Assembly: GCA_024710805.1 (NCBI GenBank)
Contig: JANJUB010000169.1
Location: 1-64,000, forward strand
Reading direction: 5' to 3'
Length of the DNA: 64,000 nucleotides
From: Fimbriimonadaceae bacterium
Lineage (GTDB): Bacteria > Armatimonadota > Fimbriimonadia > Fimbriimonadales > Fimbriimonadaceae
The position numbers and the translations under genes were made by a program. The notes below the pieces were generated by a model. That model ran no database searches. It saw nothing but the letters and a program-made list of their open reading frames with translations, and was not told the origin of the DNA. Of this stretch, positions 1 through 64,000 are shown in pieces. The number at the start of each line of letters is the position of its first letter. Positions within the stretch are counted from its first letter, which is position 1.

Positions 1-1
1 G

Positions 2-175
2 ACGCTCGAGTACGATGCGTACAACTGGAACTTCGGCGTCGCCTACCGTCTGGGTGCCCTGCGGCGGATCAGCGAAGAAACCTACGACAAGCCCGCGCGA
101 ACCGCGGACGCCCATGCCTTTGTCGGTCTAGTCAGAGGCAAGCTCCTCTTCTGGGGACTCAACATCACCTTCTGA
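2..175 (+). CDS. C-terminal fragment of a possible outer-membrane beta-barrel protein
   Basis: Frame 2 is open from the window edge to TGA at 173-175 and gives 57 residues. They contain alternating aromatic/small residues (YDAYNWNFGVAYRLG) and end in the aromatic-terminated stretch WGLNITF. A terminal phenylalanine after an amphipathic strand is typical of outer-membrane barrels, but 57 residues are too few to name a family. The frame overlaps the 3' end of the convergent DUF423 gene by 48 bases, a common arrangement in this window. The start lies outside the window. Confidence 0.45.
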   Translation, partial: TLEYDAYNWNFGVAYRLGALRRISEETYDKPARTADAHAFVGLVRGKLLFWGLNITF

Positions 176-562
176 GTCTGATAGGCCGGCCCACCAGTTC
201 AAAATGTTGGTCCACACGAGGCAAGCCCACCCCGCGATAAAGGCCACCCCGCCGATTGGCGTGATCATGCCGAATCGGGGCTCCCAGAACACCACCAGCG
301 CATAAAGGCTGCCGGAAAACAAGAAGACTCCGATCGAGAAGCACCAGCCCGCGGCATTGAGCCCGCGGGATTCGCCCGCGACCCGTATCCAAACCGCCAC
401 GATCAGCAGAGCTAAGGCATGGATCGCCTGATACTGAACCCCGGTTTGAAAGACCGCAAGCTGTTCTGAAGAAACCCGACCGCGCAACGCATGGGCACCG
501 AACGCGCCCAAGGCCACGGCAAGCATGCCGAAAACCGAGCCGAGCGTCGCCCAGCCGCTCAC
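128..562 (-). CDS. DUF423 family small membrane protein
   Basis: Encodes 144 residues with four hydrophobic segments. The N-terminal pattern (GMLAVALGAFGAHAL, then FQTGVQYQAIHALALL) is characteristic of the DUF423/YgdD family of inner-membrane proteins, whose biochemical role is unknown. The start is GTG at 560-562 and overlaps the stop of the upstream TerC gene in a GTGA, so translation is probably coupled. The last 17 residues form an acidic tail (SDSEGDVESPEEEL) that lies over the convergent neighbour and may be a lineage-specific extension. Confidence 0.9.
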   Translation of the reverse strand: MSGWATLGSVFGMLAVALGAFGAHALRGRVSSEQLAVFQTGVQYQAIHALALLIVAVWIRVAGESRGLNAAGWCFSIGVFLFSGSLYALVVFWEPRFGMITPIGGVAFIAGWACLVWTNILNWWAGLSDSEGDVESPEEELASD

Positions 563-1329
563 GGCTTGGCTTCCTCAGGGGGAGCCGGATAGTTGTGCTT
601 AAGGGCGACCGGAGCTTCAGCCGCTCCTTTCTTCATGCGCAGGTTGAGCATTTCGACCAGCAGCGAAAAGGCCATCGCGAAATAGGTGTAGCCCTTGGGA
701 ATGTGCTGTCCGGCACCTTCCGCGATCAGGTTTGCACCGATCAGCACGAGGAACGCAAGCGCGAGCATCTTGACCGTCGGATGCTTCTCGACAAAGTCGC
801 TGAGCTTGCCGACGAAGATCAGCATGAAGATCACCGACACGATCACCGCTGCGACCATCACCTCGATGTACTTGACCATGCCCACTGCCGTAATCACCGA
901 GTCGATGGAGAAGACCAAGTCGATGACGAGAATCTGAGCGACCACCGCGGACATCGTCACCGTCTTGCCGATATTCGCCGTGGCATGATGCTCTACTCCC
1001 TCTAGCTTGTTGTGGATCTCCATGGTTGCCTTGCCGATGAGGAACGCGCCACCGAGCAACAGCACGAGGTCACGGCCAGACACCCCATGGCCCATGATCG
1101 AGAAGAGGTCGCTGCTCATCTTCATGATCAAGCCGATCGAGAAGAGAAAGAGAATTCTCGTGACCACGGCCAAGCCCAAGCCGAGCTGGCGGGCTTTGGC
1201 CCGCTGCTCCGGCGGAAGCTTCCCCGCGAGAATCGAAATGAAGACGATGTTGTCGATGCCAAGCACGATTTCCAGCGCGGCGAGGCTGAGAAAGCCGATC
1301 CAAACTTGGGGGTCGCGCAGCAGTTCCAT
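559..1329 (-). CDS. TerC family integral membrane protein
   Basis: Encodes 256 residues with about seven hydrophobic segments. The N-terminal LEIVLGIDNIVFISILAGK and the internal VIDLVFSIDSVITAVGM are the paired acidic transmembrane motifs that define TerC/YgdQ-type proteins. Members are implicated in metal (manganese, tellurite) handling or in metalating exported proteins; the substrate cannot be read from sequence. The soluble CBS/CorC domains of longer homologues are absent. The C-terminus is short and charged (KKGAAEAPVALKHNYPAPPEEAKP). First gene of a two-gene operon with DUF423, overlapping it by 4 bases. Confidence 0.9.
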   Translation of the reverse strand: MELLRDPQVWIGFLSLAALEIVLGIDNIVFISILAGKLPPEQRAKARQLGLGLAVVTRILFLFSIGLIMKMSSDLFSIMGHGVSGRDLVLLLGGAFLIGKATMEIHNKLEGVEHHATANIGKTVTMSAVVAQILVIDLVFSIDSVITAVGMVKYIEVMVAAVIVSVIFMLIFVGKLSDFVEKHPTVKMLALAFLVLIGANLIAEGAGQHIPKGYTYFAMAFSLLVEMLNLRMKKGAAEAPVALKHNYPAPPEEAKP

Positions 1330-1427
1330 GATGTCGGCGCGAAGAATACCGAGAACCCGTCACTCTCAACCTAGCGCCGTTTGGGCGGGTAGGCTTTCCG
1401 GCCTAGACACGTTCGGCGTGAGATAGA

Positions 1428-1437
1428 CGTCGTAACG
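1428..1437 (+). promoter_or_regulatory. candidate ECF-type -10 element
   Basis: The ten bases CGTCGTAACG lie 66 bases before the sigma gene start at 1504 and recur exactly at 18419-18428 before another ECF sigma gene. CGTC is a common ECF -10 core. A clear GAAC-type -35 is not visible here; the best candidate is TAGACAC at 1404-1410. Confidence 0.35.
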
Positions 1438-1503
1438 ATAGGGAAGTGGCGGCGTCAGATGGGTGAACTCCAAAGAAACAACACTGAGGAGGGAGAAAGC
1501 CGA

Positions 1504-2115
1504 ATGGTATCTGCAACCACTGCCCGCGCAACGATCAACCCCGGGATGACCTTAGATTCCAGCGATTACGCCCTAGTGCGGCGCGCACGGGATGGCGACT
1601 ACGAGGCCTTCGAACAACTCTTCGATCGCCATCGTCTTCTGGTTTATCGTTTTGCCTATCAGATGGTGCATCGGCGCGACGATGCCGAAGATATCGTACA
1701 GGAGGCCTTCGTCCGCGCTTACCAGAACCTGCACAAGTATCGCGACGAGGCCAAGTTCACCACTTGGCTTCTCCGGATCGTGACCAACCTTTGCACCGAT
1801 CAGGCTCGAATGCGTAACCGACGGGACGCGCTGGAGCAGCAAGAGTCGGCGGGCGCGCTCACATGGATGACGCAGATCGAAGGTCCGGATCCCGTCGAGG
1901 AACTCGAGACTGATCGGCGGCGAATTGCCCTCCGCAAGGCGCTCAATGCCTTGCCCGTCCATCATCGAACGATGATTATCCTGCGCGATCTGGAAGAAAG
2001 AGAGTATCCGGAGATCGCCCAGATTCTGGGTTGCACCGTTGGTGGAGCCAAGTTGCGGGTCCTCCGCGCTCGGCGTGCCCTGAAAGAACGAATTGCGCCG
2101 TTACTCGGCGACTAA
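1504..2115 (+). CDS. ECF (group 4) RNA polymerase sigma factor
   Basis: Encodes about 203 residues with a classic two-domain ECF sigma layout. Region 2 reads YEAFEQLFDRHRLLVYRFAY, DAEDIVQEAFVRAY and FTTWLLRIVTNLCTDQ. Region 4 is ALPVHHRTMIILRDLEEREY followed by the HTH IAQILGCTVGGAKLRVLRAR. The start at 1504 is chosen because a strong Shine-Dalgarno (GAGGAGGGA, 1486-1494) lies nine bases upstream; an earlier in-frame ATG at 1459 has none. The next gene is its probable anti-sigma factor, followed by a PDZ protein, suggesting an envelope-stress type regulon. Confidence 0.93.
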   Translation: MVSATTARATINPGMTLDSSDYALVRRARDGDYEAFEQLFDRHRLLVYRFAYQMVHRRDDAEDIVQEAFVRAYQNLHKYRDEAKFTTWLLRIVTNLCTDQARMRNRRDALEQQESAGALTWMTQIEGPDPVEELETDRRRIALRKALNALPVHHRTMIILRDLEEREYPEIAQILGCTVGGAKLRVLRARRALKERIAPLLGD

Positions 2116-2119
2116 TGCC

Positions 2120-2887
2120 ATGAAGCGAAAGAACGAAGAACTATTGATCGAGTTGGCCTTCGGAGACTTGGATGCCGCCGAGGCTGAGCGCCTCCGCTCC
2201 GAGTTGGCGAACGATCCGACTCAGCAGGCAACGCTGCGATCCTACGAGGAGTTGCGCGCGTCCATCGGCGGTTTGCGAGACGTGCCTGAGATGCAGCTGA
2301 GCCGCGAGCGGCTTCGCGATGCCATCCTTGCCGGCGGCCTTCGCGAAACGCGTCGTCATGACCGATGGGCTTGGCTGGGTGCCCCGGTAGCCATCGCCGC
2401 GGTCGCGTTCGCCTTTACAATGGTTTTCCGTCAGCCGAGCATGCCTTTGCCGAGCGGCGTGGCGCTAGCCACAAACGCGGCCGAGGAGCCCTTCGCGTTG
2501 ATGGATCCGACGTTGGATCGCAACTCGGGTTCGGTCGCGGGTCTGTTTGGCAACGAGGAACTGAAGCCGCTTGCGTTCTCTGAGCGAACCGAGCCTGCGG
2601 TCGAGAAGCCGAAGATCACCGCCCCGGCGGAGAAGCGAGTGCGGGTCGCCCGAGCAGAGCCGAAGACGCAAGTCAAACCCGCTCCGGTCGTGACCGAACC
2701 AGGACCCGCCGCCGCAACCTTGGCATCGGCCAGTACGCCTCCGGCCACGGACGCGGGGGTGATGACGGCCGGCGTCGCCGAAGAATCGTCCGAGATCATT
2801 GTGCTTACCGCCGAGACCGACATCGACACGGGAGCCCGCCGAGCAACGTCTATGGAGTCATCTTCGAATGTGGTCATTGGCGGCTAG
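2120..2887 (+). CDS. putative transmembrane anti-sigma factor
   Basis: Encodes about 255 residues. The N-terminal 85 residues are helical and acidic (ELLIELAFGDLDAAEAERLR), resembling anti-sigma domains that bind ECF factors, but no HxxxCxxC zinc motif is present. One transmembrane segment (WAWLGAPVAIAAVAFAFTMVF) follows at about residues 90-110. The rest is a Pro/Ala/Thr-rich low-complexity stalk, presumably periplasmic. The role is inferred from position directly behind the sigma gene and from topology. An ATG in frame at 2093 would overlap the sigma gene; 2120 fits better, though neither has a strong ribosome site. Confidence 0.7.
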   Translation: MKRKNEELLIELAFGDLDAAEAERLRSELANDPTQQATLRSYEELRASIGGLRDVPEMQLSRERLRDAILAGGLRETRRHDRWAWLGAPVAIAAVAFAFTMVFRQPSMPLPSGVALATNAAEEPFALMDPTLDRNSGSVAGLFGNEELKPLAFSERTEPAVEKPKITAPAEKRVRVARAEPKTQVKPAPVVTEPGPAAATLASASTPPATDAGVMTAGVAEESSEIIVLTAETDIDTGARRATSMESSSNVVIGG

Positions 2888-3893
2888 TCTTCCCTTACTC
2901 GCGATCGCCTGGTCGGGACAACAGCTCGACACGAGCGAAGCTTCGGTGCTAAAGCGCATCGAAGGTGCGCTCGTCAAGTTGTTGCAGAACAACCAAGTTG
3001 TTGGGACGGGGGTGCTGATCGATACCCACGGCCATTTCATGGCCCATCGCTCGGCCACCGGCGGACCGATGATGTTCGGACGTCTCTCCTCCGGTGAGAT
3101 CATCCAACTGAACCTTGTTTCGGTCGATGACATCACGCAGCTTGCGTTGCTCAAGGCGAGCGGTTGGGTTCCGGTAGGACGGACCCCGATTTCGGTCGCG
3201 ACTTCATCCCCGAACGTCGCTCTTCCGGGGGCCGCGTTTGCGCCCACGCGACGTGCCCAGGGTTCAGAGAACAGCCGCCTGATCATCGTTTTGCCCGATC
3301 GGGCCGTACCCGGTGAACTCGTGCGCACCGACTTGGTTGGGGTTCTGTCGCCTTCGCGGCGAGGCATGACCCTCAGTGAGATTCGGTTCGAGGCCGGCCC
3401 TTCGACCCTCGGTGGGGCGCTCGCATTTACCTACGACGGCCGGCTGATCGGCGTGCTTGGGGCAACGCTCGAAGCTCCGCCCTCTGCGTCGGCTCAGCAA
3501 TACGTTCGCAACAAGATGGCGGAGTTTGGCGCCGCACGCACCTTTGGTCCGAACTCGCTCACGATCGGCTACTCCGTATCGCCCGTGGTCGTGAATCGGG
3601 TCGTCGACGGCTTCCGTAGCCCCCAACGCATGGTCGAGCACCCGGCGTTGGGACTCATGTGCCGCGACGCGACCACCGGCGGGGCCCTGATCGACTCCGT
3701 CGTGCCGAACTCGCCTGCCGCGTTGGCGGGATTGAAGCCGGGAGATACGATCGTCGAGTTCTCGGGAGTCACGCTGGGCGACCAGTTGGATTACACCCGG
3801 GCGCTCCAGCAGAGCAACGTCGGCGAGGTCGTCACCATCAAGGTGCGGCGAGGCAACGAACTCCTAACGGTTACGGTCAAGGTCGGACGCTGA
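2868..3893 (+). CDS. HtrA-like protein with degenerate protease domain and PDZ domain
   Basis: Encodes about 341 residues: a signal peptide (MWSLAASLPLLAIAWSG), a trypsin-fold domain, and a C-terminal PDZ domain (GGALIDSVVPNSPAALAGLK, GDTIVEFSGV) from about residue 255. The protease half keeps HtrA scaffolding (VGTGVLIDTHGHFMAH, QLALLKASGW, YDGRLIGVLG), but where HtrA has the nucleophile motif GNSGGPL this protein has STLGGAL, with Leu at the serine position. The Asp position is also not conserved. It is therefore probably a non-catalytic sensor or scaffold. The start overlaps the anti-sigma gene by 20 bases, so it belongs to the same operon. Confidence 0.75.
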   Translation: MWSLAASLPLLAIAWSGQQLDTSEASVLKRIEGALVKLLQNNQVVGTGVLIDTHGHFMAHRSATGGPMMFGRLSSGEIIQLNLVSVDDITQLALLKASGWVPVGRTPISVATSSPNVALPGAAFAPTRRAQGSENSRLIIVLPDRAVPGELVRTDLVGVLSPSRRGMTLSEIRFEAGPSTLGGALAFTYDGRLIGVLGATLEAPPSASAQQYVRNKMAEFGAARTFGPNSLTIGYSVSPVVVNRVVDGFRSPQRMVEHPALGLMCRDATTGGALIDSVVPNSPAALAGLKPGDTIVEFSGVTLGDQLDYTRALQQSNVGEVVTIKVRRGNELLTVTVKVGR

Positions 3894-3946
3894 CGCGCGG
3901 GTAAACTGGACGTTCCGCCACAGTTGGTGTGGCGTCGAGATGCCCC

Positions 3947-5299
3947 ATGACCGTCACTCGTGAAGATCTGAACCCCTGCACTGTCAAGCTCAACGTCGTC
4001 TGCTCGGTCGAGCAGGTAAAGGAGGGCTTCGATCGCGCTTACAAGGAAGCCTCCAAGCGCGTCCGCATCCCCGGATTCCGTCCGGGTACCGCCCCCCGCG
4101 CCGTAGTCGAGAAGAACGTCGACATCGAGTGGGTGCATGAAGCGGCCGCCGATCAGATCGTCCGCTCAACCTTGAAGAAGGCCCTGAAAGACGAGTCGAT
4201 CGAGCCGTTCGTCACTCCGCAGGTCTCGCTTGAGAAGCTTGAGAAAGACACGAGCGAGTGCGTCTACACCGCCCAGATTGGCTTGCGTCCGGTCGTCGAA
4301 CTCGGCGACTATCGCGCTCTGAGTGCCCACCGACCCGTTCAAGCGACGACCGATGAAGAAGTCGAGGAGTACGTTAACGAACTCCGCCAGAAGAAGTCCA
4401 CGCGCGAAGCGGTGACCGACCGCGGAGTCGCTGAGGGCGATGTGGCCGTGGTCAACATCAAGGTCGATGGCGAAGAGGGTGACGGCCGTACGTTCATGAC
4501 GATCGCGGGCAAGACCTTTGAGGGCCTCGACCAGATGTTGCTCGGCATGCGCGCCGAGGACATGAAGTCGGCCGATCTCGAGTTTCCGGATTCGTTCCAA
4601 GAGAAGGACTGGGCCGGTAAGAAGTTTCACTGCCAAGTAACCGTCCGCTCGGTGAGCGCGGTGAAGATGCCGTCGCTCGATGACAACTTCGCCCAAGAAT
4701 ACGGTCAGATGAACATCGGCGAACTCCGCGGACGCATCCGCGAGCTCTTCGATCGCGCCAAGAGCGAGCAGGCTCAGCAGTTGGTGAATGAGCAACTGAT
4801 GGATAACCTACTGAGCATCAGCACGATCCATGTACCGGACTCGATGTGGGAGCAGGTTGCCCAGCAGCGTCTTGAGGACGTGTTCAAGGAGCAGAAAGAA
4901 GCCGGCAAGACGATGGAGCAGTTCGCTACCGAGAACGGCATGACCGTCGAGCAGTTCGTCGAGGCCGTTCGCCGCGAGGCCAAGCTGTATGTCGAGCGCG
5001 CTCAGGCCATCCAGACCATCTTCGTGACCGAGAAGATGAAGCTCACCAACGATGATGTCAAGGCTGAACTGCTCTCGATGTCCGCAGAGTTCCGCACGAC
5101 TCCCGACGAACTTCTGGCACTCTTGAAGAAGAACGACGCGATGCAGGAACTGACCCACCGAGCGATCAACACCCGCGTGATGGACTTCTTGAACAGCCAC
5201 GCAACCATCGCGAGCGAGGCCGCTCCCGCCGCCGCCGCGCCTGCGGCCGCTAAGCCCAAGGCTCCGGCGAAGAAGAAGGCCACCAAGAAGGCGGAGTAG
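3947..5299 (+). CDS. tig: trigger factor, ribosome-associated chaperone and PPIase
   Basis: Encodes about 450 residues. The ribosome-docking signature GFRPGTAP occurs near residue 45 in the N-terminal domain. An FKBP-type PPIase domain follows at about 150-235 (VAEGDVAVVNIKVDGEEG, FEGLDQMLLGM), then the long helical C-terminal chaperone domain. It acts co-translationally on nascent chains at the exit tunnel. ATG 3947 gives the expected N-terminus; an in-frame GTG at 3929 would add six residues. The final 30 residues are Ala/Pro/Lys-rich, an extension beyond the usual C-terminus. No clpP/clpX genes follow, unlike many genomes. Confidence 0.95.
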   Translation: MTVTREDLNPCTVKLNVVCSVEQVKEGFDRAYKEASKRVRIPGFRPGTAPRAVVEKNVDIEWVHEAAADQIVRSTLKKALKDESIEPFVTPQVSLEKLEKDTSECVYTAQIGLRPVVELGDYRALSAHRPVQATTDEEVEEYVNELRQKKSTREAVTDRGVAEGDVAVVNIKVDGEEGDGRTFMTIAGKTFEGLDQMLLGMRAEDMKSADLEFPDSFQEKDWAGKKFHCQVTVRSVSAVKMPSLDDNFAQEYGQMNIGELRGRIRELFDRAKSEQAQQLVNEQLMDNLLSISTIHVPDSMWEQVAQQRLEDVFKEQKEAGKTMEQFATENGMTVEQFVEAVRREAKLYVERAQAIQTIFVTEKMKLTNDDVKAELLSMSAEFRTTPDELLALLKKNDAMQELTHRAINTRVMDFLNSHATIASEAAPAAAAPAAAKPKAPAKKKATKKAE

Positions 5300-5308
5300 A
5301 GCCGTCCT

Positions 5309-6205
5309 ATGGCAGTCTGGGATGCCGACATCGAGATCGACGTCGGCATCGCCCATGCTGCGGTGTTAGCTCAGTTCCCCGAGTTTGCCAAGGAGCAGCC
5401 AGGAGTTCTCGGCGAGGGTTGGGACAACCTCTGCATCGTGTATCCGAGCGGCGTTGCCTTTCGGTTTCCCAGGCGCAAGTCCGCGGTTCCCCTGATTGAG
5501 GTCGAAGTGGCGGTTCTACCGCTCGTTGCGCCCTCGCTGCCGTTGCCGATCCCGGTGCCCTTCTTCGTCGGACAGCCAGGCCGCGCCTACCCGCATCCAT
5601 TCTTGGGATACCGGTTGCTTCTCGGGGAGACGATGGATCGCGCCCCCTTGAACGATCCCTCGGCCGGCGCCCAGGCCCTGGGTGCATTTCTGCGTCACCT
5701 GCACCGGCTCGACCCAAAAACACTGCCTCTGCCTGGTGACCACATTCACCGGAAGGATCCGGAGCGCATCCGTGAACGATTCTTCGAGCGATGGACCGCG
5801 ATTCCTAGTGGAGAGCAAGCGCGGTGGGGAACCGTGCTGACCGAATGGGTACATGAGACGGCAACCTTAGTCAAGCCGAGCGACAAAGCGTGCGTCGTCC
5901 ACGGCGACCTCTATCCCAGGCATGTGTTGGTGTGCGATGGACAGGTGTCAGGTGTGATCGACTGGGGTGACGTGCATCTCGGCCACCCGGCGATGGATTT
6001 GTCGCTGATGGTCACCGGGTTCAACGCGGAGCATTGGCCCGCGTTCCTGCATGCCTATGGGCTTCCGACTTCGGAGGAAGACTTGCGCCACGCGCGGCTG
6101 CGGGCGGCGATGTACGGGGCGGCACTCCTGGCGTACGGGCTGGACACGTCGGACGATGCGATTGCGGCGTGCGGACGACAAATCTTGGATCGGGTGGCCC
6201 CATAG
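5309..6205 (+). CDS. APH-fold phosphotransferase, macrolide 2'-phosphotransferase-like
   Basis: Encodes 298 residues of the aminoglycoside phosphotransferase/choline kinase fold. The catalytic loop is VVHGDLYPRHVLV and the metal motif is GVIDWGDVHLGHPAMDLS. Most APH enzymes have Asn at the eighth position of HGDxxxxN; here it is His, as I recall for Mph macrolide kinases (HGDLYVGHVL in MphA). The C-terminal pattern ALLAYGLDTSDD also resembles that group. The substrate is unproven, and a housekeeping small-molecule kinase is possible. It starts nine bases after tig and may be cotranscribed. A REP-like hairpin pair lies just downstream. Confidence 0.8.
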   Translation: MAVWDADIEIDVGIAHAAVLAQFPEFAKEQPGVLGEGWDNLCIVYPSGVAFRFPRRKSAVPLIEVEVAVLPLVAPSLPLPIPVPFFVGQPGRAYPHPFLGYRLLLGETMDRAPLNDPSAGAQALGAFLRHLHRLDPKTLPLPGDHIHRKDPERIRERFFERWTAIPSGEQARWGTVLTEWVHETATLVKPSDKACVVHGDLYPRHVLVCDGQVSGVIDWGDVHLGHPAMDLSLMVTGFNAEHWPAFLHAYGLPTSEEDLRHARLRAAMYGAALLAYGLDTSDDAIAACGRQILDRVAP

Positions 6206-6260
6206 CGCTTCCACAGTCGTCGCTGGCTTGAGCGATTGCACGGAGCAGCTTCAGTCTCTT

Positions 6261-6341
6261 GTAGCCGCCGGATGCCATTGTGCCGGCGTAGTTGAAGGCG
6301 TAGTTCGCTTCTGCGCGGGCACGAGTGCATCCCGCGGCTAC
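6261..6341. repeat. inverted pair of REP-like hairpin elements
   Basis: The gap between the convergent kinase and galE genes holds two copies of a short palindromic element facing each other. Copy 1 (+, 6261-6288): GTAGC, stem CGCCGG, 11-base loop ATGCCATTGTG, stem CCGGCG. Copy 2 (-, 6341-6314): GTAGC, stem CGCGGG, loop ATGCACTCGTG, stem CCCGCG. The stems differ but remain fully paired, which argues for selection on structure. The two copies also pair with each other, with flanking arms at 6250-6275 and 6327-6350. A bidirectional terminator function is possible; there is no U-tract. Confidence 0.7.
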
Positions 6342-6375
6342 GAAGCTGAATCAGTTTGCTTTACGGTCAAGTGCC

Positions 6376-7362
6376 TTAGTTGTCTCCGTAACCCTGCGGA
6401 TGGCGCTCGTGCCAACGCCATGCATCCCCTACAATCGTCGCCAACTCCGGATATCGCGGCGTCCATCCCAGTTCCGACCTCGCGCGATCGGAAGAGGCGA
6501 TGAGCTGAGCGGGGTCACCAGGGCGTCGGTCCGCCTCTTGATAGGGAACCTGTTGCCCCACCACACGAGAGACCGTGTCGATCACCTCACGCACCGAAAA
6601 CCCGTGCCCATTGCCCAAGTTGAACTCTCGTGAAACGCCCCCGTCGCGCAGATACTTTGCCGCCCGAAGGTGGGCATCGGCCAAGTCCTCCACGTGGACA
6701 TAGTCGCGAACGCAGGTGCCGTCGGGCGTTGGATAGTCGGTGCCAAACACTCGAAGTTCGCCGCGTCGCCCCGTTGCGGCGGCAATCGCGAGCGGGATAA
6801 GGTGCTCTTCCGGGTGGTGATCTTCCCCGATGGTGCCATCCCGGGCCGCCCCCGCCGCGTTGAAGTACCGCAGCACCACCGCGTGCAGGCCGTAGGCATG
6901 GTCGAACGCGCTCAGCATCTGTTCGACCATGAGCTTGCTCGTCCCGTAGGGACTGGTGGGGTGCTTAGAATGCTCCTCCTCAATCGGCAAGTGCTCCGGC
7001 TCGCCGAACACCGCCGCGGTGGAGGAGAAAACAAACTGCTTGACCTTGTAGGCGCGCATCGACTCCAAGAGGGTCAGAACGCCTACGGTGTTGTTCTCGA
7101 AGTACTTGGCGGGCTCGCGAACGCTTTCGCCCACCGAGATGTGGGCGGCAAAGTGCATCACGACGTCGATGGGGTGGGTATCGAAGACCTCGTCGAGGTC
7201 CGACCGCGAGCGCAGATCGCCCACCACGAAGGGGCTGTCGCCGACGCTCGCCCGGTGGCCGCTCGACAGGTTGTCGAAGACCAAGTGGGGAAGTTGCGCC
7301 TCTCGGAGCTGCTTGACCACGTGCGACCCAATGTATCCGGCTCCACCCACGACGAGAATCAT
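6376..7362 (-). CDS. galE: UDP-glucose 4-epimerase
   Basis: Encodes 328 residues of the extended short-chain dehydrogenase family. An NAD-binding glycine motif opens the protein (VVGGAGYIGSH). The catalytic Ser/Tyr-Lys set appears as FSSTAAVFG and SPYGTSKLMVEQ, and the substrate-domain signature RYFNAAGA follows. It interconverts UDP-glucose and UDP-galactose for cell-surface sugars or galactose use. Length matches standard GalE (about 330-340). A TACGCT box lies seven bases before the ATG, so the mRNA may be leaderless. Convergent with the phosphotransferase gene. Confidence 0.95.
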   Translation of the reverse strand: MILVVGGAGYIGSHVVKQLREAQLPHLVFDNLSSGHRASVGDSPFVVGDLRSRSDLDEVFDTHPIDVVMHFAAHISVGESVREPAKYFENNTVGVLTLLESMRAYKVKQFVFSSTAAVFGEPEHLPIEEEHSKHPTSPYGTSKLMVEQMLSAFDHAYGLHAVVLRYFNAAGAARDGTIGEDHHPEEHLIPLAIAAATGRRGELRVFGTDYPTPDGTCVRDYVHVEDLADAHLRAAKYLRDGGVSREFNLGNGHGFSVREVIDTVSRVVGQQVPYQEADRRPGDPAQLIASSDRARSELGWTPRYPELATIVGDAWRWHERHPQGYGDN

Positions 7363-7376
7363 GTTCGCGAGCGTAC

Positions 7377-7901
7377 CTACTGCGGACCGACTTCGAAGCC
7401 CGGCTCGACCGCGCGTAGGGCCCGCAGCTCCTCAATGCGCTTCTGCACCAGGCGTTTGCTCATGAACATCCCGAGCCGCACTTCGTACACGCTCCTCATC
7501 CGGCGGGACGCGATCGATTGCAGGATTGCGTAGCCCAGCACTCCCCCGCAAAGCGCACCGTTGATCCCGAGCAGCACCGACGCGGCGACCACCTGCCCCG
7601 ATGACCAGCCCATGCCGTCGCCGATTCGCCGAGTCGGCTGGTAGCACAAGAAGGCGATGGCGATGCACATTCCAATCAGCCCGCAGAAGATGCCGGCTTC
7701 CTTGGCTAGCCAGCTACCTCTCGAGGTCGGATGAGCGACCATCACGATCTGAAGCAACACCATGAGCGCGTTCGCGACGCAGATATTGGAGAGTCCGAAG
7801 TAACCGTCGGACAGCGCTTGCAGGAGATCGGGGTCCAGCCGCTCCTCGCCGGGCCGGTGATACCGCGCGTATCGAACTCCGTCGGGCGGAGTGTCGCTCA
7901 T
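7377..7901 (-). CDS. hypothetical membrane protein with three transmembrane segments
   Basis: Encodes 174 residues and I do not recognise a family. The N-terminus is hydrophilic, with an aromatic DGYFGLSNICVANALMVLLQ entry into the first membrane segment. Two more hydrophobic segments follow (GIFCGLIGMCIAIAFLCYQP and VVAASVLLGINGALCGGVLG). The C-terminal 45 residues are basic and helical (RRMRSVYEVRLGMFMSKRLV). No ribosome site precedes the ATG; instead TAGAAT (7914-7909) ends seven bases upstream, suggesting a leaderless transcript starting almost at the ATG. It sits between galE and hflX without obvious functional link. Confidence 0.75.
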   Translation of the reverse strand: MSDTPPDGVRYARYHRPGEERLDPDLLQALSDGYFGLSNICVANALMVLLQIVMVAHPTSRGSWLAKEAGIFCGLIGMCIAIAFLCYQPTRRIGDGMGWSSGQVVAASVLLGINGALCGGVLGYAILQSIASRRMRSVYEVRLGMFMSKRLVQKRIEELRALRAVEPGFEVGPQ

Positions 7902-7916
7902 GATCGGGATTCTAGC

Positions 7917-9164
7917 CTAAACCTGCGAGGACTCTGCGGGCACGGGCCACCGTTCGAACTTCTGCCGCATCTCGTGAACGAGTTCCGCTTCGATGTAGAT
8001 GCCGTCTTCCCGATACTCCAGTTTCAGCACCCGGCCGAAGTCGTAGCACTCCTGGATCGTGCTCGACTCAGAATAGGGAACCAGCGCGACGACTCGTCCG
8101 AGCAGCGACTGCACTTGATTGACGATCGCCTGAATGAGCCCGTCCATACCCTCGCCGGTGTGAGCGCTCATGGCGATCGACCCAGGCCACAGGCGCATCG
8201 ATTCTTCTATCGCGGCCCGGGCGACGTTGTCGAGAAGGTCGATCTTGTTGAAGACGAGGATGGTCGGCTTGTCGCTGGCGCCAAGGGCTTCCAGGGTCTC
8301 GAGCACCGAGCCGTGCTGCAGGTCCCACGCCGGGTGGCTGGCGTCGATGAGCAAGATCAAGAAGTCCGCGAACACGACTTCTTCGAGCGTTGAACGAAAC
8401 GCGGCGACCAGGTTGGTCGGCAGGTTCCGAATGAAACCGACAGTATCCGTCAGGAACAGCGCATAGCCTTCGGGCAGATCGACTTTGCGCGTGGTGGGAT
8501 CGAGGGTCGCAAAGGGCATCGCGTCGGCGAGCAACTCGGTTCCAGACATCCGATTCATCAGCGTGGATTTGCCCGCGCTGGTGTATCCGACAATCGAAGC
8601 GAAGGGGAAGGGGTGCTTCCGCCGGCTCGCGCGTTGCTGGCCCCGGTGGCGCCCGACTTCCTCGATCTCCTCGTTCAGCCTAGCGATCCGGTCGCGCACC
8701 ATCCGGCGGTCGGTTTCGAGCTTCGTTTCACCCGGACCGCGCATGCCGATGCCGCCCTTCTGGCGCTCGAACTTGGTGTACACCGCCATGAGCTTGGGCA
8801 TCATGTAGCTCAGCTGGGCCAGTTCGACCTGGAGCATGCCTTCGCGCGTCTTGGCTCGCCGCGCGAAGATGTCGAGGATCAATTGGGTGCGATCGACGAC
8901 TCGCTTCTGAAACGCCTCTTCGAGATTGCGCTGCTGCATCCCGCTGATTTCAGCGTCGATGAGCACCAGATCGGCACCCGTTTCCGCAGCAAGAAGCGCG
9001 ACCTCTTGGACTTTGCCCTTACCTAGATACGTGCCTTTGTAGGGTCGATCAAGACGTTGACGGATGCTGGCGACGGGCTCGACACCCGCCGCCTCACACA
9101 ATCCTTCGAGTTCAGCTTCGACATGAGGATCCTCAGACTCATCCTCATTCACGTACACGAGCAC
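7917..9164 (-). CDS. hflX: HflX ribosome-associated GTPase
   Basis: Encodes at least 415 residues. The N-terminal HflX domain has the ribosome-binding glycine-rich segment GGIGMRGPGETKLETDRR. The Obg-like G domain carries G1 GYTSAGKST, G3 DTVGFIRNLP and G4 NKID. HflX rescues and splits stalled ribosomes. The first standard start codon is GTG at 9164, but this cuts the conserved strand ERAVLVYV. In-frame coding continues to a CTG at 9207-9209 that has GGGGAGG five bases upstream, overlapping the stop of the WD40 gene. The true protein is therefore probably about 430 residues, starting at 9209. Confidence 0.93.
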   Translation of the reverse strand: MLVYVNEDESEDPHVEAELEGLCEAAGVEPVASIRQRLDRPYKGTYLGKGKVQEVALLAAETGADLVLIDAEISGMQQRNLEEAFQKRVVDRTQLILDIFARRAKTREGMLQVELAQLSYMMPKLMAVYTKFERQKGGIGMRGPGETKLETDRRMVRDRIARLNEEIEEVGRHRGQQRASRRKHPFPFASIVGYTSAGKSTLMNRMSGTELLADAMPFATLDPTTRKVDLPEGYALFLTDTVGFIRNLPTNLVAAFRSTLEEVVFADFLILLIDASHPAWDLQHGSVLETLEALGASDKPTILVFNKIDLLDNVARAAIEESMRLWPGSIAMSAHTGEGMDGLIQAIVNQVQSLLGRVVALVPYSESSTIQECYDFGRVLKLEYREDGIYIEAELVHEMRQKFERWPVPAESSQV

Positions 9165-9210
9165 GGCGCGCTCGATCGGAACCTCGTGACTGACCGCGCC
9201 CTTGGCCAGC

Positions 9211-10236
9211 TCAGCCTCCCCGCTTCTTGACCGGCTTCTTGGCCTTGGCTTTGGTCGGCGCGGCGGTCACTGGGGCCTGAACTGGATTCATCACGTGAAC
9301 CACAACGTTGTCGGCGATGTCCACGGTCAGCAGATACTTGCCGTCGGCGGTGAACACCAAGGGTGAACCCACACTTTTCTGCTCGGGAATCGTGGCGACC
9401 GGCTGATAGTTGAACGGATTCCAGACTTTGACCGTGCGATCGCTCGAGGAGGTCACGACCCACCTGCCATTCGGGGAGAAGATCGCATTGACAACCCAAT
9501 CCTCGTGACCCTTAAAGTTCCCGAGCCGCTGCATCGACTTCATATCGAAGAGCGAAGCGTTGTTATCGCGACCGGCACTGAGCCCTCGCGTCGCGGCAGG
9601 ATTGAAGTCGACCGCGAGTGCGCCTTGGCCACCATGGGCCGTCAGCCAGCCGCGCATGGTCTTCTGTTCGGTGTACAGCCGACTGCCTTGCTGGAGAGTT
9701 GCGATACCGACATCGTTGGTCTTACCGATGAACTTGGCACCGTAGTAGTTTGCGCCGTTACCGGGCAGGATAATCCGTTCCCGCTTTAGGTTCTTCAGAT
9801 CCCAGATTTTCACGACGTCGTCGTGGCCGGTGCTCACCAGTTGGTTCGAAGCCGAGTTGAAGTCGAGACACTGGATCGGTCGTGTATGCCCGGAGATTTC
9901 CGCCGTTCGAGCCCAGGTCTTGGTATTCCAAAGATAGATCTTCGCGCGCTCGTCTCCGCTCGCGATGCGCGTGCCGTCCCGACTCCATGCGATGGCCTGG
10001 ACCGGGCGGGTGTGCCCTTGCAGCACCTTGACCGTCTGACGGGTGGCGGCATCGATGATTCGGATGGTGTTGTCCTCCATCCCAAGCGCCACTCGGCTGC
10101 CCGTCGGGGCCGCCGCCATGCTGATCGCGCGAACCCCCAACATCGGACGGCTAGCAGCCATCCCAAACCCAACTGCAACCGGGGCCGGCGTCTGCGAAAC
10201 CCCAGCGAAAGCCAATGCAACTAATGATCCAAGCAT
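9211..10236 (-). CDS. secreted WD40 repeat protein
   Basis: Encodes about 341 residues. A signal peptide (MLGSLVALAFAGVSQTPAP) leads into six or seven WD40 blades with recognisable GH...WD units: GHTRPVQAIAWSRDGTRIAS, GHTRPIQCLDFN..KIWDL, and GHEDWVVNAIFSPNGRWVVT with VKVWNP. This predicts a single beta-propeller exported from the cytoplasm, probably a protein-binding scaffold. It ends in a basic Lys-rich tail (KAKAKKPVKKRGG). ATG 10236 is preceded by GGAGGG nine bases upstream; a TTG at 10242 is the alternative. Its stop overlaps the probable ribosome site of hflX, so the two are likely coupled. Confidence 0.85.
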   Translation of the reverse strand: MLGSLVALAFAGVSQTPAPVAVGFGMAASRPMLGVRAISMAAAPTGSRVALGMEDNTIRIIDAATRQTVKVLQGHTRPVQAIAWSRDGTRIASGDERAKIYLWNTKTWARTAEISGHTRPIQCLDFNSASNQLVSTGHDDVVKIWDLKNLKRERIILPGNGANYYGAKFIGKTNDVGIATLQQGSRLYTEQKTMRGWLTAHGGQGALAVDFNPAATRGLSAGRDNNASLFDMKSMQRLGNFKGHEDWVVNAIFSPNGRWVVTSSSDRTVKVWNPFNYQPVATIPEQKSVGSPLVFTADGKYLLTVDIADNVVVHVMNPVQAPVTAAPTKAKAKKPVKKRGG

Positions 10237-10303
10237 AAACAACAGCCCTCCATGACCAGCCTTTCTACGGCCAATCGTTGGACGAGTGCTCCCATGATTC
10301 GTT

Positions 10304-11404
10304 TCAGAAGAGCGCCATCGGCATGATCACGCATAGATACGACTCGTCGTCGGTCGGGCGGAACACGGCGGCGCGCGAATTTTCGGTCATTTCGATGCGC
10401 ACCCCGGGACCCTTGACTACGCCGAGCGCGTCGCGGATGAATGTGCCGTTGAACGCGATCTCGATGTCTCCATTCTGCGGCAACATCGTGACCTGCTCCT
10501 TGGCCTCGCCCCGCTCGTCCGATCGCGCGGTGAGCAACAGCTGATCGCCGTTGCCGCTCATGCGGATGCGGAAAGCGTTGTCGCGAGCCAGAATGAGGAC
10601 ACGCTTGACGCGCTCCTGCAGCTGATCGACCTCGACGCGCCACGCGCGGGTGAACTCTGATGGAACCACTCGCTCCCAGTTCGGGTACGTGCCCGCCAGC
10701 AACTGGGATACGATGCGCGCGCCGGAGGACTCGACGCCGAGGCGCCCGCCGCCGAAGCGGATCGTGACTTCTTCATCGTCGCCGATCGGCAGGTTCTTGA
10801 TCGCGCGCAAGGCGCGCTCCGGAACAACCGCGGTGATGTTCGAACCGATCCCTTCTTGTGCGACTCGCTTTACTGCGAGGCGGTGCGTATCGGTCGCGAC
10901 CAGGGTCAGGGTGGTGCCGTCGTACTGGAACAGGACACCCGTCAGAATCGGGCGGTGGGAGTCGGTCGAGACGGCGAACAGCACGCTGTCGACCGCGTCC
11001 TTGAACATGCCCATCTTGAGGGTGAGTTCGCCCTCGCCGCCGAAACTCGGCGCTTCGGGGAAGTCGCTAGGCTCGTGAGTGAGCACTCGGTACTCCGACG
11101 CGCCCTGCTTGAGCAGCATGCCCTGGGTATCCGAGGTTTGCAGCTGAATGTCTCCGTCGGGGAGGTTGCTGACGAGGTCGTTGATCAACTTGGCAGGCAC
11201 GCAGATGGCGCCCTCCTCATCGGTCATGCACGGCACACGCCGCTCGACCCACATCTCACCATCGCAGCCAAGAACACGCATACCGGTGGCATCAGCCTCC
11301 AGCTTCAGGTTCTGAAGGATCGCGATCGGCGAGCGGCCGCTCGCCGCGGCATTGGCGGCGCTTACCGCCTCAAACAACTCCTTGCGGGGACAATCAACTC
11401 TCAT
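10304..11404 (-). CDS. dnaN: DNA polymerase III sliding clamp (beta subunit)
   Basis: Encodes 366 residues, the standard length for the three-domain beta clamp that tethers the replicative polymerase. Recognisable features are the N-terminal LFEAVSAANAAASGRSPIAI, the mid-domain VLFAVSTDSHRPILTGVLF with LVATDTHRLAVKR, and the C-terminal end SYLCVIMPMALF with the conserved MPM. No dnaA or recF lies beside it. It sits two bases after a small anti-sigma-like gene and probably shares the transcript of the upstream ECF sigma module, an unusual location for a core replication gene. Confidence 0.96.
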   Translation of the reverse strand: MRVDCPRKELFEAVSAANAAASGRSPIAILQNLKLEADATGMRVLGCDGEMWVERRVPCMTDEEGAICVPAKLINDLVSNLPDGDIQLQTSDTQGMLLKQGASEYRVLTHEPSDFPEAPSFGGEGELTLKMGMFKDAVDSVLFAVSTDSHRPILTGVLFQYDGTTLTLVATDTHRLAVKRVAQEGIGSNITAVVPERALRAIKNLPIGDDEEVTIRFGGGRLGVESSGARIVSQLLAGTYPNWERVVPSEFTRAWRVEVDQLQERVKRVLILARDNAFRIRMSGNGDQLLLTARSDERGEAKEQVTMLPQNGDIEIAFNGTFIRDALGVVKGPGVRIEMTENSRAAVFRPTDDESYLCVIMPMALF

Positions 11405-11406
11405 AT

Positions 11407-11688
11407 TCAGCCTTGAATGGGTAGGTGCAGCTGCAGGTGCGTCGGGTCGGGCGATCGCTGCGCCTCGACTCCCTTCGCGTAAAGCCGCATCAGAACCCGT
11501 TGATAGGATTCTTCGGTGAACTCCGGCGCGGGTTCCGATCGAAGGGCCTCGACCGTTGCGCGCATCGTCAGCATATCCGTCTTCAGTTCCGGATCGGTCA
11601 AAGCGACCGCTTCCAGTTCGGCTTCGAGTTCTTCCGTGAGCTCTTGGCCAGCGTACAGGTCAACCAGTTTTCGGTAAACGTCGTTCAT
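11407..11688 (-). CDS. small soluble anti-sigma-like protein
   Basis: Encodes 93 residues, mostly acidic helix at the start (VYRKLVDLYAGQELTEELEA) with no transmembrane segment and no zinc motif. It overlaps the ECF sigma stop by an ATGA, so it is translationally coupled to it. Short acidic proteins in this position commonly resemble the sigma-binding domain of anti-sigma factors; that role is inferred from position only. It is directly followed, after two bases, by dnaN. Confidence 0.6.
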   Translation of the reverse strand: MNDVYRKLVDLYAGQELTEELEAELEAVALTDPELKTDMLTMRATVEALRSEPAPEFTEESYQRVLMRLYAKGVEAQRSPDPTHLQLHLPIQG

Positions 11689-12230
11689 CTGCGTATCTCC
11701 ATTGCGGCACCGAGCTTGTCTTTCAGAGCTCGACGGCCGCGGTAAAGCCGCGATTTCAGGGCCGGGACGCTGATCTTCAGCACCTCGGCGGCTTCTCGCG
11801 CGGGCATGTCCTCCAAATCGCAGAGGACCAAGGGGTCGCGGTACTCGATCGGCAGGTCTTGGAGAGCCTGCTGCACCGTAACGCGCAAGGTGGTTCGCTC
11901 CTCCGACCCGCTGTATTGGGCGTCGGCCGGGAGTTCGAGCAGCTTGTGCTGGCGCAGTTTGTCGATACACAGGTTGCGGGCGATGCGGAAGAGCCACGTC
12001 CTGAAGGCCCCGTCCGCACGCAACTCAGAGGACCGCCGCAAGACCCTGAGAAAGGTCTCCGACGTTGCATCCTCGGCATCGCTGCGATTGCCCAACATCC
12101 GATACGTGTATCGGAAGATTCGATCACCGTACATCTCATAGATGCCGCCCAACGCGTTGGGATCGCCCTTAGCAAGGGCGTCCAACCAGCGCTTCTCCGC
12201 TTGTGAGTCTCGCAAGGCGTCATTCGGCAT
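11685..12230 (-). CDS. ECF (group 4) RNA polymerase sigma factor
   Basis: Encodes about 181 residues. Region 2 is IYEMYGDRIFRYTYRMLGNR, DAEDATSETFLRVLRR and FRTWLFRIARNLCIDKLR. Region 4 is DLPIEYRDPLVLCDLEDM followed by HTH AAEVLKISVPALKSRLYRGR. ATG 12230 gives a normal N-terminus; GTG 12248 is also in frame (six residues longer) and sits just after GGAAGG. A TAAAAT box lies about 40 bases further upstream. It forms a module with the small partner gene behind it, and dnaN follows. Confidence 0.9.
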   Translation of the reverse strand: MPNDALRDSQAEKRWLDALAKGDPNALGGIYEMYGDRIFRYTYRMLGNRSDAEDATSETFLRVLRRSSELRADGAFRTWLFRIARNLCIDKLRQHKLLELPADAQYSGSEERTTLRVTVQQALQDLPIEYRDPLVLCDLEDMPAREAAEVLKISVPALKSRLYRGRRALKDKLGAAMEIRR

Positions 12231-12352
12231 AGGGAAAGACGGACGCACCCTTCCGATGGATGCGCGGGCCGTATTTTACACACGTGGGACGCCCGCGGTT
12301 CTCCGGATGGGCGTGATTCTCGCGAATCTGTCAAACCTGATGCCGCGAATCC

Positions 12353-12823
12353 TCAGAACTTGCCGGATCGCAGGCGCTCGACCTCGCGCCGAGCATCGTC
12401 CTTAGCGAGCTGCTGTCGCTTGTCATACTGCTTCTTTCCGCGGGCGAGTGCGATTTCGACCTTGACTCGTCCGTTCTTGAAGTAGATGCGCGTCGGCACA
12501 ATCGTCAGGCCTTTTTCCAAGGCGCGTCGGTCGATGAGCGCAATCTCTTTGGCATGAAGCAGGAGCTTGCGATCGCGGCGTCGCTCCGGCTTGTAGGCGG
12601 TCGCGTGTTCGTAGGGTTCGATGTCGAGCTCCATCAGCCACGCTTCGCCGTTGTGGAAGCGCACGAAGGCATCCACCATGTTCACCCGGCCCAGCCAAAC
12701 GCTCTTGACCTCGGAGCCGACGAGGACGATGCCTGCCTCCCAGGTGTCCATCAACTCGTAGTCGTGCCGCGCTTTGCGGTTCACGATCGAGCGAGGTTCG
12801 TTGCTGGACTTCGACTTTGCCAT
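12353..12823 (-). CDS. smpB: SsrA-binding protein SmpB
   Basis: Encodes 156 residues with all landmarks of SmpB: NRKARHDYELMDTWEAGIVL, GSEVKSVWLGRVNMVDAFVR, and a basic C-terminal tail (KKQYDKRQQLAKDDARREVE) that enters the ribosomal decoding centre. It delivers tmRNA to stalled ribosomes. No tmRNA gene is evident nearby. A TAGAAT box (12838-12833) ends nine bases before the ATG with no ribosome site between, so the mRNA is probably leaderless. Divergent from the FKBP lipoprotein gene. Confidence 0.96.
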   Translation of the reverse strand: MAKSKSSNEPRSIVNRKARHDYELMDTWEAGIVLVGSEVKSVWLGRVNMVDAFVRFHNGEAWLMELDIEPYEHATAYKPERRRDRKLLLHAKEIALIDRRALEKGLTIVPTRIYFKNGRVKVEIALARGKKQYDKRQQLAKDDARREVERLRSGKF

Positions 12824-12832
12824 GGGCGGAAC

Positions 12833-12873
12833 ATTCTACCGTTCGGGGGTGTTATCTCCCGCGTAGGTAGAAT
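12833..12873. promoter_or_regulatory. symmetric divergent -10 boxes between smpB and the FKBP gene
   Basis: ATTCTACC (12833-12840) and GGTAGAAT (12866-12873) form a perfect 8-base inverted repeat. Each arm reads as a TAGAAT -10 hexamer toward the flanking gene, 9 bases from the smpB ATG and 8 bases from the FKBP ATG. Transcription from either box would begin almost at the start codon. Confidence 0.55.
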
Positions 12874-12881
12874 TTACGCCC

Positions 12882-13703
12882 ATGAACCGCATTTCCTTCA
12901 TTCTTGCCGCGATCGGACTCGCGGCTGTGCTCTCCGGATGCAAAGGCGGTGATGAAAAGACCACCGAGCAAGGCGCTCAGACAGCCTCCACTGAGAAGCC
13001 GCCTACCGATGGTTTGAAGGAACTCATCAAGGAAGATATCAAGGTGGGCAAAGGCACGCGGTTCTATCCGAACGTGAAGCCGATCGCCCCGGGCGACCTC
13101 GTCTGGGTCATCTACACCGGCAAGTTCAAGGACGGCAAGGTCTTCGATACGAACGATCCCAAGCAGAAGGAAGGTGCCAAGCCGTTCGCGTTCACCGTGG
13201 GCGTCGGCCAAGTCATCAAGGGATGGGATGAAGGCATCATCGGCATGCTTCCCGGCGGAGAGCGGAAGCTCTCGGTGCCGTTCGCGATGGGTTACAACGA
13301 CCGCGAACTGCCCAACATCCCCAAGTATTCGGACCTTTACTTCGACGTCAAGGTCTTGGACTACGTCAAGGCCGAGGAAGAGCGGACCTACGGTGTCTAT
13401 GACCAGAAGAAGGGAACGGGTAAGGTCGTGACCCAGAACAGCGTGGTTCATTTGCACACGGTGATCAGCGACTGCGCGGGCAACTTGATCGAGGACAGCC
13501 GAAAGGCGGGTGACGCGATCAAAGTGACTCTGGGCAAAGAAGAGACCTTCCCGGTCATCGAAGATGGTCTGCTGGGCATGAAAGCCGGCGGTATCCGCGA
13601 GTTGGCGGTGCCTCCGATCCTCGGCTTCAGGACGGATCCTCAGTCGGGCATGGACGCGCAGACCCTGTTCTACGTCACGCTGATCTTGGAAAAGGTCGAG
13701 TAG
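12882..13703 (+). CDS. lipoprotein with two tandem FKBP-type peptidyl-prolyl isomerase domains
   Basis: Encodes 273 residues. The lipobox LSGC (cysteine near residue 20) marks a lipoprotein facing the periplasm. Domain 1 (about 55-165) is a canonical FKBP: GDLVWVIYTGKFKDGKVFDT, VGQVIKGWDEGIIGM, PGGERKLSVP and GYNDRELPNIP. Domain 2 (about 180-273) repeats the fold in shorter form: FPVIEDGLLGMKAGGIRELA and LGFRTDP. Such proteins help fold exported proteins. The ATG is 8 bases after a TAGAAT box with no leader. The 3' end overlaps the convergent next gene by 29 bases. Confidence 0.9.
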   Translation: MNRISFILAAIGLAAVLSGCKGGDEKTTEQGAQTASTEKPPTDGLKELIKEDIKVGKGTRFYPNVKPIAPGDLVWVIYTGKFKDGKVFDTNDPKQKEGAKPFAFTVGVGQVIKGWDEGIIGMLPGGERKLSVPFAMGYNDRELPNIPKYSDLYFDVKVLDYVKAEEERTYGVYDQKKGTGKVVTQNSVVHLHTVISDCAGNLIEDSRKAGDAIKVTLGKEETFPVIEDGLLGMKAGGIRELAVPPILGFRTDPQSGMDAQTLFYVTLILEKVE

Positions 13704-14226
13704 GCCCCCCCTTACTCGACCTTTCCAACCCGGCTCGAAACTCGTCTTCCAACCCGGCCTCGCGGAGACCGACGCGATCGACCGTCATCTCGTCGGAGCC
13801 GTACTTCACAATCCACGCGTCCTCCGTTTCCAGGGTGATCTCCATGAGCGTCCACGGAATGGTCACGGTCACGCCGTTTTGGTCGGTAACGCCCCAGCGA
13901 TCATCATCAAAGAAGGCCTCATGCATGCCGTCTCCAGACTCGCGGTATTGGCGGTCCATGGCATCCAGCGACTGGTGGTAGTGCACAAAGTAGTAGACCA
14001 ACATTGCACCCGCCGCGAATCCGAAAGGCAGGAAAAGGTAGGCCGTCAGGGGCTGATCGCCAGCAACTTGACGAATCTGGAACGCGAAGATGCTTAACAG
14101 CCCGCCAATGCAGAGCGAGTTGACTACCCACGCCCGAACCCAAGCCCCAAGATTCTCCCTGAGCCGTTGTCGGGCGAGATGTCGGTTGACCTTCCGGCGG
14201 AATCGACTCGTGTATCGGTGCTCCAT
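13675..14226 (-). CDS. YcxB-like membrane protein
   Basis: Encodes 183 residues: a basic N-terminus, two transmembrane segments (VVNSLCIGGLLSIFAFQI and LFLPFGFAAGAMLVYYF), then a cytoplasmic domain resembling the YcxB C-terminal domain (WGVTDQNGVTVTIPWTLMEI). That fold is found in small membrane proteins of unknown function. The gene starts two bases after the stop of the upstream M48 protease gene and so is likely cotranscribed with it. Family assignment is from pattern memory. Confidence 0.65.
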   Translation of the reverse strand: MEHRYTSRFRRKVNRHLARQRLRENLGAWVRAWVVNSLCIGGLLSIFAFQIRQVAGDQPLTAYLFLPFGFAAGAMLVYYFVHYHQSLDAMDRQYRESGDGMHEAFFDDDRWGVTDQNGVTVTIPWTLMEITLETEDAWIVKYGSDEMTVDRVGLREAGLEDEFRAGLERSSKGGPTRPFPRSA

Positions 14227-14228
14227 CG

Positions 14229-15326
14229 CTAGTCCCTCGTCAACCGTTCAATTCTCGAATCGAGCGCCGGGTGCGAGATGAACGGCTCTTCCCAAGGCAG
14301 CCAACGGTCGGCGATGCCGCCCCGAAGATGGAGCTTGGTTAGCCCGGCGGCAATGGCGTCGGCGGACGTGAGTTCGGCCGCGTACTGGTCGGCCCGATAC
14401 TCGATCGCTTTCTTGGCCCGTGAACTGACGAATCCTCCGATCAACAGTCCGACCCGGCCCGCGAGCACCGCCGCCAAGAACTGGGCGACCGTCAAACTCG
14501 GACCCGAGGCGAGCAGCCCACCGATGAACCCAAGCCAGCCTAATCCGCTGCTCAGCCGGTTCAACTGCTGATAGCGGGGCACGTCGCCGTACTTGAGGTG
14601 CGCCAGTTCGTGCCCGACCACCGCCAGCACCTCTCGTTCCTCAAGGCTTGAAATCGGACCAAACAGAACCACGCGATTGCCCGACAAAGCCATTGCGTTG
14701 AAGAGGTTGCCAGGGACCCACCCTACCCAGCTGACCTTGATCCCCGAGCGCTCGATCAGCGCCCCGATGGCTGGCAGTCGGTCAAGTGCGCTGGGCTTGC
14801 GCGAGAGGTACGCGTAGGCGGCGGCGTTCGCGGCTGACCATGACATCGCGAGGGTGGCCAGGGCGACGATGATCTTGATCTCGAAGGTCGGCAGAAGCGT
14901 CGCCGCAACCAGGGCCACAACCAGCCCCAAGATGATCACTCCCAGAGCGATCCAGCCCACCATCGGATCCGGCTTAACTTCGGAACCGGTTCCCGTGAAA
15001 GGAGCGAGCTTGACGAAGCGGATTTGCCGTACCTTGTCGGCCACCACGATCGCGATCAGGATCATCGCCGCACCGAACACGAGGGTGGCTCGACCCGGCG
15101 GGTCGGCAATCCGGTCGGGAGGCGAGTACACCAGGGCCGCGAGCGTGAACACGGCGAAGCCCAGCTCAAACGCCAGCCGAACCGTACCGATCCTCGACCA
15201 AGTAAGCCAAATCCGCTTGAATCCAGCCGACGGGTCGCTGTCTGCGGCCACGGGAAACTGGCGCAAGTAGATGCACGCCATGACGCCGGCGAGACTCGCG
15301 GCCGCAAGCAACTCCCAGTAAATCAC
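14229..15326 (-). CDS. M48 family membrane metalloprotease
   Basis: Encodes about 365 residues. The zinc motif HELAH (in [13 protein letters not shown]) is followed by [12 protein letters not shown] supplying the third ligand. Multiple transmembrane segments lie on both sides, as in HtpX/M48 proteases that degrade damaged membrane proteins. The conserved patch [16 protein letters not shown] precedes the active site as in HtpX. Start choice: GTG 15326 (VIYWELL) is preceded by TATACT six bases upstream, matching the leaderless pattern seen elsewhere; an upstream in-frame start at 15386 lacks support. Probable operon with the YcxB-like gene. Confidence 0.85.
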
Positions 15327-15402
15327 CCCGCCAGTATAGGTCTCCAAAGGGCATGATTGACGATTCGTGCCCGCTAAAAGTCGCACGGAAATGTGGAAAA
15401 CG

Positions 15403-15432
15403 TCGAAATCGGAAGGCCCGACGGACTATAAT
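15403..15432 (+). promoter_or_regulatory. housekeeping-type promoter of ftsZ
   Basis: A consensus -10 TATAAT (15427-15432) is preceded by TCGAAA (15403-15408) at an 18-base spacing. Predicted transcription start is about 15439, leaving a 25-base leader with the ribosome site GAGAGG (15452-15457) before GTG 15464. Confidence 0.65.
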
Positions 15433-15463
15433 CCAGATTCGCGCCTGGCGTGAGAGGTTTATT

Positions 15464-16687
15464 GTGAGCAATCAGAATGCAGTGATCAAGGTCGTTGGCG
15501 TAGGCGGCGGCGGTTCGAATGCGGTGAATCGGATGATCGAGGCCGCCATTCAAGGCGTCGAGTTCATCGCGATGAACACCGACATTCAAGTGTTGGACCT
15601 GAGTGCGGCCGCCAAGAAGGTGCAGCTCGGTCTTAACCTCACCCGCGGGCTCGGCGCGGGCGGTAATCCTGAGATCGGCAAGTCGGCCGCTGAGGAGAGC
15701 AAGAACGAGATCCGCAAGGTGCTCGAGGGAGCAGACATGGTATTCATCACCGCCGGTATGGGCGGTGGCACGGGCACGGGCGCGGCTCCCGTCGTCGCTG
15801 ACCTCGCTCGCGAGATCGGCGCGTTGACCGTTGCCGTCATCACCCGTCCCTTCGGCTTCGAAGGTCCGAAGCGCTCGCGCATGGCCGAGAACGGCGTGAC
15901 CAGCCTGATGGGCCGCGTCGATACCATCATCACGATTCCCAACGACAAGCTGCTTCATGTGGTCGAGCGACGCACGACCCTTAAAGAAGCCTTCCGCGTC
16001 GCGGACGACGTCCTTCGCCAGGGTGTGCAGGGCATCAGCGACATCATCACGATTCCCGGCCAAATCAACGTCGACTTCGCCGATGTCCGTGCGGTCATGT
16101 CCAGCGCTGGCCCGGCGCTGATGGGTATCGGCTACGGTGTGGGCGATCAGCGCGCGCTCCAGGCCGCTCAGGGCGCGACGAACAGTCCGCTTCTTGAGCA
16201 GACCATCCACGGCGCGAAGGGTCTTCTCGTGAACATCACGAGCAGCGAGGACTTGACACTCACCGAGACTTCAGAGGCCATGGCCTACATCCAGAGCCTT
16301 TGCGACGTCGATGACGCCAATATCTTCTTCGGTACGGTCGTCGATCCGGAAATGGACGGTTCGGTTCGAATCACCGTGCTGGCTACGGGATTCAACCCGT
16401 ACTCGTCGGAAGGTCGCCGCGTCGCCGAGGCCACGTACTCGGCTCCGGTCGAGACACCGACGCCGGTAGCGACATCCGAGCCGGGTACTCCGACTCAGGT
16501 GACTCCTCCGGGTCCGCTGCCGCGCGTAGACGCCCGAAAGCCGTTCGTGTTCCCCCCGGTGAACATCACGGGCAGCGATCGCGCTGCGAACCGCACGGGC
16601 CAACAGGATCCGAGCGAAGTCTACGATGAGAGCGAGATCGATATCCCCGCGTTCATCCGCGAGCACCGCAAGCGCCAGGGCTCGTAA
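15464..16687 (+). CDS. ftsZ: cell division GTPase FtsZ
   Basis: Encodes about 407 residues. The tubulin-like GTPase domain shows [27 protein letters not shown], the tubulin signature [13 protein letters not shown], and the T7 loop region [15 protein letters not shown]. FtsZ polymerises into the division ring. A variable Pro/Thr-rich linker (about 320-385) leads to the C-terminal end [17 protein letters not shown], which contains the conserved peptide (IPAFIR) that binds FtsA and other partners. GTG 15464 is chosen by ribosome site and homology. Other division and wall-cluster genes (ftsA, ftsQ) are absent nearby. Confidence 0.97.
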
Positions 16688-16696
16688 CGCACGTTT

Positions 16697-16737
16697 GAAG
16701 AGGGGCCCCACGACGATGGTCGTGGGGCCTCTCTTTT
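16697..16737 (+). terminator. intrinsic terminator after ftsZ
   Basis: A long GC-rich hairpin (AGAGGGGCCCCACGAC, loop GATG, GTCGTGGGGCCTCT) is followed directly by TTTT. It lies ten bases after the ftsZ stop and abuts the stop codon of the convergent Clp-N gene. Confidence 0.85.
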
Positions 16738-17545
16738 ATGCGTCCATCGCGGCTTCGATGGTTGCGTAGGTGAGTCCCAAGCTCTCCAACACGTAGGCGG
16801 CAAGCGACTCTCCTCGGTGCAGGATTGCCAGCACGAAGTGGTCGCCCGTCAACACCGCGTCCTTGCGGTCGGCCGCGATGCCCTGAGCATGCACCAGCAG
16901 TTCGGCAAACGTGATCTCGGTATCGAACCGGATATCGGTCTCAAGCAGCGCGTCGATCGTCCACGCCTGGATTCCCCGGTCGGCCAGAACGAAGCCCAGG
17001 CCGGGCGGCATGTCCGCGAGGATGAGTCCCAGGAGGAGTTCGGTGGCGTTGGTATCAAGTGCGTCCTCGGTTTCCTCCACCAGAGCATCGAGTGCCGAGC
17101 CCGCATCCTCCTTCAACATCGTCGGCAACAGAGAGCGGAGGTCATCGAGCGGAACGCCCAACTGGCTCAGGACCCGAGCGGCGAAACCGGCATCTTCGCG
17201 CCGCAATCCGAGCAGCAAGTGCTCCGTCCCAATGTAGTTGTGGCGGAGGGCCTTGGCCTCGTCGTAAGCGAGGTCGATCACGCGCTTGGCGCGCGGAGTC
17301 AGGGTCATCTCTTGCCGAACTTCGGCCTCCACGGCGCTACCCCCGGCGCTTTCTTCGATCATCTGGCGGATGGCTTGCGGGTCGATACCCAGCGCGAGCA
17401 GCATTTTGACTGCCGTGCAATCCTCGACATCGAGGAGCCCAAGCAGAAGGTGTTCGGTGCTGACATAGGCTTGTCCCAGCCGCTGCGCGTGTTCCTGCGC
17501 GAAGAACACGGACTGACGCGCGTTCTCGGTGAATCGTTGCCACAT
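16736..17545 (-). CDS. Clp N-terminal repeat domain protein without ATPase
   Basis: Encodes about 269 residues. The first half is a textbook ClpC-type N domain of two repeats: FTENARQSVFFAQEHAQRLG, YVSTEHLLLGLLD, then ELTPRAKRVIDLA-like (TLTPRAKRVIDLAYDEAK) and YIGTEHLLLGLRRE. The second half contains two weaker repeats (TELLLGLILADMPPGLG and LTGDHFVLAILHRGES). No AAA+ module follows, so it probably binds substrates or adaptors rather than unfolding them. ATG 17545 is chosen because TATACT ends seven bases upstream (leaderless pattern). It converges on ftsZ. Confidence 0.85.
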   Translation of the reverse strand: MWQRFTENARQSVFFAQEHAQRLGQAYVSTEHLLLGLLDVEDCTAVKMLLALGIDPQAIRQMIEESAGGSAVEAEVRQEMTLTPRAKRVIDLAYDEAKALRHNYIGTEHLLLGLRREDAGFAARVLSQLGVPLDDLRSLLPTMLKEDAGSALDALVEETEDALDTNATELLLGLILADMPPGLGFVLADRGIQAWTIDALLETDIRFDTEITFAELLVHAQGIAADRKDAVLTGDHFVLAILHRGESLAAYVLESLGLTYATIEAAMDA

Positions 17546-17713
17546 GGCGGTAAGTATAGGTTGGGCGGCGGATCGACGGCCCGCTCCAAGAGACTCAGCG
17601 GGGGATACCAACAAAGAAGAATCCACGCGCATCCACGAGCCAGACTCAAATCGCCAAATCCTTTGGGTCGTTCGGCACGTCTACGCCATCAGAGAGTGTA
17701 TGCTCTTCATTGG

Positions 17714-17729
17714 CGGACCCACGGGTCCG
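17714..17729 (+). promoter_or_regulatory. leader hairpin upstream of the barrel-like gene
   Basis: CGGACC, loop CACG, GGTCCG forms a perfect 6-bp stem in the leader, followed by ACCTTTTC and then the ribosome site AAGGAGG (17738-17744). A TATGCT box at about 17699 could be the -10. It may stabilise the mRNA or act as weak attenuation; function is unknown. Confidence 0.35.
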
Positions 17730-17756
17730 ACCTTTTCAAGGAGGAACCGAAAGAGA

Positions 17757-18275
17757 ATGAATCGAAAGATTCTCGCAACCGTAATGGGATTCGCAGCCAT
17801 CATGATGGCTGTTCCCGCGGCCGCGCAGACGACGAAGCCCATGGGCCTCTCCATCCGCGCCGGTCTCGTGTTTCCCACCAGCGGCTATGGCCGGAGCGTA
17901 GGCAAGAACTGGTTCGGCGTAGGCGGCGAGTTCAAGATCCAAGACGCGAACTTCGGAACAATGGATAGAAGTTCGACGGGAATGATCACGATCTCAGCTG
18001 ACTACTACGGCAAGGGTGAAGCTAGCGCGGTCCCGGTCCTCGTCAACTACGTGGGCACCAACAAGGAGTTCTACTACTCGTTGGGTGCTGGTCTCGCGAT
18101 CACTCGTGATCGCAATGCGGGTAACAGCCGCAACAAGACCAACTTCGCCTACTCGTTCGGTCTGGGATACAACTTCCAGTCCGGCACCAACCCGCTGTTC
18201 GTCGAGGGACGTTTCTTCGGCAATAGCAACAGCAACCTGAACGGCATCGGCGTCTACGTGGGCGTCCGACTGTAA
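17757..18275 (+). CDS. exported beta-barrel-like outer-membrane protein
   Basis: Encodes 172 residues with a signal peptide (MNRKILATVMGFAAIMMAVPAAAQ). The mature part consists of alternating hydrophobic/polar strands rich in Gly, Tyr and Phe (EFYYSLGAGLAITRD, NFAYSFGLGYNFQSG, GIGVYVGVRL), typical of small eight-strand outer-membrane barrels of the OmpW/OmpA-like type. The family is not recognised. Strong ribosome site AAGGAGG lies 12 bases upstream. A terminator follows directly, so it is a single-gene transcript and probably well expressed. Confidence 0.8.
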   Translation: MNRKILATVMGFAAIMMAVPAAAQTTKPMGLSIRAGLVFPTSGYGRSVGKNWFGVGGEFKIQDANFGTMDRSSTGMITISADYYGKGEASAVPVLVNYVGTNKEFYYSLGAGLAITRDRNAGNSRNKTNFAYSFGLGYNFQSGTNPLFVEGRFFGNSNSNLNGIGVYVGVRL

Positions 18276-18288
18276 GGACAGGAATTCT

Positions 18289-18330
18289 GGCCGTCATCGC
18301 CTGTGCCTAGCGGGTGATGGCGGCCTTTTT
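18289..18330 (+). terminator. intrinsic terminator after the barrel-like gene
   Basis: The arms GGCCGTCATCGCC and GGTGATGGCGGCC pair with minor mismatches and are followed by TTTTTT. It starts 13 bases after the stop codon at 18275. Confidence 0.85.
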
Positions 18331-18397
18331 CGTATGTGGTCAGAACGAGACCGTTCCTCGACATTCCACATTCGACATCCAACATCCCGACCGCTAG

Positions 18398-18428
18398 TGA
18401 ACTTTCCAACCTGCCTTGCGTCGTAACG
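18398..18428 (+). promoter_or_regulatory. candidate ECF sigma-dependent promoter (autoregulation)
   Basis: TGAACTT (18398-18404) is a GAAC-type -35 and CGTCGTAACG (18419-18428) supplies a CGTC -10, with 16 bases from GAAC to CGTC, the usual ECF spacing. The same ten-base -10 block occurs before the sigma gene at 1504. Confidence 0.5.
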
Positions 18429-18435
18429 CACAGAT

Positions 18436-19062
18436 ATGGCAATGTCCATCGGAGCACCGGTCCTGAGCATGAAACGCACCGATCCGGCCACCGAACTCGC
18501 GTTGATCGAACGGTGTCGCCGGCAGGATGCGGAAGCGTTCGCGCGAATCGTCGACGCCTATCAGGCTCGCGTCTTCGGTTTTGTGCGCCGGATGGTCATC
18601 GACACCGACGAGGCGGCGGATATCGCCCAGGAGGTGTTCATCCGCGCTTACCAGTCTTTTGGCCGGTTTGATGGCCGTTCCTCGCTCCGCACCTGGCTTT
18701 TTCGCATCGCCCACAACCTTTGCGTTGACCGCGCACGCCGACTGGGTCGTGCGCCCGAGCGAACCACTCTCGACGCCGGCGGAGCTGACGAGGAAGCGGC
18801 TATGGACATCCCCGATCAGCGCTGGGATCCTCAGACGATCGTTCTCAACGACGAACTGATCTCCGTCATCGAGTCCGCCCTCTCCACGATGAGCGAGAAA
18901 CTGCGAAGCGTCTTGCTCCTGCATGACAAAGAGGATTTCGCCTATGACGAGATCGCTCAAGCGCTCGATGTGCCGATCGGCACGGTGAAGAGCCGGCTCT
19001 TTCTGGCACGAGCCCACCTGCAGAAGGCCGTGGGCACCTATTTGGATGGAGAATCGCTATGA
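18436..19062 (+). CDS. ECF (group 4) RNA polymerase sigma factor, RpoE-like
   Basis: Encodes 208 residues (197 if ATG 18469 is used). Region 2: AFARIVDAYQARVFGFVRRM, DEAADIAQEVFIRAYQSFGR, LRTWLFRIAHNLCVDRAR. Region 4: ALSTMSEKLRSVLLLHDKE then HTH IAQALDVPIGTVKSRLFLAR. It heads an operon with an anti-sigma factor and an RseB-like protein, the gene order of sigma-E type envelope-stress systems. The ATG at 18436 lies just eight bases after the predicted ECF -10, so the mRNA may be almost leaderless. Confidence 0.93.
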   Translation: MAMSIGAPVLSMKRTDPATELALIERCRRQDAEAFARIVDAYQARVFGFVRRMVIDTDEAADIAQEVFIRAYQSFGRFDGRSSLRTWLFRIAHNLCVDRARRLGRAPERTTLDAGGADEEAAMDIPDQRWDPQTIVLNDELISVIESALSTMSEKLRSVLLLHDKEDFAYDEIAQALDVPIGTVKSRLFLARAHLQKAVGTYLDGESL

Positions 19063-19481
19063 AGAAGCACGACCCGACACCCGATCCGCTGGACCGCGAA
19101 GATTTGAACCAGATCGGCGGGTGGATTAAGGATCTCCCGGAAGATGAGCCGAGCATGGCGTGGCGCGCGGAACTAAACGCTCGTCTTGAAGCTCTGGCTC
19201 CCGCGCCGCAGCGTGTGCCTTGGTGGCGTAGTCGTCTCGTGTGGAGTTCGACCGCCAGCCTCGCTGCGATGAGCGCCCTAGCGGTGTTCGTCTTGCGTCC
19301 GACTGCGACGCCCGAGCGGGTGGACCTAGGTGGACTGACCGCGGCCGCGATCGTCAACGCCCACGTCGAGTCGGTCACGCGCCACGATTTGGGGCTGGCC
19401 ACGGCCACCGACTTAAAGGCGGACCAAGGTGCCCCCGAACCGCATTACGACTGGGACGTCGTCGATTTGGACTTGCTATGA
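19059..19481 (+). CDS. transmembrane anti-sigma factor
   Basis: Encodes 140 residues overlapping the sigma gene by ATGA. The cytosolic N-terminus (about 1-58) includes LNQIGGWIKDLPEDEPSMAW. One transmembrane segment follows (SSTASLAAMSALAVFVL), then a short periplasmic tail. The layout matches RseA-like anti-sigma factors although sequence similarity is too low to use the name. Its own stop overlaps the next gene by ATGA, so the three proteins are likely made in fixed ratio. Confidence 0.75.
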   Translation: MKKHDPTPDPLDREDLNQIGGWIKDLPEDEPSMAWRAELNARLEALAPAPQRVPWWRSRLVWSSTASLAAMSALAVFVLRPTATPERVDLGGLTAAAIVNAHVESVTRHDLGLATATDLKADQGAPEPHYDWDVVDLDLL

Positions 19482-20440
19482 ACCGGATTCTAACCTTCTC
19501 GATCTTGCTTGCAGTAGCTCCGCTGGCGGTCGCCCAGCGAACGGGTGAAAGCCGGCCCGGTGTCGATCAGATACCCCCGATTCTCCGGCAGGCGATTCGC
19601 AAGATGTCCTCCGTGCGATTCAGCGGAACGCGTACGGTTGAGGTTTTGGAAGGTTCGAATCGCGAGCGGCACGTCGAGTATGTGCTTCGCGATGGCCCTC
19701 GTACCCGCACCTGGTTCCCGAGTGCTTCACCCTACGCTGGCCAAGTGATCGTCGAGACGCCGCGGGAGCGACGCCACTACTACCCTGGACGCAACGAGAT
19801 CTACGTCACCCCGCCTCGACGCGAGGAAGCGGTCGCCCGTCTGATGAGACTTGGCCGCCGCAGCGGAATCCGGGTGACCGTCAAGGACGGGCCGGCTATC
19901 GCTGAGCGTCCAACGGTTCAAGTCTCGCTTCTCGAAGGTTCAGGGAACCCGATCCAGCATCTATGGATCGATCGCGAGCAGGCCGTGATCCTCAAGCGTG
20001 AGCTGTTCGACGCCGTAGGTACGAGAGTCGGCTTTTTTGAGTTCACCGATATCGACTACCGACCTCGGATCAATCCGGGAGACTTCGAGCTGGACCGGAA
20101 AGGGGCAAAGGTCGTAACGCCGGTTGATCAACTTGCTCGGCTCGCCAAACAAGGCGGCCTTAACGCCGTCCGCCTGCCGGATTCCGAGGGCTATCGGCTG
20201 GAATGGGTCCGGCGGCTTCCTGGCGGGCGCGTCACCGTGATTCAGCAAGCCTATTCGAAGGGCGACGTCAGCCTGTCGTTCTTCCATGCCGGAGCCGAAG
20301 TGAACCTACCGATGCTCCGCCGCACGCAGAAGGGATTTGAGTCGTTCTCGTGGACGCAGCAAGGCAATACGTACGCTCTGTTGGGCAATGTCGGAGCCGA
20401 TGAACTCCGCCGTCTGGCCCGCCTTTTGGGCTATCGCTGA
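19478..20440 (+). CDS. RseB/MucB-like periplasmic sigma-factor regulator
   Basis: Encodes 320 residues with a signal peptide (MNRILTFSILLAVAPLAVAQ). The following LolA-like fold is suggested by IRKMSSVRFSGTRTVEVLEG, YPGRNEIYVTPPRR and IQHLWIDREQAVILKRELFD, the same pattern seen in RseB where it senses lipid or LPS. The C-terminal region (about 215-320: YRLEWVRRLPGGRVTVIQQA, TYALLGNVGADELRRLARLL) corresponds to the RseB small domain contacting the anti-sigma factor. Position as third gene of the sigma operon strongly supports the call. Confidence 0.8.
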   Translation: MNRILTFSILLAVAPLAVAQRTGESRPGVDQIPPILRQAIRKMSSVRFSGTRTVEVLEGSNRERHVEYVLRDGPRTRTWFPSASPYAGQVIVETPRERRHYYPGRNEIYVTPPRREEAVARLMRLGRRSGIRVTVKDGPAIAERPTVQVSLLEGSGNPIQHLWIDREQAVILKRELFDAVGTRVGFFEFTDIDYRPRINPGDFELDRKGAKVVTPVDQLARLAKQGGLNAVRLPDSEGYRLEWVRRLPGGRVTVIQQAYSKGDVSLSFFHAGAEVNLPMLRRTQKGFESFSWTQQGNTYALLGNVGADELRRLARLLGYR

Positions 20441-20471
20441 AACGGTCCCCGCAGGTTCCGCGTCTTACTGA

Positions 20472-22784
20472 TTGCGCGTGGCGGTCAAATCAAGTGCTAA
20501 GGCGGGTACGGGCGGTCGCCAGAAGAGCCGCAAGCGAAAGTCGAGTCCTCTTTGGTGGCGTTGGACCAAACGATTCGGCGCGCTGGCCCTGTTGATCCTT
20601 CTCATGGGATCGGTCGTCGCTGGCATCTTCTTCATGATCGCTTTCCGGAAGGCAGGCGACAAGATCGATGCGCTCGCCACCAAGCTCGATCAGATCGAGA
20701 CTCCCGCGACGGTCATGTACGCCCGCGACGGGCAGACGCTTCTGTATCGCGCCAGCAGCCAGTATCGCAAGCTCATCAACACGTACGATGAGATTCCGAA
20801 GCTGGTCATCGACGCGACCTTGGCCGCCGAAGACAAGCGGTTCTTCGAGCATCGTGGCGTCGATCCCATCGCGGTCGGCCGTTCTCTCTTCCGGAACGTC
20901 GCCGAAGGTCGACAGGCCCAAGGCGGTTCGACGATCACGATGCAGCTGAGCAAACGGCTCTTCACCAGCACCGAGAAGTCGTTTGATCGGAAACTCGAAG
21001 ATGCGGCGTTGGCGATGCAGATCGAGCGGAAGCTCACCAAGAAGGAGATCCTGCGCGCCTATCTCAATCAGGTTTATTACGGTCAGGGAGCGTACGGTAT
21101 CCGAGCCGCCGCTGATGTCTACTTCGGCAGGAAGGACTTGGCAAAGCTGACGCCCGGCGAGGCGGCCATGCTCGCCCGCATGGTGCGGCGACCGAGCCAA
21201 GAGAACCCCTTCGCCAACATGAAGGTCGCCGTCCGCAACCGCGATGTGGTCTTGCGGATCATGCGCGAAGAGGGCATGCTCTCGGCAGCGGAGTACGAGA
21301 AGGCGGTCTCTGAAGAGCCCAAGTTACGACCCAAATCGTTCGGCTCGGGCGAGCGTATCTATGCCGCGCCGTACTTCACGAGATACGTGCTCGACACGAT
21401 TGCCGCCCAATACCCGGACGTCGATCTTGGCACGGCCGGTTGGACGATCATTACGACGCTCGATCCCGATATGCAGAACGCCGCCGAGAAGGCGGTTCAG
21501 GATCTGGTCAAGAAGTATCAGCGCCGCAAAGTCACCGCAGGTGCGTTCGTCTTGCTCGACGACAAGGGTCAGATTTTGGCGATGCAGGGCAACACGAACT
21601 GGGAGCGTGATGAGTACAACGTCATCGCTCAGGGTCGTCGTCAGCCCGGTTCGGCGTTCAAGCCGTTCATTTATGCGGCGGCGCTCTCGACCGGCGCCAT
21701 CAGCCCTGGAGACCGTGTTTCGAATGAAGCGATCGAGTGGCGAGATCCCGCGAGTGGCAAGGTCTGGCGTCCCAAGAACTCGGGTGGTGGCTCGGGCGGA
21801 ACCTTCAGCATCCCCGCGGCAATCGCAAACTCGAAGAACCTACCGGCCATCCATGTATCCTTCGAGGCGGGTCTGGAGACCTGCGCGCGCTACGCCCGCG
21901 ATGTCTTTGGCTTCAAGTCGCCGATCCAGCCCTTCCGCTCCATGGCTCTCGGCGTGAACGAGGTGTCGCCGCTTGAGATGGCGCAGGGCTACTCCGTGTT
22001 TATGCTGCGAGGCGACCGGGTAACGCCCTACGGGATTGCCCAAATCGTCGGGGCGGACAAGTCGATTGTGCGCACCTACGAGCCGCGGATCGTCAAGCAC
22101 ATCTTGGACGAGCGCGTCGCGGCTTACATGGATGCGTGTCTCCGTGGGGTGGTCACCGGGGGTACGGGCCGAGCTGCGGGCAGCATCAAAGACGCGCGCG
22201 GAAAGACCGGAACGACCCAGGAAGCTCGAGACGCGTGGTTCTGCGGCTACACGAACAACTTGATCGGCATCGGTTGGATCGCTAACGTGATCTACGACAA
22301 GGACGGCAACGCACGCTACCAAGAGATGAGCGACAGCGTCTTCGGCGGCACGGTTACCGTGGAGATGTGGCGCGACGTGATGAAGGTTGCCCAGAAGAAG
22401 CGGGGAACCGGTACGGCCCGCGAGGTGACCCCGCTGATGCGCGATTTGCCCGTCGAGGGCGAGGGTGCGGTGAAGCCGCCCGAGACGGTTGTCCCGCCGA
22501 CCGTTGTCCCCGAGGACGCGGTTCCGGACCCGCCAATCAGCACCGATCCAGAACAACGCGGCACGGACACCTCGGGTTCGGGCACGACGACCAACCCGCC
22601 GACCCAAGCCGAGCCGCCTCGCACCGACCCACCCACCAGGACGGAGTCCGAAGGTGAGGTGGTGAGCGTCGAGATTTGTGCGGATTCGGGCCAGAAGGCG
22701 ACGATCTACTGCCCCGAGACGGTAACGCGGCGGTTCAAGGGCGCCGATGCCCCGCGCCGTTGGTGCCGCAAGCACAGTCCGTAA
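20472..22784 (+). CDS. class A penicillin-binding protein (bifunctional transglycosylase/transpeptidase)
   Basis: Encodes 770 residues. A basic cytoplasmic tail and one transmembrane anchor (ALALLILLMGSVVAGIFFMI) precede the GT51 domain with AAEDKRFFEHRGVDPIA and QGGSTITMQLSKRLF. The transpeptidase domain has all three motifs: SAFK (in QPGSAFKPFIY), SKN and KTG (GKTGTTQEARDAWFCGYT). It polymerises and cross-links peptidoglycan. A Pro/Thr-rich linker leads to a C-terminal cysteine motif (CADSGQKATIYCPET ... RRWCRKH) seen at the end of some PBP1 proteins. The start is TTG 20472 or GTG 20478. Confidence 0.95.
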   Translation: MRVAVKSSAKAGTGGRQKSRKRKSSPLWWRWTKRFGALALLILLMGSVVAGIFFMIAFRKAGDKIDALATKLDQIETPATVMYARDGQTLLYRASSQYRKLINTYDEIPKLVIDATLAAEDKRFFEHRGVDPIAVGRSLFRNVAEGRQAQGGSTITMQLSKRLFTSTEKSFDRKLEDAALAMQIERKLTKKEILRAYLNQVYYGQGAYGIRAAADVYFGRKDLAKLTPGEAAMLARMVRRPSQENPFANMKVAVRNRDVVLRIMREEGMLSAAEYEKAVSEEPKLRPKSFGSGERIYAAPYFTRYVLDTIAAQYPDVDLGTAGWTIITTLDPDMQNAAEKAVQDLVKKYQRRKVTAGAFVLLDDKGQILAMQGNTNWERDEYNVIAQGRRQPGSAFKPFIYAAALSTGAISPGDRVSNEAIEWRDPASGKVWRPKNSGGGSGGTFSIPAAIANSKNLPAIHVSFEAGLETCARYARDVFGFKSPIQPFRSMALGVNEVSPLEMAQGYSVFMLRGDRVTPYGIAQIVGADKSIVRTYEPRIVKHILDERVAAYMDACLRGVVTGGTGRAAGSIKDARGKTGTTQEARDAWFCGYTNNLIGIGWIANVIYDKDGNARYQEMSDSVFGGTVTVEMWRDVMKVAQKKRGTGTAREVTPLMRDLPVEGEGAVKPPETVVPPTVVPEDAVPDPPISTDPEQRGTDTSGSGTTTNPPTQAEPPRTDPPTRTESEGEVVSVEICADSGQKATIYCPETVTRRFKGADAPRRWCRKHSP

Positions 22785-22845
22785 CGTGTCACTCAAGCAC
22801 CGGTCGGGTCTGCGAGCGAGGGGCCAAAAGGAGGCAGGTTCAATC

Positions 22846-23259
22846 CTAGGTGCCTTCGGCGATCCGCTGCAGGGCACGGGTGAGGACCACCGCGCGTTCT
22901 GGCTTCATCTGGCTCAGCAGCTCGACCACCTTCTCCGTATCCATCTTCGCAAGGATCGGCGCGAGTTCCGCCTCACGCCACTTGTCGGTCAGCGGCAGCA
23001 GTGCCTTAAGGTCCATCTCGTTCCAAAGCTCCGCTACCGCGATGTGGCCCTTCTCGGGGTCACCGGTCTTCGGCGCTGGTTGGGGCTTAGGCTCCTTCTT
23101 GACGACCGGTTTCTTCTCTACGACCGCCTCGACCACCGGGGCGGGAGCCTTCTTCTTGGGCGAGAGCCCCGGAATCTGCACGACGCCCGCCATGCCCAAT
23201 CCGACCACCGCTCCACCCAGTACGAGCAACAAAACAACGATTATGATGACTTTGTTCAA
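22846..23259 (-). CDS. MotE/YlxF-like flagellar membrane protein
   Basis: Encodes 137 residues: an N-terminal transmembrane anchor (VIIIVVLLLVLGGAVVGLGM), a Lys/Pro-rich linker, and a C-terminal MgtE-N/FliG-like helical domain (DKWREAELAPILAKMDTEKV, MKPERAVVLTRALQRIA). This is the architecture of MotE and B. subtilis YlxF, which lie in the same place after fliJ. MotE acts as a chaperone for the stator protein MotC in other bacteria; that function here is inferred. The start overlaps the transglycosylase stop by ATGA. Last gene of the flagellar operon. Confidence 0.75.
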   Translation of the reverse strand: MNKVIIIVVLLLVLGGAVVGLGMAGVVQIPGLSPKKKAPAPVVEAVVEKKPVVKKEPKPQPAPKTGDPEKGHIAVAELWNEMDLKALLPLTDKWREAELAPILAKMDTEKVVELLSQMKPERAVVLTRALQRIAEGT

Positions 23260-23882
23260 CTTGGGGCTCCTTGGTAGTAGGCCATGACTTTGCGCACGTA
23301 CGCCTGCGTCTCGGTGATGTTAGGAATCTGGTTGCCCGCTTGTTCGACCCGGCCCGGCCCCGCGTTGTAGGCGGCGAGCGCCAGTTCCGTCGAGCCGAAG
23401 CGGCCGAGCATCTGAGCGAGGTACTTGGCCCCGCCGTTCAGGTTCTGCACAGGGTCGAAGGGATCGGTGACTCCGAGCGACCTAGCCGTGTCTGGCATCA
23501 GTTGGGTGAGACCCATCGCTCCCGCCCGAGATCGGGCTCGGGGGTCGAATCCACTCTCAGCTGAAACAACGGCCTCCAACAGCTTGGCGTCGATGCCCGC
23601 TTCGCCAGCTGCGCGCTCGATCAGCGGCTTGAGGTGGCTCGACTGAAGTGCCGCCCCGCCGCCAAAGGGATTGAAAGGCCGTGCTCCGCCGATGTCACCG
23701 CTCATCTCGTTTGGGCGCCACTCGGCGAGCATCTGCTCGAACTCCGCAGCCGGCGCGCCGGTCGATCCGCCGGGCTTGAGCTGGCCGATGCGCGCCTGCA
23801 GTTCTTCCATTCGGCGCCGCGCTCCTTCGGGGCCAAGCAGTTCAAGACGCGTCCTCAAGCGGCTCGCCTCCCGTTCGTCCAT
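23256..23882 (-). CDS. lytic transglycosylase (SLT domain) in the flagellar operon
   Basis: Encodes about 208 residues. The first 85 are helical and charged, without a signal peptide. The SLT domain (about 95-205) carries the catalytic glutamate in VSAESGFDPRARS, then GAMGLTQLMPDTARSLGV, NLNGGAKYLAQML and the terminal ALAAYNAGPGRVEQ. It would open peptidoglycan locally for rod assembly, similar in role to FlgJ or SltF. The ATG at 23882 lies inside fliJ (28-base overlap). How it crosses the membrane is unclear; export through the flagellar apparatus is possible. Confidence 0.88.
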   Translation of the reverse strand: MDEREASRLRTRLELLGPEGARRRMEELQARIGQLKPGGSTGAPAAEFEQMLAEWRPNEMSGDIGGARPFNPFGGGAALQSSHLKPLIERAAGEAGIDAKLLEAVVSAESGFDPRARSRAGAMGLTQLMPDTARSLGVTDPFDPVQNLNGGAKYLAQMLGRFGSTELALAAYNAGPGRVEQAGNQIPNITETQAYVRKVMAYYQGAPS

Positions 23883-24274
23883 TCGTCGAGAAAGGCCTGT
23901 TCTTCCCGGTTTACTTCGTACATCCACTCGGAGAACGCCTTGTCGTGGAGCTTCTCGAGGGCTTGCACATCTTGCTTGCGAGCATTCCACTCGGCCAGGG
24001 CGCGCGCTTCATCCTCGATAAGGACCTCGATCACGATGGACTGCTCACGATGCCGAGCCTGCAGCAGTTCCAGCCGTTGCTCCCGCGAGAGTAGCTCGTT
24101 GATCGTCCGGGGGGTGCCGTTGAACAGATCGTGGCGTTCCTTCTCGATAACCATACGGGCAATCTCGGCTTCGAGCCGCGCAGTACGCGCTTCCAGATAC
24201 GCCTCTTTGGCCCACTCCTCGGTGAGGCGGCGGTACTCGAGCACCTTCTTGAGTCGAAAGTCGAACTGCTTCAC
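23855..24274 (-). CDS. fliJ: flagellar export chaperone FliJ
   Basis: Encodes 139 residues, almost entirely coiled coil, starting with the typical FDFRLKKVLEYRRLTEEWAK. FliJ binds the FliI ATPase ring and FlhA and promotes export of rod and hook subunits. Sequence is poorly conserved in the family, so the call rests on length, coiled coil, N-terminal pattern and its place right after fliI. GTG 24274 overlaps the fliI stop as GTGA. Confidence 0.85.
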   Translation of the reverse strand: MKQFDFRLKKVLEYRRLTEEWAKEAYLEARTARLEAEIARMVIEKERHDLFNGTPRTINELLSREQRLELLQARHREQSIVIEVLIEDEARALAEWNARKQDVQALEKLHDKAFSEWMYEVNREEQAFLDEWTNGRRAA

Positions 24275-25581
24275 GATACGATGTCCCTCATGTGATGCAC
24301 GGTGTCGGTGAACGACGTGGCTTGGTCCTTGGTCTGGCGAAGGAAGCCGTTGATCGAGTCCCACTTCTCGAGGGCGCGGTCGGCAAGGGGCTTTGTGCCC
24401 GGTTTGTACGCGCCAATGCTCACGAGGTCCTCGACGTCGCTGTACGCCGCGAGCAACTCGCGGATGTCGCGAGCCATTTCTTGTTGGGTCGGATCGGTGA
24501 CCATTGGAGCGACACGGCTAAGTGACTGCATCACATCGATGGGCGGATAGTGGCCCTTGCTCGTCAGCTTGCGGTTCAGCACAATGTGCCCGTCGAGAAT
24601 CGACCGGGCGGCGTCGGCGATCGGCTCGTTGGTGTCGTCACCTTCCACCAGCACGGTGTACAGGGCGGTAATCGCCCCGCGGTCGCTGGTTCCGGCACGT
24701 TCCATCAGCTTGGGCAGCAGGGCAAACACGCTGGGTGTGTATCCCTTCGTGCTGGGAGGTTCGCCGATCGCGAGGCCGACTTCGCGCTGCGCCATGCAGA
24801 AGCGGGTCACCGAGTCCATCATCAGCAGCACGTTGGCACCCTGATCGCGGAAGTACTCGGCGATGGCGGTTGCCGTCAGCGCGGCCTTGATACGGACCAG
24901 CGCTGGTTGTTCCGATGTCGCGCACACGATGATGGAGCGGCGGAGCCCCTCGGGTCCGAGATCGTGCTCGATGAACTCGCGCACCTCACGGCCGCGCTCG
25001 CCGACCAGGGCGATGACGTTGACATCGGCGGTGCAGTTTCGGGCGATCATGCCCAGCAGAGTGCTCTTGCCGACGCCCGACCCGGCGAAGATGCCCATAC
25101 GCTGTCCCTCGGCGAGGGTCAGCATGCCGTCGATCGCCCGCACGCCGGTTTCAAGCGGACGGTTGATCATGCGGCGGTTCAGGGCGTTGGGCGGGGTGGC
25201 GAAAATCGGATAGTAGCGCGAGCAGGGAAGAGGTCCCATGCCGTCCATGGGTTCGCCGAGCCCGTCGAGGGTTCGCCCGAGGAGTTCTGGACCCACCGGG
25301 ACGCGCAGACAATGCCCGGAACTCAGAACGGCGCAGCCCGCGCGGACGCCGGACAGTTCTCCGAGCGGCATCAGCAGAGTTCGATCGCCACGGAACCCGA
25401 CGACTTCGGCGCGGATCGGTTCGCCTTGGCCCGTCTCGATGAAGCAAAGATCACCTACGCGGGCGTTGGGGCCATGAGATTCCACCACGAGGCCGACGAC
25501 TTGGGTGACGCGGCCGCTCACCCGGTGCAGCGTAGCAGCTTCGATGCGCGCGCGAGCGGGTTGCAGGTTGGGAAGAATCAA
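24271..25581 (-). CDS. fliI: flagellum-specific ATPase FliI
   Basis: Encodes 436 residues of the F1-beta-like type III export ATPase. Walker A is GIFAGSGVGKST and Walker B is NVLLMMDSVTRFCMAQREVG, followed by the family signature PPSTKGYTPSVFALLPKLME. It energises flagellar protein export together with FliH and FliJ. The N-terminal barrel domain starts with ATLHRVSGRVTQVVGLVVES. The start overlaps the fliH stop by four bases. Confidence 0.96.
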   Translation of the reverse strand: MILPNLQPARARIEAATLHRVSGRVTQVVGLVVESHGPNARVGDLCFIETGQGEPIRAEVVGFRGDRTLLMPLGELSGVRAGCAVLSSGHCLRVPVGPELLGRTLDGLGEPMDGMGPLPCSRYYPIFATPPNALNRRMINRPLETGVRAIDGMLTLAEGQRMGIFAGSGVGKSTLLGMIARNCTADVNVIALVGERGREVREFIEHDLGPEGLRRSIIVCATSEQPALVRIKAALTATAIAEYFRDQGANVLLMMDSVTRFCMAQREVGLAIGEPPSTKGYTPSVFALLPKLMERAGTSDRGAITALYTVLVEGDDTNEPIADAARSILDGHIVLNRKLTSKGHYPPIDVMQSLSRVAPMVTDPTQQEMARDIRELLAAYSDVEDLVSIGAYKPGTKPLADRALEKWDSINGFLRQTKDQATSFTDTVHHMRDIVS

Positions 25582-26231
25582 GCCTCATCCTCCAAGCGAA
25601 TCGCCCGTCGAGCCTGCTCAATCATTGACTCGATTGTCGCGTCGACATTGCCGCCGTCGGTCTCGATACGGCATCCAGCGGCAATCGATCGTTCCTCGAT
25701 GATGTCGATGCTGCGCAGGGAGAGCGAACCGTTCAGCAGTTCGGGCATCGCATGACGAAGCACGGGGGCATCGGCCGGATTGACCTTGAGCCGAGCATCC
25801 ATTGCGTGGGTGACTTCGCGGAGCGCGTCCTTCGCCATCGACACGGCAAGCTCGGGGTTGGATCGAAGCTCGGCTCCGACGAGTCTAATCGCGACCGCGA
25901 GTGCGAGTTCGGCGACCGGGTCGGCCATCTTGACGCTCCACGCATCGAGCGCGGCCTGCATCTCATCATCCAGACGGTGAAGCAACCCTTGGACGGCAGC
26001 GATGTGGTCGGCGAGACTCATCGTCAGCGCCTCTTGCTGCTCGTGTACATCTCGCGTCGCCTGCTCGAAACCGGCCTGATAGCCGCGGTCGAAGCCCTCG
26101 AGGCGAGCTGCCTCTCGCACCTCGTGAGGGGTGAGCGCCTTCGCCTTGCCGACCCCGGCGGGGATGGGCTGCAACAGGTCGGCGAACGCGTGAATCGTCC
26201 CCTGCGGGTTCAGCGCATTAGACAAGGACAT
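25578..26231 (-). CDS. fliH: flagellar assembly protein FliH
   Basis: Encodes about 217 residues. The N-terminus contains EGFDRGYQAGFEQATRDVHE, the glycine-containing helical segment typical of FliH/YscL. The C-terminal part (VAELALAVAIRLVGAEL, ALREVTHAMDARLKVNPADA) matches the conserved FliI-binding domain. FliH regulates FliI and docks it to the C-ring. ATG 26231 lies inside the fliG 3' end (14-base overlap); an in-frame start further upstream at 26264 is less likely. Confidence 0.88.
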   Translation of the reverse strand: MSLSNALNPQGTIHAFADLLQPIPAGVGKAKALTPHEVREAARLEGFDRGYQAGFEQATRDVHEQQEALTMSLADHIAAVQGLLHRLDDEMQAALDAWSVKMADPVAELALAVAIRLVGAELRSNPELAVSMAKDALREVTHAMDARLKVNPADAPVLRHAMPELLNGSLSLRSIDIIEERSIAAGCRIETDGGNVDATIESMIEQARRAIRLEDEA

Positions 26232-27228
26232 CTTCCTCGCTGCCTCGCCCGACGGTGATTTCACCGGCTTCCTCCAGGCGTCGGATCACGCCGACGATCT
26301 TCTGTTGGGATTCCTCCACGACGCGAAGCCGCACCGGACCCATGAACTCCATGTCTTCCTTGAGCATCCCGACCGCTCGCTCCGACATGTTGCGGAAGAT
26401 CTTGCCCGACACTTCTTGGTTGACGCCCTTCAGCGCGGTGGCCAGCTCCTTCATGTCGACTTCCTTGAGCACCGACTGGATGGCCCGGTCGTCGAGTTGG
26501 ACGATGTCCTCGAAGACGAACATCATGTTCTTCACCGTTTCTGCGAGCTCGGGATTGGATTCGGTGAGCGATTCGATGATCAGCCGCTCCGTGGTTCGGT
26601 CCACGCGGTTGAGCAGATCAACCAGGGCCTTCGGACCGCCCGCCTGCGTCATCTCCTGGGCGAGCATGCTGGACATTTTCTTCTCAAGCACCTGCTCGAC
26701 CCGGCGGATGACTTCGGGAGGCGTCTGGTCCATCTGGGCGATTCGGCCCGCGACGTCGGCGCGCAGTTCGCCGGCAAGCCGCGAGAGCACGTCCGCCGCC
26801 GCGTTGAGCGGCATGTAGCTGAGGATCAGCGCGATCGTCTGCGGGTGTTCGTCCTGGATGAAACTGTAGAGCTGGGCTGGGTCGGCTTTCTTCAAGAACT
26901 CGAACGGCACCACCTGCATGGCCTGAACGACTTTGCCGATCATGCTTCCCGCCCGTTCGGGACCGTACGCCTGTTCGAGCAACTGCCGGGCTCGCTCCAC
27001 ACCGCCCTCGGCGATAAAGTCCTGGGCTACCGCCAGTTCATAAAACTCGTTGATGACGGCCTCACGCTGGTCGGCGGTGACACGGTCCAGTCGAGCCACT
27101 TCAAGGGTCAGGGCTTCGACCTCCTGCTCGTTCAACGACTTGATGACCGAGCTGGCGACTTCGGGGCCAAGGCACATCAACATGACCGCCGCCTTCTGTC
27201 GGCTGCTCAGGGCTTCTACCTTTCTCAT
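26218..27228 (-). CDS. fliG: flagellar motor switch protein FliG
   Basis: Encodes 336 residues with the three FliG domains: an N-terminal domain binding FliF (LSSRQKAAVMLMCLGPEVAS), a middle armadillo domain with the EHPQTIALILSYM motif, and a C-terminal torque domain including FVFEDIVQLDDRAIQSVLKE and the charged helix with MSERAVGMLKEDMEFMGPVR. The charged residues interacting with the stator are retained. It overlaps fliF by four bases and is central to rotation and switching. Confidence 0.97.
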   Translation of the reverse strand: MRKVEALSSRQKAAVMLMCLGPEVASSVIKSLNEQEVEALTLEVARLDRVTADQREAVINEFYELAVAQDFIAEGGVERARQLLEQAYGPERAGSMIGKVVQAMQVVPFEFLKKADPAQLYSFIQDEHPQTIALILSYMPLNAAADVLSRLAGELRADVAGRIAQMDQTPPEVIRRVEQVLEKKMSSMLAQEMTQAGGPKALVDLLNRVDRTTERLIIESLTESNPELAETVKNMMFVFEDIVQLDDRAIQSVLKEVDMKELATALKGVNQEVSGKIFRNMSERAVGMLKEDMEFMGPVRLRVVEESQQKIVGVIRRLEEAGEITVGRGSEEDVLV

Positions 27229-28862
27229 CGTCGTTCCTCCAGCATCCAGCTCTTGATCAACAGACCCACGCTTTCGGGTCGGTCATGAGCCATCCGTTTC
27301 AACTGCTCAAGCGGTCGATTCATCCGCTCCTCGATGTCGCCGACATCTTCGACTTCGCCTATGTTTCGGCGGACCAGAGGTCGGGGAGACTCTCCGTCTC
27401 CGCCAATATGATCGTGGTGACTTCCTGCCTGATGCTCCTGGGCGGCGGCGATGGCCTCACCCAGCCCCGGAGGATTCGCGACCAGAGTGCCATTGGGCAA
27501 GGCATGAACCATCACGGTCTGCGCCTTGGCCGCCTTGGCGATTGCTTTGAGGACCACGAAGGCGACAATCAGCAGCGCAGCGACCGGCAAGAGGCTGACT
27601 ATCTGCTGCATCCGCTCCTGTCCTGCGGCTGCGGCGGCCGTCTTCTTGGCCTCTTCTTCGAGCGTCGTGTCGAATTTCATGCTCGTTACGCTGGCGGTGA
27701 ACCCGGCGTTTTCGCCGATGTAACTCTGCAGGTACTCCTCGACGGGTGTGGCGTCGGTGACCTTCTCTTCGTTGACCATCACCGCGACGGCGAGCTTCTT
27801 GATGCCGCCAATCGCCTTCTCGGTTTTGGCGTCGGTCTTGGTGTACGGGTACTCGGCCATCTTCTTGGTGCCGGTATAGCCGTTGGAGTTTGGCGTCGAG
27901 GGGGCCGCGGTTTCGGTCGGAGCCGTCGGATCGTTTGCCCCAACGCCGGAAGCGCCGGGCGTGGTCGAGGCGCCGCCACCAACTTGCTCGGTGGCTTCCT
28001 CGACGTACAGCGGGTTCTTGTTCGGCTTCAGTTCGGAGACTTCCTTCGTCTCGCGATCGAAGTCCATCTCGACGTTCACGGTCACCACCGAGTTGCCCCT
28101 CCCGATGACCGCGTCGAGCTTGGCTTGGATGTCACGCTCGCGGCGAAGGGCTTCGGCGCGCTCGGCTTCCAGTTTTTGGGTCGCCATGCCGCCGAGGCTG
28201 GCGTGCTCGCTTCCGTCGTAGAGCGCCCGGCCGGCGTTGTCGACCACGAACACTTTCGCCGGTTCGAGCCCGGGGACGCCATTGGAGACCATCATCGCAA
28301 TGGCGCGAGCCGATGACTGATCGATGCCGCCGGATTTCTCGTGGATGACGACGCTCGCGGTGGCGGGCTTCTTCTCGGCAGCAAAGGCGGTGCGCTCGCC
28401 CAGCGTGATGTGGACACGAGCACTCTCGACGCCCTCGATCTGCTCGATCGAGCGGGACAGCTCACCCTCAAGAATTGACTTGATTCGCTCACGCTCGACG
28501 GCGGGCGTGTTCATCATGCCCAGCTTGGAAAGCTCTTCGTTGCCCACATGCGCGGTCGCTGGCAGCTTGCCCGCGACGGCGAGCTTGGCGCGGACCTCGG
28601 CGAGTTGGCTCGAAGGCACCAGCACGTTGCCCTGGGTGTCGAACTCGACGGGGATGCCGAGCTTCTGAATCTCGGCCGTCACCGATCCGACTTCGGTCGG
28701 CGACAGGCCGCCGAAGGCCAGCGTCATCTTCGGCCGCGAGGCGAAGAAGAAGGTGCCCCCCAGTAAGACGACGAGGAAAATGCCGCCGAAGAGCGTCACC
28801 GCTCTTTGGGTTCGGTCGGCGGTCTCCCACCAAGTTCTTAGTTTTAGCAACAGTGCGCCCAT
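27225..28862 (-). CDS. fliF: flagellar MS-ring protein FliF
   Basis: Encodes 545 residues. A first transmembrane helix (AVTLFGGIFLVVLLGGTFFF) is followed by periplasmic ring-building motifs (FGGLSPTEVGSVTAEIQKLG; ELSRSIEQIEGVESARVHIT; GIDQSSARAIAMMVSNGVPG). A Ser/Thr/Gly-rich loop lies at about 300-335 and a second membrane helix (LLPVAALLIVAFVVLKAIA) near 440-460. The C-terminal FliG-binding tail ends in PESVGLLIKSWMLEERR. It forms the MS ring, the base for flagellum assembly. Confidence 0.96.
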   Translation of the reverse strand: MGALLLKLRTWWETADRTQRAVTLFGGIFLVVLLGGTFFFASRPKMTLAFGGLSPTEVGSVTAEIQKLGIPVEFDTQGNVLVPSSQLAEVRAKLAVAGKLPATAHVGNEELSKLGMMNTPAVERERIKSILEGELSRSIEQIEGVESARVHITLGERTAFAAEKKPATASVVIHEKSGGIDQSSARAIAMMVSNGVPGLEPAKVFVVDNAGRALYDGSEHASLGGMATQKLEAERAEALRRERDIQAKLDAVIGRGNSVVTVNVEMDFDRETKEVSELKPNKNPLYVEEATEQVGGGASTTPGASGVGANDPTAPTETAAPSTPNSNGYTGTKKMAEYPYTKTDAKTEKAIGGIKKLAVAVMVNEEKVTDATPVEEYLQSYIGENAGFTASVTSMKFDTTLEEEAKKTAAAAAGQERMQQIVSLLPVAALLIVAFVVLKAIAKAAKAQTVMVHALPNGTLVANPPGLGEAIAAAQEHQAGSHHDHIGGDGESPRPLVRRNIGEVEDVGDIEERMNRPLEQLKRMAHDRPESVGLLIKSWMLEERR

Positions 28863-28890
28863 GGTCTATTCCAGACCCTGGGGAGCTTCC

Positions 28891-29184
28891 TTAGACTTGC
28901 ATGCGATTGATCTCTTGGTACGCTTCCAGCAGCTTGTTCCGAACCTGCAGCGTAAGCTGCATGGACATGCCGGCGCGTTCCATGGCGATCATCACGTCGT
29001 GAGGCTCCACAGGTTGACCCGCAATCGCCGAGTTCTGCAGGTTGCGGGAGTCCGCTTGAGCCTGGTTGACCTCTTTGATTACGTCCATCAACGTTTGGGC
29101 GAAGTCATCGCCGTTGCCCCCGGCTGCGCCCTTGGCCTTATCGAGGCCCGGGGTCAGGTTCTGTCCGAGGTTGTGGATTCTCAT
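28891..29184 (-). CDS. fliE: flagellar hook-basal body protein FliE
   Basis: Encodes 97 residues, the normal length for FliE, which joins the MS ring to the rod. The conserved parts are FAQTLMDVIKEVNQAQADS and the C-terminal MIAMERAGMSMQLTLQVRNK with LLEAYQEINRMQV. It lies between flgC (five bases) and fliF, the standard order. Confidence 0.95.
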   Translation of the reverse strand: MRIHNLGQNLTPGLDKAKGAAGGNGDDFAQTLMDVIKEVNQAQADSRNLQNSAIAGQPVEPHDVMIAMERAGMSMQLTLQVRNKLLEAYQEINRMQV

Positions 29185-29189
29185 GGTGA

Positions 29190-29582
29190 TTACCGTCCGA
29201 TGTTCAAGGCACTGCGGAACATCGACTTGGCCGAGTTGAAGGCCGCGACGTTCGCTTCGTAGGCGCGAGACGCGCCCATCATGTTCACCATCTCAAAGAT
29301 GGGTTCGACATTGGTGTAGGTGACGTATCCGTCGACCGCATTCGGGTTGCCCGGTTCATAGACTCGGCGGAAGGGACGCTGTTCGGTGGGTTCCTGGATC
29401 ACTCCGCGGATTTCCACCCCGTCTTTGCCGGACTGCAGGATGACGTCGCGACGTCGATACGGCTCGGCGCCGCCCTTGATCTGCATCGAGTTCGCGTTGG
29501 CGATGTTCGACGAGATCACGTCCATCCGGAACCGCTCGGCGGTCATGCCGGAAGCGGCGATGCGCATGGCTTTACCGATCAA
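29190..29582 (-). CDS. flgC: flagellar proximal rod protein FlgC
   Basis: Encodes 130 residues. The N-terminal rod signature is MRIAASGMTAERFRMDVISS followed by NIANANSMQIKGGAEPYRRR. The C-terminal coiled-coil end is EMVNMMGASRAYEANVAAFN. Together with FlgB, FlgF and FliE it builds the proximal rod. It starts directly after the flgB stop. Confidence 0.96.
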   Translation of the reverse strand: MIGKAMRIAASGMTAERFRMDVISSNIANANSMQIKGGAEPYRRRDVILQSGKDGVEIRGVIQEPTEQRPFRRVYEPGNPNAVDGYVTYTNVEPIFEMVNMMGASRAYEANVAAFNSAKSMFRSALNIGR

Positions 29583-29945
29583 CTAGCGGCCCTCCCGGAT
29601 CACGTTCTCGAGGCCGCGGAAGTAGCGGGCGCTCAGCTCGGTGAGCATTTGGTAGCGGAGTTCGGTTTCGGCGAGAGCGGCGACCTCGGTTTCGAGATCG
29701 ACCGAGCTGCCATCGACTCGGATCGAGCCGCGATCGGTCTTGCGGGTGCCCGAAGCATCGCCCGATCGTCCGCGGCCCATCTCTTGCTCGAGCGTCATGC
29801 CGAAGTCGATGTCTTGCCGCTTGTAGCCAGGCGTGTTGACGTTCGCCAGATTTTCACTCAGCAGCGTGTGCCGCGTGGTGGTCCGGTCGAGCGCTCGCTC
29901 TAGGTTCCGCGAATGGGGTCCGAATAAGTTGTCCAGTATGCGCAC
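29583..29945 (-). CDS. flgB: flagellar proximal rod protein FlgB
   Basis: Encodes 120 residues from GTG 29945 (VRILDNLFGPHSRNLERALD), the normal FlgB start. An in-frame extension to 30137 would add 64 residues of non-conserved sequence and is rejected. The signature LLSENLANVNTPGYKRQDID is followed by a variable middle and a C-terminal helix (AALAETELRYQMLTELSARY). First gene of the flgBC-fliEFGHIJ operon; a candidate sigma-28 promoter lies about 85-110 bases upstream. Confidence 0.92.
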   Translation of the reverse strand: MRILDNLFGPHSRNLERALDRTTTRHTLLSENLANVNTPGYKRQDIDFGMTLEQEMGRGRSGDASGTRKTDRGSIRVDGSSVDLETEVAALAETELRYQMLTELSARYFRGLENVIREGR

Positions 29946-30030
29946 GGTCGTTTGCTCCGTCGCGCTTCCTTGTGCCGATGCGATCACCGATCCTTGGCGA
30001 TCCAACCGGGTGTTCTCCGGCCTATCAGTG

Positions 30031-30057
30031 GTATCGGCACGTTGCCCGGCAATTCTA
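30031..30057 (-). promoter_or_regulatory. candidate sigma-28 (FliA-type) promoter of the flagellar operon
   Basis: On the minus strand TAGA (30057-30054) is followed after exactly 15 bases by GCCGATAC (30038-30031). The sigma-28 consensus is TAAA-N15-GCCGATAA, so the match is 10 of 12 positions with the correct spacing. The predicted start site leaves a leader of about 75-80 bases before flgB. Confidence 0.5.
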
Positions 30058-30150
30058 AGGGGGTCCGTCGAGATTCGTGAAAGTTGTCGTGCGACCCGTC
30101 GTTTCAACGTTATGTGGTGATTCTCCTGCATTGCCAATCGTTAAGAGACT

Positions 30151-30567
30151 ATGGATGGATTGGATGTGAAGTGGCGGCTTCCGCAAACGGTCAGCTACAC
30201 CTTGTTGCGCGTCGTTTCCGGATTGATCTTGCTCCAGGCGGGAGGCATGAAGATCCTCGGCTGGCTCGGCGGTATGCCCGATGGCCGGACCCTTGCGGTG
30301 GGCAGCCAGACGTGGGTAGGCGGTTGGCTCGAACTCATCGGCGGCGCGTTGCTGATGGTGGGGTTGTTCACGCGGTGGACGGCGTTCGTGATGTCGGGCA
30401 TGATGGCGGTCGCGTACTTCCAGTTCCACCAGCCGAACGGCACTTGGCCCGCGCAGAACGGTGGCGTTGCGGCCGTGATGGTGTGTTTCGCGTGCTTGGT
30501 GATCTGGGCGTTCGGAGCAGGACCCTGGAGCGTGGACTCTCGATTCTCCAAGCGCGGCGAACTCTAA
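30151..30567 (+). CDS. DoxX family membrane protein
   Basis: Encodes 138 residues with four transmembrane segments. The pattern LLRVVSGLILLQAGGMKILG, WLELIGGALLMVGLFTRWTA and AVAYFQFHQPNG is typical of DoxX/YphA-like proteins, whose roles (redox-linked or quinone-linked membrane functions) are poorly defined. It is divergent from the flagellar operon. One REP-like hairpin lies 22 bases after its stop. Confidence 0.88.
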   Translation: MDGLDVKWRLPQTVSYTLLRVVSGLILLQAGGMKILGWLGGMPDGRTLAVGSQTWVGGWLELIGGALLMVGLFTRWTAFVMSGMMAVAYFQFHQPNGTWPAQNGGVAAVMVCFACLVIWAFGAGPWSVDSRFSKRGEL

Positions 30568-30588
30568 GAAGTTGCAGCGCCACGTGGG

Positions 30589-30610
30589 GCAGGGATGTCT
30601 CGTGCCCTGC
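30589..30610 (+). repeat. single REP-like hairpin element
   Basis: GCAGGG (30589-30594), loop ATGTCTCGTG, CCCTGC (30605-30610). Loop and layout match the elements at 6261, 51444, 52369 and others, while the stem has different but compensating bases. Lies between the DoxX gene and the beta-oxidation gene. Confidence 0.6.
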
Positions 30611-30638
30611 TCAGAGTCCAGCCGGTATCCTCTAGCCG

Positions 30639-32801
30639 ATGGCATACGAGGGTTGGAGTCAGGCGAAAAGCGTCTGTGTGATCGGAGCGGGGACCATGGG
30701 AAGCGGCATCGCCGCCCACCTCGCCAACCTGGGTTTCGAGGTCACCCTGCTCGACCTCACCGAGGAGAGCGTTCAAGCTGCCTTTGCCCGGGCGAAAGCC
30801 GCCAAGCCGCCGCACTTCTTCGTTCCTGAGACTGCCGACAAGATCCGGCTCGGTGGCATCGACAAAAACCTCGCCTGGGCGGCGGAGGCCGACTGGGTGT
30901 GCGAAGCGATCATCGAGAAGATGGACGCCAAGCGTGCGCTCTTCGAGAAGCTCGATGAACTTCTGCCCGAGACGACCGCAATTACGACGAACACGAGCGG
31001 TCTGCAGATTTCGCTCCTGGCCGAGGGACGCAGCGAGAGCTTCCGTAAGCGATTCTTGGGAACCCACTTCTTCAACCCGCCGCGCTACCTGAAGCTGCTC
31101 GAACTGATTCCGACGCCGGAGACCGACCCCGAGGCCGTCCGCGCGATGACCGAGTTCCTCGAGGACAAGGTCGCTCGCAGGGTGGTCGTCGCCAAGGACA
31201 CGCCCGGCTTCATCGCCAACCGGTTCGGCATGTGGGCGATGATCCATGCGATTCACGTCACCGAGAAACTCGGCCTCAGCATCGAGCAGGTCGATGCGAT
31301 CACGGGTCCGTTCCTGGGTCGTCCGCGCTCGGCGAGCTTCCGGCTGAACGACATCGTCGGCCTCGACATCATGCAGGACATCGCGAACAACCTGTATGAG
31401 CGATGCCCGCACGATCCCCAGCGAGAGCTGCTGGCGACACCGAACTCGATGAAGGTTCTTCTCGAGCGGGGCTGGATCGGCGAGAAGTCGGGTCAAGGCT
31501 ACTACCGACGCGAAGGCAAGGAGTTTATGGCGTTCGATCTCGTGACCCACGCCTATCGGCAACGTCAGGAGGCCTCGTTCCCTGAGTTGGATGCGATCGC
31601 CAAGGAACCGCTCGGCGTTCGCGTCGCGAAGGCGCTCGACATGCGCAACGAGGTGGGCGAGTTCTTGCGCCATCACCTGGTGCCCGTGCTGCAGTACGCC
31701 GAATCGCTGAAGGAAGAGATCAGCCACAGCGTGCTGGATTTTGACCGCGTGATGATGTGGGGTTTCGGGTGGGAGATGGGGCCGTTCGCGATGCTGGATG
31801 CCATCGGCGGCTCGACGACGCCGTACTACGCGGACGGCACGATGCGTGACTTCAGCGGTGCATACGTTGCACTTCCCAGCGAGCCGCAGTATCGGCAGAT
31901 CAAGGATTACCCCGTCGTCGAGAAGGGCGAGAACTTCAACCTGCGCGATCTGGGTGAGGGCGTTGTTGCCGTTGCGATCACCACCAAGATGGGCACGATC
32001 ACCCCGTCCTTGGTCGAGGAACTGCACGCCAAGCTCGACTCGCTCGATCGTTTCGTTCTCTGTAGCGAGGCGCGCCACTTCTCGCTCGGATTCGATCTGA
32101 CCCAGTTCCTCGCCAAGATCGACGCTGAGGATTGGGACGGGATTCTGCACGACCTTGACCGCCTGCAGCAGCTCGCTGTTCGATTGTCCGGCAAGCGAGC
32201 GGTTTCGGCGGTCCATGGCTATGCGCTCGGGGCGGGCTTAGAGCTCGCCTTCCAGTGCCCGACCGCGGTCGTACTTGCCGATGCGATGATTGGCTTCCCC
32301 GAGTCGAAGGTTGGTCTGTATCCGGGCGGCGGTGGAACGGCCGAGACGGCGCTTCGGAGTCAGGCCGACGGCGCAAAATCCGTCGTCGATACGGCGGTAC
32401 GTCTCGTCCTAGGTGACGTTTCGATCAACGCGGACCACGCGCGTAGTCTGGGTTATCTTCGACCGACCGACATTACCGAATACCACCCCGAGCGCCTGAT
32501 CACCCGGGCCCGCGAAGCGGCAAGGTCGGTCGAACCAACCGAGCGACCCCAGTGGGCTCTGCCGAGCGGTCCGCTGACCGGTATGCTCGACCGCGCCCTC
32601 GATGAACTCGTGGCGAAAGGAACCCTTAGCGACTACGATCGCCAGATTGGGGATCGGGTGAAGGCAGTGTTCACCAAGAGCACCAGCTTCGAGGATGCGC
32701 TGCTGAAGGAGCGAACGCTGTTCATTGAACTGACTCAGAAGGCGCTGACCCAAGCTCGCATTCGGCACATGATGGAAACCGGTAAGCCGTTGCGCAACTA
32801 G
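30639..32801 (+). CDS. 3-hydroxyacyl-CoA dehydrogenase / enoyl-CoA hydratase fusion (FadN-type)
   Basis: Encodes 720 residues. The dehydrogenase comes first: NAD-binding VIGAGTMGSGIAAHLANLGF, then GTHFFNPPRYLKLLELIPTP and KDTPGFIANRF, followed by the C-terminal dehydrogenase domain. A crotonase-like domain ends the protein (GYALGAGLELAFQCPTAVVL, IGFPESKVGLYPGGGGTAET). This order is the reverse of FadB/FadJ and matches B. subtilis FadN. It catalyses two steps of fatty-acid beta-oxidation. No thiolase or acyl-CoA dehydrogenase gene is adjacent. A TATCCT box lies seven bases before the ATG. Confidence 0.92.
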   Translation: MAYEGWSQAKSVCVIGAGTMGSGIAAHLANLGFEVTLLDLTEESVQAAFARAKAAKPPHFFVPETADKIRLGGIDKNLAWAAEADWVCEAIIEKMDAKRALFEKLDELLPETTAITTNTSGLQISLLAEGRSESFRKRFLGTHFFNPPRYLKLLELIPTPETDPEAVRAMTEFLEDKVARRVVVAKDTPGFIANRFGMWAMIHAIHVTEKLGLSIEQVDAITGPFLGRPRSASFRLNDIVGLDIMQDIANNLYERCPHDPQRELLATPNSMKVLLERGWIGEKSGQGYYRREGKEFMAFDLVTHAYRQRQEASFPELDAIAKEPLGVRVAKALDMRNEVGEFLRHHLVPVLQYAESLKEEISHSVLDFDRVMMWGFGWEMGPFAMLDAIGGSTTPYYADGTMRDFSGAYVALPSEPQYRQIKDYPVVEKGENFNLRDLGEGVVAVAITTKMGTITPSLVEELHAKLDSLDRFVLCSEARHFSLGFDLTQFLAKIDAEDWDGILHDLDRLQQLAVRLSGKRAVSAVHGYALGAGLELAFQCPTAVVLADAMIGFPESKVGLYPGGGGTAETALRSQADGAKSVVDTAVRLVLGDVSINADHARSLGYLRPTDITEYHPERLITRAREAARSVEPTERPQWALPSGPLTGMLDRALDELVAKGTLSDYDRQIGDRVKAVFTKSTSFEDALLKERTLFIELTQKALTQARIRHMMETGKPLRN

Positions 32802-32803
32802 GC

Positions 32804-32833
32804 TTGGCTCGTGGACTTGCCAATCCGAGCCAA
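32804..32833 (+). terminator. hairpin after the beta-oxidation gene
   Basis: TTGGCTCG (32804-32811) and CGAGCCAA (32826-32833) form a perfect 8-bp stem around a 14-base loop, three bases after the stop. There is no U-tract, so it may be a Rho-dependent or stabilising structure rather than an intrinsic terminator. Confidence 0.35.
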
Positions 32834-32897
32834 CACTGCGCTCCAAAGCAAACCCGAGCGAACGTCTTGAACGCCTGCCCTCCGGCATAATCACGTC

Positions 32898-33575
32898 ATG
32901 CCCCTCACCAGCGCGATCGCCCTAACTCTCCTGATCGGCCAAGTCAATCCGGATGTCCGGGTCTATAAGAGAGGCAAGATCGAAGCGGAGATGAAGTTGG
33001 GCCGGGTGCCCGGTTCGAGTCCGCTCGCCAATCTTGCTCGAAGCACGGTTCGCCGCGCGGAGTCGAAAGACTACGACGAGTTTATGAAGCAGGCACGGGA
33101 AGTCGAGCGCGACTTCGGCTACGATTGGCCCGGATGCAGTTTTGAGTCCTCGTCGAAGGTTGCTTTCCAAGACGCGCGCGCCATCAGCATCGTGGTCGAC
33201 TGCTACCAGTATCTGGGAGGCGCGCACGGAATCGGGGTAACCCGGACGTACAACTTCGGGCTGGTTCAGGGCAAGCCCAAGGAACTGAGCCTGAAAGATG
33301 TGGTCGGCGCGGGCAACGTGGAGAAGGTCCAGATCCTGCTCATCGAGAAGATCGTCAAACACCCGCGTACCGCATGGAAGGATATGGGCTGGTTAACCGA
33401 GCTCAGTGAGGAGCAGCTCAACCGATTCTGGGTGAACAAGAAGGGGCTGACATGGGAGTTCAACCCGTACGAACTCGCCTCTTACGCGGACGGGCCGTTC
33501 ACATTTTCACTTTCTTGGGCCGAAATGAAGGGGTTGATCGCGAAGACCTCACCGCTCGGGCATCTGGCGCGGTAG
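32898..33575 (+). CDS. exported DUF3298-like protein
   Basis: Encodes 225 residues with a short N-terminal signal-like segment (LTSAIALTLLIGQ). The central YQYLGGAHGIGVTRTYNFGL followed by KELSLKDVV, and the C-terminal FNPYELASYADGPFTFSLSW, match the pattern of DUF3298/RsiV-type extracytoplasmic domains, some of which bind lysozyme or sit beside peptidoglycan deacetylases. No membrane anchor is evident beyond the N-terminus. A CATAAT box lies six bases before the ATG. Function unknown. Confidence 0.7.
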   Translation: MPLTSAIALTLLIGQVNPDVRVYKRGKIEAEMKLGRVPGSSPLANLARSTVRRAESKDYDEFMKQAREVERDFGYDWPGCSFESSSKVAFQDARAISIVVDCYQYLGGAHGIGVTRTYNFGLVQGKPKELSLKDVVGAGNVEKVQILLIEKIVKHPRTAWKDMGWLTELSEEQLNRFWVNKKGLTWEFNPYELASYADGPFTFSLSWAEMKGLIAKTSPLGHLAR

Positions 33576-33611
33576 GCTCGCGCTAAGCCAGAATCAGAAG
33601 CTCGGGTTAAC

Positions 33612-35009
33612 ATGAGGATAACGGGGATCATCCTAGCGGCGGGGAAGGGAACTCGAATGAAGTCGGAGTTGCCCAAGGGGTTGCACCGTGTGTGCGGCAT
33701 CCCGATGGCGGCTTTGGTCGGCCGCGCGATGATGGATGCGGGACTCGAGCGCCCGATCGTGGTCGTCGGCCATGGAGGCGACTTGCTCATCGAAGCCCTC
33801 GGCCCAGCCTACGATTACGCTTGGCAGCACGAACAGCACGGCACCGGCCACGCGGCAATGATGGCCGCGGATGCGCTGCGCGCCTCGGGTGCCGATCTTG
33901 TGGTGATCGCCCCGGGCGACACGCCCCTCCTCTCTGCCGCCGTGTTTGAGTCCCTGGTGGGCCACCATATCGATTCGGGCGCGCAGGGAACCGTCGCGAC
34001 CGCGATTCTTGGCGATGCCACCGGCTACGGTCGTATCGTCCGCGACGATCAGGGCCCGACGCGAATCGTCGAACACAAGGACGCCACCCCAGCGGAGCGA
34101 GAGATCAAGGAAGTCAATGCCGCGCTTTACGTCTTCGACGTGGCGACGCTCCTCGACATCCTCCCCACGCTGAGCAACGAGAACGAACAGAAGGAGTACT
34201 ACCTGACCGACGCGATTGCCGCCATCCGCGCCCGAGGCGGCAAAGTCGAGGGACTGGCCTTCGACGATCCGGACATCATGCGCGGGGTCAACGACCGGTG
34301 GCAACTCGCCGAAGCCGCGAAGGTGCTTCGGCAACGGGTGTTGAAGAAGCACTCGCTAAATGGCGTGACCATCGTCGACCCCGACACGACCTACATTGAG
34401 CCCGATGTGGTCATCGGCACCGACTCGACCCTCGAGCCCGGCACGATCTTGGAAGGCAACACCACGATTGGGTGTCGCTGCCATATCGGACCCAATACGA
34501 AGATTCTCGACTCCTCGATCGGTGAGGGCTGCGTCGTGCTGATGAGCCATCTTAACGGAGCGACGATGCTGAACAGCTCTCGTTGCGGCCCCTACGCGAA
34601 TCTGCGGCCCGGTGCGGTGATTGGGGAGCAATCCAAGATCGGCAACTTCGTCGAGGTCAAGAATGCGAAGCTCGGGGCGCGCGTGGCGGTGTCGCACCTC
34701 AGTTACCTGGGCGACGGCGAGGTTGGCGACGATACCAACATCGGCGCGGGCACGATCTTCTGCAACTATGACGGATTCTTGAAGCATCGTACGGTGGTCG
34801 GCGAAGGTGTCTTCGTCGGCTCGAACTCGACTTTGATTGCGCCGATCAACATCGGCGATGGGTCGATGATCGCCGCGGGTAGCGTGGTGACGAAGGACGT
34901 GCCAGCGGACGCGCTGGCGATGGGTAGGGCACGGCAAGAGGTGAAGGACGGATGGGTAGTGGAATGGCGTCGGCGACAGCAGGCCGAGAAGGACCGGAGG
35001 AAGTCATGA
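33612..35009 (+). CDS. glmU: bifunctional N-acetylglucosamine-1-phosphate uridyltransferase / glucosamine-1-phosphate acetyltransferase
   Basis: Encodes 465 residues. The N-terminal pyrophosphorylase domain begins IILAAGKGTRMKSELPKGLH and carries HEQHGTGHAAMMA. The C-terminal left-handed beta-helix acetyltransferase contains GPYANLRPGAVIGEQSKIGN, EVKNAKLG and DTNIGAGTIFCNYDGFLKHR. GlmU makes UDP-GlcNAc for peptidoglycan and outer-membrane sugars. It is the first gene of a long overlapping series; its stop overlaps the prs start as ATGA. Confidence 0.97.
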   Translation: MRITGIILAAGKGTRMKSELPKGLHRVCGIPMAALVGRAMMDAGLERPIVVVGHGGDLLIEALGPAYDYAWQHEQHGTGHAAMMAADALRASGADLVVIAPGDTPLLSAAVFESLVGHHIDSGAQGTVATAILGDATGYGRIVRDDQGPTRIVEHKDATPAEREIKEVNAALYVFDVATLLDILPTLSNENEQKEYYLTDAIAAIRARGGKVEGLAFDDPDIMRGVNDRWQLAEAAKVLRQRVLKKHSLNGVTIVDPDTTYIEPDVVIGTDSTLEPGTILEGNTTIGCRCHIGPNTKILDSSIGEGCVVLMSHLNGATMLNSSRCGPYANLRPGAVIGEQSKIGNFVEVKNAKLGARVAVSHLSYLGDGEVGDDTNIGAGTIFCNYDGFLKHRTVVGEGVFVGSNSTLIAPINIGDGSMIAAGSVVTKDVPADALAMGRARQEVKDGWVVEWRRRQQAEKDRRKS

Positions 35010-35971
35010 GCGGGAGCATGTCCGACATGAAACTCTTTGCCGGCAACGCGAATCCCGAGTTGGCGACGCGAGTCGCCGAGTATCTGGGAGTGAGCCTGGG
35101 CAGCATGACCGCGACCCGGTTCGCGGACGGCGAAATCCGCATCATGATCGAGGAGAGCGCCCGCGGCAGCGACGTGTTCATTCTCCAACCGACCTGCGCG
35201 CCCGCCAACGACAACCTGATGGAGCTGATGATCATGCTCGATGCGTTCCGTCGGGCATCGGCAAGACGCATCACCGTGGTCATGCCCTATTACGGCTACG
35301 CGCGGCAGGACAAGAAGATCAAGCCTCGCGAGCCGATTGCCGCCCGGTTGATTGCGGACATGATCACCATGGCGGGTGCCCATCGGGTGCTTGCGATCGA
35401 CCTCCACGCCGACCAAATCCAGGGCTTTTTCAACATGCCGGTGGATCACCTATATGGTGGCCCGCTCATCGGCCGTTACCTCGCCGACGAGGGCTATCGC
35501 GAACGTGACGATGTCGTCATTGTTGCGCCGGACGTCGGTTCGGTAGGTCGTTGTAAGGCCCTCGCCGAAATGCTCGGCTGTCCGTTCGTGGTGATTGCCA
35601 AGCGCCGTCCCGAGCCAAACAAGGTGGAAGTCGTCGAGATCATCGGCGAGTTCCAGGACAAGGTCTGCATCATCCTCGACGACATGATCGACACCGGTGG
35701 CTCAATCATCTCGGGCGCGGAGGCGCTGCTCTCTCGGGGAGCCCGGGAAGTGATCGCGACCTGTACCCACCCCGTGTTCTCGGGAACGGCTTTGCACCGC
35801 TTGCAGGACTCGGTGATTTCGCGGATCATCTGCCTCGACACGATCCCGATCGCGCGTGAGAAGCGGGTGGCGAAGCTCACCATTTTGGAGTCGGCGCCTT
35901 TGATCGGCGAGGCGATCCGGCGGATTCACCAGAACGAGTCGGTGAGTGTGCTTTTCAAAGAGTGGAACTGA
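35006..35971 (+). CDS. prs: ribose-phosphate pyrophosphokinase
   Basis: Encodes 321 residues. Key motifs are the N-terminal LFAGNANPELATRVAEYLGV, the ATP flexible loop YYGYARQDKKIKPREPI, and the PRPP-binding loop VCIILDDMIDTGGSI. It makes PRPP for nucleotide, His and Trp synthesis. ATG 35006 is coupled to glmU; the glmU-prs pair is a widespread order in Gram-positives and some other phyla. The C-terminal end is normal. The next gene follows after nine bases. Confidence 0.97.
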   Translation: MSGSMSDMKLFAGNANPELATRVAEYLGVSLGSMTATRFADGEIRIMIEESARGSDVFILQPTCAPANDNLMELMIMLDAFRRASARRITVVMPYYGYARQDKKIKPREPIAARLIADMITMAGAHRVLAIDLHADQIQGFFNMPVDHLYGGPLIGRYLADEGYRERDDVVIVAPDVGSVGRCKALAEMLGCPFVVIAKRRPEPNKVEVVEIIGEFQDKVCIILDDMIDTGGSIISGAEALLSRGAREVIATCTHPVFSGTALHRLQDSVISRIICLDTIPIAREKRVAKLTILESAPLIGEAIRRIHQNESVSVLFKEWN

Positions 35972-35980
35972 TGAGCCCTG

Positions 35981-36457
35981 ATGGACGAACTCCGCGAACC
36001 AGAATCCGCCGCGCATTCGTCTGAAGGGGAAACGTTTGAGTGGACGGTACGCCTATGGAAAGAGAACCCGAAACGACTAGGAGCCATCGCGCTGACCGCG
36101 CTGATTGCGGGCATCTTCGGGTTCTGGGCGTTGCGCCATCCGGTCGGGTTTCTCGTCGGCGTCGCGATGATCGGGCTGTCCTCGGCAGATTTCTGGATGC
36201 CGATTCACTTTCAGCTGACGCCTCAAGAAGCGAAGCGGCGGGTCGGTCCAAGTCTGAGTTCAATCGCATGGGCAGATGTCCAGCAGGTGCGAGAGGATGA
36301 ACTTGGTGCTAAACTATCGCCGCTACGCGATCCGTCGAGCCGGCTTGAGTCCTTTCGAGGAATCTATCTGCGGTACGACGGGAACCGCCAGGCGGTCATT
36401 GAGCGAATCCGTAGTCAAGTAGGGGAGTCATGCAAGATCTCTGGGCCGAAGAACTGA
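35981..36457 (+). CDS. hypothetical two-transmembrane protein
   Basis: Encodes 158 residues. An N-terminal cytosolic stretch of about 35 residues is followed by two adjoining membrane helices (LGAIALTALIAGIFGFWALR and PVGFLVGVAMIGLSSADFW) and a basic cytosolic domain with VGPSLSSIAWADVQQVRED and FRGIYLRYDGNRQAVIERIR. The C-terminal half resembles small PH-like/YcxB-like membrane-associated domains, but I cannot assign it. It overlaps the next gene by 28 bases, linking prs to the membrane cluster. Confidence 0.7.
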   Translation: MDELREPESAAHSSEGETFEWTVRLWKENPKRLGAIALTALIAGIFGFWALRHPVGFLVGVAMIGLSSADFWMPIHFQLTPQEAKRRVGPSLSSIAWADVQQVREDELGAKLSPLRDPSSRLESFRGIYLRYDGNRQAVIERIRSQVGESCKISGPKN

Positions 36458-36732
36458 CGGAAGACGAGACCGCTGCCCTGATTGAGAAGGCGGCGGCGGC
36501 GATTGAAAAGCGCGGCATGGTTACGCCCGCTGTCCTCATGTTTGAGATGCACAAGCCGTTGGCCTTCATCGGAGCCCAAACGGCGATCACATTTTCTCCG
36601 TTCATCGTGCCCTTTCTGGGGTTCGATAACGTCAACGACTATACTCGCCTGTTTTCCAAGCGGGAAAACATCGAGCGACTGCTCGCGCGGCTGGATCGCG
36701 GTGTGGCGATCCAAGGGGCTACGGAGGGTTAA
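36430..36732 (+). CDS. uncharacterised small protein heading the DUF6754-type membrane cluster
   Basis: Encodes 100 residues. The first 30 are an acidic amphipathic helix (ELTEDETAALIEKAAAAIEK). A moderately hydrophobic middle follows (PAVLMFEMHKPLAFIGAQTA, SPFIVPFLGF) and a charged C-terminal helix (RENIERLLARLDRG). It is not clearly transmembrane; peripheral membrane association is plausible. GGGGAG four bases before the ATG is a good ribosome site. Its stop overlaps the next start by one base (TAATG). No family recognised. Confidence 0.7.
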   Translation: MQDLWAEELTEDETAALIEKAAAAIEKRGMVTPAVLMFEMHKPLAFIGAQTAITFSPFIVPFLGFDNVNDYTRLFSKRENIERLLARLDRGVAIQGATEG

Positions 36733-37601
36733 TGCAATACTTTGACACCGGAAAATATCAGGTGCTCTTCGTGTTGGTCATGGTGGCTTTCATCCTGATC
36801 AACATCTTTAGAGCCCAGAATAAAGACATCTTCATTCGCCGCATTGCGGGACTGAACGCGATCGAGGACGCGGTCGGCCGCGCCACGGAAATGGGCAAGC
36901 CCGTTCTGATGGTGCCTGGCTTGGGCGCGTTGAACGCGATCTCCGTTCAGGCGTTGAACATCTTCGCGCACATCACGCGAACCGCCGCGCGGTTCGCGAG
37001 TCCGATCCGTCTCTGTTGCGGTGAAGCCGCGGTCTTCGCGGTGGCGCAAGAGGTCATCCGCGACGTCTACCAGTCAGAAGGCGTGCCGGAGCGGATGGAC
37101 GGCGACAGCGTGCGCTTCGTCAGCGACCGCCAGTTCGCTTTTGCGGCCGGCGTCTCGGGCATCATGCTCCGTGAGCAGACGGCGGCGACCTTCTTTATGG
37201 GCGAGTTCTTCGCCGAGTCGCTGATCTTCGCCGAGACCGCGAACTCGATTGGCGCGATTCAGGTTGCCTCATCGACGGAGAACACGCAGACGCCCTTCTT
37301 CATCGCAGCGTGCGACTACGTTCTCATCGGTGAAGAGTTCTACGCCGCAAGCGCTTACCTCACCCGAAAGCCCGTTCTCGTCGGAAGTCTGGTCGGGCAG
37401 GACTGGGGCAAGATGCTCATCGCCTCGCTCATCCTATTCGGCATTGGGCTTGAGTCGTCTCAGCGCAAGGGTTGGGTCGAGCAGATGGAAAGCGATCCCG
37501 CGGCGAAGACCTCGATGATGCGGTTGTTCTCGCCCGAACCGCCGGATCCCGCGACGAAGCCGGTTCGCCAGAAGCATCCGGAGGAAGGTGAAGCACAGTG
37601 A
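36732..37601 (+). CDS. DUF6754-like membrane protein
   Basis: Encodes 289 residues. An N-terminal membrane helix (YQVLFVLVMVAFILINIFRA) is followed by a conserved-looking soluble domain: DAVGRATEMGKPVLMVPGLG, IRLCCGEAAVFAVAQEVIRD, EFFAESLIFAETANSIGAIQ and CDYVLIGEEFYAASAYLTRK. A second helix near the end (GKMLIASLILFGIGLESS) precedes a charged tail. From memory this resembles the family named DUF6754, found next to other membrane genes and without known function. It overlaps the next gene by GTGA. Confidence 0.75.
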   Translation: MQYFDTGKYQVLFVLVMVAFILINIFRAQNKDIFIRRIAGLNAIEDAVGRATEMGKPVLMVPGLGALNAISVQALNIFAHITRTAARFASPIRLCCGEAAVFAVAQEVIRDVYQSEGVPERMDGDSVRFVSDRQFAFAAGVSGIMLREQTAATFFMGEFFAESLIFAETANSIGAIQVASSTENTQTPFFIAACDYVLIGEEFYAASAYLTRKPVLVGSLVGQDWGKMLIASLILFGIGLESSQRKGWVEQMESDPAAKTSMMRLFSPEPPDPATKPVRQKHPEEGEAQ

Positions 37602-38497
37602 TCCCCTGGTCTTTTGAAAGTGGCAGTACTCCGCTCAAGATCGCGATCTTCGTGACGCTTGCGTTGGGTTTTGGCCTCTTCTTCGCATTGATGAAGACGC
37701 CGCCGAGGCTCCGGCCAAAGATTGCGGCGACGTTCACGTTCCTTGCCGGTTTGCTCTACGTTGGCATCTGGCTTTGGCCTACGGCCCACGGCCGCGAGGC
37801 TGGGGACATCCCCGCAAACTTCACCGAGGGTGTTGCGTTCTGGCTGGAGGACACGCAAAGCCAGTTCCAGAACCTAAGCAACATTCTCACCTCGTTCCTC
37901 CTGCTCATGGGTGTGTTCTCGCTGGTCCGGCTCCACGCCACCCGAGTCTCCAAGCAGCAGCGAGACTGGCCTTTCAGCCTGGTTCTGCTCATCTGCGTCG
38001 CCCTCATGACGTTCATCGGCTACTGGGACTGGCTGACCGTCATGAACATGAAGCCCGAAGAGCTTGAGGCGATGAGGGACGTAACGAACCAGCCGTTCGC
38101 GGTCTGGATGAAGGACCTGCTCTTCGATGGCCTGCTGCAAACGATGGAGGCGGCGATGTTCTCGATCATCGCGTTCTACATCCTTTCGGCCGCCTATCGT
38201 GCGTTCCGCGTTCGATCGGTCGAGGCGACGATCTTGCTCGCGTCGGCGATCATCGTCATGCTGGGCTTGCTCGGTATGGCTGAGAACTATTGGTCGATCA
38301 TGATCGACAATATGGGCGGGCTTGAAGACCCGAACGCCTTGGTCAACAACTTGCGGCTTGAAGCGATCACGCAGTTCATCCGCGACAACCTGCAGACGCC
38401 TGGTCTGCGCGCCATCGACTTCGGTGTCGGTGTCGGCGCGCTGGCGATGGCCCTGCGACTCTGGCTCAGCCTCGAGCGAGGAGGGTCGACTAGCTAA
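37598..38497 (+). CDS. uncharacterised polytopic membrane protein of the cluster
   Basis: Encodes 299 residues with about seven membrane segments, including IAIFVTLALGFGLFFALM, FLAGLLYVGIWLWPTAHG, ILTSFLLLMGVFSLVRLH, FSLVLLICVALMTFIGYWDW and ILLASAIIVMLGLLGMAEN. The loop LLFDGLLQTMEAAMFSIIAF is well structured. No transporter signature is recognised. GTG start coupled to the DUF6754-like gene; its stop overlaps the next ATG by one base. Likely a subunit of a multi-protein membrane complex. Confidence 0.75.
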   Translation: MIPWSFESGSTPLKIAIFVTLALGFGLFFALMKTPPRLRPKIAATFTFLAGLLYVGIWLWPTAHGREAGDIPANFTEGVAFWLEDTQSQFQNLSNILTSFLLLMGVFSLVRLHATRVSKQQRDWPFSLVLLICVALMTFIGYWDWLTVMNMKPEELEAMRDVTNQPFAVWMKDLLFDGLLQTMEAAMFSIIAFYILSAAYRAFRVRSVEATILLASAIIVMLGLLGMAENYWSIMIDNMGGLEDPNALVNNLRLEAITQFIRDNLQTPGLRAIDFGVGVGALAMALRLWLSLERGGSTS

Positions 38498-39459
38498 TGG
38501 CAACTCCACAAAAAGTTCCGGGCAGCCTGAACATACCGCGTGAGGCGCTGTTCGCCGCCCTATTCGTCGTCTGTTCGGTTCTGGTCTTTGTCAGCATCGA
38601 ACTTCCCAACCGAGTGAGCAATAACTCGGCGGATCTGTACAAGGTCCTGAAGGGGATCGACAAGACCAAGCCGGTTATCCTGCAAAGCGACTGGACGAAG
38701 AGCACGCGCGGCGAGAGCGGCGCGCAGTTCGACGCTCTGGTCCGCATCCTCATTCGAGAGCGGGTGAAGATCGCGCTGATGTCGGGTGCGGATCCGCAAG
38801 CACCAGAGGTCGCCCGTGAGGCGATTCGCAGAATTGCCGTGGAAACGGAGAAGGTCACGGGCCAACCCTACAAGCAGTGGGAAGACTGGGTCTTCATCGG
38901 CTTCTTCCCTGGCATCGAGGCCTCGCTCCAATCGTTCTCCAGCAACCTTCGGAATGCGCTGTCGGCCAACAAGGACAGCGACACGGCGGGCGTCAAGCGG
39001 TCGGTCATGGAATCGCCGGTCTTCAACGGGATCAACCGGATCGAAGACATCAGCGCGTACATCATCGTCACCGCCTCGAAGACAAGCCGGATCGCGATCG
39101 AGCGGCTTTCGGGCAAGGTCACGATGCTCGGGCTGGTCACCGGCGTTATGGGTCCCGAGACCTACAACTACTACCAGAGTGGCCAGTTGAGCGGGTTGGC
39201 GATCGGGCTGAAGGGTGCCTACGACATGGAGTCGATGATGGCCTACGGTCTGAACACGCCCGATGGGGAAGGAGTGATCAAGGTGAGCAACGCCAAGGTC
39301 ACCGACCCGATCGAGGGTTACACCGGTGAGCAATATGTCAACTTGGCGAATGGCCAGAAGTACATCGTGCCCTTGCATGGCGCGATCATCCTGCTCATCA
39401 CTGCCATCGTGCTTGGAAACATCGAGACCATTCGGCAGCGCCGACGGAGGAACGGATGA
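38497..39459 (+). CDS. uncharacterised protein with N- and C-terminal membrane anchors
   Basis: Encodes 320 residues. A membrane helix near the N-terminus (FAALFVVCSVLVFVSIEL) and one near the C-terminus (GAIILLITAIVLGNI) flank a soluble region of about 230 residues, probably extracytoplasmic: YKVLKGIDKTKPVILQSDWT, AQFDALVRILIRERVKIALM, QPYKQWEDWVFIGFFPGIEA. The alternation of helices and strands suggests a Rossmann-like substrate-binding domain, not assignable to a family. It overlaps the next gene by ATGA. Confidence 0.72.
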   Translation: MATPQKVPGSLNIPREALFAALFVVCSVLVFVSIELPNRVSNNSADLYKVLKGIDKTKPVILQSDWTKSTRGESGAQFDALVRILIRERVKIALMSGADPQAPEVAREAIRRIAVETEKVTGQPYKQWEDWVFIGFFPGIEASLQSFSSNLRNALSANKDSDTAGVKRSVMESPVFNGINRIEDISAYIIVTASKTSRIAIERLSGKVTMLGLVTGVMGPETYNYYQSGQLSGLAIGLKGAYDMESMMAYGLNTPDGEGVIKVSNAKVTDPIEGYTGEQYVNLANGQKYIVPLHGAIILLITAIVLGNIETIRQRRRRNG

Positions 39460-40190
39460 ACCCGGAAACCTATTCGCTCATCAAACTCACGCTAGGCGTC
39501 ATCGCGACGTTCGGTCTCTATAGCGTTCTCTATCGGGAGAACAAGTTCTATCGGTTCTGGGAACACGTGTTCTTGGGCCTGGCCGGCGGATGGGCGCTCG
39601 TTGCCCTCTGGAAGGAGACCCTCAAGCCGAGTTGGTACGACAAGATGGCTGGCTCCATCCCCGAGGCGGGTGGCGAGGGCACCCCAGGCTACTTCGTCTG
39701 GGCCATCCTCCTGCCGATCGGCATGATGGGCTACATGGTCTTCAACAAGAAGCACGCCTGGATGAGCCGGATTCCGATCGGCATCATTCTCGGTATCTGG
39801 TCGGGACAGCAGCTGCTCAACTTCTGGCGAACGTATTCGCCGCAGTTCCGCAGTTCGATGCCCACCATCGTTCCCACCCGGTGGGAGTTCATGCAGCCCG
39901 CAGCCACGCCCGAGAACTTCACGGACTTGGCCCGTCACACGTACATCAGCGAAGCGATCGGCAACTTGATCGCGGTCATCACCGTCTTGGCGGTCCTCAG
40001 CTACTTCATCTTCAGTATCGAGCTGAAGAGCAAGTTTATGCAGGGCGTTACCAAGTCGGGCCGCTACCTGCTGATGATCGGCTTCGGAGCGATCTTTGGA
40101 TCGACGGTCATGATGCGGTTCACGCTGCTCATCGACCGCATGTACTTCATCTGGGTGGAGTGGATGTCTCAGAGGCTGCTTGGCAACTGA
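39456..40190 (+). CDS. uncharacterised six-transmembrane protein of the cluster
   Basis: Encodes 244 residues with six predicted membrane segments (IKLTLGVIATFGLYSVLY, VFLGLAGGWALVALWKE, YFVWAILLPIGMMGYMVF, IPIGIILGIWSGQQLLNFW, AIGNLIAVITVLAVLSYFIF, YLLMIGFGAIFGSTVMMRFT). The last segment is followed by a conserved-looking aromatic/charged end (LLIDRMYFIWVEWMSQRLLG). No family recognised. It overlaps recO by 11 bases, so the cluster runs directly into a DNA-repair gene. Confidence 0.72.
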   Translation: MNPETYSLIKLTLGVIATFGLYSVLYRENKFYRFWEHVFLGLAGGWALVALWKETLKPSWYDKMAGSIPEAGGEGTPGYFVWAILLPIGMMGYMVFNKKHAWMSRIPIGIILGIWSGQQLLNFWRTYSPQFRSSMPTIVPTRWEFMQPAATPENFTDLARHTYISEAIGNLIAVITVLAVLSYFIFSIELKSKFMQGVTKSGRYLLMIGFGAIFGSTVMMRFTLLIDRMYFIWVEWMSQRLLGN

Positions 40191-40923
40191 GGTAACCCTA
40201 CACGCCGTCGTGTTGAGGCGCCGGGACGCTGGAGAGAGCGACCGGCGCCTCACGCTTTTAACCCGAGAAGAAGGCATCGTCGAGGTGCTCGCAAAGGGCG
40301 CTCGCCGCGCTGGTTCTCGTCTCAGCGGATGTTCCGAGCCGATGAGCGCCTCGATCCTCCAGATCGCTCGCGGCAAGCGGATGGCGTATGTCACCCAATC
40401 GCAGCCGATCTCGTCGTTCCCAGGATTACGATCGGACTTCGAGCGGCTCAGTTGGGGACTCGCGCTGTGCGAACTGGTCGTCGGCATTCTGCCGCACGAG
40501 CACCCGGCCGCCGAGGAGTTCAGTTTTGTCGTTCGCGCCTTGCACGACCTTGAGACTCACGAGCGACCCCGGGTGGCCTTCGTGTGGGCGACCACGCACT
40601 TGCTCGATGTCGCGGGCTTCTCGCCGAGCTTCGACGCCTGCGCGGTCACCGGTGCGGAGGTTCAAGAGGCGCGTCCCTTCGTGTCGCCCCACGCAGGCGG
40701 CTACGTGGTCGCCGGCGAGGCCATGCGATTCACTGACCGGCTCCAAACGACGGCGGAGGTGATTTATGGTTTGGCCGCCATCGAAGGGTGCGAGTCGCCC
40801 CCTCCGAAACTGAAGTACACGACCGAGACGATTCGCCTGCTCTTCCAGTTCTGGCGTGCGGTTGTCGACAGGCCGCTACCCGCCTTCGAGGCGGCTCTCG
40901 GCTTGCTCCTTGAGCCCGGCTAG
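40180..40923 (+). CDS. recO: DNA repair protein RecO
   Basis: Encodes 247 residues. The N-terminal OB-fold has EVTLHAVVLRRRDAGESDRR and LLTREEGIVEVLAKGARR, typical of RecO, which loads RecA with RecF/RecR. The central helical domain and the C-terminal LKYTTETIRLLFQFWRAVVD region follow. The usual four-cysteine zinc motif is missing: only one cysteine (ACAVTGAEVQEARPFVSPHA) remains where CxxC...C..C is expected. The start is TTG 40180 inside the upstream gene. The 3' end overlaps convergent scpB by 48 bases. Confidence 0.9.
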   Translation: MATEVTLHAVVLRRRDAGESDRRLTLLTREEGIVEVLAKGARRAGSRLSGCSEPMSASILQIARGKRMAYVTQSQPISSFPGLRSDFERLSWGLALCELVVGILPHEHPAAEEFSFVVRALHDLETHERPRVAFVWATTHLLDVAGFSPSFDACAVTGAEVQEARPFVSPHAGGYVVAGEAMRFTDRLQTTAEVIYGLAAIEGCESPPPKLKYTTETIRLLFQFWRAVVDRPLPAFEAALGLLLEPG

Positions 40924-41448
40924 CTCGAAGGTCATTTGGTCGGCTTCGGGCATGGGATGCGCGAGCGGGGGTAGCTCCTTAAGGCTGTTCAGCTTAAACT
41001 GATGCAAGAACTGCTGCGTGGTGCCGTAAAGCAGCGGACGCCCGGGCGCCTTGCGCCTGCCGACTTCCTTCACCAGCCGACGCTCGACAAGCGCGCGAAC
41101 CGAGTAGTCGCTCTGGACGCCCCGGATTTCATCGATCTCCGCCATTGTGAGGGGTTGGCGATAGGCGACGATCGCAAGCACTTCCATCAACGACCGGGAG
41201 AGCCGCTGTCGTTGCGGCTTCAAGAAGTTGCCGATCATTTCGGCATGCTCCGGCTTGGTGCAGAGCTGGTACCCGCCGGCGATCTTCACCACCTGAAGCG
41301 CACCCGATTCCTCGTGCCGCTGAGCTAAGATATCCAGCGCCTGCTCGGCCTGACCCTCCGTCACTTCGGCGGCGCGTGCGAGCGCAACGAGGGGAACCGG
41401 GCTGTCCGCCACGAACAGAAGCGCCTCGATCACGTCAACCAGCGACAT
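40876..41448 (-). CDS. scpB: segregation and condensation protein B
   Basis: Encodes 190 residues of tandem winged-helix domains: VIEALLFVADSPVPLVALAR at the start, then LSRSLMEVLAIVAYRQPLTM, EIDEIRGVQSDYSVRALVER and RKAPGRPLLYGTTQQFLHQF. ScpB partners with ScpA and SMC in chromosome condensation; scpA is not in the window. ATG 41448 is chosen by homology and by a TACAAT box eight bases upstream (leaderless pattern). Divergent from the solenoid protein gene. Confidence 0.95.
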   Translation of the reverse strand: MSLVDVIEALLFVADSPVPLVALARAAEVTEGQAEQALDILAQRHEESGALQVVKIAGGYQLCTKPEHAEMIGNFLKPQRQRLSRSLMEVLAIVAYRQPLTMAEIDEIRGVQSDYSVRALVERRLVKEVGRRKAPGRPLLYGTTQQFLHQFKLNSLKELPPLAHPMPEADQMTFELAGLKEQAESRLEGG

Positions 41449-41456
41449 TGCGATGG

Positions 41457-41473
41457 ATTGTAGCGGATACAAT
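41457..41473. promoter_or_regulatory. back-to-back divergent -10 boxes between scpB and the solenoid gene
   Basis: ATTGTA (41457-41462) and TACAAT (41468-41473) are inverted copies separated by five bases. Each reads as a -10 hexamer toward its own gene, 8 bases from the scpB ATG and 6 bases from ATG 41480. The two promoters must overlap, so simultaneous firing is unlikely. Confidence 0.55.
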
Positions 41474-41479
41474 GCCCCC

Positions 41480-44191
41480 ATGAAGCGGCTGGTGGGACTC
41501 ATCACAGGATTGGCGGCGACCGCGCTGGGCTTTGCGCAGTTCACGATCGACGAGAAGAAGGGAATCGAGCAGGCCCTGTACATCGGGAACCTGACGCTGA
41601 AGGACCTGAACTTCGCTCGGCGTCCATTTGCCGACAAGTACCGAATCCCACTTGTCAACCAGGCGATCGATCAGCCGATCGAGGCTTCGGATGCGCTTAT
41701 GAACGCCCATGCCACCGCTGGCCGGGCGAACACGCCTGGCCTGCTCTCGCTTTCTCGGCAGCTGCTGGGGGATTCGTTGGTGGTGACCTTGCCCGAGGCC
41801 CCGAAGCTGAGCGGGGATGTGCCCAAAGAAGTACCCGCCACCGTGGCTCCTCTCGTTCGCCGCTTGGCCGAGGCGGTTGCGGGCGCCAATGCCGCCGTAC
41901 GGAAAGCGACGGAGAAGCTGAGCGCCGAGGAACAGCGGCTGCTGTTGGAGAGCTTGCCGCAGTGGGCGGTCGAAGAGCCCTCGGTCAAGTTCGAGTTCGT
42001 CAGCAAGCCGATGGCGACGCAAGCCGAGATCTTGCGGATGATCGATCAGGTGGATCTGCGCATGATCTTTGCCGCCGCGGAGCGGATGGCGCGGACCATC
42101 GAGGGCATCTTGCCCGACCTGCGCCGCATTGGCGGAGGGTCCACGTGGCAGGGATCCCAGAAGTTCCGACTGGGCGAAATGGTGATCGTTGTCGCCGGTG
42201 TAGGGGATGACGTCCACCGCGATCGTGACGCTCGCCTCGTGATCGACCTGGGTGGTAACGACCGGTACCTGGGTCGGGCGGGCGCGGGGCCGGGGTATGC
42301 GGCGCTTCTCATCGACCTCGCCGGCGACGACTTCCACAAGGCCCCGGACATGGGGCCGGGCAGCGGCCTGATGGGTATCGGGATGGCCTACGACCTCGGT
42401 GGCCACGACAACTTCCGCGGCAAGTCCCTGGCCTTCGGATCCGGCTTGGCGGGAGTGGGGGTCTTCTTCAAGGACGGCGGCAACGATACGTACCAGTCCG
42501 AGACGCTTTGCCAGGGCTTCGGCCAGTTCGGTATCGGTCTTCTGATGGACGCCCGCGGCGATGATCAGTTCGAGGCTCAGCTGTTTGCCCAAGGAGCCGC
42601 CCGGACGGCGGGCTTGGGTTGGCTGGTCGATGGCGCGGGGGATGACACCTACCGGGCCGGGGGACGCATTCTTAACTCGCCCCTCTTTGCCGATGTGCAC
42701 TACTCGTTCGCTCAGGGATTTGCCAGCGGCTACCGCGAGGACACCGGCGGCATCAGCGGCGGCATTGGTCTGCTGACGGACCGTGCTGGCGACGATGCTT
42801 ACATTGCCGAGACGTATGCCCAGGCGGCGAGCTATTGGTTCGCGCTGGGATCCCTGCAGGATTCGAGCGGCCACGATACCTACCGTGCCTACCATTACGC
42901 CCAGTCCAGTGCCATGCACATGTGTGCGGCGTACCTGATCGACCTCGCGGGCGACGACATCTACGCGACCAGCTTTGGCGCGAGCCACGCCATCGGCCAC
43001 GACTACGGCACGGCCGTGCTCTTTGACCGCGCCGGGAACGACATTTACGCCGCCCGCGACAGCCGTCCGGGGATCGGCAATGCGAACGGCCTAGGCTTGT
43101 TCGTCGATGCGGCGGGCGAGGATCGCTACGCGGGACCACCCGCAGCGGGCAATGGCGCACGGGGCAGCGGCTCGCTCGGCTTGTTCGTGGATCTCGACGG
43201 TCCTGACCAGTACCGCACGGGTCTTGCCGATGCCCAGGCTTCAGTGCGCGAAACGTGGGCGGTCGCCTATGACCAAGAATCGAAGGCGGTCGAAGTTCCC
43301 GCTGGCCAAGACCCGGCCCAAGCGCCACCCAAGGCCGGATCGGCTCCGCGTCCGACCGATGCCGAACTGCAGCAGATCTACGCGAAGGCCACGCAGTGGG
43401 GCGTCGGAACCGCGCAGCAGGAGGTTCGCGAGAACGTCCATAAGCTCATCTCCATCGGCATGCCCGCCCTAAAGTGGATGATCGAATACAAGCTGCCCAA
43501 GGCGTCGCGCCTTGAGCAGCGGGCGTTCACCGATGTCGCGAATGCGCTCGAAGCCGAGGGGCGTACGGCCATTGCTGAGCGCTTGAACAGCGACGATGCC
43601 AACGAAGTTCGGGTTGCGCTGGGCATTCTGCTCGACGCCAACGCCAAGGAAGCCGCACCGTACTTGGCCAAAGCCTTGAAGAACAAGGATACGCAACGAC
43701 TTGCCGCCCGCATGGCGGGGGTAGCCCAGAGTCGGGAGTCCGTACCGGAGCTGCAGGTGCTCGCGGGTACGGCGGAGGATCAGCTGACCGTGCTCAATGC
43801 GGTGATCGCGCTGGCCCAGATCGCCGACGCCCAGAGCTTGGGAACCGGGCAGGCGCTGATGACTCACGACAGTCTGCCGATTCGCAAAGCGGCGATCGCG
43901 CTGGTCGCCAAGTTCAGCGAGGCCCTGACGATCGCGAAGACGATGACCCTCGACCCGGATGAGCGGAAGGCGCGAATCGGGGTGGAACTGCTCGGGGCCA
44001 TCGGCTCCGACGAGGCGTTGAATGTGGTTGGACCGCTGCTGACCGACGAGCGCGTCGGCGTGCGGATCCAGGCGCTCATCGCGTTAGATGGACGTGCCCC
44101 GGCCGCATGGCAGCAGGCCGTCCTCGATCGACGGAAGGATCCAAGCCCGCTCGTGCGGGCGATCGCGATCCGCATCGATCCGGGCCGTTAG
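41480..44191 (+). CDS. secreted protein with twelve GDDxY solenoid repeats and a HEAT-repeat C-terminus
   Basis: Encodes about 903 residues with a signal peptide (MKRLVGLITGLAATALGFAQ). After a helical domain of about 230 residues, roughly 253-583 consist of twelve repeats of about 26 residues with consensus LxxDxxGDDxYxAxxxAQG, for example WLVDGAGDDTYRAG, LLTDRAGDDAYIAE and YLIDLAGDDIYATS. The regular Asp/Gly spacing suggests a beta-solenoid, perhaps calcium-binding as in RTX repeats, though the motif is distinct. Residues about 640-903 form HEAT-like helical pairs (VRVALGILLDANAKEAAPYL). Function unknown. ATG 41480 follows TACAAT by six bases. Confidence 0.75.
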   Translation: MKRLVGLITGLAATALGFAQFTIDEKKGIEQALYIGNLTLKDLNFARRPFADKYRIPLVNQAIDQPIEASDALMNAHATAGRANTPGLLSLSRQLLGDSLVVTLPEAPKLSGDVPKEVPATVAPLVRRLAEAVAGANAAVRKATEKLSAEEQRLLLESLPQWAVEEPSVKFEFVSKPMATQAEILRMIDQVDLRMIFAAAERMARTIEGILPDLRRIGGGSTWQGSQKFRLGEMVIVVAGVGDDVHRDRDARLVIDLGGNDRYLGRAGAGPGYAALLIDLAGDDFHKAPDMGPGSGLMGIGMAYDLGGHDNFRGKSLAFGSGLAGVGVFFKDGGNDTYQSETLCQGFGQFGIGLLMDARGDDQFEAQLFAQGAARTAGLGWLVDGAGDDTYRAGGRILNSPLFADVHYSFAQGFASGYREDTGGISGGIGLLTDRAGDDAYIAETYAQAASYWFALGSLQDSSGHDTYRAYHYAQSSAMHMCAAYLIDLAGDDIYATSFGASHAIGHDYGTAVLFDRAGNDIYAARDSRPGIGNANGLGLFVDAAGEDRYAGPPAAGNGARGSGSLGLFVDLDGPDQYRTGLADAQASVRETWAVAYDQESKAVEVPAGQDPAQAPPKAGSAPRPTDAELQQIYAKATQWGVGTAQQEVRENVHKLISIGMPALKWMIEYKLPKASRLEQRAFTDVANALEAEGRTAIAERLNSDDANEVRVALGILLDANAKEAAPYLAKALKNKDTQRLAARMAGVAQSRESVPELQVLAGTAEDQLTVLNAVIALAQIADAQSLGTGQALMTHDSLPIRKAAIALVAKFSEALTIAKTMTLDPDERKARIGVELLGAIGSDEALNVVGPLLTDERVGVRIQALIALDGRAPAAWQQAVLDRRKDPSPLVRAIAIRIDPGR

Positions 44192-44200
44192 GCCCGGATC
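44177..44200. terminator. perfect hairpin between convergent genes
   Basis: GATCCGGGCC (44177-44186), loop GTTA, GGCCCGGATC (44191-44200): a 10-bp perfect stem with a tetraloop, spanning the stop codon of the solenoid gene and ending nine bases before the stop of the opposing gene. No U-tract on either side. Probably ends transcription or protects both mRNA ends. Confidence 0.5.
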
Positions 44201-44209
44201 AATCCGGCC

Positions 44210-45748
44210 CTACTTGCTCTTGCTACTGGCGGGCGCTCTTTGTTGCCCAATCTGCCGCTCGTCCTGTTCCATGCCTCGCTCAAAGCCGAGGCCGTAGAAC
44301 TCGGGATGCTGGTAGCGGCCCCGCTCGAACGACTCCTTCTCCACGACGTCCTTCGTCGGGCGATTGCGCACATACAGATCATTGCGGTCCGCGTCCACGC
44401 GCCACGACACTTCGGTGTTTGGCGCATTGGTGCGAATCAGGAAGCGTCCATCCTTGATCTTTGTCGCAACCTTGGCCATCACAAAGTCGTTCGTGTTCTC
44501 GCCGTCAACAACCGTCAGCTGATACTTAAAGTTCCGGTTGATCTCGCTGAAGTAGTCGGGCAGCGTCACCCAGGCATGGCCTTGCGCGTCCGTGACCACG
44601 TTGCCAACATAGAAGTTCTGCGGCATCGGACTCTCCGACGAGTAGTGGAGCAGATACTTGTTCTCGGGGTCGAGGGGGTGGTCGATCCGGAACGACTTGG
44701 TGCCGCTTGCCCCCGTGTTGCCGACGCTGTATACGCCGTAGCCTGAAGGGCTGTTGCTTTGGCCTCTTACGCCGTAAGAGACGCCGCCACCGTTGCTGGC
44801 AAATCCGAGCATTGCGCGGCCGTCGGGGCTGTCGACTTGGGCCCGGACCCCGTGCGTGAACCCAGAATTAGCCTTTGACCAACCAAAGAGGGCGCGACCA
44901 TCTGTGCTGAAACTCGTGCCATAGACGCCGGTCGTGAAACCCGTGGTGGCAGAGGCGAAGCCTTCTACGCCGCGTCCGCTGGTGCTCTCGACGACGCCAA
45001 GGACCCCGACGGTTAGACCAGCGGCTGCCAGAGCTGAGCCCCTGACTCCCGTCGAACCTCCCGTATTCTGACCATGGATGATTGGATACACGCTGCCCGC
45101 AATCAACTCCAAGGGCTTAGGCACGGATTTCAGGTAGGCACTTGAGTGCGATCCACCTAAGTGGCTGGCGTCAACATTCGTGAGCCCCGAGCCGTTGCCA
45201 GAAATCGTCCCCGTCGCGTGCAGGTTGCCCACGGAATAGACTCCAAAGCCGTTCGCACTGCTGGACTGGCCCATCACTCCGTAGTTCACTCCGCTGTTCG
45301 AGGTGGTGAATCCATAGACGCCTCGACCGGTCGTGCTCGCCGTTTGTCCCCACACGCCGGTTGCGTTACCGGTTGTGGCGGGAGCGACGCCGGTCACGCC
45401 GCGACCGCCAGGGCTGTCAGCTTGGCCCCAAACACCGTGGGTCGTCCCGCTCGTCGCACTCGCCCTACCGTACAGAGCACGACCGAGAACGCTGTCCGAC
45501 CGGAAGAAGCCGCCGAAGCTAGCCCCCGTAGTCGAGGTCGCATTGCCAACGATCACCTGCGCGGTCGGACTTGAATCGTTCGCTTGGATAGAACTAGCGA
45601 TCATTCGGCCGCTAATGTTGGCGTGGCCGGCTTGCTGTGTGCCCGGAGTGTTCGGCTGAAGTAGGACGGGTGTGCCCTGACCGTAAAGGTACGTCGCGCC
45701 GGCGACCGCCGTCGTTGCGGCCAATGTCAATAAACTGGTTCGAGTCAT
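44210..45748 (-). CDS. secreted protein with GVxG...GRGVxG repeats
   Basis: Encodes about 512 residues. After a signal-like N-terminus (TRTSLLTLAATTAVAGATYL), two blocks of short repeats occur (about 70-165 and 220-335) with units such as GVWGQTASTTGRGVYGF and GVRGQSNSPSGYGVYSVGNT, resembling the fibrous shafts of tail-fibre-like proteins. Between and after them are TGTISGNGSGLTNVDASHLG and a C-terminal globular domain starting SFRIDHPLDPENKYLLHYSS, also reminiscent of tail-fibre or surface-fibre tips. It could be a trimeric surface fibre; no phage genes surround it. Ribosome site GGGGGG lies five bases before ATG 45748. Confidence 0.65.
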   Translation of the reverse strand: MTRTSLLTLAATTAVAGATYLYGQGTPVLLQPNTPGTQQAGHANISGRMIASSIQANDSSPTAQVIVGNATSTTGASFGGFFRSDSVLGRALYGRASATSGTTHGVWGQADSPGGRGVTGVAPATTGNATGVWGQTASTTGRGVYGFTTSNSGVNYGVMGQSSSANGFGVYSVGNLHATGTISGNGSGLTNVDASHLGGSHSSAYLKSVPKPLELIAGSVYPIIHGQNTGGSTGVRGSALAAAGLTVGVLGVVESTSGRGVEGFASATTGFTTGVYGTSFSTDGRALFGWSKANSGFTHGVRAQVDSPDGRAMLGFASNGGGVSYGVRGQSNSPSGYGVYSVGNTGASGTKSFRIDHPLDPENKYLLHYSSESPMPQNFYVGNVVTDAQGHAWVTLPDYFSEINRNFKYQLTVVDGENTNDFVMAKVATKIKDGRFLIRTNAPNTEVSWRVDADRNDLYVRNRPTKDVVEKESFERGRYQHPEFYGLGFERGMEQDERQIGQQRAPASSKSK

Positions 45749-45813
45749 CGTAACCCCCCGTGAGCGCCGAGCGGTCACTGCCCATATTAGCCCACTGTCG
45801 AAGTCATCTCAGC

Positions 45814-46173
45814 CTATTCGCGTTCAACATTCAGCGTCACGCCGGCTTGCTGGGCGATAACGGGCATCGGCGGGTAGGGCTTGGCAACGGTGATCGAGAC
45901 CTGTTGGACCCGCTTAAAGCGGGCGAGGATGGCGTCGGCGATCACTTGGGCGAGCCGCTCGACGGTCGACACCCCTGGCCGCATTCCATGTTCAAGAACG
46001 AGCAACCCGATCTGAGCGTAGTCCACGGTGTCCTCGACTTGATCGCTTTGGGAGGCACTCTCGTCGACTTCCAGTTCGACATCGACGAGATATCGGTGGC
46101 CGACCGCCCGCTCGGCGTCCGGGACCCCATGGTATCCATAGAACTCGATTCCGTGTAGAAATACTTGCGCCAC
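45814..46173 (-). CDS. folB: dihydroneopterin aldolase
   Basis: Encodes 119 residues of the tunnelling-fold FolB family: VFLHGIEFYGYHGVPDAERA with the catalytic Tyr, YLVDVELEVDESAS, DTVDYAQIGLLVLE and STVERLAQVIADAIL with the conserved Glu. It converts dihydroneopterin to hydroxymethyl-dihydropterin in folate synthesis. GTG 46173 gives the normal N-terminus and is preceded by TAGACT at seven bases, suggesting a leaderless mRNA. No other folate genes are adjacent. Confidence 0.92.
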   Translation of the reverse strand: MAQVFLHGIEFYGYHGVPDAERAVGHRYLVDVELEVDESASQSDQVEDTVDYAQIGLLVLEHGMRPGVSTVERLAQVIADAILARFKRVQQVSITVAKPYPPMPVIAQQAGVTLNVERE

Positions 46174-46255
46174 GTGGTTCAGTCTAGCGGATTCGAAGCA
46201 GGCAACATCGGCCCTTCTTGTGCTAAACTCTACTACTAGCTTGGCGTGACCGGAA

Positions 46256-46277
46256 GGTGGCACTAGCCGCCTTTTTT
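46256..46277 (+). terminator. terminator-like hairpin in the nusA leader (possible attenuator)
   Basis: GGTGGC (46256-46261), loop ACTA, GCCGCC (46266-46271) followed by TTTTTT (46272-46277) has the form of an intrinsic terminator. It lies between a candidate extended -10 (TGCTAAACT, 46221-46229) and the nusA ribosome site GAGGAGG, 17 bases before the start codon. NusA itself modulates hairpin termination, so feedback control is plausible. Confidence 0.55.
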
Positions 46278-46294
46278 GTTACCCGAGGAGGTCG

Positions 46295-47353
46295 ATGAAT
46301 ATGGATGTCCTGCTACAACTGAAACAGATCGCGCAGGAACGGGATCTCCCCGTGGACGAACTGCTGAGGGAGATCGAAGAGGCGCTCGCGGTCTCTTATA
46401 AGAAGTTCATCGGCATTCCCAATGACGTGCCGATCGATGTGACCGTCCAGGTCGCTGGCCCGAAGGGCATCACCGCGAGCATCGCCAAGGAAGTCGTCGC
46501 CGTTGTCGGCGATGCCGGTTACCAGATGTCGCTGACTGATGCCCGCAAGAAGAAGCCGGAAGTCGAGATCGGTGACTTTGTTGAAGTGCCGGTCGATCCC
46601 GACCGATTCGGTCGGATTGCGGCCGCGACCTTCAAGCAGGTTTTGAGTCAGAAGATGCGCGAGGCCGAGACTCGGCAGATTCACGACGAGTTCCACGAGA
46701 AGATGGAGCAGGTCGTGTCGGGTGTCGTTTCGCGCCGCGAGGGCCAGAGCGTCTACGTTCAGGTGGGCAAGGTCGAAGTTGAACTACCCAAGCGCGAGCA
46801 GGTACCGACCGAGCCTTACCGCATGAATGACCGCCTCATGGTCTACGTGCTGCGCGTCGACGACACCACGCGCCGAATGCGCGTCCTCGTGAGCCGCACC
46901 CATCCGAATCTTCTCCGCCGCTTGTTCGAGTTCCATGTCCCGGAGATTGCCGAGGGCGTCGTGGTGATCCAATCCGTTGCCCGCGAGCCGGGCCAGCGAA
47001 GCAAGATCGCGGTTTCCAGCACCGATGAGCGCGTCGATGCCGTCGGCGCGTGCGTTGGACCTCGTGGCAGCCGCGTGCAGTCGATCGTCGAGGACCTGTA
47101 CGACGAGAAAGTCGACATCGTGCCGTTCAGCGAAGATCCGAAGGCGTACATCGAAGCCGCGCTCAGCCCGGCGAAGGTGAACGCGATCAAGCTGAACGAG
47201 GATGAGAAGAGCGCGTACTGCATCGTGCCGGACAGCCAGCTCTCGCTTGCCATCGGCAAGGGTGGGCAGAACGTCCGCCTCGCCGCCCGCCTGACTGGCT
47301 GGAAGATCGATATTCGAAGTGAGGCCCAAGCGGCCGAGGAGGGTCGTAAGTGA
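46295..47353 (+). CDS. nusA: transcription termination/antitermination factor NusA
   Basis: Encodes 352 residues. The N-terminal RNAP-binding domain contains LREIEEALAVSYKKFIG and FKQVLSQKMREAE. The S1 domain begins EQVVSGVVSRREGQSVYVQV. Two KH domains include VGACVGPRGSRVQSIVEDLY and SLAIGKGGQNVRLAARLTGW. The C-terminal acidic repeats of the E. coli protein are absent, as in many phyla. Strong ribosome site GAGGAGG. It heads nusA-ylxR-infB; rimP, usually first in this operon, is not present. Confidence 0.97.
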   Translation: MNMDVLLQLKQIAQERDLPVDELLREIEEALAVSYKKFIGIPNDVPIDVTVQVAGPKGITASIAKEVVAVVGDAGYQMSLTDARKKKPEVEIGDFVEVPVDPDRFGRIAAATFKQVLSQKMREAETRQIHDEFHEKMEQVVSGVVSRREGQSVYVQVGKVEVELPKREQVPTEPYRMNDRLMVYVLRVDDTTRRMRVLVSRTHPNLLRRLFEFHVPEIAEGVVVIQSVAREPGQRSKIAVSSTDERVDAVGACVGPRGSRVQSIVEDLYDEKVDIVPFSEDPKAYIEAALSPAKVNAIKLNEDEKSAYCIVPDSQLSLAIGKGGQNVRLAARLTGWKIDIRSEAQAAEEGRK

Positions 47354-47361
47354 CCCGTTGG

Positions 47362-47377
47362 CCCCAAGATCTTGGGG
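47362..47377 (+). repeat. 16-base perfect palindrome in front of ylxR
   Basis: CCCCAAGATCTTGGGG is fully self-complementary and runs directly into the G-rich ribosome site GGGGAGG of ylxR. Folded in RNA it could partly mask that site. Confidence 0.4.
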
Positions 47378-47394
47378 GGGAGGTATGACCCCGC

Positions 47395-47640
47395 GTGGCC
47401 ACCTCTCCTCAGCGGACGTGTATCGCCTGTAGGCAACGTCGCGATCAGCGAGACCTCGCCCGGTTCGCGCTGATCGAAGGCCAAATTCGTCGACTAGAGC
47501 ACGGCCCCTCCCAGGGTCGTAGCGCTTACGCCTGTCCGACTCCCCAATGCCTCGAGCGCGCGTTGAATGTAAAGACGCTTTCTCGGGTTTTTCGGAAGCC
47601 CGTGTCCCCCGATTCGATTCCGAATCCGACCGCCTTGTGA
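47395..47640 (+). CDS. YlxR/RNase P modulator-type RNA-binding protein
   Basis: Encodes 81 residues of the YlxR (DUF448) family: QRTCIACRQRRDQRDLARFA near the start, then QGRSAYACPTPQCLERALNV. The conserved arginine/cysteine pattern forms an RNA-binding surface; the family sits between nusA and infB across bacteria and has been linked to RNase P or nucleoid-associated control. The start is GTG 47395; an ATG at 47385 is out of frame. The gene fits the expected operon position. Confidence 0.88.
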   Translation: MATSPQRTCIACRQRRDQRDLARFALIEGQIRRLEHGPSQGRSAYACPTPQCLERALNVKTLSRVFRKPVSPDSIPNPTAL

Positions 47641-47644
47641 ACGA

Positions 47645-49567
47645 GTGAGCACCTGCATGACCATTTCCATTTCCGATCTCAGTAAAGAATTCCAACTGAA
47701 ACCCAGCCAGGTGTGCTCGGTCCTCGATGACCTCGGGGTCGAGCACGAGCAAACCGAGTTTGAGGGGGATCAGGACGTGCTCGAACTCCTTCGCGGTGCG
47801 CTTGCCGACATGAAGGGAAGCAAGGTGATCACGCTCAAGCCGAACAGCACCCCCCGTGACATCGCCGCCGCGCTCGATGTGCCCCAGCCCGAAGTTCAAA
47901 AGACCCTCATGATGAAGATGAAGGTCATGGCCACCCTCACGACGACGCTCAAGCCCGACGTCGCCGAGAAGTTGGTCAGCGAGTTCGGCTACGAAGTCCA
48001 ATGGGCCGACGCCCCCAAACCCAAGCCCGCGGTTGCCGCTAAGCCGGCCAAGAAGCCGACGGGCGCGCAGGTTCGGCCGCCGGTGGTAACGATCATGGGC
48101 CATGTCGATCACGGCAAGACCTCGCTCCTCGACTACATCCGCAAGGCCAACGTCGCGGCGAAGGAGCATGGCGGCATCACCCAGCACATCGGTGCGTATC
48201 AGGTCGAACTTCCGGAAGGGAAGATCACGTTCCTCGACACCCCCGGCCACGCCGCGTTCACCGCGATGCGTGCTCGCGGTGCCCAGGTCACCGACATCGC
48301 CGTCCTGGTTGTGGCTGCGGACGATGGCATCATGCCCCAGACCATTGAAGCGATCAACCACATCCGCTCTGCCGAAGTGCCGATGATCGTCGCCGTCAAC
48401 AAGATTGACAAGCCCGGCGCAAACGCCGACCGAATCCTCACCCAGCTCACCGAGCATGAGGTCGTTCCCGAGGCGTTCGGTGGCCAGACCCCGGTCGCCA
48501 AGGTGTCGGCTCTGACCGGAGAGGGCGTGCCCGAACTGCTCGAACTCTTGCTTCTTCAGGCGGAAGTCATGGAACTCAAGGCCGACCCGAAGGGCAAGGT
48601 CGAGGGCACCGTCATCGAGGCCAAGCTGGACAAGGGCCGAGGCCCGGTGGCGACGATCTTGGTGATGGAAGGCACGGTCAAGCGCGGCGACGCGATGCTC
48701 GTAGGCAATACCTTCGGGCGCATCCGCACCATGACGAACTACCTGGGCGAGACTGTTGAGACCGCAGGGCCGTCGACGCCCGTCGAGATTCTCGGCCTCA
48801 GCGACGTTCCGCAGGCCGGTGACCATATCGAGATCGTGGCCGACGAGCGCACCGCTCGAGGAATCGCCGAAGGTCGGGCGATGGTCGATCGCGAGAAGTC
48901 CTTGAAGACGCCGAGCCGAGGCATGTCGCTCGCCGACTTGCGGCGACGCATGAACGAAGGCGAGGGCAAGGATCTCAACCTGATCGTCCGTGGCGACGTC
49001 CAGGGTTCGGTCGAAGCCGTCAAGGGCATGCTCGAGAAGATCGAGAGCGACGAGGTTACGGTCAAGGTTTTGCACAGCGGCGTCGGTTCGATCTCCGAAG
49101 GCGATATCCTGCTGGCAAGTGCCTCGGGCGCGATCTGCGTTGGCTTCAACGTGAAGCCGGAAGCTGGCGCCAAGAAGGAAGCCGAGCGGCGCAAGGTCGA
49201 AATCCGAACCTATACGATCATCTACGAACTGATCGAAGACATCGAAGCCGCCGTTAAGGGCATGCTCGAGCCGAAGTTCCGCGAGGAGTACCTGGGAACG
49301 GTCGAAATCCGACTGGTCTTCAAGCTCACCAAGTACGGCCTGGTCGCCGGTTCGCACTGTACCGACGGCAAGATCACCCGCAACTCGCGCGTCCGCGTGA
49401 CGCGGGATAAGGAGGTCGTCTATGAGGGTAAGGTCGCCTCGCTCAAGCACGTGAAGGAAGATGTGCGCGAGATCACCCAGGGCTTCGACTGCGGCATCCA
49501 GTTCGACAACTGGACCGGCTTCAAGGAAGGCGATGTCGTCGAGGCGTACGAGCTGGTCCAGATCTAG
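47645..49567 (+). CDS. infB: translation initiation factor IF-2
   Basis: Encodes 640 residues (636 if ATG 47657 is used). A short N-terminal region carries an IF2-N-like helix-turn motif ([20 protein letters not shown]). The G domain has G1 GHVDHGKT, G3 DTPGHAAF and G4 NKIDKPG. Domains II-IV follow, with [20 protein letters not shown] and the C-terminal fMet-tRNA-binding barrel ([20 protein letters not shown]). IF-2 delivers initiator tRNA to the ribosome. The N-terminal region is compact (about 145 residues) compared with enteric IF-2. rbfA does not follow. Confidence 0.97.
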
Positions 49568-49575
49568 GTTCGCCG

Positions 49576-49788
49576 ATGCGCATCAACTCCGAGGGCATTC
49601 CGCGCGATGAGCTTCTTTGGGCGCTGACCCAGCCGGAGCTCATCCGCCAGTCCCGGCGGATTGACTCGTGTTTGCTGTGCCGCCGGCCGCACGTGAACGA
49701 GGCCGCGCTCTGCGACTGCTGCTGGGCGACCCTCGACGATGAGGAACTGCGGCTGGCCACGCGGTGGACGATGGGGATCCGTCCGTGA
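49576..49788 (+). CDS. small zinc-ribbon-like protein
   Basis: Encodes 70 residues with a clustered cysteine motif CLLCRRPHVNEAALCDCC (four to five Cys), suggesting a zinc finger. It starts nine bases after infB and its stop overlaps the next start (TGATG), so it is part of the operon. The flanking acidic stretch DDEELRLATRWTMG is conserved-looking. A short protein with such a motif may bind RNA or ribosomes, but this is only positional inference. Confidence 0.65.
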   Translation: MRINSEGIPRDELLWALTQPELIRQSRRIDSCLLCRRPHVNEAALCDCCWATLDDEELRLATRWTMGIRP

Positions 49789-50627
49789 TGACTGAGTTTG
49801 TGGTCGGCGGCATCGTCGCCGTCCTGTTCTGGGTCACCGTGATCTCGATCTTCAAACTCAAGAAGGACAAGCCGAAGTACTTTGCCGCTTGCGAGTTCTG
49901 GGTTTACCTGCCCCACGAGAAGCTTCCCAGCCAAGAAGCGGTTATGACCGCCATGGTCGCCCAGAACCCGCACGCGCGTCCCGGATTCACGCCGATTGGC
50001 TCCAAAGAGGGAATCCTCTTCAGCGATATCCGCCTGCATGTGTCGCACGTGCTGCGCAGCAAGAACCCGCACACCTTTCGCCCCGATCTTTTCGAGGATG
50101 GAGTGGATGTCTCCGCCGGCACCCTAGCCGCGCTCGCTGAGTCGCAGAGCTTCGTCAAAGTTCGCTATGTAAGCGAGGTGCCGCTGTCGGATCATCGCCA
50201 CCTGACCTTCATGCTTCACTTCGCTGATGCCTACGCTCGGCTGGGAGGAGCGACCGCGGTTTACGACGTGGTGAGCGAGGTGCTGTATACGCCAGAGCAG
50301 TTCCATGCCCGGATCGGCGAGCACGCCGACACCACGCGGCCGGAACTTCACGTCCGGATCGCATGGAACCCGACCACGGGAGCAGCGCGGACCCTCGGTC
50401 TGATCAAGGTTGGTCTGGTGGAACTGGAAACCGCTCCGGCGAGTGCCGACTTGCGCCAGCTGGTAGTCGAAGTCATGCGCGAGGCCGCCCACCGGTATTG
50501 GGAGGTCGGCAACGCCGAAGGGCCGATGGTGGTGGAGTACTTCGGCGATCGATTTGAGGTGATCCCCAAGCCCAAGAAAGGCGGCGGCAAGGAGGTCCAT
50601 ATTGTGAGGATCCAGGCCCGCTTATGA
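49788..50627 (+). CDS. hypothetical protein with N-terminal membrane anchor
   Basis: Encodes about 279 residues. One membrane helix ([20 protein letters not shown]) is followed by a soluble, probably cytosolic domain with [59 protein letters not shown] and [20 protein letters not shown]. No family recognised. Its last codons overlap the hisF start (ATGA), making it part of the nusA-infB-hisF transcript. Confidence 0.7.
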
Positions 50628-51382
50628 GGTCGATCCGCGTCATCCCGTGCCTAGACATTCGAGATGGCCGGGTGGTGAAAGGCGTCAACTTCGTCGAATT
50701 GCGAGACGCTGGCGACCCGGTGCAACTCGCTTCGTTCTATGGTCGTGAGGGCGCCGATGAGCTGGTGTTTCTCGACATTACGGCGAGCCACGAGGGCCGG
50801 GCGCCCGTCATTGCGCTGGCCGAGCGGGTAGCCGAGCAGGTCTTCATTCCGTTTACGGTCGGGGGCGGCATCCGGACGGTCGACGCGATTCGCGATGCCC
50901 TGTTGGCGGGCGCCGACAAGGTGAGCCTGAACACGGCGGCGATCCAACACCCCGAACTCATCTCTGAAGCCGCGGAGCGATTTGGTTCGCAGTGCGTAGT
51001 GGTTGCGATCGACGCAAAGATGACTTGCGAGGGGTGGCACGTGTTCACCCACGGCGGACGACGCGACACGATGATGGATGCGGTGGAGTGGGCGGCTGAG
51101 GCGGTGCGTTTGGGGGCAGGGGAGATTCTGCTGACGAGCATGGACGCCGACGGCACGCGGGATGGCTATGACCTCCTGCTGACTCGGGCGGTTGCAGATG
51201 TGGTGCCGGTTCCGGTGATCGCGAGCGGCGGGGCGGGGAAGTCGTCTCACCTGGTGGATGCGGTGGTCGAGGGCCACGCAGACGCGGTGCTTCTTGCTGG
51301 GATTTTGCATGACGGGGTCACCACGATCCGGTCGCTAAAGGATGCGATGGCGGATTCTGGCGTGCCGGTACGGTTGACCTAG
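50624..51382 (+). CDS. hisF: imidazole glycerol phosphate synthase cyclase subunit
   Basis: Encodes 252 residues of the (beta/alpha)8 HisF barrel. The start [20 protein letters not shown] holds the catalytic Asp (PCLDI). Phosphate-binding loops include [13 protein letters not shown] and [17 protein letters not shown], with the second catalytic Asp in [20 protein letters not shown]. With HisH it makes IGP and AICAR in histidine synthesis. Other his genes are absent, so the pathway is dispersed here. A REP-like hairpin begins two bases after the stop. Confidence 0.96.
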
Positions 51383-51383
51383 G

Positions 51384-51507
51384 GGCGAGGCACGAACTTC
51401 CTCGCGCCTGGTGGCTTCAGACTCTTAGGGGATGATCACGAGGGGCGTGGATGGTTCGTGCCACGCCATGCCCTGGTCTACGCCGGTACGAGCCAACCGG
51501 CGACTAC
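51384..51507. repeat. three REP-like hairpin elements after hisF
   Basis: Element 1 (-): stem arms 51385-51390 and 51400-51405, loop AAGTTCGTG in minus orientation. Element 2 (+): GGCGTGG (51444-51450), loop ATGGTTCGTG, CCACGCC (51461-51467). Element 3 (-): stem 51481-51486 / 51497-51502 (CGCCGG/CCGGCG), loop TTGGCTCGTA, preceded by GTAGT. All have perfect stems of different sequence and a shared loop. Elements 2 and 3 face each other. Confidence 0.7.
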
Positions 51508-51534
51508 CGTTCACTCAAACGGTATTGTCTAGCC

Positions 51535-51945
51535 ATGAATGGGATCGACGTCAGTGACGATGGACTTGTTCTCTCACCCTATCTCCACGACTCGGTCCTC
51601 GTTGAAGCTCGGTTGTGTCCAGAGGTCGAACTCACCTTCCGGCGAGAAAGCGCATGCTTCAAGGTTACCGCTCTGGAGGACTCGCTTCTCTGGTGTTCAG
51701 GCCTGTCCTTGGGTGGGATTGTGTCGCAGACCTTCGCCTTCAAAAGTCATGCTGAACTCGAACGGGTGGTCAGTCAGGCGCACAGTGACCTATCCGTCGA
51801 CTCCCTGATGCGAGGCATCGAAGTGATGCAACTCAAGCCCTGCGGTCTGTTCTTCTTGATGAACTACCTTGACGACGTTGTTCTCTTCGTCAAGGACCTC
51901 TCGAAGGTTCGTTGGAGCGAGGTTCCGGCGTCAGGTTCAGAGTGA
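51535..51945 (+). CDS. hypothetical protein in accessory patch
   Basis: Encodes 136 residues, no signal peptide or membrane helix. It opens GIDVSDDGLVLSPYLHDSVL and contains RESACFKVTALEDSLLWCSG and LKPCGLFFLMNYLDDVVLFV, a mixed alpha/beta pattern. Many small accessory or immunity-type proteins look like this, but no family is recognised. TATTGT lies six bases before the ATG with no ribosome site. It is bracketed by hairpin repeats on both sides and its codon use appears less GC-rich than neighbours, hinting at transfer. Confidence 0.6.
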   Translation: MNGIDVSDDGLVLSPYLHDSVLVEARLCPEVELTFRRESACFKVTALEDSLLWCSGLSLGGIVSQTFAFKSHAELERVVSQAHSDLSVDSLMRGIEVMQLKPCGLFFLMNYLDDVVLFVKDLSKVRWSEVPASGSE

Positions 51946-52023
51946 GAAAGATGATCACCTCGGGGACTGCGGGGCATCGGCGAGTGCGGTTCCCGCGATC
52001 GCGCCAAGTGTTATGATGAATGG

Positions 52024-52359
52024 GTGCGAGTCGAGGCGCAAATCGCAGTTGTGACGATTTCGGTTGCAGTCCTGTCAATGACCCATCCGTCTGCCCTACG
52101 GGCATCCTCTTCACTGTCGTGGTCGCCTTGGTCTGCGTTTCAAGGACGGCCTCGTGAGTTCTTCGAGAGGGTTTCCGACCTTCTTAGAGGCTGTCTGCTC
52201 GGGGGTGCGTTTGGAGGTGCCTACTGCGCTCTGTGCCTGAGACTACCGGTTCCGTGGTCTATCTTGGTCGGGTCTTTCTGCGGGGTGGTCTTCTTCATGC
52301 TGTTCCGTCAATTCCTCAAGGCTCTCTTCGGCCTCTTGGGCTCTAGGCTAAGTGAATGA
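52024..52359 (+). CDS. hypothetical membrane protein in accessory patch
   Basis: Encodes 111 residues from GTG 52024. A signal-like N-terminus (IAVVTISVAVLSM) is followed by a Ser/Trp-rich stretch, then two hydrophobic segments (GCLLGGAFGGAYCALCLRL and WSILVGSFCGVVFFMLF). TATGAT lies six bases before the start, fitting the leaderless pattern. No family recognised; reality as a gene is supported mainly by the promoter, membrane pattern and lack of alternatives. Confidence 0.5.
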   Translation: MRVEAQIAVVTISVAVLSMTHPSALRASSSLSWSPWSAFQGRPREFFERVSDLLRGCLLGGAFGGAYCALCLRLPVPWSILVGSFCGVVFFMLFRQFLKALFGLLGSRLSE

Positions 52360-52360
52360 G

Positions 52361-52459
52361 CACGAGGGGCGTGGATGGTTTGTGCCACGCTTCGCAGGCT
52401 TTGACCGCCCGTGTGCAATGTTCTTCGCGCGGCACGAGCCATCCACGCCCTTCGTGGCG
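52361..52459. repeat. inverted pair of REP-like elements
   Basis: Copy 1 (+, 52361-52390): CACGAGG, stem GCGTGG, loop ATGGTTTGTG, stem CCACGC. Copy 2 (-, 52459-52427): same core, loop ATGGCTCGTG. Across about 27 bases the copies are nearly exact reverse complements, so the region can form one long hairpin with a 44-base loop. Copy 1 also matches the element at 51437-51467 over about 30 bases. Confidence 0.75.
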
Positions 52460-52572
52460 CTGTAGATAGCCTCCACAATCCTGAGGTCGTCGGTGGGCTC
52501 GTCCCGACGCGGGAGGTCTCCGCTTTGTCGGGCCTCTGTGGCGGCGACGAAGCGCCGCCCTCCCAAGGACCT

Positions 52573-53745
52573 TTACGCGGCTTTGAGGATGGACGGCGGC
52601 AACAGCTTCGGCACCAGCTCCGTCTCCGAGGCATGCGCCAGCACCACGCCACGCTCGATCGTGTTTTCTAGTTCGCGCACGTTGCCCGGCCAGCGGTAGC
52701 CCTGGAGCTTCTCCAAGGTCTCTTCAGATAGATTCAGCAGCGGTCGCTCGTTCTCGGCGCAATACTTGTGCAGGAAGTGCTCGGCGAGAGGCTGGATGTC
52801 TTCGATCCGCTCGCGCAGCGGCGGAATGTGCAACTCCACCACCTGAAGTCGATACAGCAAGTCGAGGCGGAAGATGCCCTCGTCGACGGCCTGTCGGAGG
52901 TCGCGGTTGGTGGCGGTCACCACGCGCACATCGACGCGCGTCGGCTTGCTGCTGCCGAGGCGCTCGAACTCGCGCTCCTGCAACACGCGGAGCAGCTTGA
53001 CCTGAATCGCCATCGGAATCTCGCCGATCTCGTCGAGGAACAACGTGCCCTTGTCGGCGAGTTCGAACCGGCCGGGCTTGGTGCCTTGCGCCCCGGTAAA
53101 CGCGCCCTTTTCGTAGCCGAACAGCTCGCTTTCCAAAAGAGTCTCGGGCAGAGCCGCGCACGACACCGCGACAAACGGCTTCGATGACCGGCTCGAATGC
53201 TCATGGAGCGCCTTGGCAACCACTTCCTTGCCCACGCCGCTTTCGCCGGTGATCAGCACCGTGGCGCGGGAATCCGCCACCTGTACCGCGGTCTCGAACA
53301 CCTCGCGCATTGCGGGCGACTCGGCGATGAACCTCGGTGAAGGTGTGGCCTTTGCGGAGGGCTTCGAAATGCGCACGGGCGTCGGCTCGTCGATCGCGGC
53401 GGCGACGATGCGCTTCAAGGCGTCGAGATCGAACGGCTTGGTGACGTACTCAAACGCACCGTCGCGGATGGCTTGTACGGCTTGGGGGATCGTGCCGAAC
53501 GCGGTCATGATGACAACCGGCAAGTCAGGCCGGGTGGCCTTGACCTCGCGCAAGAGTTCATAGCCGGTCACTCCCGGCATCGTCACGTCAGTGACCACGC
53601 AATCTGGCGATTCCGTGTCGATCATCTGAAGCGCCGACGGCACGTCCTCGGCGGTGACCGCCACATAGCCGACCTTCTCGAAGGCCATCTGCAAAATGCG
53701 CCGAATGTTCGGCTCGTCGTCGACGATCAGGAGCTTTGTTTTCAT
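52573..53745 (-). CDS. sigma-54-dependent response regulator lacking a DNA-binding domain
   Basis: Encodes 390 residues. The receiver domain opens [20 protein letters not shown], with the phospho-Asp in [12 protein letters not shown]. The AAA+ domain has Walker A GESGVGKE, the sigma-54-contact motif GAFTGA and FLDEIGEIP. It ends soon after the conserved [20 protein letters not shown], with only 20 residues ([19 protein letters not shown]) and no Fis-type HTH. H. pylori FlgR has the same truncation and activates flagellar genes without binding DNA. ATG 53745 overlaps the kinase stop by ATGA. Confidence 0.92.
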
Positions 53746-55244
53746 GCCGCTTGGTCCCATCCAAAATCGAGTTCAAAGGTGGTGCCGACGTCCGGGGTGC
53801 TTTGCACCCGCACATCCCAGCCGTGCGCGTCGGCGATCTTCCGCACGGTAGGCAGACCTAGCCCCGTACCGCTGGGCTTGGTGGTGAAAAATGGGGTGAA
53901 CAGCTTCTCCAGGTGGTGAGGCTCGATGCCGGCTCCGGTGTCGTGGACCGACAGATGGGGGCCGTTGACGACAAGCGTCACCTCACCCCCAGGGCGACAC
54001 GCCTGCAGCCCGTTGAGGATCAGGTTGCGCAGGATCTGCTCGAGGCGGAGCGGGTCGCCTTTCACGACAGGCGCAGGCCGTTTGACCTGGAAGTCGAGGC
54101 CAACCGAGCGCTTGATGAACTCGGGCCGGTGCAAATCGCACACGTGCGCGGCGACCTCGGCCGGGTCGAAGTCCTTGAGGTTGAGGGCCAAGGGCCGCGA
54201 GAACTCGAGGAACTGATCGCACAGGGCGTTGAGCTTGAGAGCCTCCTCCTCGATGATCTTGCCGTACTCGCAGGCTTCGTCGGAGGTGCTTTGCACCATC
54301 TGGGCGGCACTTCGGATTCCCGTGAGAGGATTGCGGATTTCGTGGGCAACGGCGGCGGTCATTTGACCGATCTCGGCAAGTCGTCGAACGCGGGCCAGTT
54401 CTCGGTTGGCCCGTTCGTGCTCGGAGATGTCTTGAATTGCGAGGGTGACGCCGCCATCCGGCAAGGGTGAGGCGACGACGCTCCACGCCAAGTCGGTTGC
54501 GGAGTCAAATGCGCGACGCGAGATGCGTTCGCCTTCGCTGGCCGTGTAGAACGCCTGCTCGAGCGTCACGCGGAGGACAACCGGTATCTGCTTGAGGATG
54601 TGCTTGAGCAACACCCCTTGTTGAAGAGTTTCTCCGAAGACCTGTAGGGCCTGCGGATTCCAGCCGACGACCTCCTCGTAGGGAGTCACGACGAGCACAC
54701 CGACGCCGAGGTTGGCGATGATTGCGTCGAGTTTTTCAGACGTGGCGCGGCTTTGGGCCACGGCTTGGTTCATTCGGGCGAAGAGTCGGGCATTGTGGAT
54801 CGCGAGGCCGATGTAGCGGGCGATCGAGGCAATGAGGTCGAGGTCTTGGTCGTCGTAGGCGGGCATCCCGTCGGTTCGGGCCACATTGAGGACGCCGATC
54901 GGACCGCTCTCCGGGGTCATAAGGGGCACAACGACTGCGGAGCCCCCGTCGGGCAGGTCTCGCTGGTCGACCAAGATCGGACGCCCATCGCGGAGAGCTC
55001 GTCCGGCGATGCCTTCGCCCTCGCGGAGAAGCGTGTGCGTAGGCACGCGAGACGTATCGCCGGCCTGCCCCGCCAAAATGTAGCCTCGTGAGAGATCGTC
55101 CTTGAGGAAGAGTGTGGCGCGAGCTGCTCCGAACCACTCGATGGCGCACCCTAAGGCATGTTCGAGAAACGCGCCAAGGTTGGTTTCACCTCGGTACGCG
55201 TCGAACAGGGTGGTCAGGTCCCGCTCGGGGAGAATGGACGCCAT
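53742..55244 (-). CDS. soluble sensor histidine kinase (GAF-PAS-HisKA-HATPase)
   Basis: Encodes 500 residues with no membrane segment. A GAF domain (about 20-165: LEHALGCAIEWFGAARATLF, VVPLMTPESGPIGVLNVAR) is followed by a PAS-like region (about 175-275). The dimerisation helix has the phospho-acceptor His in MTAAVAHEIRNPLTGIRSAA. The ATPase domain has LILNGLQACRPGGEVTLVVN, HDTGAGI and GTGLGLPTVRKIADAHG. It would phosphorylate the coupled sigma-54 regulator in response to a cytosolic signal; a FlgS-like role is possible. Confidence 0.93.
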   Translation of the reverse strand: MASILPERDLTTLFDAYRGETNLGAFLEHALGCAIEWFGAARATLFLKDDLSRGYILAGQAGDTSRVPTHTLLREGEGIAGRALRDGRPILVDQRDLPDGGSAVVVPLMTPESGPIGVLNVARTDGMPAYDDQDLDLIASIARYIGLAIHNARLFARMNQAVAQSRATSEKLDAIIANLGVGVLVVTPYEEVVGWNPQALQVFGETLQQGVLLKHILKQIPVVLRVTLEQAFYTASEGERISRRAFDSATDLAWSVVASPLPDGGVTLAIQDISEHERANRELARVRRLAEIGQMTAAVAHEIRNPLTGIRSAAQMVQSTSDEACEYGKIIEEEALKLNALCDQFLEFSRPLALNLKDFDPAEVAAHVCDLHRPEFIKRSVGLDFQVKRPAPVVKGDPLRLEQILRNLILNGLQACRPGGEVTLVVNGPHLSVHDTGAGIEPHHLEKLFTPFFTTKPSGTGLGLPTVRKIADAHGWDVRVQSTPDVGTTFELDFGWDQAA

Positions 55245-55287
55245 CTACCGTTTGATTGTCGGAAGATGGCGCGCGGGTTCGCAGGCG

Positions 55288-55659
55288 TTACTGCGGTTTC
55301 CAGAAGGTTCCGACGGCGAACAGGATGCCCAAGAGCACGGCAGCTCCGATGCACACCCGGCTGGCGGCTTTGCCCGACTCGAAACTCTGGCTCAGCTTCA
55401 TTTCGTCTCGATGCGCCAATCGACGCATTTCGCCGACTTGCAGCTTCTCGGCGATCTCGGTGACTTCGGGCCACCTTCGGCGAGCTTCACCCAGGTGGCT
55501 AGGGCCAGGATCGCGTTCGAGGATGGAACGCAGCTTGCGCAGCTCGTCGCGGCTCGCCCCGATCCGGAGGGCCAAAAAGTAGAGAAGACCGGCCCCGACA
55601 ATGGCGACGATCATGCCGATCATCGCGATCGGCGTAACGGTTTGCAGAATTTCTTTCAT
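55288..55659 (-). CDS. hypothetical two-transmembrane protein
   Basis: Encodes 123 residues: an N-terminal membrane helix (PIAMIGMIVAIVGAGLLYFL), a charged helical middle (ASRDELRKLRSILERDPGPS, ARRRWPEVTEIAEKLQVGEM) and a C-terminal helix (VCIGAAVLLGILFAVGTFW). CGAGGG two bases before the ATG is a ribosome site. It resembles small uncharacterised membrane proteins; no family recognised. Possibly cotranscribed with the kinase gene, which starts 43 bases downstream. Confidence 0.65.
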   Translation of the reverse strand: MKEILQTVTPIAMIGMIVAIVGAGLLYFLALRIGASRDELRKLRSILERDPGPSHLGEARRRWPEVTEIAEKLQVGEMRRLAHRDEMKLSQSFESGKAASRVCIGAAVLLGILFAVGTFWKPQ

Positions 55660-55712
55660 AGCCCTCGTTGAGTGGTCGTGTTCTTACCCCGAAATCGTTC
55701 GGAAGTGTGCGT

Positions 55713-56192
55713 TTAGGTTCCGGTGACCAGGGCGTAAAGGATCGTCCCGAACACAAACGCGACGAGTGGGGTCCAGACGAAGAGCCAAGTCGACGGCCCC
55801 GGAATCAGCACGGAGCGCTTGCCTCGGTATCGAATGACCACCTCGGTCCCTTCCGGATAGTCGGCCAGGAGCTCGCGAGCGCGGAGCACGCCCGCCTCGA
55901 TGTTGTGTCCAAACTGGACCGTGTTGCCCCAGCGCTCTTCTCCGTCGACGGTATAGGTGTAGGTGAGTTTCGCGAAGACATGGATCGTCCGATGCGATGG
56001 CACCCGGGTCTCATTCCAACTCGCCGTGATGACTCCGGGAGCCCGAGGCCATCGGCAAGCGGCGTAGCCGAGAATGAGCTGCGACAGGAGCCAAACGAGC
56101 GCAGCCCCGGTGATCAACAGCCCGATCGATCCGGGGACCCATCGCTCGGCCCAGTGTTGCTGGGCCGCCAGCGAGTTCAGGATCGATTCCAA
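55713..56192 (-). CDS. DUF3592-like membrane protein
   Basis: Encodes 159 residues: two membrane helices (SIGLLITGAALVWLLSQLIL and WTPLVAFVFGTILYALVTG) around a beta-rich extracytoplasmic domain with APGVITASWNETRVPSHRTI, LTYTYTVDGEERWGNTVQFG and YPEGTEVVIRYRGKRSVLIP. This is the layout of the DUF3592 family (function unknown). It overlaps the end of the S9 peptidase gene by 16 bases. Confidence 0.8.
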   Translation of the reverse strand: MESILNSLAAQQHWAERWVPGSIGLLITGAALVWLLSQLILGYAACRWPRAPGVITASWNETRVPSHRTIHVFAKLTYTYTVDGEERWGNTVQFGHNIEAGVLRARELLADYPEGTEVVIRYRGKRSVLIPGPSTWLFVWTPLVAFVFGTILYALVTGT

Positions 56193-58447
56193 TCGGGCGG
56201 CTCCACGCCATGCAGCCAGCGGACGAAGAAGTCCCGCCGCTTCCGCTCGCCATAGACGCCGCCATCGGTGTGGTCCATGCCGGGCAAAACGATCAGATCG
56301 AACTCTTTGCGGGCGCGCATTAGCGCGTCGGCGAGGCGCAGGGTGGACTCCGGCGGTACGTTGCGATCGAGCTCACCGACCAGAAGCAGCAGTCGGCCCT
56401 GCAGCTTCGCCGCGTTTGTGATGTTGCTCTGTTCGTCGTAGTGCGGTCCCACTGGATAGCCCATCCAGTGCTCGTTCCACCAGAACTTGTCCATCCGGTT
56501 GTCGTGGCAGCCGCAGCTCGACACACCCACTTTGTAGAACTCGGGGTGGAAGAGCAGTGCGCCGGTCGAGTTCTGGCCGCCCGCGGAGGTGCCGTAGATG
56601 CCGACCCGGGTGTCGTCGACGTAGGCGTACTTCTTCGCGAGGCTCTGAATCCACAGCTTTCGGTCCGGGAATCCGGCATCGGCGATGTTCTTCCAGCACA
56701 CGTCGTGGAAGGCCTTGCCGCGGTTGCGGGTGCCCATGCCGTCCATCTGCACGACGATGAACCCAAGCTCGGCGAGCCGTTGCATGCGCGTGATCGGCGT
56801 GTAGTTCTTGGGGACGTGGCTGTCGTGGGGACCGGCGTAGATGTTCTCGATCACCGGATACTTCTTGGTCGGGTCGAGGTTGGTCGGACGGACGACGATG
56901 CCCCAGATGTCGGTCTTACCATCGCGCCCCTTGGCGGTGAATACCTCGATCTTGGGAAGCTTGAGTTCGGCCAAGCCGGAGACGTCCGCGTCCTCCAACT
57001 TCATGACGAGGTTTCCGAGCCGGTCACGAACTTCATGAACTGGGGCCTGGTCCACGCGCGAGAACGAGTCGACGAAGAAGGTGAATCCCGGCGACCACTG
57101 AGCGCGGTGAGTTCCGTGGCCGGCGGTGATGGGCGTGATCACGCCGCCCGCAAGCGGAACGCGGTAGTAATGGATGTGATACGGATCCTCGCCGGGACGG
57201 CGGCCATTGGCGGCAATGATCACATAACCCTGGTCCTCGTCGATGTGCTCAACCGAGCGGACGACCCACTCGCCCTTAGTGAGTTGCCGCTTGACCGCGC
57301 CGGTGGCGGCGTCGATGGCATAGAGATGGCCCCAGCCGTCGCGCTCGCTGCGCCAAAGAACCTCATTGGCCTTGGTGAGCGGTCGGTAAATGGTGCTCGT
57401 CGTATCGACAAAGGTGTTGCTCCTCTCGTCGATCTGCGTGAAGACGGTGCCATCGGGGTTGCCGATGATCACGCGATAGCGCTGGTATCCGCGATCGGCA
57501 AACTGAAGTCGGAAGCGATCGTCGGGAAGCCACTGCAAGCGAGGCGGAGAGGCCCAGGGCTGTCCCCCGCCGAGGATCGGCTCGACGTCGAGCTTCTGTT
57601 CCTCGCCCGTCTCCGGGTTGCAGATCCACATTTCGTAGCGGTCGAGTTCGTCACCTGGCTGGTCGTAGAGACGCCGTTCGAGCGTGGCTCGGCCGCCGTT
57701 TCGGGGCGACGACGAGATCAGGAAGACCTCCTTGCGGTCTCCGTCGAGGCGCCGCTTGGCGACGACAAACTTCGAGGAGCGCGCCCACTCATAGTCCGCC
57801 ACGTTGGCGACCTTGAAGGTACGAGTGGGGCCATCGGGGGCGGTGGCCTTGACGCTCAGGCTGCCCTCCTTGATCTCGGCTCTCCACTTGTTGTCGGGTG
57901 AACGTCCGTCGCGGCTGCGCGGACCTTGCTCGTACTCGGGGCGCGCGAGTTCCCACGGATAGACGGGTCGATCCTCGGGTTCCTCGATGGGCGCGGGCTC
58001 GGGCGGAGGGGTCCCCGTGAGGGGCTCAAGCTTTGCGGTGGCTCGGGTCCATCGCCATCGCTTTTGGCTGGCCGTGAACTCGACCGTGCTCAGGTCGGCG
58101 GCGACGTTCAGCGAGGTCAGCGGAAGAGTCTCCGCGTTGAGCGTGGAGCTCGTGGCCTCGCCGAGGGCCTTGGCGAGCGCGGCATGGTCGAAGAGCGGGC
58201 CCTTGGATCTCGTTTTGAGATTGGCGAGGATGAACTGGTGTCGATTTCGCGCATCGGCCCGGCGGTACCACAGGGCATCATCGCCGACCCACGTGGCGGT
58301 GAGGGTGACGTTGAGAGCCCGCCCATCGGCATTGAGGTCGTCTGCCCGTTTGTAGGCCTCGGCAAGTTCGGCGGGGGTGGGTCGGTAGGCTTGGGCATTC
58401 GCTCCGCCAACGACACAAAGCAACGCAACCGCAAGGAAAGTGCGCAT
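56177..58447 (-). CDS. exported S9 family peptidase (dipeptidyl peptidase IV-like)
   Basis: Encodes about 756 residues with a signal peptide (MRTFLAVALLCVVGGANAQ). An eight-bladed DPP4-type propeller (about 100-480, with YEWARSSKFVVAKRRLDG, EVLWRSERDGWGHLYAIDAA) precedes the alpha/beta hydrolase domain. The nucleophile is in GIYGTSAGGQNSTGAL, where typical S9B enzymes have GWSYGG. The catalytic Asp is likely in VGELDRNVPPE and His in PGMDHTDGGVYGERKRRDF. It would cleave peptides in the periplasm. ATG 58447 follows TAAAAT by five bases (leaderless). Confidence 0.88.
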   Translation of the reverse strand: MRTFLAVALLCVVGGANAQAYRPTPAELAEAYKRADDLNADGRALNVTLTATWVGDDALWYRRADARNRHQFILANLKTRSKGPLFDHAALAKALGEATSSTLNAETLPLTSLNVAADLSTVEFTASQKRWRWTRATAKLEPLTGTPPPEPAPIEEPEDRPVYPWELARPEYEQGPRSRDGRSPDNKWRAEIKEGSLSVKATAPDGPTRTFKVANVADYEWARSSKFVVAKRRLDGDRKEVFLISSSPRNGGRATLERRLYDQPGDELDRYEMWICNPETGEEQKLDVEPILGGGQPWASPPRLQWLPDDRFRLQFADRGYQRYRVIIGNPDGTVFTQIDERSNTFVDTTSTIYRPLTKANEVLWRSERDGWGHLYAIDAATGAVKRQLTKGEWVVRSVEHIDEDQGYVIIAANGRRPGEDPYHIHYYRVPLAGGVITPITAGHGTHRAQWSPGFTFFVDSFSRVDQAPVHEVRDRLGNLVMKLEDADVSGLAELKLPKIEVFTAKGRDGKTDIWGIVVRPTNLDPTKKYPVIENIYAGPHDSHVPKNYTPITRMQRLAELGFIVVQMDGMGTRNRGKAFHDVCWKNIADAGFPDRKLWIQSLAKKYAYVDDTRVGIYGTSAGGQNSTGALLFHPEFYKVGVSSCGCHDNRMDKFWWNEHWMGYPVGPHYDEQSNITNAAKLQGRLLLLVGELDRNVPPESTLRLADALMRARKEFDLIVLPGMDHTDGGVYGERKRRDFFVRWLHGVEPPDWNRS

Positions 58448-58517
58448 GGGCCATTTTAGCCCGAACACTCCCGCGTTTGACGCAGTCTCTGGTGGGTTGC
58501 GAAGGGTGCGGATGCGA

Positions 58518-58796
58518 TCAAGCTGCGCAATCCAGCGTGGCGGTTCCTAGCACCCCTCGTGAGAACATTGAGATCAAGCAGATGGCAAACAGCGATAGAA
58601 AGCCGTAGCGCAAGAGCCGAAATCCAAGGTCCTCGTCGACCTTGGTCGACCACCCATGGCGAATGCCTGTGTAGAACGTCGTTGGTTGCGGCGGAGGCGA
58701 CTCCAGCGGGCACGATCGAGCGCACTCACGACAGTTCGCCCCAGAGTCTGCGGTTCCGCAGTCCGGGCAAATCCAAGGGCTCGAAAACTCGGCCAT
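58518..58796 (-). CDS. zinc-ribbon membrane protein, paralogue 1
   Basis: Encodes 92 residues. The N-terminal zinc ribbon PWICPDCGTADSGANCRECA is followed by a linker with IRHGWSTKVDED and a membrane helix (GFLSLFAICLISMFSRGVLG). It is a paralogue of the next gene, sharing the ribbon, an F/I-x-HG element and the single helix. TAACAT lies three bases before the ATG. Function unknown; zinc-ribbon single-pass proteins are common accessory envelope proteins. Confidence 0.7.
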   Translation of the reverse strand: MAEFSSPWICPDCGTADSGANCRECARSCPLESPPPQPTTFYTGIRHGWSTKVDEDLGFRLLRYGFLSLFAICLISMFSRGVLGTATLDCAA

Positions 58797-58864
58797 CTGA
58801 TGTTAGAACGGGCGGCTGCTCTCGTTGGTTGCCGCGGAAGGGGCTATCCGGACGGGGCAACCCT

Positions 58865-59092
58865 CTACGGTCGGTTCATGCACGGACCGACGATGATGAT
58901 GATAGCGACAACTAAGACGCTCAGGACAACGCGCGCGGCCATGCGAGAGAGGGGATCGCCATGCTTCAAACCCTGAAACCAGAACACAGGCTCGACCGAA
59001 CGGGCGTCGACGGGCGGAGTCGCTGCGCACTTCGTACAAATCCCTCCGTTATTCGGGGAGCCGCAATCGGGGCAGATCCAGGGCTCTGGCAT
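58865..59092 (-). CDS. zinc-ribbon membrane protein, paralogue 2
   Basis: Encodes about 75 residues. The start PEPWICPDCGSPNNGGICTK with CAATPP matches paralogue 1 (PWICPDCG ... C..CA), then FQGLKHGDPLSRMAARVVLS and a membrane helix (VLSVLVVAIIIIVGP). ATG 59092 is preferred to GTG 59110, which lies inside a perfect hairpin. The two genes are a tandem duplication with diverged tails. Confidence 0.7.
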   Translation of the reverse strand: MPEPWICPDCGSPNNGGICTKCAATPPVDARSVEPVFWFQGLKHGDPLSRMAARVVLSVLVVAIIIIVGPCMNRP

Positions 59093-59101
59093 AAGGCTGG
59101 C

Positions 59102-59125
59102 TCCCCACACGAGGGTGTGTGGGGA
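59102..59125 (-). terminator. hairpin after the glycine-rich gene
   Basis: TCCCCACAC (59102-59110), loop GAGGGT, GTGTGGGGA (59117-59125) is a perfect 9-bp stem 15 bases after the glycine-rich gene ends and 9 bases before the zinc-ribbon ATG. No clear U-tract in the minus direction. Confidence 0.45.
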
Positions 59126-59139
59126 AGATGGTCAACCGA

Positions 59140-60480
59140 TTACCGACGCCAACTGGTTCGGAAGTCGGTGATGATGAACCCGTTCCGATCTTCTTCGAGA
59201 CGATAGTTGTGATACACCGACGAGCGGCGGCCCCACGGGTCCGTGTACTCGTGACGCGCGGTCACCTGGACCTCATCTCGCCACGTTCGCACTCGCTCGA
59301 TCTCGTAGCGGACCGTGCGCGTCGTCTCGATGTTGTCCAGCATCAGATCATAGAAGTCGTCCGCCTCCAATGAGTAGGTGTACGTGTCATCCATGTAGAT
59401 GTTGATCCGACCCCGACGGGGGATCAATCGGCCGAGAGCCCGGCGGTCGCGTCGCTCGAAAGCGTTGACGAGATCTCCAATCGCCTCATCGACGTAGTTG
59501 GAGTCTCGGTTGTTGCCCCAACCCGAGTCCCAAGAGCTGCCTCGGTAGTTACGGTTCCAGTTGTAGTTGTTGCCGTTGTTCCAGTTCCACGACGTGTTGC
59601 CGATGTAGAAAATCCGCGTCAGCGACACGTAGCCGGGGAGGTGCGGGTAGTAGTACCACGGCGAGAACGAGCAGTTGTTGCCGTAAGGCGAGAACGAGTA
59701 GTGGGGATAGTAGAAGTAGTCGTCGCGCCAATCACGGTAGTAGCTGGAATAGCCGTCGCGGAAGCGCGTGTTCACCCGGACCTGCTCCGAGCGCAGCACC
59801 TGGCTCATGATCGATCCCTTTTGAAGGATCGTGGTCGGAGCTTGGCCGATATCGAATCGGTCGCCGCGGTTGTTGCTGCTGCCGTAGCTCGTGCCACCGA
59901 GTCGTCCGCGATCGGTGCCCTTGCCGAGCGATCCTTGCGAGCGATTCGTGGTGCTGCCGCTCTGCCCAAAGCCGCCGCCGGAGGTCCCTTGGCCCTTGTT
60001 GCCGAGGCCGCTGTTGCCGCTGCCTTGACTTCCGAAGCCGCCGCCAGAGTTCCCCTGGCCTTTGTTGCCGAGGCCGCCGCCTTGGTTGCCCTTGCTTTGG
60101 CCGCCGGAACCTTGGTTGCCCAAGCCTCCGCCCGAGCCGCCGCTGCCTTGACCCTTGTTGCCTAAGCCGCCGCCACCTTGGTTACCCTTGGTCTGACCGC
60201 CGCCCTGGTTACCTAATCCGCCCCCGCCCTGGTTGCCTTGACCCTTGTTGCCGACGCCGCCGCCTTGGCCCTTGCTTTGGCCGCCGGAACCCTGGTTGCC
60301 CAGCCCGCCGCCTCCGCCACCGCCTTTGCTTTGGCCACCGGAGCCCTGGTTACCCAACCCGCCACCGCCTTGGTTACCCTTACCCTTGCCCTGTCCGCCG
60401 GTCTGGGTGCTTTGAGCGGCAACGCTCGAGAACGCGAGCGCGATAATACTCATGGCCGAAATCGTGCGAAACCAACTCAT
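59140..60480 (-). CDS. secreted glycine-rich repeat protein with NTF2-like C-terminal domain
   Basis: Encodes 446 residues. A signal peptide (MSWFRTISAMSIIALAFSSVAAQ) is followed by about 180 residues of Gly/Gln/Asn/Ser/Lys repeats (GLGNQGSGGQSKG-type units). A Tyr/Trp/Asn-rich segment follows (SYYRDWRDDYFYYPHYSFSP, SWNWNNGNNYNWNRNYRGSS). The C-terminal 120 residues (VDEAIGDLVNAFERRDRRAL, YSLEADDFYDLMLDNIETTR, YHNYRLEEDRNGFIITDFRT) resemble an NTF2/SnoaL-like fold. It may be a matrix or surface protein. A GAGGAG site precedes the ATG. Confidence 0.75.
   Translation of the reverse strand: MSWFRTISAMSIIALAFSSVAAQSTQTGGQGKGKGNQGGGGLGNQGSGGQSKGGGGGGGLGNQGSGGQSKGQGGGVGNKGQGNQGGGGLGNQGGGQTKGNQGGGGLGNKGQGSGGSGGGLGNQGSGGQSKGNQGGGLGNKGQGNSGGGFGSQGSGNSGLGNKGQGTSGGGFGQSGSTTNRSQGSLGKGTDRGRLGGTSYGSSNNRGDRFDIGQAPTTILQKGSIMSQVLRSEQVRVNTRFRDGYSSYYRDWRDDYFYYPHYSFSPYGNNCSFSPWYYYPHLPGYVSLTRIFYIGNTSWNWNNGNNYNWNRNYRGSSWDSGWGNNRDSNYVDEAIGDLVNAFERRDRRALGRLIPRRGRINIYMDDTYTYSLEADDFYDLMLDNIETTRTVRYEIERVRTWRDEVQVTARHEYTDPWGRRSSVYHNYRLEEDRNGFIITDFRTSWRR
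59960..60420 (-). repeat. low-complexity Gly-rich coding repeats
   Basis: Imperfect tandem units of about 30-60 bases encode GGGLGN-QGSGGQSKG variants. The repeat unit is coding and varies at third positions; it is expected to be prone to length change by slippage or recombination. Confidence 0.8.
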
Positions 60481-60539
60481 TTCTTGATGGACTCCTCTAC
60501 GTGTGTTCGACGAGCGCGACAGCGCCGCGTTTCATTCAG

Positions 60540-61094
60540 TTAAAACTGTACTTTGACCGCCTCGCGTTCCGTCGGGTTTTCGATCAAGAACAGTTCGCGC
60601 GGTTTGAATCCGCCGGCCGACGCAAAGATGCTCGAAGGGAAGGTTTCGAGTTTCGTGTTGTAGGCGGTGGTTGCGTCGTTGTAGTACTGCCTCGAGAAGG
60701 AAATCTTGTCTTCCGTGCCCCGCAGCTCTTCCTGCAAGTTCAGCATGTTGGCGCTGCTCTTGAGGTCAGGATAGGCCTCGGCGAGGCCGAACAGTCCGGT
60801 GAGCGCCGCCCCAACCGCGGCTTCGGCGGTGGCTTTCTCGCCGACCGATTTTGCGGAGAGTGCCTGATTGCGCGCCTGGATCACGCGCTCTAGAGTGTCC
60901 TTCTCATGCGCCATGTAGCCCTTCACAGTCTCGACGAGGTTGGGGATGAGGTCGTAGCGTCGCTTCAGCTGCACCTCGATCTGGGCCCAGGCATTGGCCG
61001 AGCGTTGCCGCGCGATCACGAGTCCGTTGTACAGAGCGATTGCCCCGAACAGAATCAGGACGAGAACGACGATGATGATAATCAGCGGGGCCAT
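60540..61094 (-). CDS. lemA: LemA family membrane protein
   Basis: Encodes 184 residues. An N-terminal membrane helix (IIIIVVLLVLILFGAIAL-type) is followed by the typical LemA helical domain: YNGLVIARQRSANAWAQIEV, LKRRYDLIPNLVETVKGYMA, AHEKDTLERVIQARNQALSA, SRQYYNDATTAYNTKLETFP. The C-terminal FLIENPTEREAVKVQF is conserved. LemA proteins are membrane-associated and of uncertain function. Good ribosome site (GAGGTGA). The glycine-rich gene lies 59 bases downstream. Confidence 0.93.
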   Translation of the reverse strand: MAPLIIIIVVLVLILFGAIALYNGLVIARQRSANAWAQIEVQLKRRYDLIPNLVETVKGYMAHEKDTLERVIQARNQALSAKSVGEKATAEAAVGAALTGLFGLAEAYPDLKSSANMLNLQEELRGTEDKISFSRQYYNDATTAYNTKLETFPSSIFASAGGFKPRELFLIENPTEREAVKVQF

Positions 61095-61115
61095 GGAGTC
61101 ACCTCTAACGGGTTG

Positions 61116-61535
61116 CTACGGTTTACGGGCGGGGTTTGCTTCAGGTTTCGGTGTCAGTCGCAAAGGTGTAGGGTCGGGACCTCGGGAATCGGTGAAGATG
61201 AGGTCCTCGCCGTCGAACTCGGCGAACGATCCTTCGCCAAGCAGTGACTCCCCTTCGGAGGGGATCAAGTCTCGTCCCGCTGCTTGCTGGGGAGTAAAGG
61301 TGATCCGCTTGCCCGCGACTTCGTACTTGCCCTCGACGGGCAGCGAGTGGATGATGATCGAATAACGCCCGGTGCGTTCCAGCTTCAACTCGACGCGGCC
61401 AGCGGTGCCGACGATGTGCTCGGGTCCCTCGAGTTTTCGCGTCCCGACCCAGGTTCCTTCGAACCCCGGCTTGGTGCAACCTACCAGCCAGGCAATCAGC
61501 CCGACGGCCATAATGATTCGAATGGCCGTGATCAC
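61116..61535 (-). CDS. predicted lipoprotein
   Basis: Encodes 139 residues with a lipobox ([12 protein letters not shown], Cys near residue 20). The mature part is beta-rich with [33 protein letters not shown] and [18 protein letters not shown], resembling small lipocalin-like domains that report lipid or stress states. Start 61535 overlaps the divergent purL start by 14 bases, so the two promoters must be interwoven. It lies 21 bases before lemA and is probably cotranscribed with it. Family not assigned. Confidence 0.72.
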
Positions 61536-63759
61536 GCCCGAAGTCTACTCCTCGATGGGCCTGAACGACTTTGAGTACGAGCGAATCGTCTCGCTCCTCG
61601 GTCGCGAACCCTCGATCACCGAACTTGGCATGTTCTCCGTGATGTGGAGCGAGCACTGCGGCTACAAGTACAGCCGCCCGGTGCTGGCGCTCTTCAAGAA
61701 GTACAAGGAGGCCATGGAGGGTGAGGGGCACGAGAATGCCGGCGTCGTCGACATCGGCGACGGCTGGGGAGTGACCATGAAGGTCGAGTCCCACAACCAC
61801 CCTAGCGCGGTCGAGCCCTACCAAGGGGCCGCTACAGGAGTCGGCGGCATCATCCGCGACATCTTGACGATGGGCGCGAGGCCGATCGCCGCCCTGAACT
61901 CACTTCGTTTTGGTCCGATTGTGCCCGACGGCACGACTCCCGACGCGGTGGTCCGACGCAATCGGTACCTCTTCGAACATGTGGTGGCGGGCATCGCCGG
62001 CTACGGGAACTGCGTCGGCGTGCCGACGATCGGCGGGGAAGTGAACTTCCACCCGCGCTACTCGGGGAATCCGCTGGTCAACGCGATGTGCGTAGGGATG
62101 CTTCGGCTGGATGAGATCACCACCGCGGCCGCCCAGGGCGACGGCAATCCGGTCATCTACATCGGTTCCGCCACCGGCAAAGACGGAATCCACGGCGCGA
62201 GCTTCGCTAGCAAGAAGCTGAAGGATGACGCGGTCGAGGATCGGCCCAATGTCCAGATCGGCGATCCGTTCGCCGAAAAACTGCTCATCGAAGGGACACT
62301 GGAGGCACTCAAGACGGGAGCCATCGTCGCCATTCAGGACATGGGCGCGGCGGGCCTGACGTGTTCGACCGTTGAGATGTCGAGCAAGGGCGGGGTCGGC
62401 ATGGAGATCGACCTCGACAAGGTGCCGATGCGCGAGAGCGACATGAGCGCCTACGAGCTGATGCTCAGCGAGAGCCAGGAGCGGATGCTTGCGGTTGCCG
62501 AGAAAGGCCGGGAGCAGGAAGTGCTCGACGTGTTCCGCAAGTGGGGGCTTAAGGCCGAGGTCATCGGCTACGTCAACGAGCAGGGCGAGACCACCGTGCG
62601 CCGAAACGGAGAAGTGGCGGCGAGTCTCGATGCGACCTTCCTAACCGACCACTGCCCGACCTACGTGCCGCCGTTCGAGGTGCCTGAGTATCACCTCGCT
62701 GCGCAACGATTCATGCTCAATCGAATCCCCGATGCGGATTCGCATCAGAGTCTGCTGACCTTGCTCGCCGCCCCGAACATCGCCAGCAAGCGGTGGGTGT
62801 ACCAGCAGTACGACCAGCAGGTGCAGACTCAGACCGTCGTCCTACCGGGCCACGGCGACGCCGCAGTTGTTGCTCCACGAGGCACGTCGAAGGGTTTGGC
62901 GCTCACGATCGATGGCAACGCGCGACACGTGTATCTGCATCCGTACGTGGGCGGGCTGCGCGCGGTTTGTGAGGCGGCTCGGAATGTGGCCTGTGTGGGT
63001 GCTCGGCCGGTTGCGGTCACCGATGGCCTCAACTACGGCAACCCACAACGCCCCCACGTGTATTGGCAGTTCAAGGAGTCCGTTCTTGGCATCGCCGAGG
63101 CGTGCGAGATGATGGATACGCCGGTGATTTCCGGCAACGTGAGCTTCTACAACGAGAGCGATCTCGGTGAAGTGCTGCCGACTCCGCTCATCGGGATGCT
63201 GGGCGTCCTCGAACGTGCCGATCGTGCCGTCGGTCACCGGGTTTACGGTGGCCTCCAGCTTGGGGTGATCGAAGTGCCGTTGCCGACCGATCCGCAATCC
63301 GGACTCGGTGGCAGCGAGTATCTGGCCGCGGTTCATGGCATCGAAGACGGACTTCCCACGGCTCCGGATATCCAAGGTGAAAGGCGCCTTTGCCAAGCAC
63401 TGGTGCAGATGATCGAGCGAGGCGTGATTGCCGGTGCGCACGACATCGCGGATGGTGGGGTCGCCGTCGCACTTGCCGAGATCGCGATCAGCAGCGGAGT
63501 CGGGATTGTCGCCAAGCTGCCAGCGGAGGGTAGGCGCGATGTGGCCCTCTTCTCCGAGGCTCCGGGACGGGTCATCGTGGCCTTTGATCGTGAGGTGGGA
63601 GACGAGATTGCAGAGTTCGTACGCGACGCGGAGTTACGTTGGTGGGAACTTGGCGCTACCGTAGCCTCTTCAGACGTCTTAGAAATTGACGGTGTCCGTT
63701 GGCCGTTGTCAGAGTTGGCCGATGCGTTTGAGGGGTCGATCCCTCGTGCGATGGCTTAG
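61522..63759 (+). CDS. purL: phosphoribosylformylglycinamidine synthase subunit PurL
   Basis: Encodes about 745 residues of the small-type PurL that works with PurS and PurQ. Motifs: [67 protein letters not shown] and [20 protein letters not shown], with a second AIR-synthase-like half ([28 protein letters not shown]). It converts FGAR to FGAM in purine synthesis using ATP and ammonia. purS and purQ are not adjacent. ATG 61522 or GTG 61528 are the possible starts. Confidence 0.96.
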
Positions 63760-63801
63760 CGTCTGGCATGCAACGTGCATTAGAAGGCTAGTAGGAACTA
63801 T

Positions 63802-64000
63802 ATGAAACGGTTGTTGATTATTGCGTTGGCGGTAGCTTCCTTCAGCACGGTGTGGGCGCAGACTCCACCCGTTGATCGGGAAGTTCAAAAGAAGGTCATC
63901 GCCGCCGCCGACATGTACAAGTCCGGCAACGTCGATGCCGCCCTGAAGGCCTTTGAAGAGCTGTATGCGGCCCATCCTGAGAATAGCGATGTCCTCGCTT
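63802..64000 (+). CDS. exported TPR-like protein, partial (N-terminus)
   Basis: The first 66 residues are present: a signal peptide (MKRLLIIALAVASFSTVWAQ), then KKVIAAADMYKSGNVDAALK and AFEELYAAHPENSDVLA, which fit the first tetratricopeptide repeat. The protein continues beyond the window edge. Start chosen at the only signal-peptide ATG; AGGA lies six bases upstream. Confidence 0.75.
   Translation, partial: MKRLLIIALAVASFSTVWAQTPPVDREVQKKVIAAADMYKSGNVDAALKAFEELYAAHPENSDVLA

Follow-up and report, generated by a model that had tools for sequence, protein, structure and literature searches.

The best-described relatives of the hairpins analyzed here are GTAG-tagged REPs that accompany RAYT/TnpAREP transposases (REPtrons; PMC3733652, PMC8266576, PMC6006769). 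Several REP types, each with a RAYT of its own, are already on record, as are the location of copies between genes and a bias toward convergent gaps (PMC3733652). Descriptive rules for the REP unit, namely a loop of 2–5 nt or a bulged long stem, and a GTAG or GTGG head, are obeyed by 62 of 66 families, and four do not obey them (PMC6006769). The choice of REP and of cleavage site by RAYTs has been tested in few enzymes (PMC8266576). In the open-licence literature we found no paper on REPs in Armatimonadetes.

We analyzed a 64-kb stretch of DNA (the window), the genome from which it comes (G000) and that of a sister species of the same genus (G011). The hairpins dispersed in the window are, with high confidence from sequence comparison, REP elements, often paired as REPINs, that would be non-autonomous and would spread in trans through RAYT transposases (Y1 HuH endonucleases). 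The assignment is based on defined unit boundaries, many copies, covarying stems, placement between genes, RAYT genes linked to the hairpins, REP types inherited together with their RAYT, and turnover between species. Several RAYT lineages are co-resident in the genus; head and stem are specific to each lineage, and one loop plan is common to all.

The G000 system resembles REPtrons in the position of the head 5′ of a short hairpin, the intergenic dispersal, the inverted dimers, the RAYTs flanked by their own REP type, the presence of several REP types with specific RAYTs per genome and the scarcity of copies in divergent gaps. It differs in a conserved loop of 10–11 nt that is common to several RAYT lineages, when compared with 2–5 nt in described short REPs, and in GAGG as a second major head, when described heads are GTAG or GTGG. 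The G000 copies thus lie outside the 2–5 nt loop-length rule, but because this rule is descriptive and has exceptions, we take the departure as a variant and not as an exclusion. RAYT relatives in Planctomycetota and Nitrospirota adjoin canonical GTAG-CCGCAGGC-TTYA-GCCTGCG REPs. These related RAYTs are 38–41% identical, and their REPs have the head at the same position and a stem that likewise begins with CCG, but they are perfect palindromes with a 4-nt loop, in contrast to the 10-nt loop in G000. The IS200/IS605 transposons share with the G000 system a Y1 HuH transposase, folded single-strand ends and a guide 5′ of the hairpin; in G000, however, the hairpin alone is dispersed, and the genes fit the IS200 model far less well than the RAYT model. 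CGTC-tagged REPs, defined by a terminal CGTC motif and a loop of 4–5 nt, have no linked transposase, whereas in G000 there are linked RAYTs and the heads read G[TA][AG]G.

A covariance model (R1) was built from 33 training rows of G000. It recovered eight copies in the window at 32–41 bits, scores that are not independent because these eight copies are among the training rows. A model-free count with the loop pattern GGATGGYTYGTGCC gave 9 matches in the window with up to 2 mismatches, when 2.7 were expected, and 8 exact matches in the 3.25-Mb genome vs. 0 for the reversed pattern.

An inverted pair with outward heads is formed by the REPs at 6256–6292 (+ strand; head GTAG, stem CCGCCGG, loop ATGCCATTGTG; 33.8 bits) and 6310–6346 (− strand; head GTAG, stem CCGCGGG, loop ATGCACTCGTG; 35.7 bits). 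The copy at 30579–30614 (+ strand; 38.6 bits) belongs to the GTGG-GGCAGGG subfamily and is kept in place in G011. The remaining copies are clustered. A REP of the GAGG-GGCGTGG subfamily with loop ATGGTTCGTG at 51435–51470 (+ strand; 41.3 bits) has as its inverted partner the REP at 51477–51512 (− strand; head GTAG, stem TCGCCGG, loop TTGGCTCGTA; 35.6 bits), and G011 keeps both in place. Two ORFs on the + strand follow, one of 136 aa (51535–51945; not called coding by our home-made gene finder) and one of 111 aa (52024–52359; a probable small membrane protein with a G011 orthologue of the same length). Immediately after the stop codon of the latter, the REP at 52359–52394 (+ strand; GAGG-GGCGTGG subfamily; 35.3 bits) is also kept in place in G011, and its inverted partner at 52423–52458 (− strand; same subfamily, head GAAG; 35.3 bits) has no counterpart at the G011 site. 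The last REP, at 52478–52513 (+ strand; 32.0 bits), is of the GAGG-TCGTCGG subfamily with loop TGGGCTCGTC. The next match in the window, at 51381–51415 (− strand; 14.1 bits, E 0.55), is a degenerate remnant in which the stem GGCGCGAGG/CCTCGCC is visible and the head is lost. The copies reported in the initial annotation are therefore real, eight copies being strong, except that the element placed at 51384 is only this remnant and that the copy at 52478–52513 had been missed.

Each copy is composed of a head tetranucleotide (GTGG, GAGG or GTAG) 5′ of a 7-bp stem, followed by a loop of 10–11 nt, roughly WTGNNTCGTR, i.e. [A/T]TGNNTCGT[G/A/C]. The alignment of copies is gapless apart from one optional loop base, and the two loop-closing stem pairs are always GG/CC in the aligned copies. 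In seven of seven subfamilies conservation extends to 2–5 nt 5′ of the head on one side and to the final base of the stem on the other, and therefore the dispersed unit is sharply bounded and about 30 nt long. The shared loop proposed initially is real, although it is broader than ATGG(T/C)TCGTG, and the design also includes the head 5′ of the stem. Among the 150 listed copies, the heads were GTGG in 58, GAGG in 44 and GTAG in 37.

As initially proposed, the stems vary yet stay paired by compensating changes. In the training rows, a set partly selected for pairing, 93.9% of the stem cells were paired, when compared with 60% in shuffles and 42–48% with slid partners; the covariation score was 0.796 vs. 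0.162 in shuffles, and both sides had changed in five of the seven stem pairs. Because of this partial selection, the test was repeated in G011 with the loop sequence only. In 1.29 Mb outside the training set there were 62 matches to the loop core vs. 2 to the reversed motif. At least 4 of the 5 outer pairs were formed in 56 of the 62 matches, with 21 distinct outer stems, and the heads were GTGG (19), GAGG (18), GTAG (8) and GAAG (3). Compensatory stem changes would also be in keeping with a family of structured RNAs (cis-regulatory elements or small RNAs), but the window has no Rfam match, both orientations relative to genes occur, covariation covers the stem alone and the hairpins are linked to transposases, so that we give this reading almost no credence. 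In the window's own subfamily, CACGAG 5′ of the stem and CTCGTG in the loop could pair as a pseudoknot, but by inspection the other subfamilies do not fit, and so it is not a general feature of the unit.

When the genome was searched with the covariance model, as the initial annotation had called for, at least 150 copies were found. According to the calls of a simple home-made gene finder, 130 of the 150 listed copies lie outside genes, and the non-coding share of the window is 17.5%. A measure free of gene calls gave a similar picture: open frames of at least 600 nt contain 35% of the copies vs. 84–89% of random sites. Within the same list, 72 copies are single and 78 are paired or clustered, and the 47 neighbor pairs less than 300 nt apart comprise 19 inverted pairs with heads outward, 8 inverted pairs with heads inward and 20 tandem pairs. 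The placement between genes that was claimed from the window thus largely extends to the genome, but the predominance of inverted pairs does not.

Of the copies with both neighboring genes known, 45 lie in convergent, 52 in unidirectional and 7 in divergent gaps. This strong bias to convergent and unidirectional gaps, and the location of some copies directly after a stop codon (as at 52359), would suit intrinsic transcription terminators or stabilizers of mRNA 3′-ends that merely share sequence. The aligned copies, however, have no T run after the stem, and terminators need neither a conserved loop and closing GG/CC pairs nor a one-sided head and lineage-specific flanking of RAYTs. We therefore consider terminators or stabilizers a very unlikely explanation for the hairpins, and favor REP elements; the REPs may have a secondary role in 3′ ends.

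The Y1 transposase family has 13 matches in the G000 genome. Eight genes (L014–L021) match the RAYT model NF047646 at 77–88 bits, two of them just under the cut-off of 80. Seven of these RAYTs (L015–L021) are flanked by common-loop hairpins whose head and stem are particular to each RAYT. The RAYT of the GTGG-GGCAGGG subfamily is at G000:C27:5750-6211 and that of the GAGG-TCGTCGG subfamily, with loop TGGGCTCGTC, at G000:C138:20880-21356; further RAYTs are at G000:C190 (GAGG-GCGCAGG) and G000:C34 (GTAG). Subfamily assignment follows the nearest RAYT reference and is only approximate in the GCGAGGG and CCGNNGG groups. In G011, RAYTs found by protein search alone carry model matches on their flanks. 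RAYT genes flanked by the same hairpin, which the initial annotation had proposed to look for, are therefore present in both species, and its reading of the hairpins as REP/BIME elements spread by RAYT-type transposases is supported by copy number, intergenic placement, flanked RAYTs and site turnover.

Four pairs of RAYT orthologues between G000 and G011 (98, 89, 85 and 70% identity) retain the same REP type, and RAYTs only 40–67% identical differ in REP type. In the RAYT tree, the types with GAGG or GGAG heads are largely together, and several deep forks are unresolved. The sole relative with a solved structure is E. coli TnpAREP (4er8, E 1.7e-14). When aligned to 4er8, the HuH motif (H66xH68) and the single catalytic Y124 are invariant in the alignment A1. 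W94, Q95 and R104 of the E. coli enzyme are reported guide-recognition residues (PMC6006769), and W103, Q104 and R113, at equivalent places as read from the alignment, are also invariant in A1. A further RAYT gene, L099 (G000:C14:2833-3294), is without the common-loop hairpin and is flanked by GTAGCCGCGGG...CCCGCGG elements whose interior is long.

The window's own subfamily has a GAGG head, a stem GGCGTGG or CGCGAGG and the loop ATGGYTYGTG. A RAYT flanked by this subfamily was found in the sister species (G011:C26:152465), and no orthologue of it was found in the 207 contigs of G000. The orthologous intergenic site (G000:C189) is occupied by paired REPs from the GGCAGGG subfamily, and the presence of a pair from another subfamily argues against loss of the cognate RAYT by a simple deletion between its two REPs. 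Hence, the window's subfamily is present in G000 without an evident RAYT of its own, unless the gene falls in an assembly gap or another RAYT serves it.

REP copies turn over between G000 and G011, with occupied, empty and replaced sites. In the 27 REP clusters that could be compared, the orthologous gap contains a REP for 18 and none for 9. Insertion sites thus differ between the sister species; the initial annotation had suggested such a comparison between strains. The pair at 6256/6310 is absent from the G011 gap, where a hicBA-like toxin-antitoxin pair is present (G011:C8:217790-218235). Conversely, the G011 copy at 244377 has no counterpart in G000. In one gap the REPs of the two species belong to different subfamilies, and one array is richer in copies in G000.

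From hisF to an NtrC-like gene, both species share the 111-aa ORF and the REPs at 51435, 51477 and 52359. G011 lacks the segment with the 136-aa ORF, one break adjoining the head of REP 51477, and has instead a gene for a protein of about 230 aa, along with a different REP pair. A search of 61 genomes of the family gave no homologue of the 136-aa ORF, and G000 has no second copy of it. The presence of this segment in G000 only, its break beside a REP head and the different gene between REPs in G011 might indicate a gene-carrying mobile unit with REPs as its ends, in which REP pairs move accessory genes. We judge this improbable: the bounding REPs come from different subfamilies, the three REPs and the 111-aa ORF are kept in place in G011, the 136-aa ORF has neither a second copy nor a homologue, and turnover of genes in an intergenic hot spot rich in REPs accounts for the data equally well. 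The initial view of two genes (51535–52359) inside a repeat-bounded patch is weakly supported, since they are not a shared unit and G011 has one of them and a different gene. The comparison supports the view that the hisF-ntrC region is a hot spot, rich in REPs, in which genes turn over.

In the family, five of 61 genomes have model matches at E 0.01: G000, G011, G014 (42 matches) and two with one or two. In the phylum, ten of 275 genomes have matches at E 0.001, and five of the ten are from one other genus, in which the examined copies show GTAG heads and similar loops. G014 belongs to another genus; its 42 REP matches include pairs with heads outward (L069, L073, L127), and no close RAYT was found in this genome (best E 3.4e-8). 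These REPs are possibly an orphan REP population, and since the window's subfamily is also without an evident RAYT, some REPs are without a visible partner. This counts against the REP/RAYT reading, as does G006, which has close RAYTs and no model matches. G039, a genus mate of G014, has neither REP matches nor a close RAYT. A REP of another family member, G054, reads GTAG-CCGCCGG-TTCCGTG-CCGGCG. Distant RAYT-like genes of other family members (L080–L086, L090) have flanking inverted hairpins with GGGAG or GGAG heads, e.g. GGGAGGGAACCGCTCCGTCGGTTCC, which look like further REP or TIR types. A plausible history, which we only infer, is that the loop lengthened within the family and the head changed within the genus.

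In two group 3 enzymes, individual positions of the loop are critical (PMC8266576), and by analogy a contact with the loop is plausible in the G000 system. A RAYT would bind the folded single strand via the conserved loop and the closing GG/CC pairs, the head tetranucleotide may guide the choice of cleavage site, and the RAYT would then move the unit into intergenic DNA, giving rise to pairs and arrays. It is conceivable, although we hold it only tentatively, that a loop-read REP system evolved in the genus, in which the conserved 10-nt loop and GG/CC pairs are the common RAYT contact and the head (GTAG, GTGG, GAGG or GGAG) diversified with the RAYT lineage, re-setting the cleavage or insertion site.

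The unusual traits of the G000 REP/RAYT system are the long shared loop, the GAGG heads and the many co-resident RAYT-REP pairs. The loop, which according to the initial annotation may define an undescribed family, marks an unusual REP group, but it spans several RAYT-specific subfamilies and not one family. Published REP rules (loop of 2–5 nt, GTAG or GTGG head) would miss most of this system, and surveys limited to short loops and these heads can miss a whole REP class, in this case one from a lineage related to Armatimonadota. Because at least seven RAYT-REP pairs in one genus share the loop and differ in head and stem, their specificity could be read by part swapping. If the system is indeed loop-read, the co-resident pairs would be a natural series for reading the RAYT guide-to-target code.
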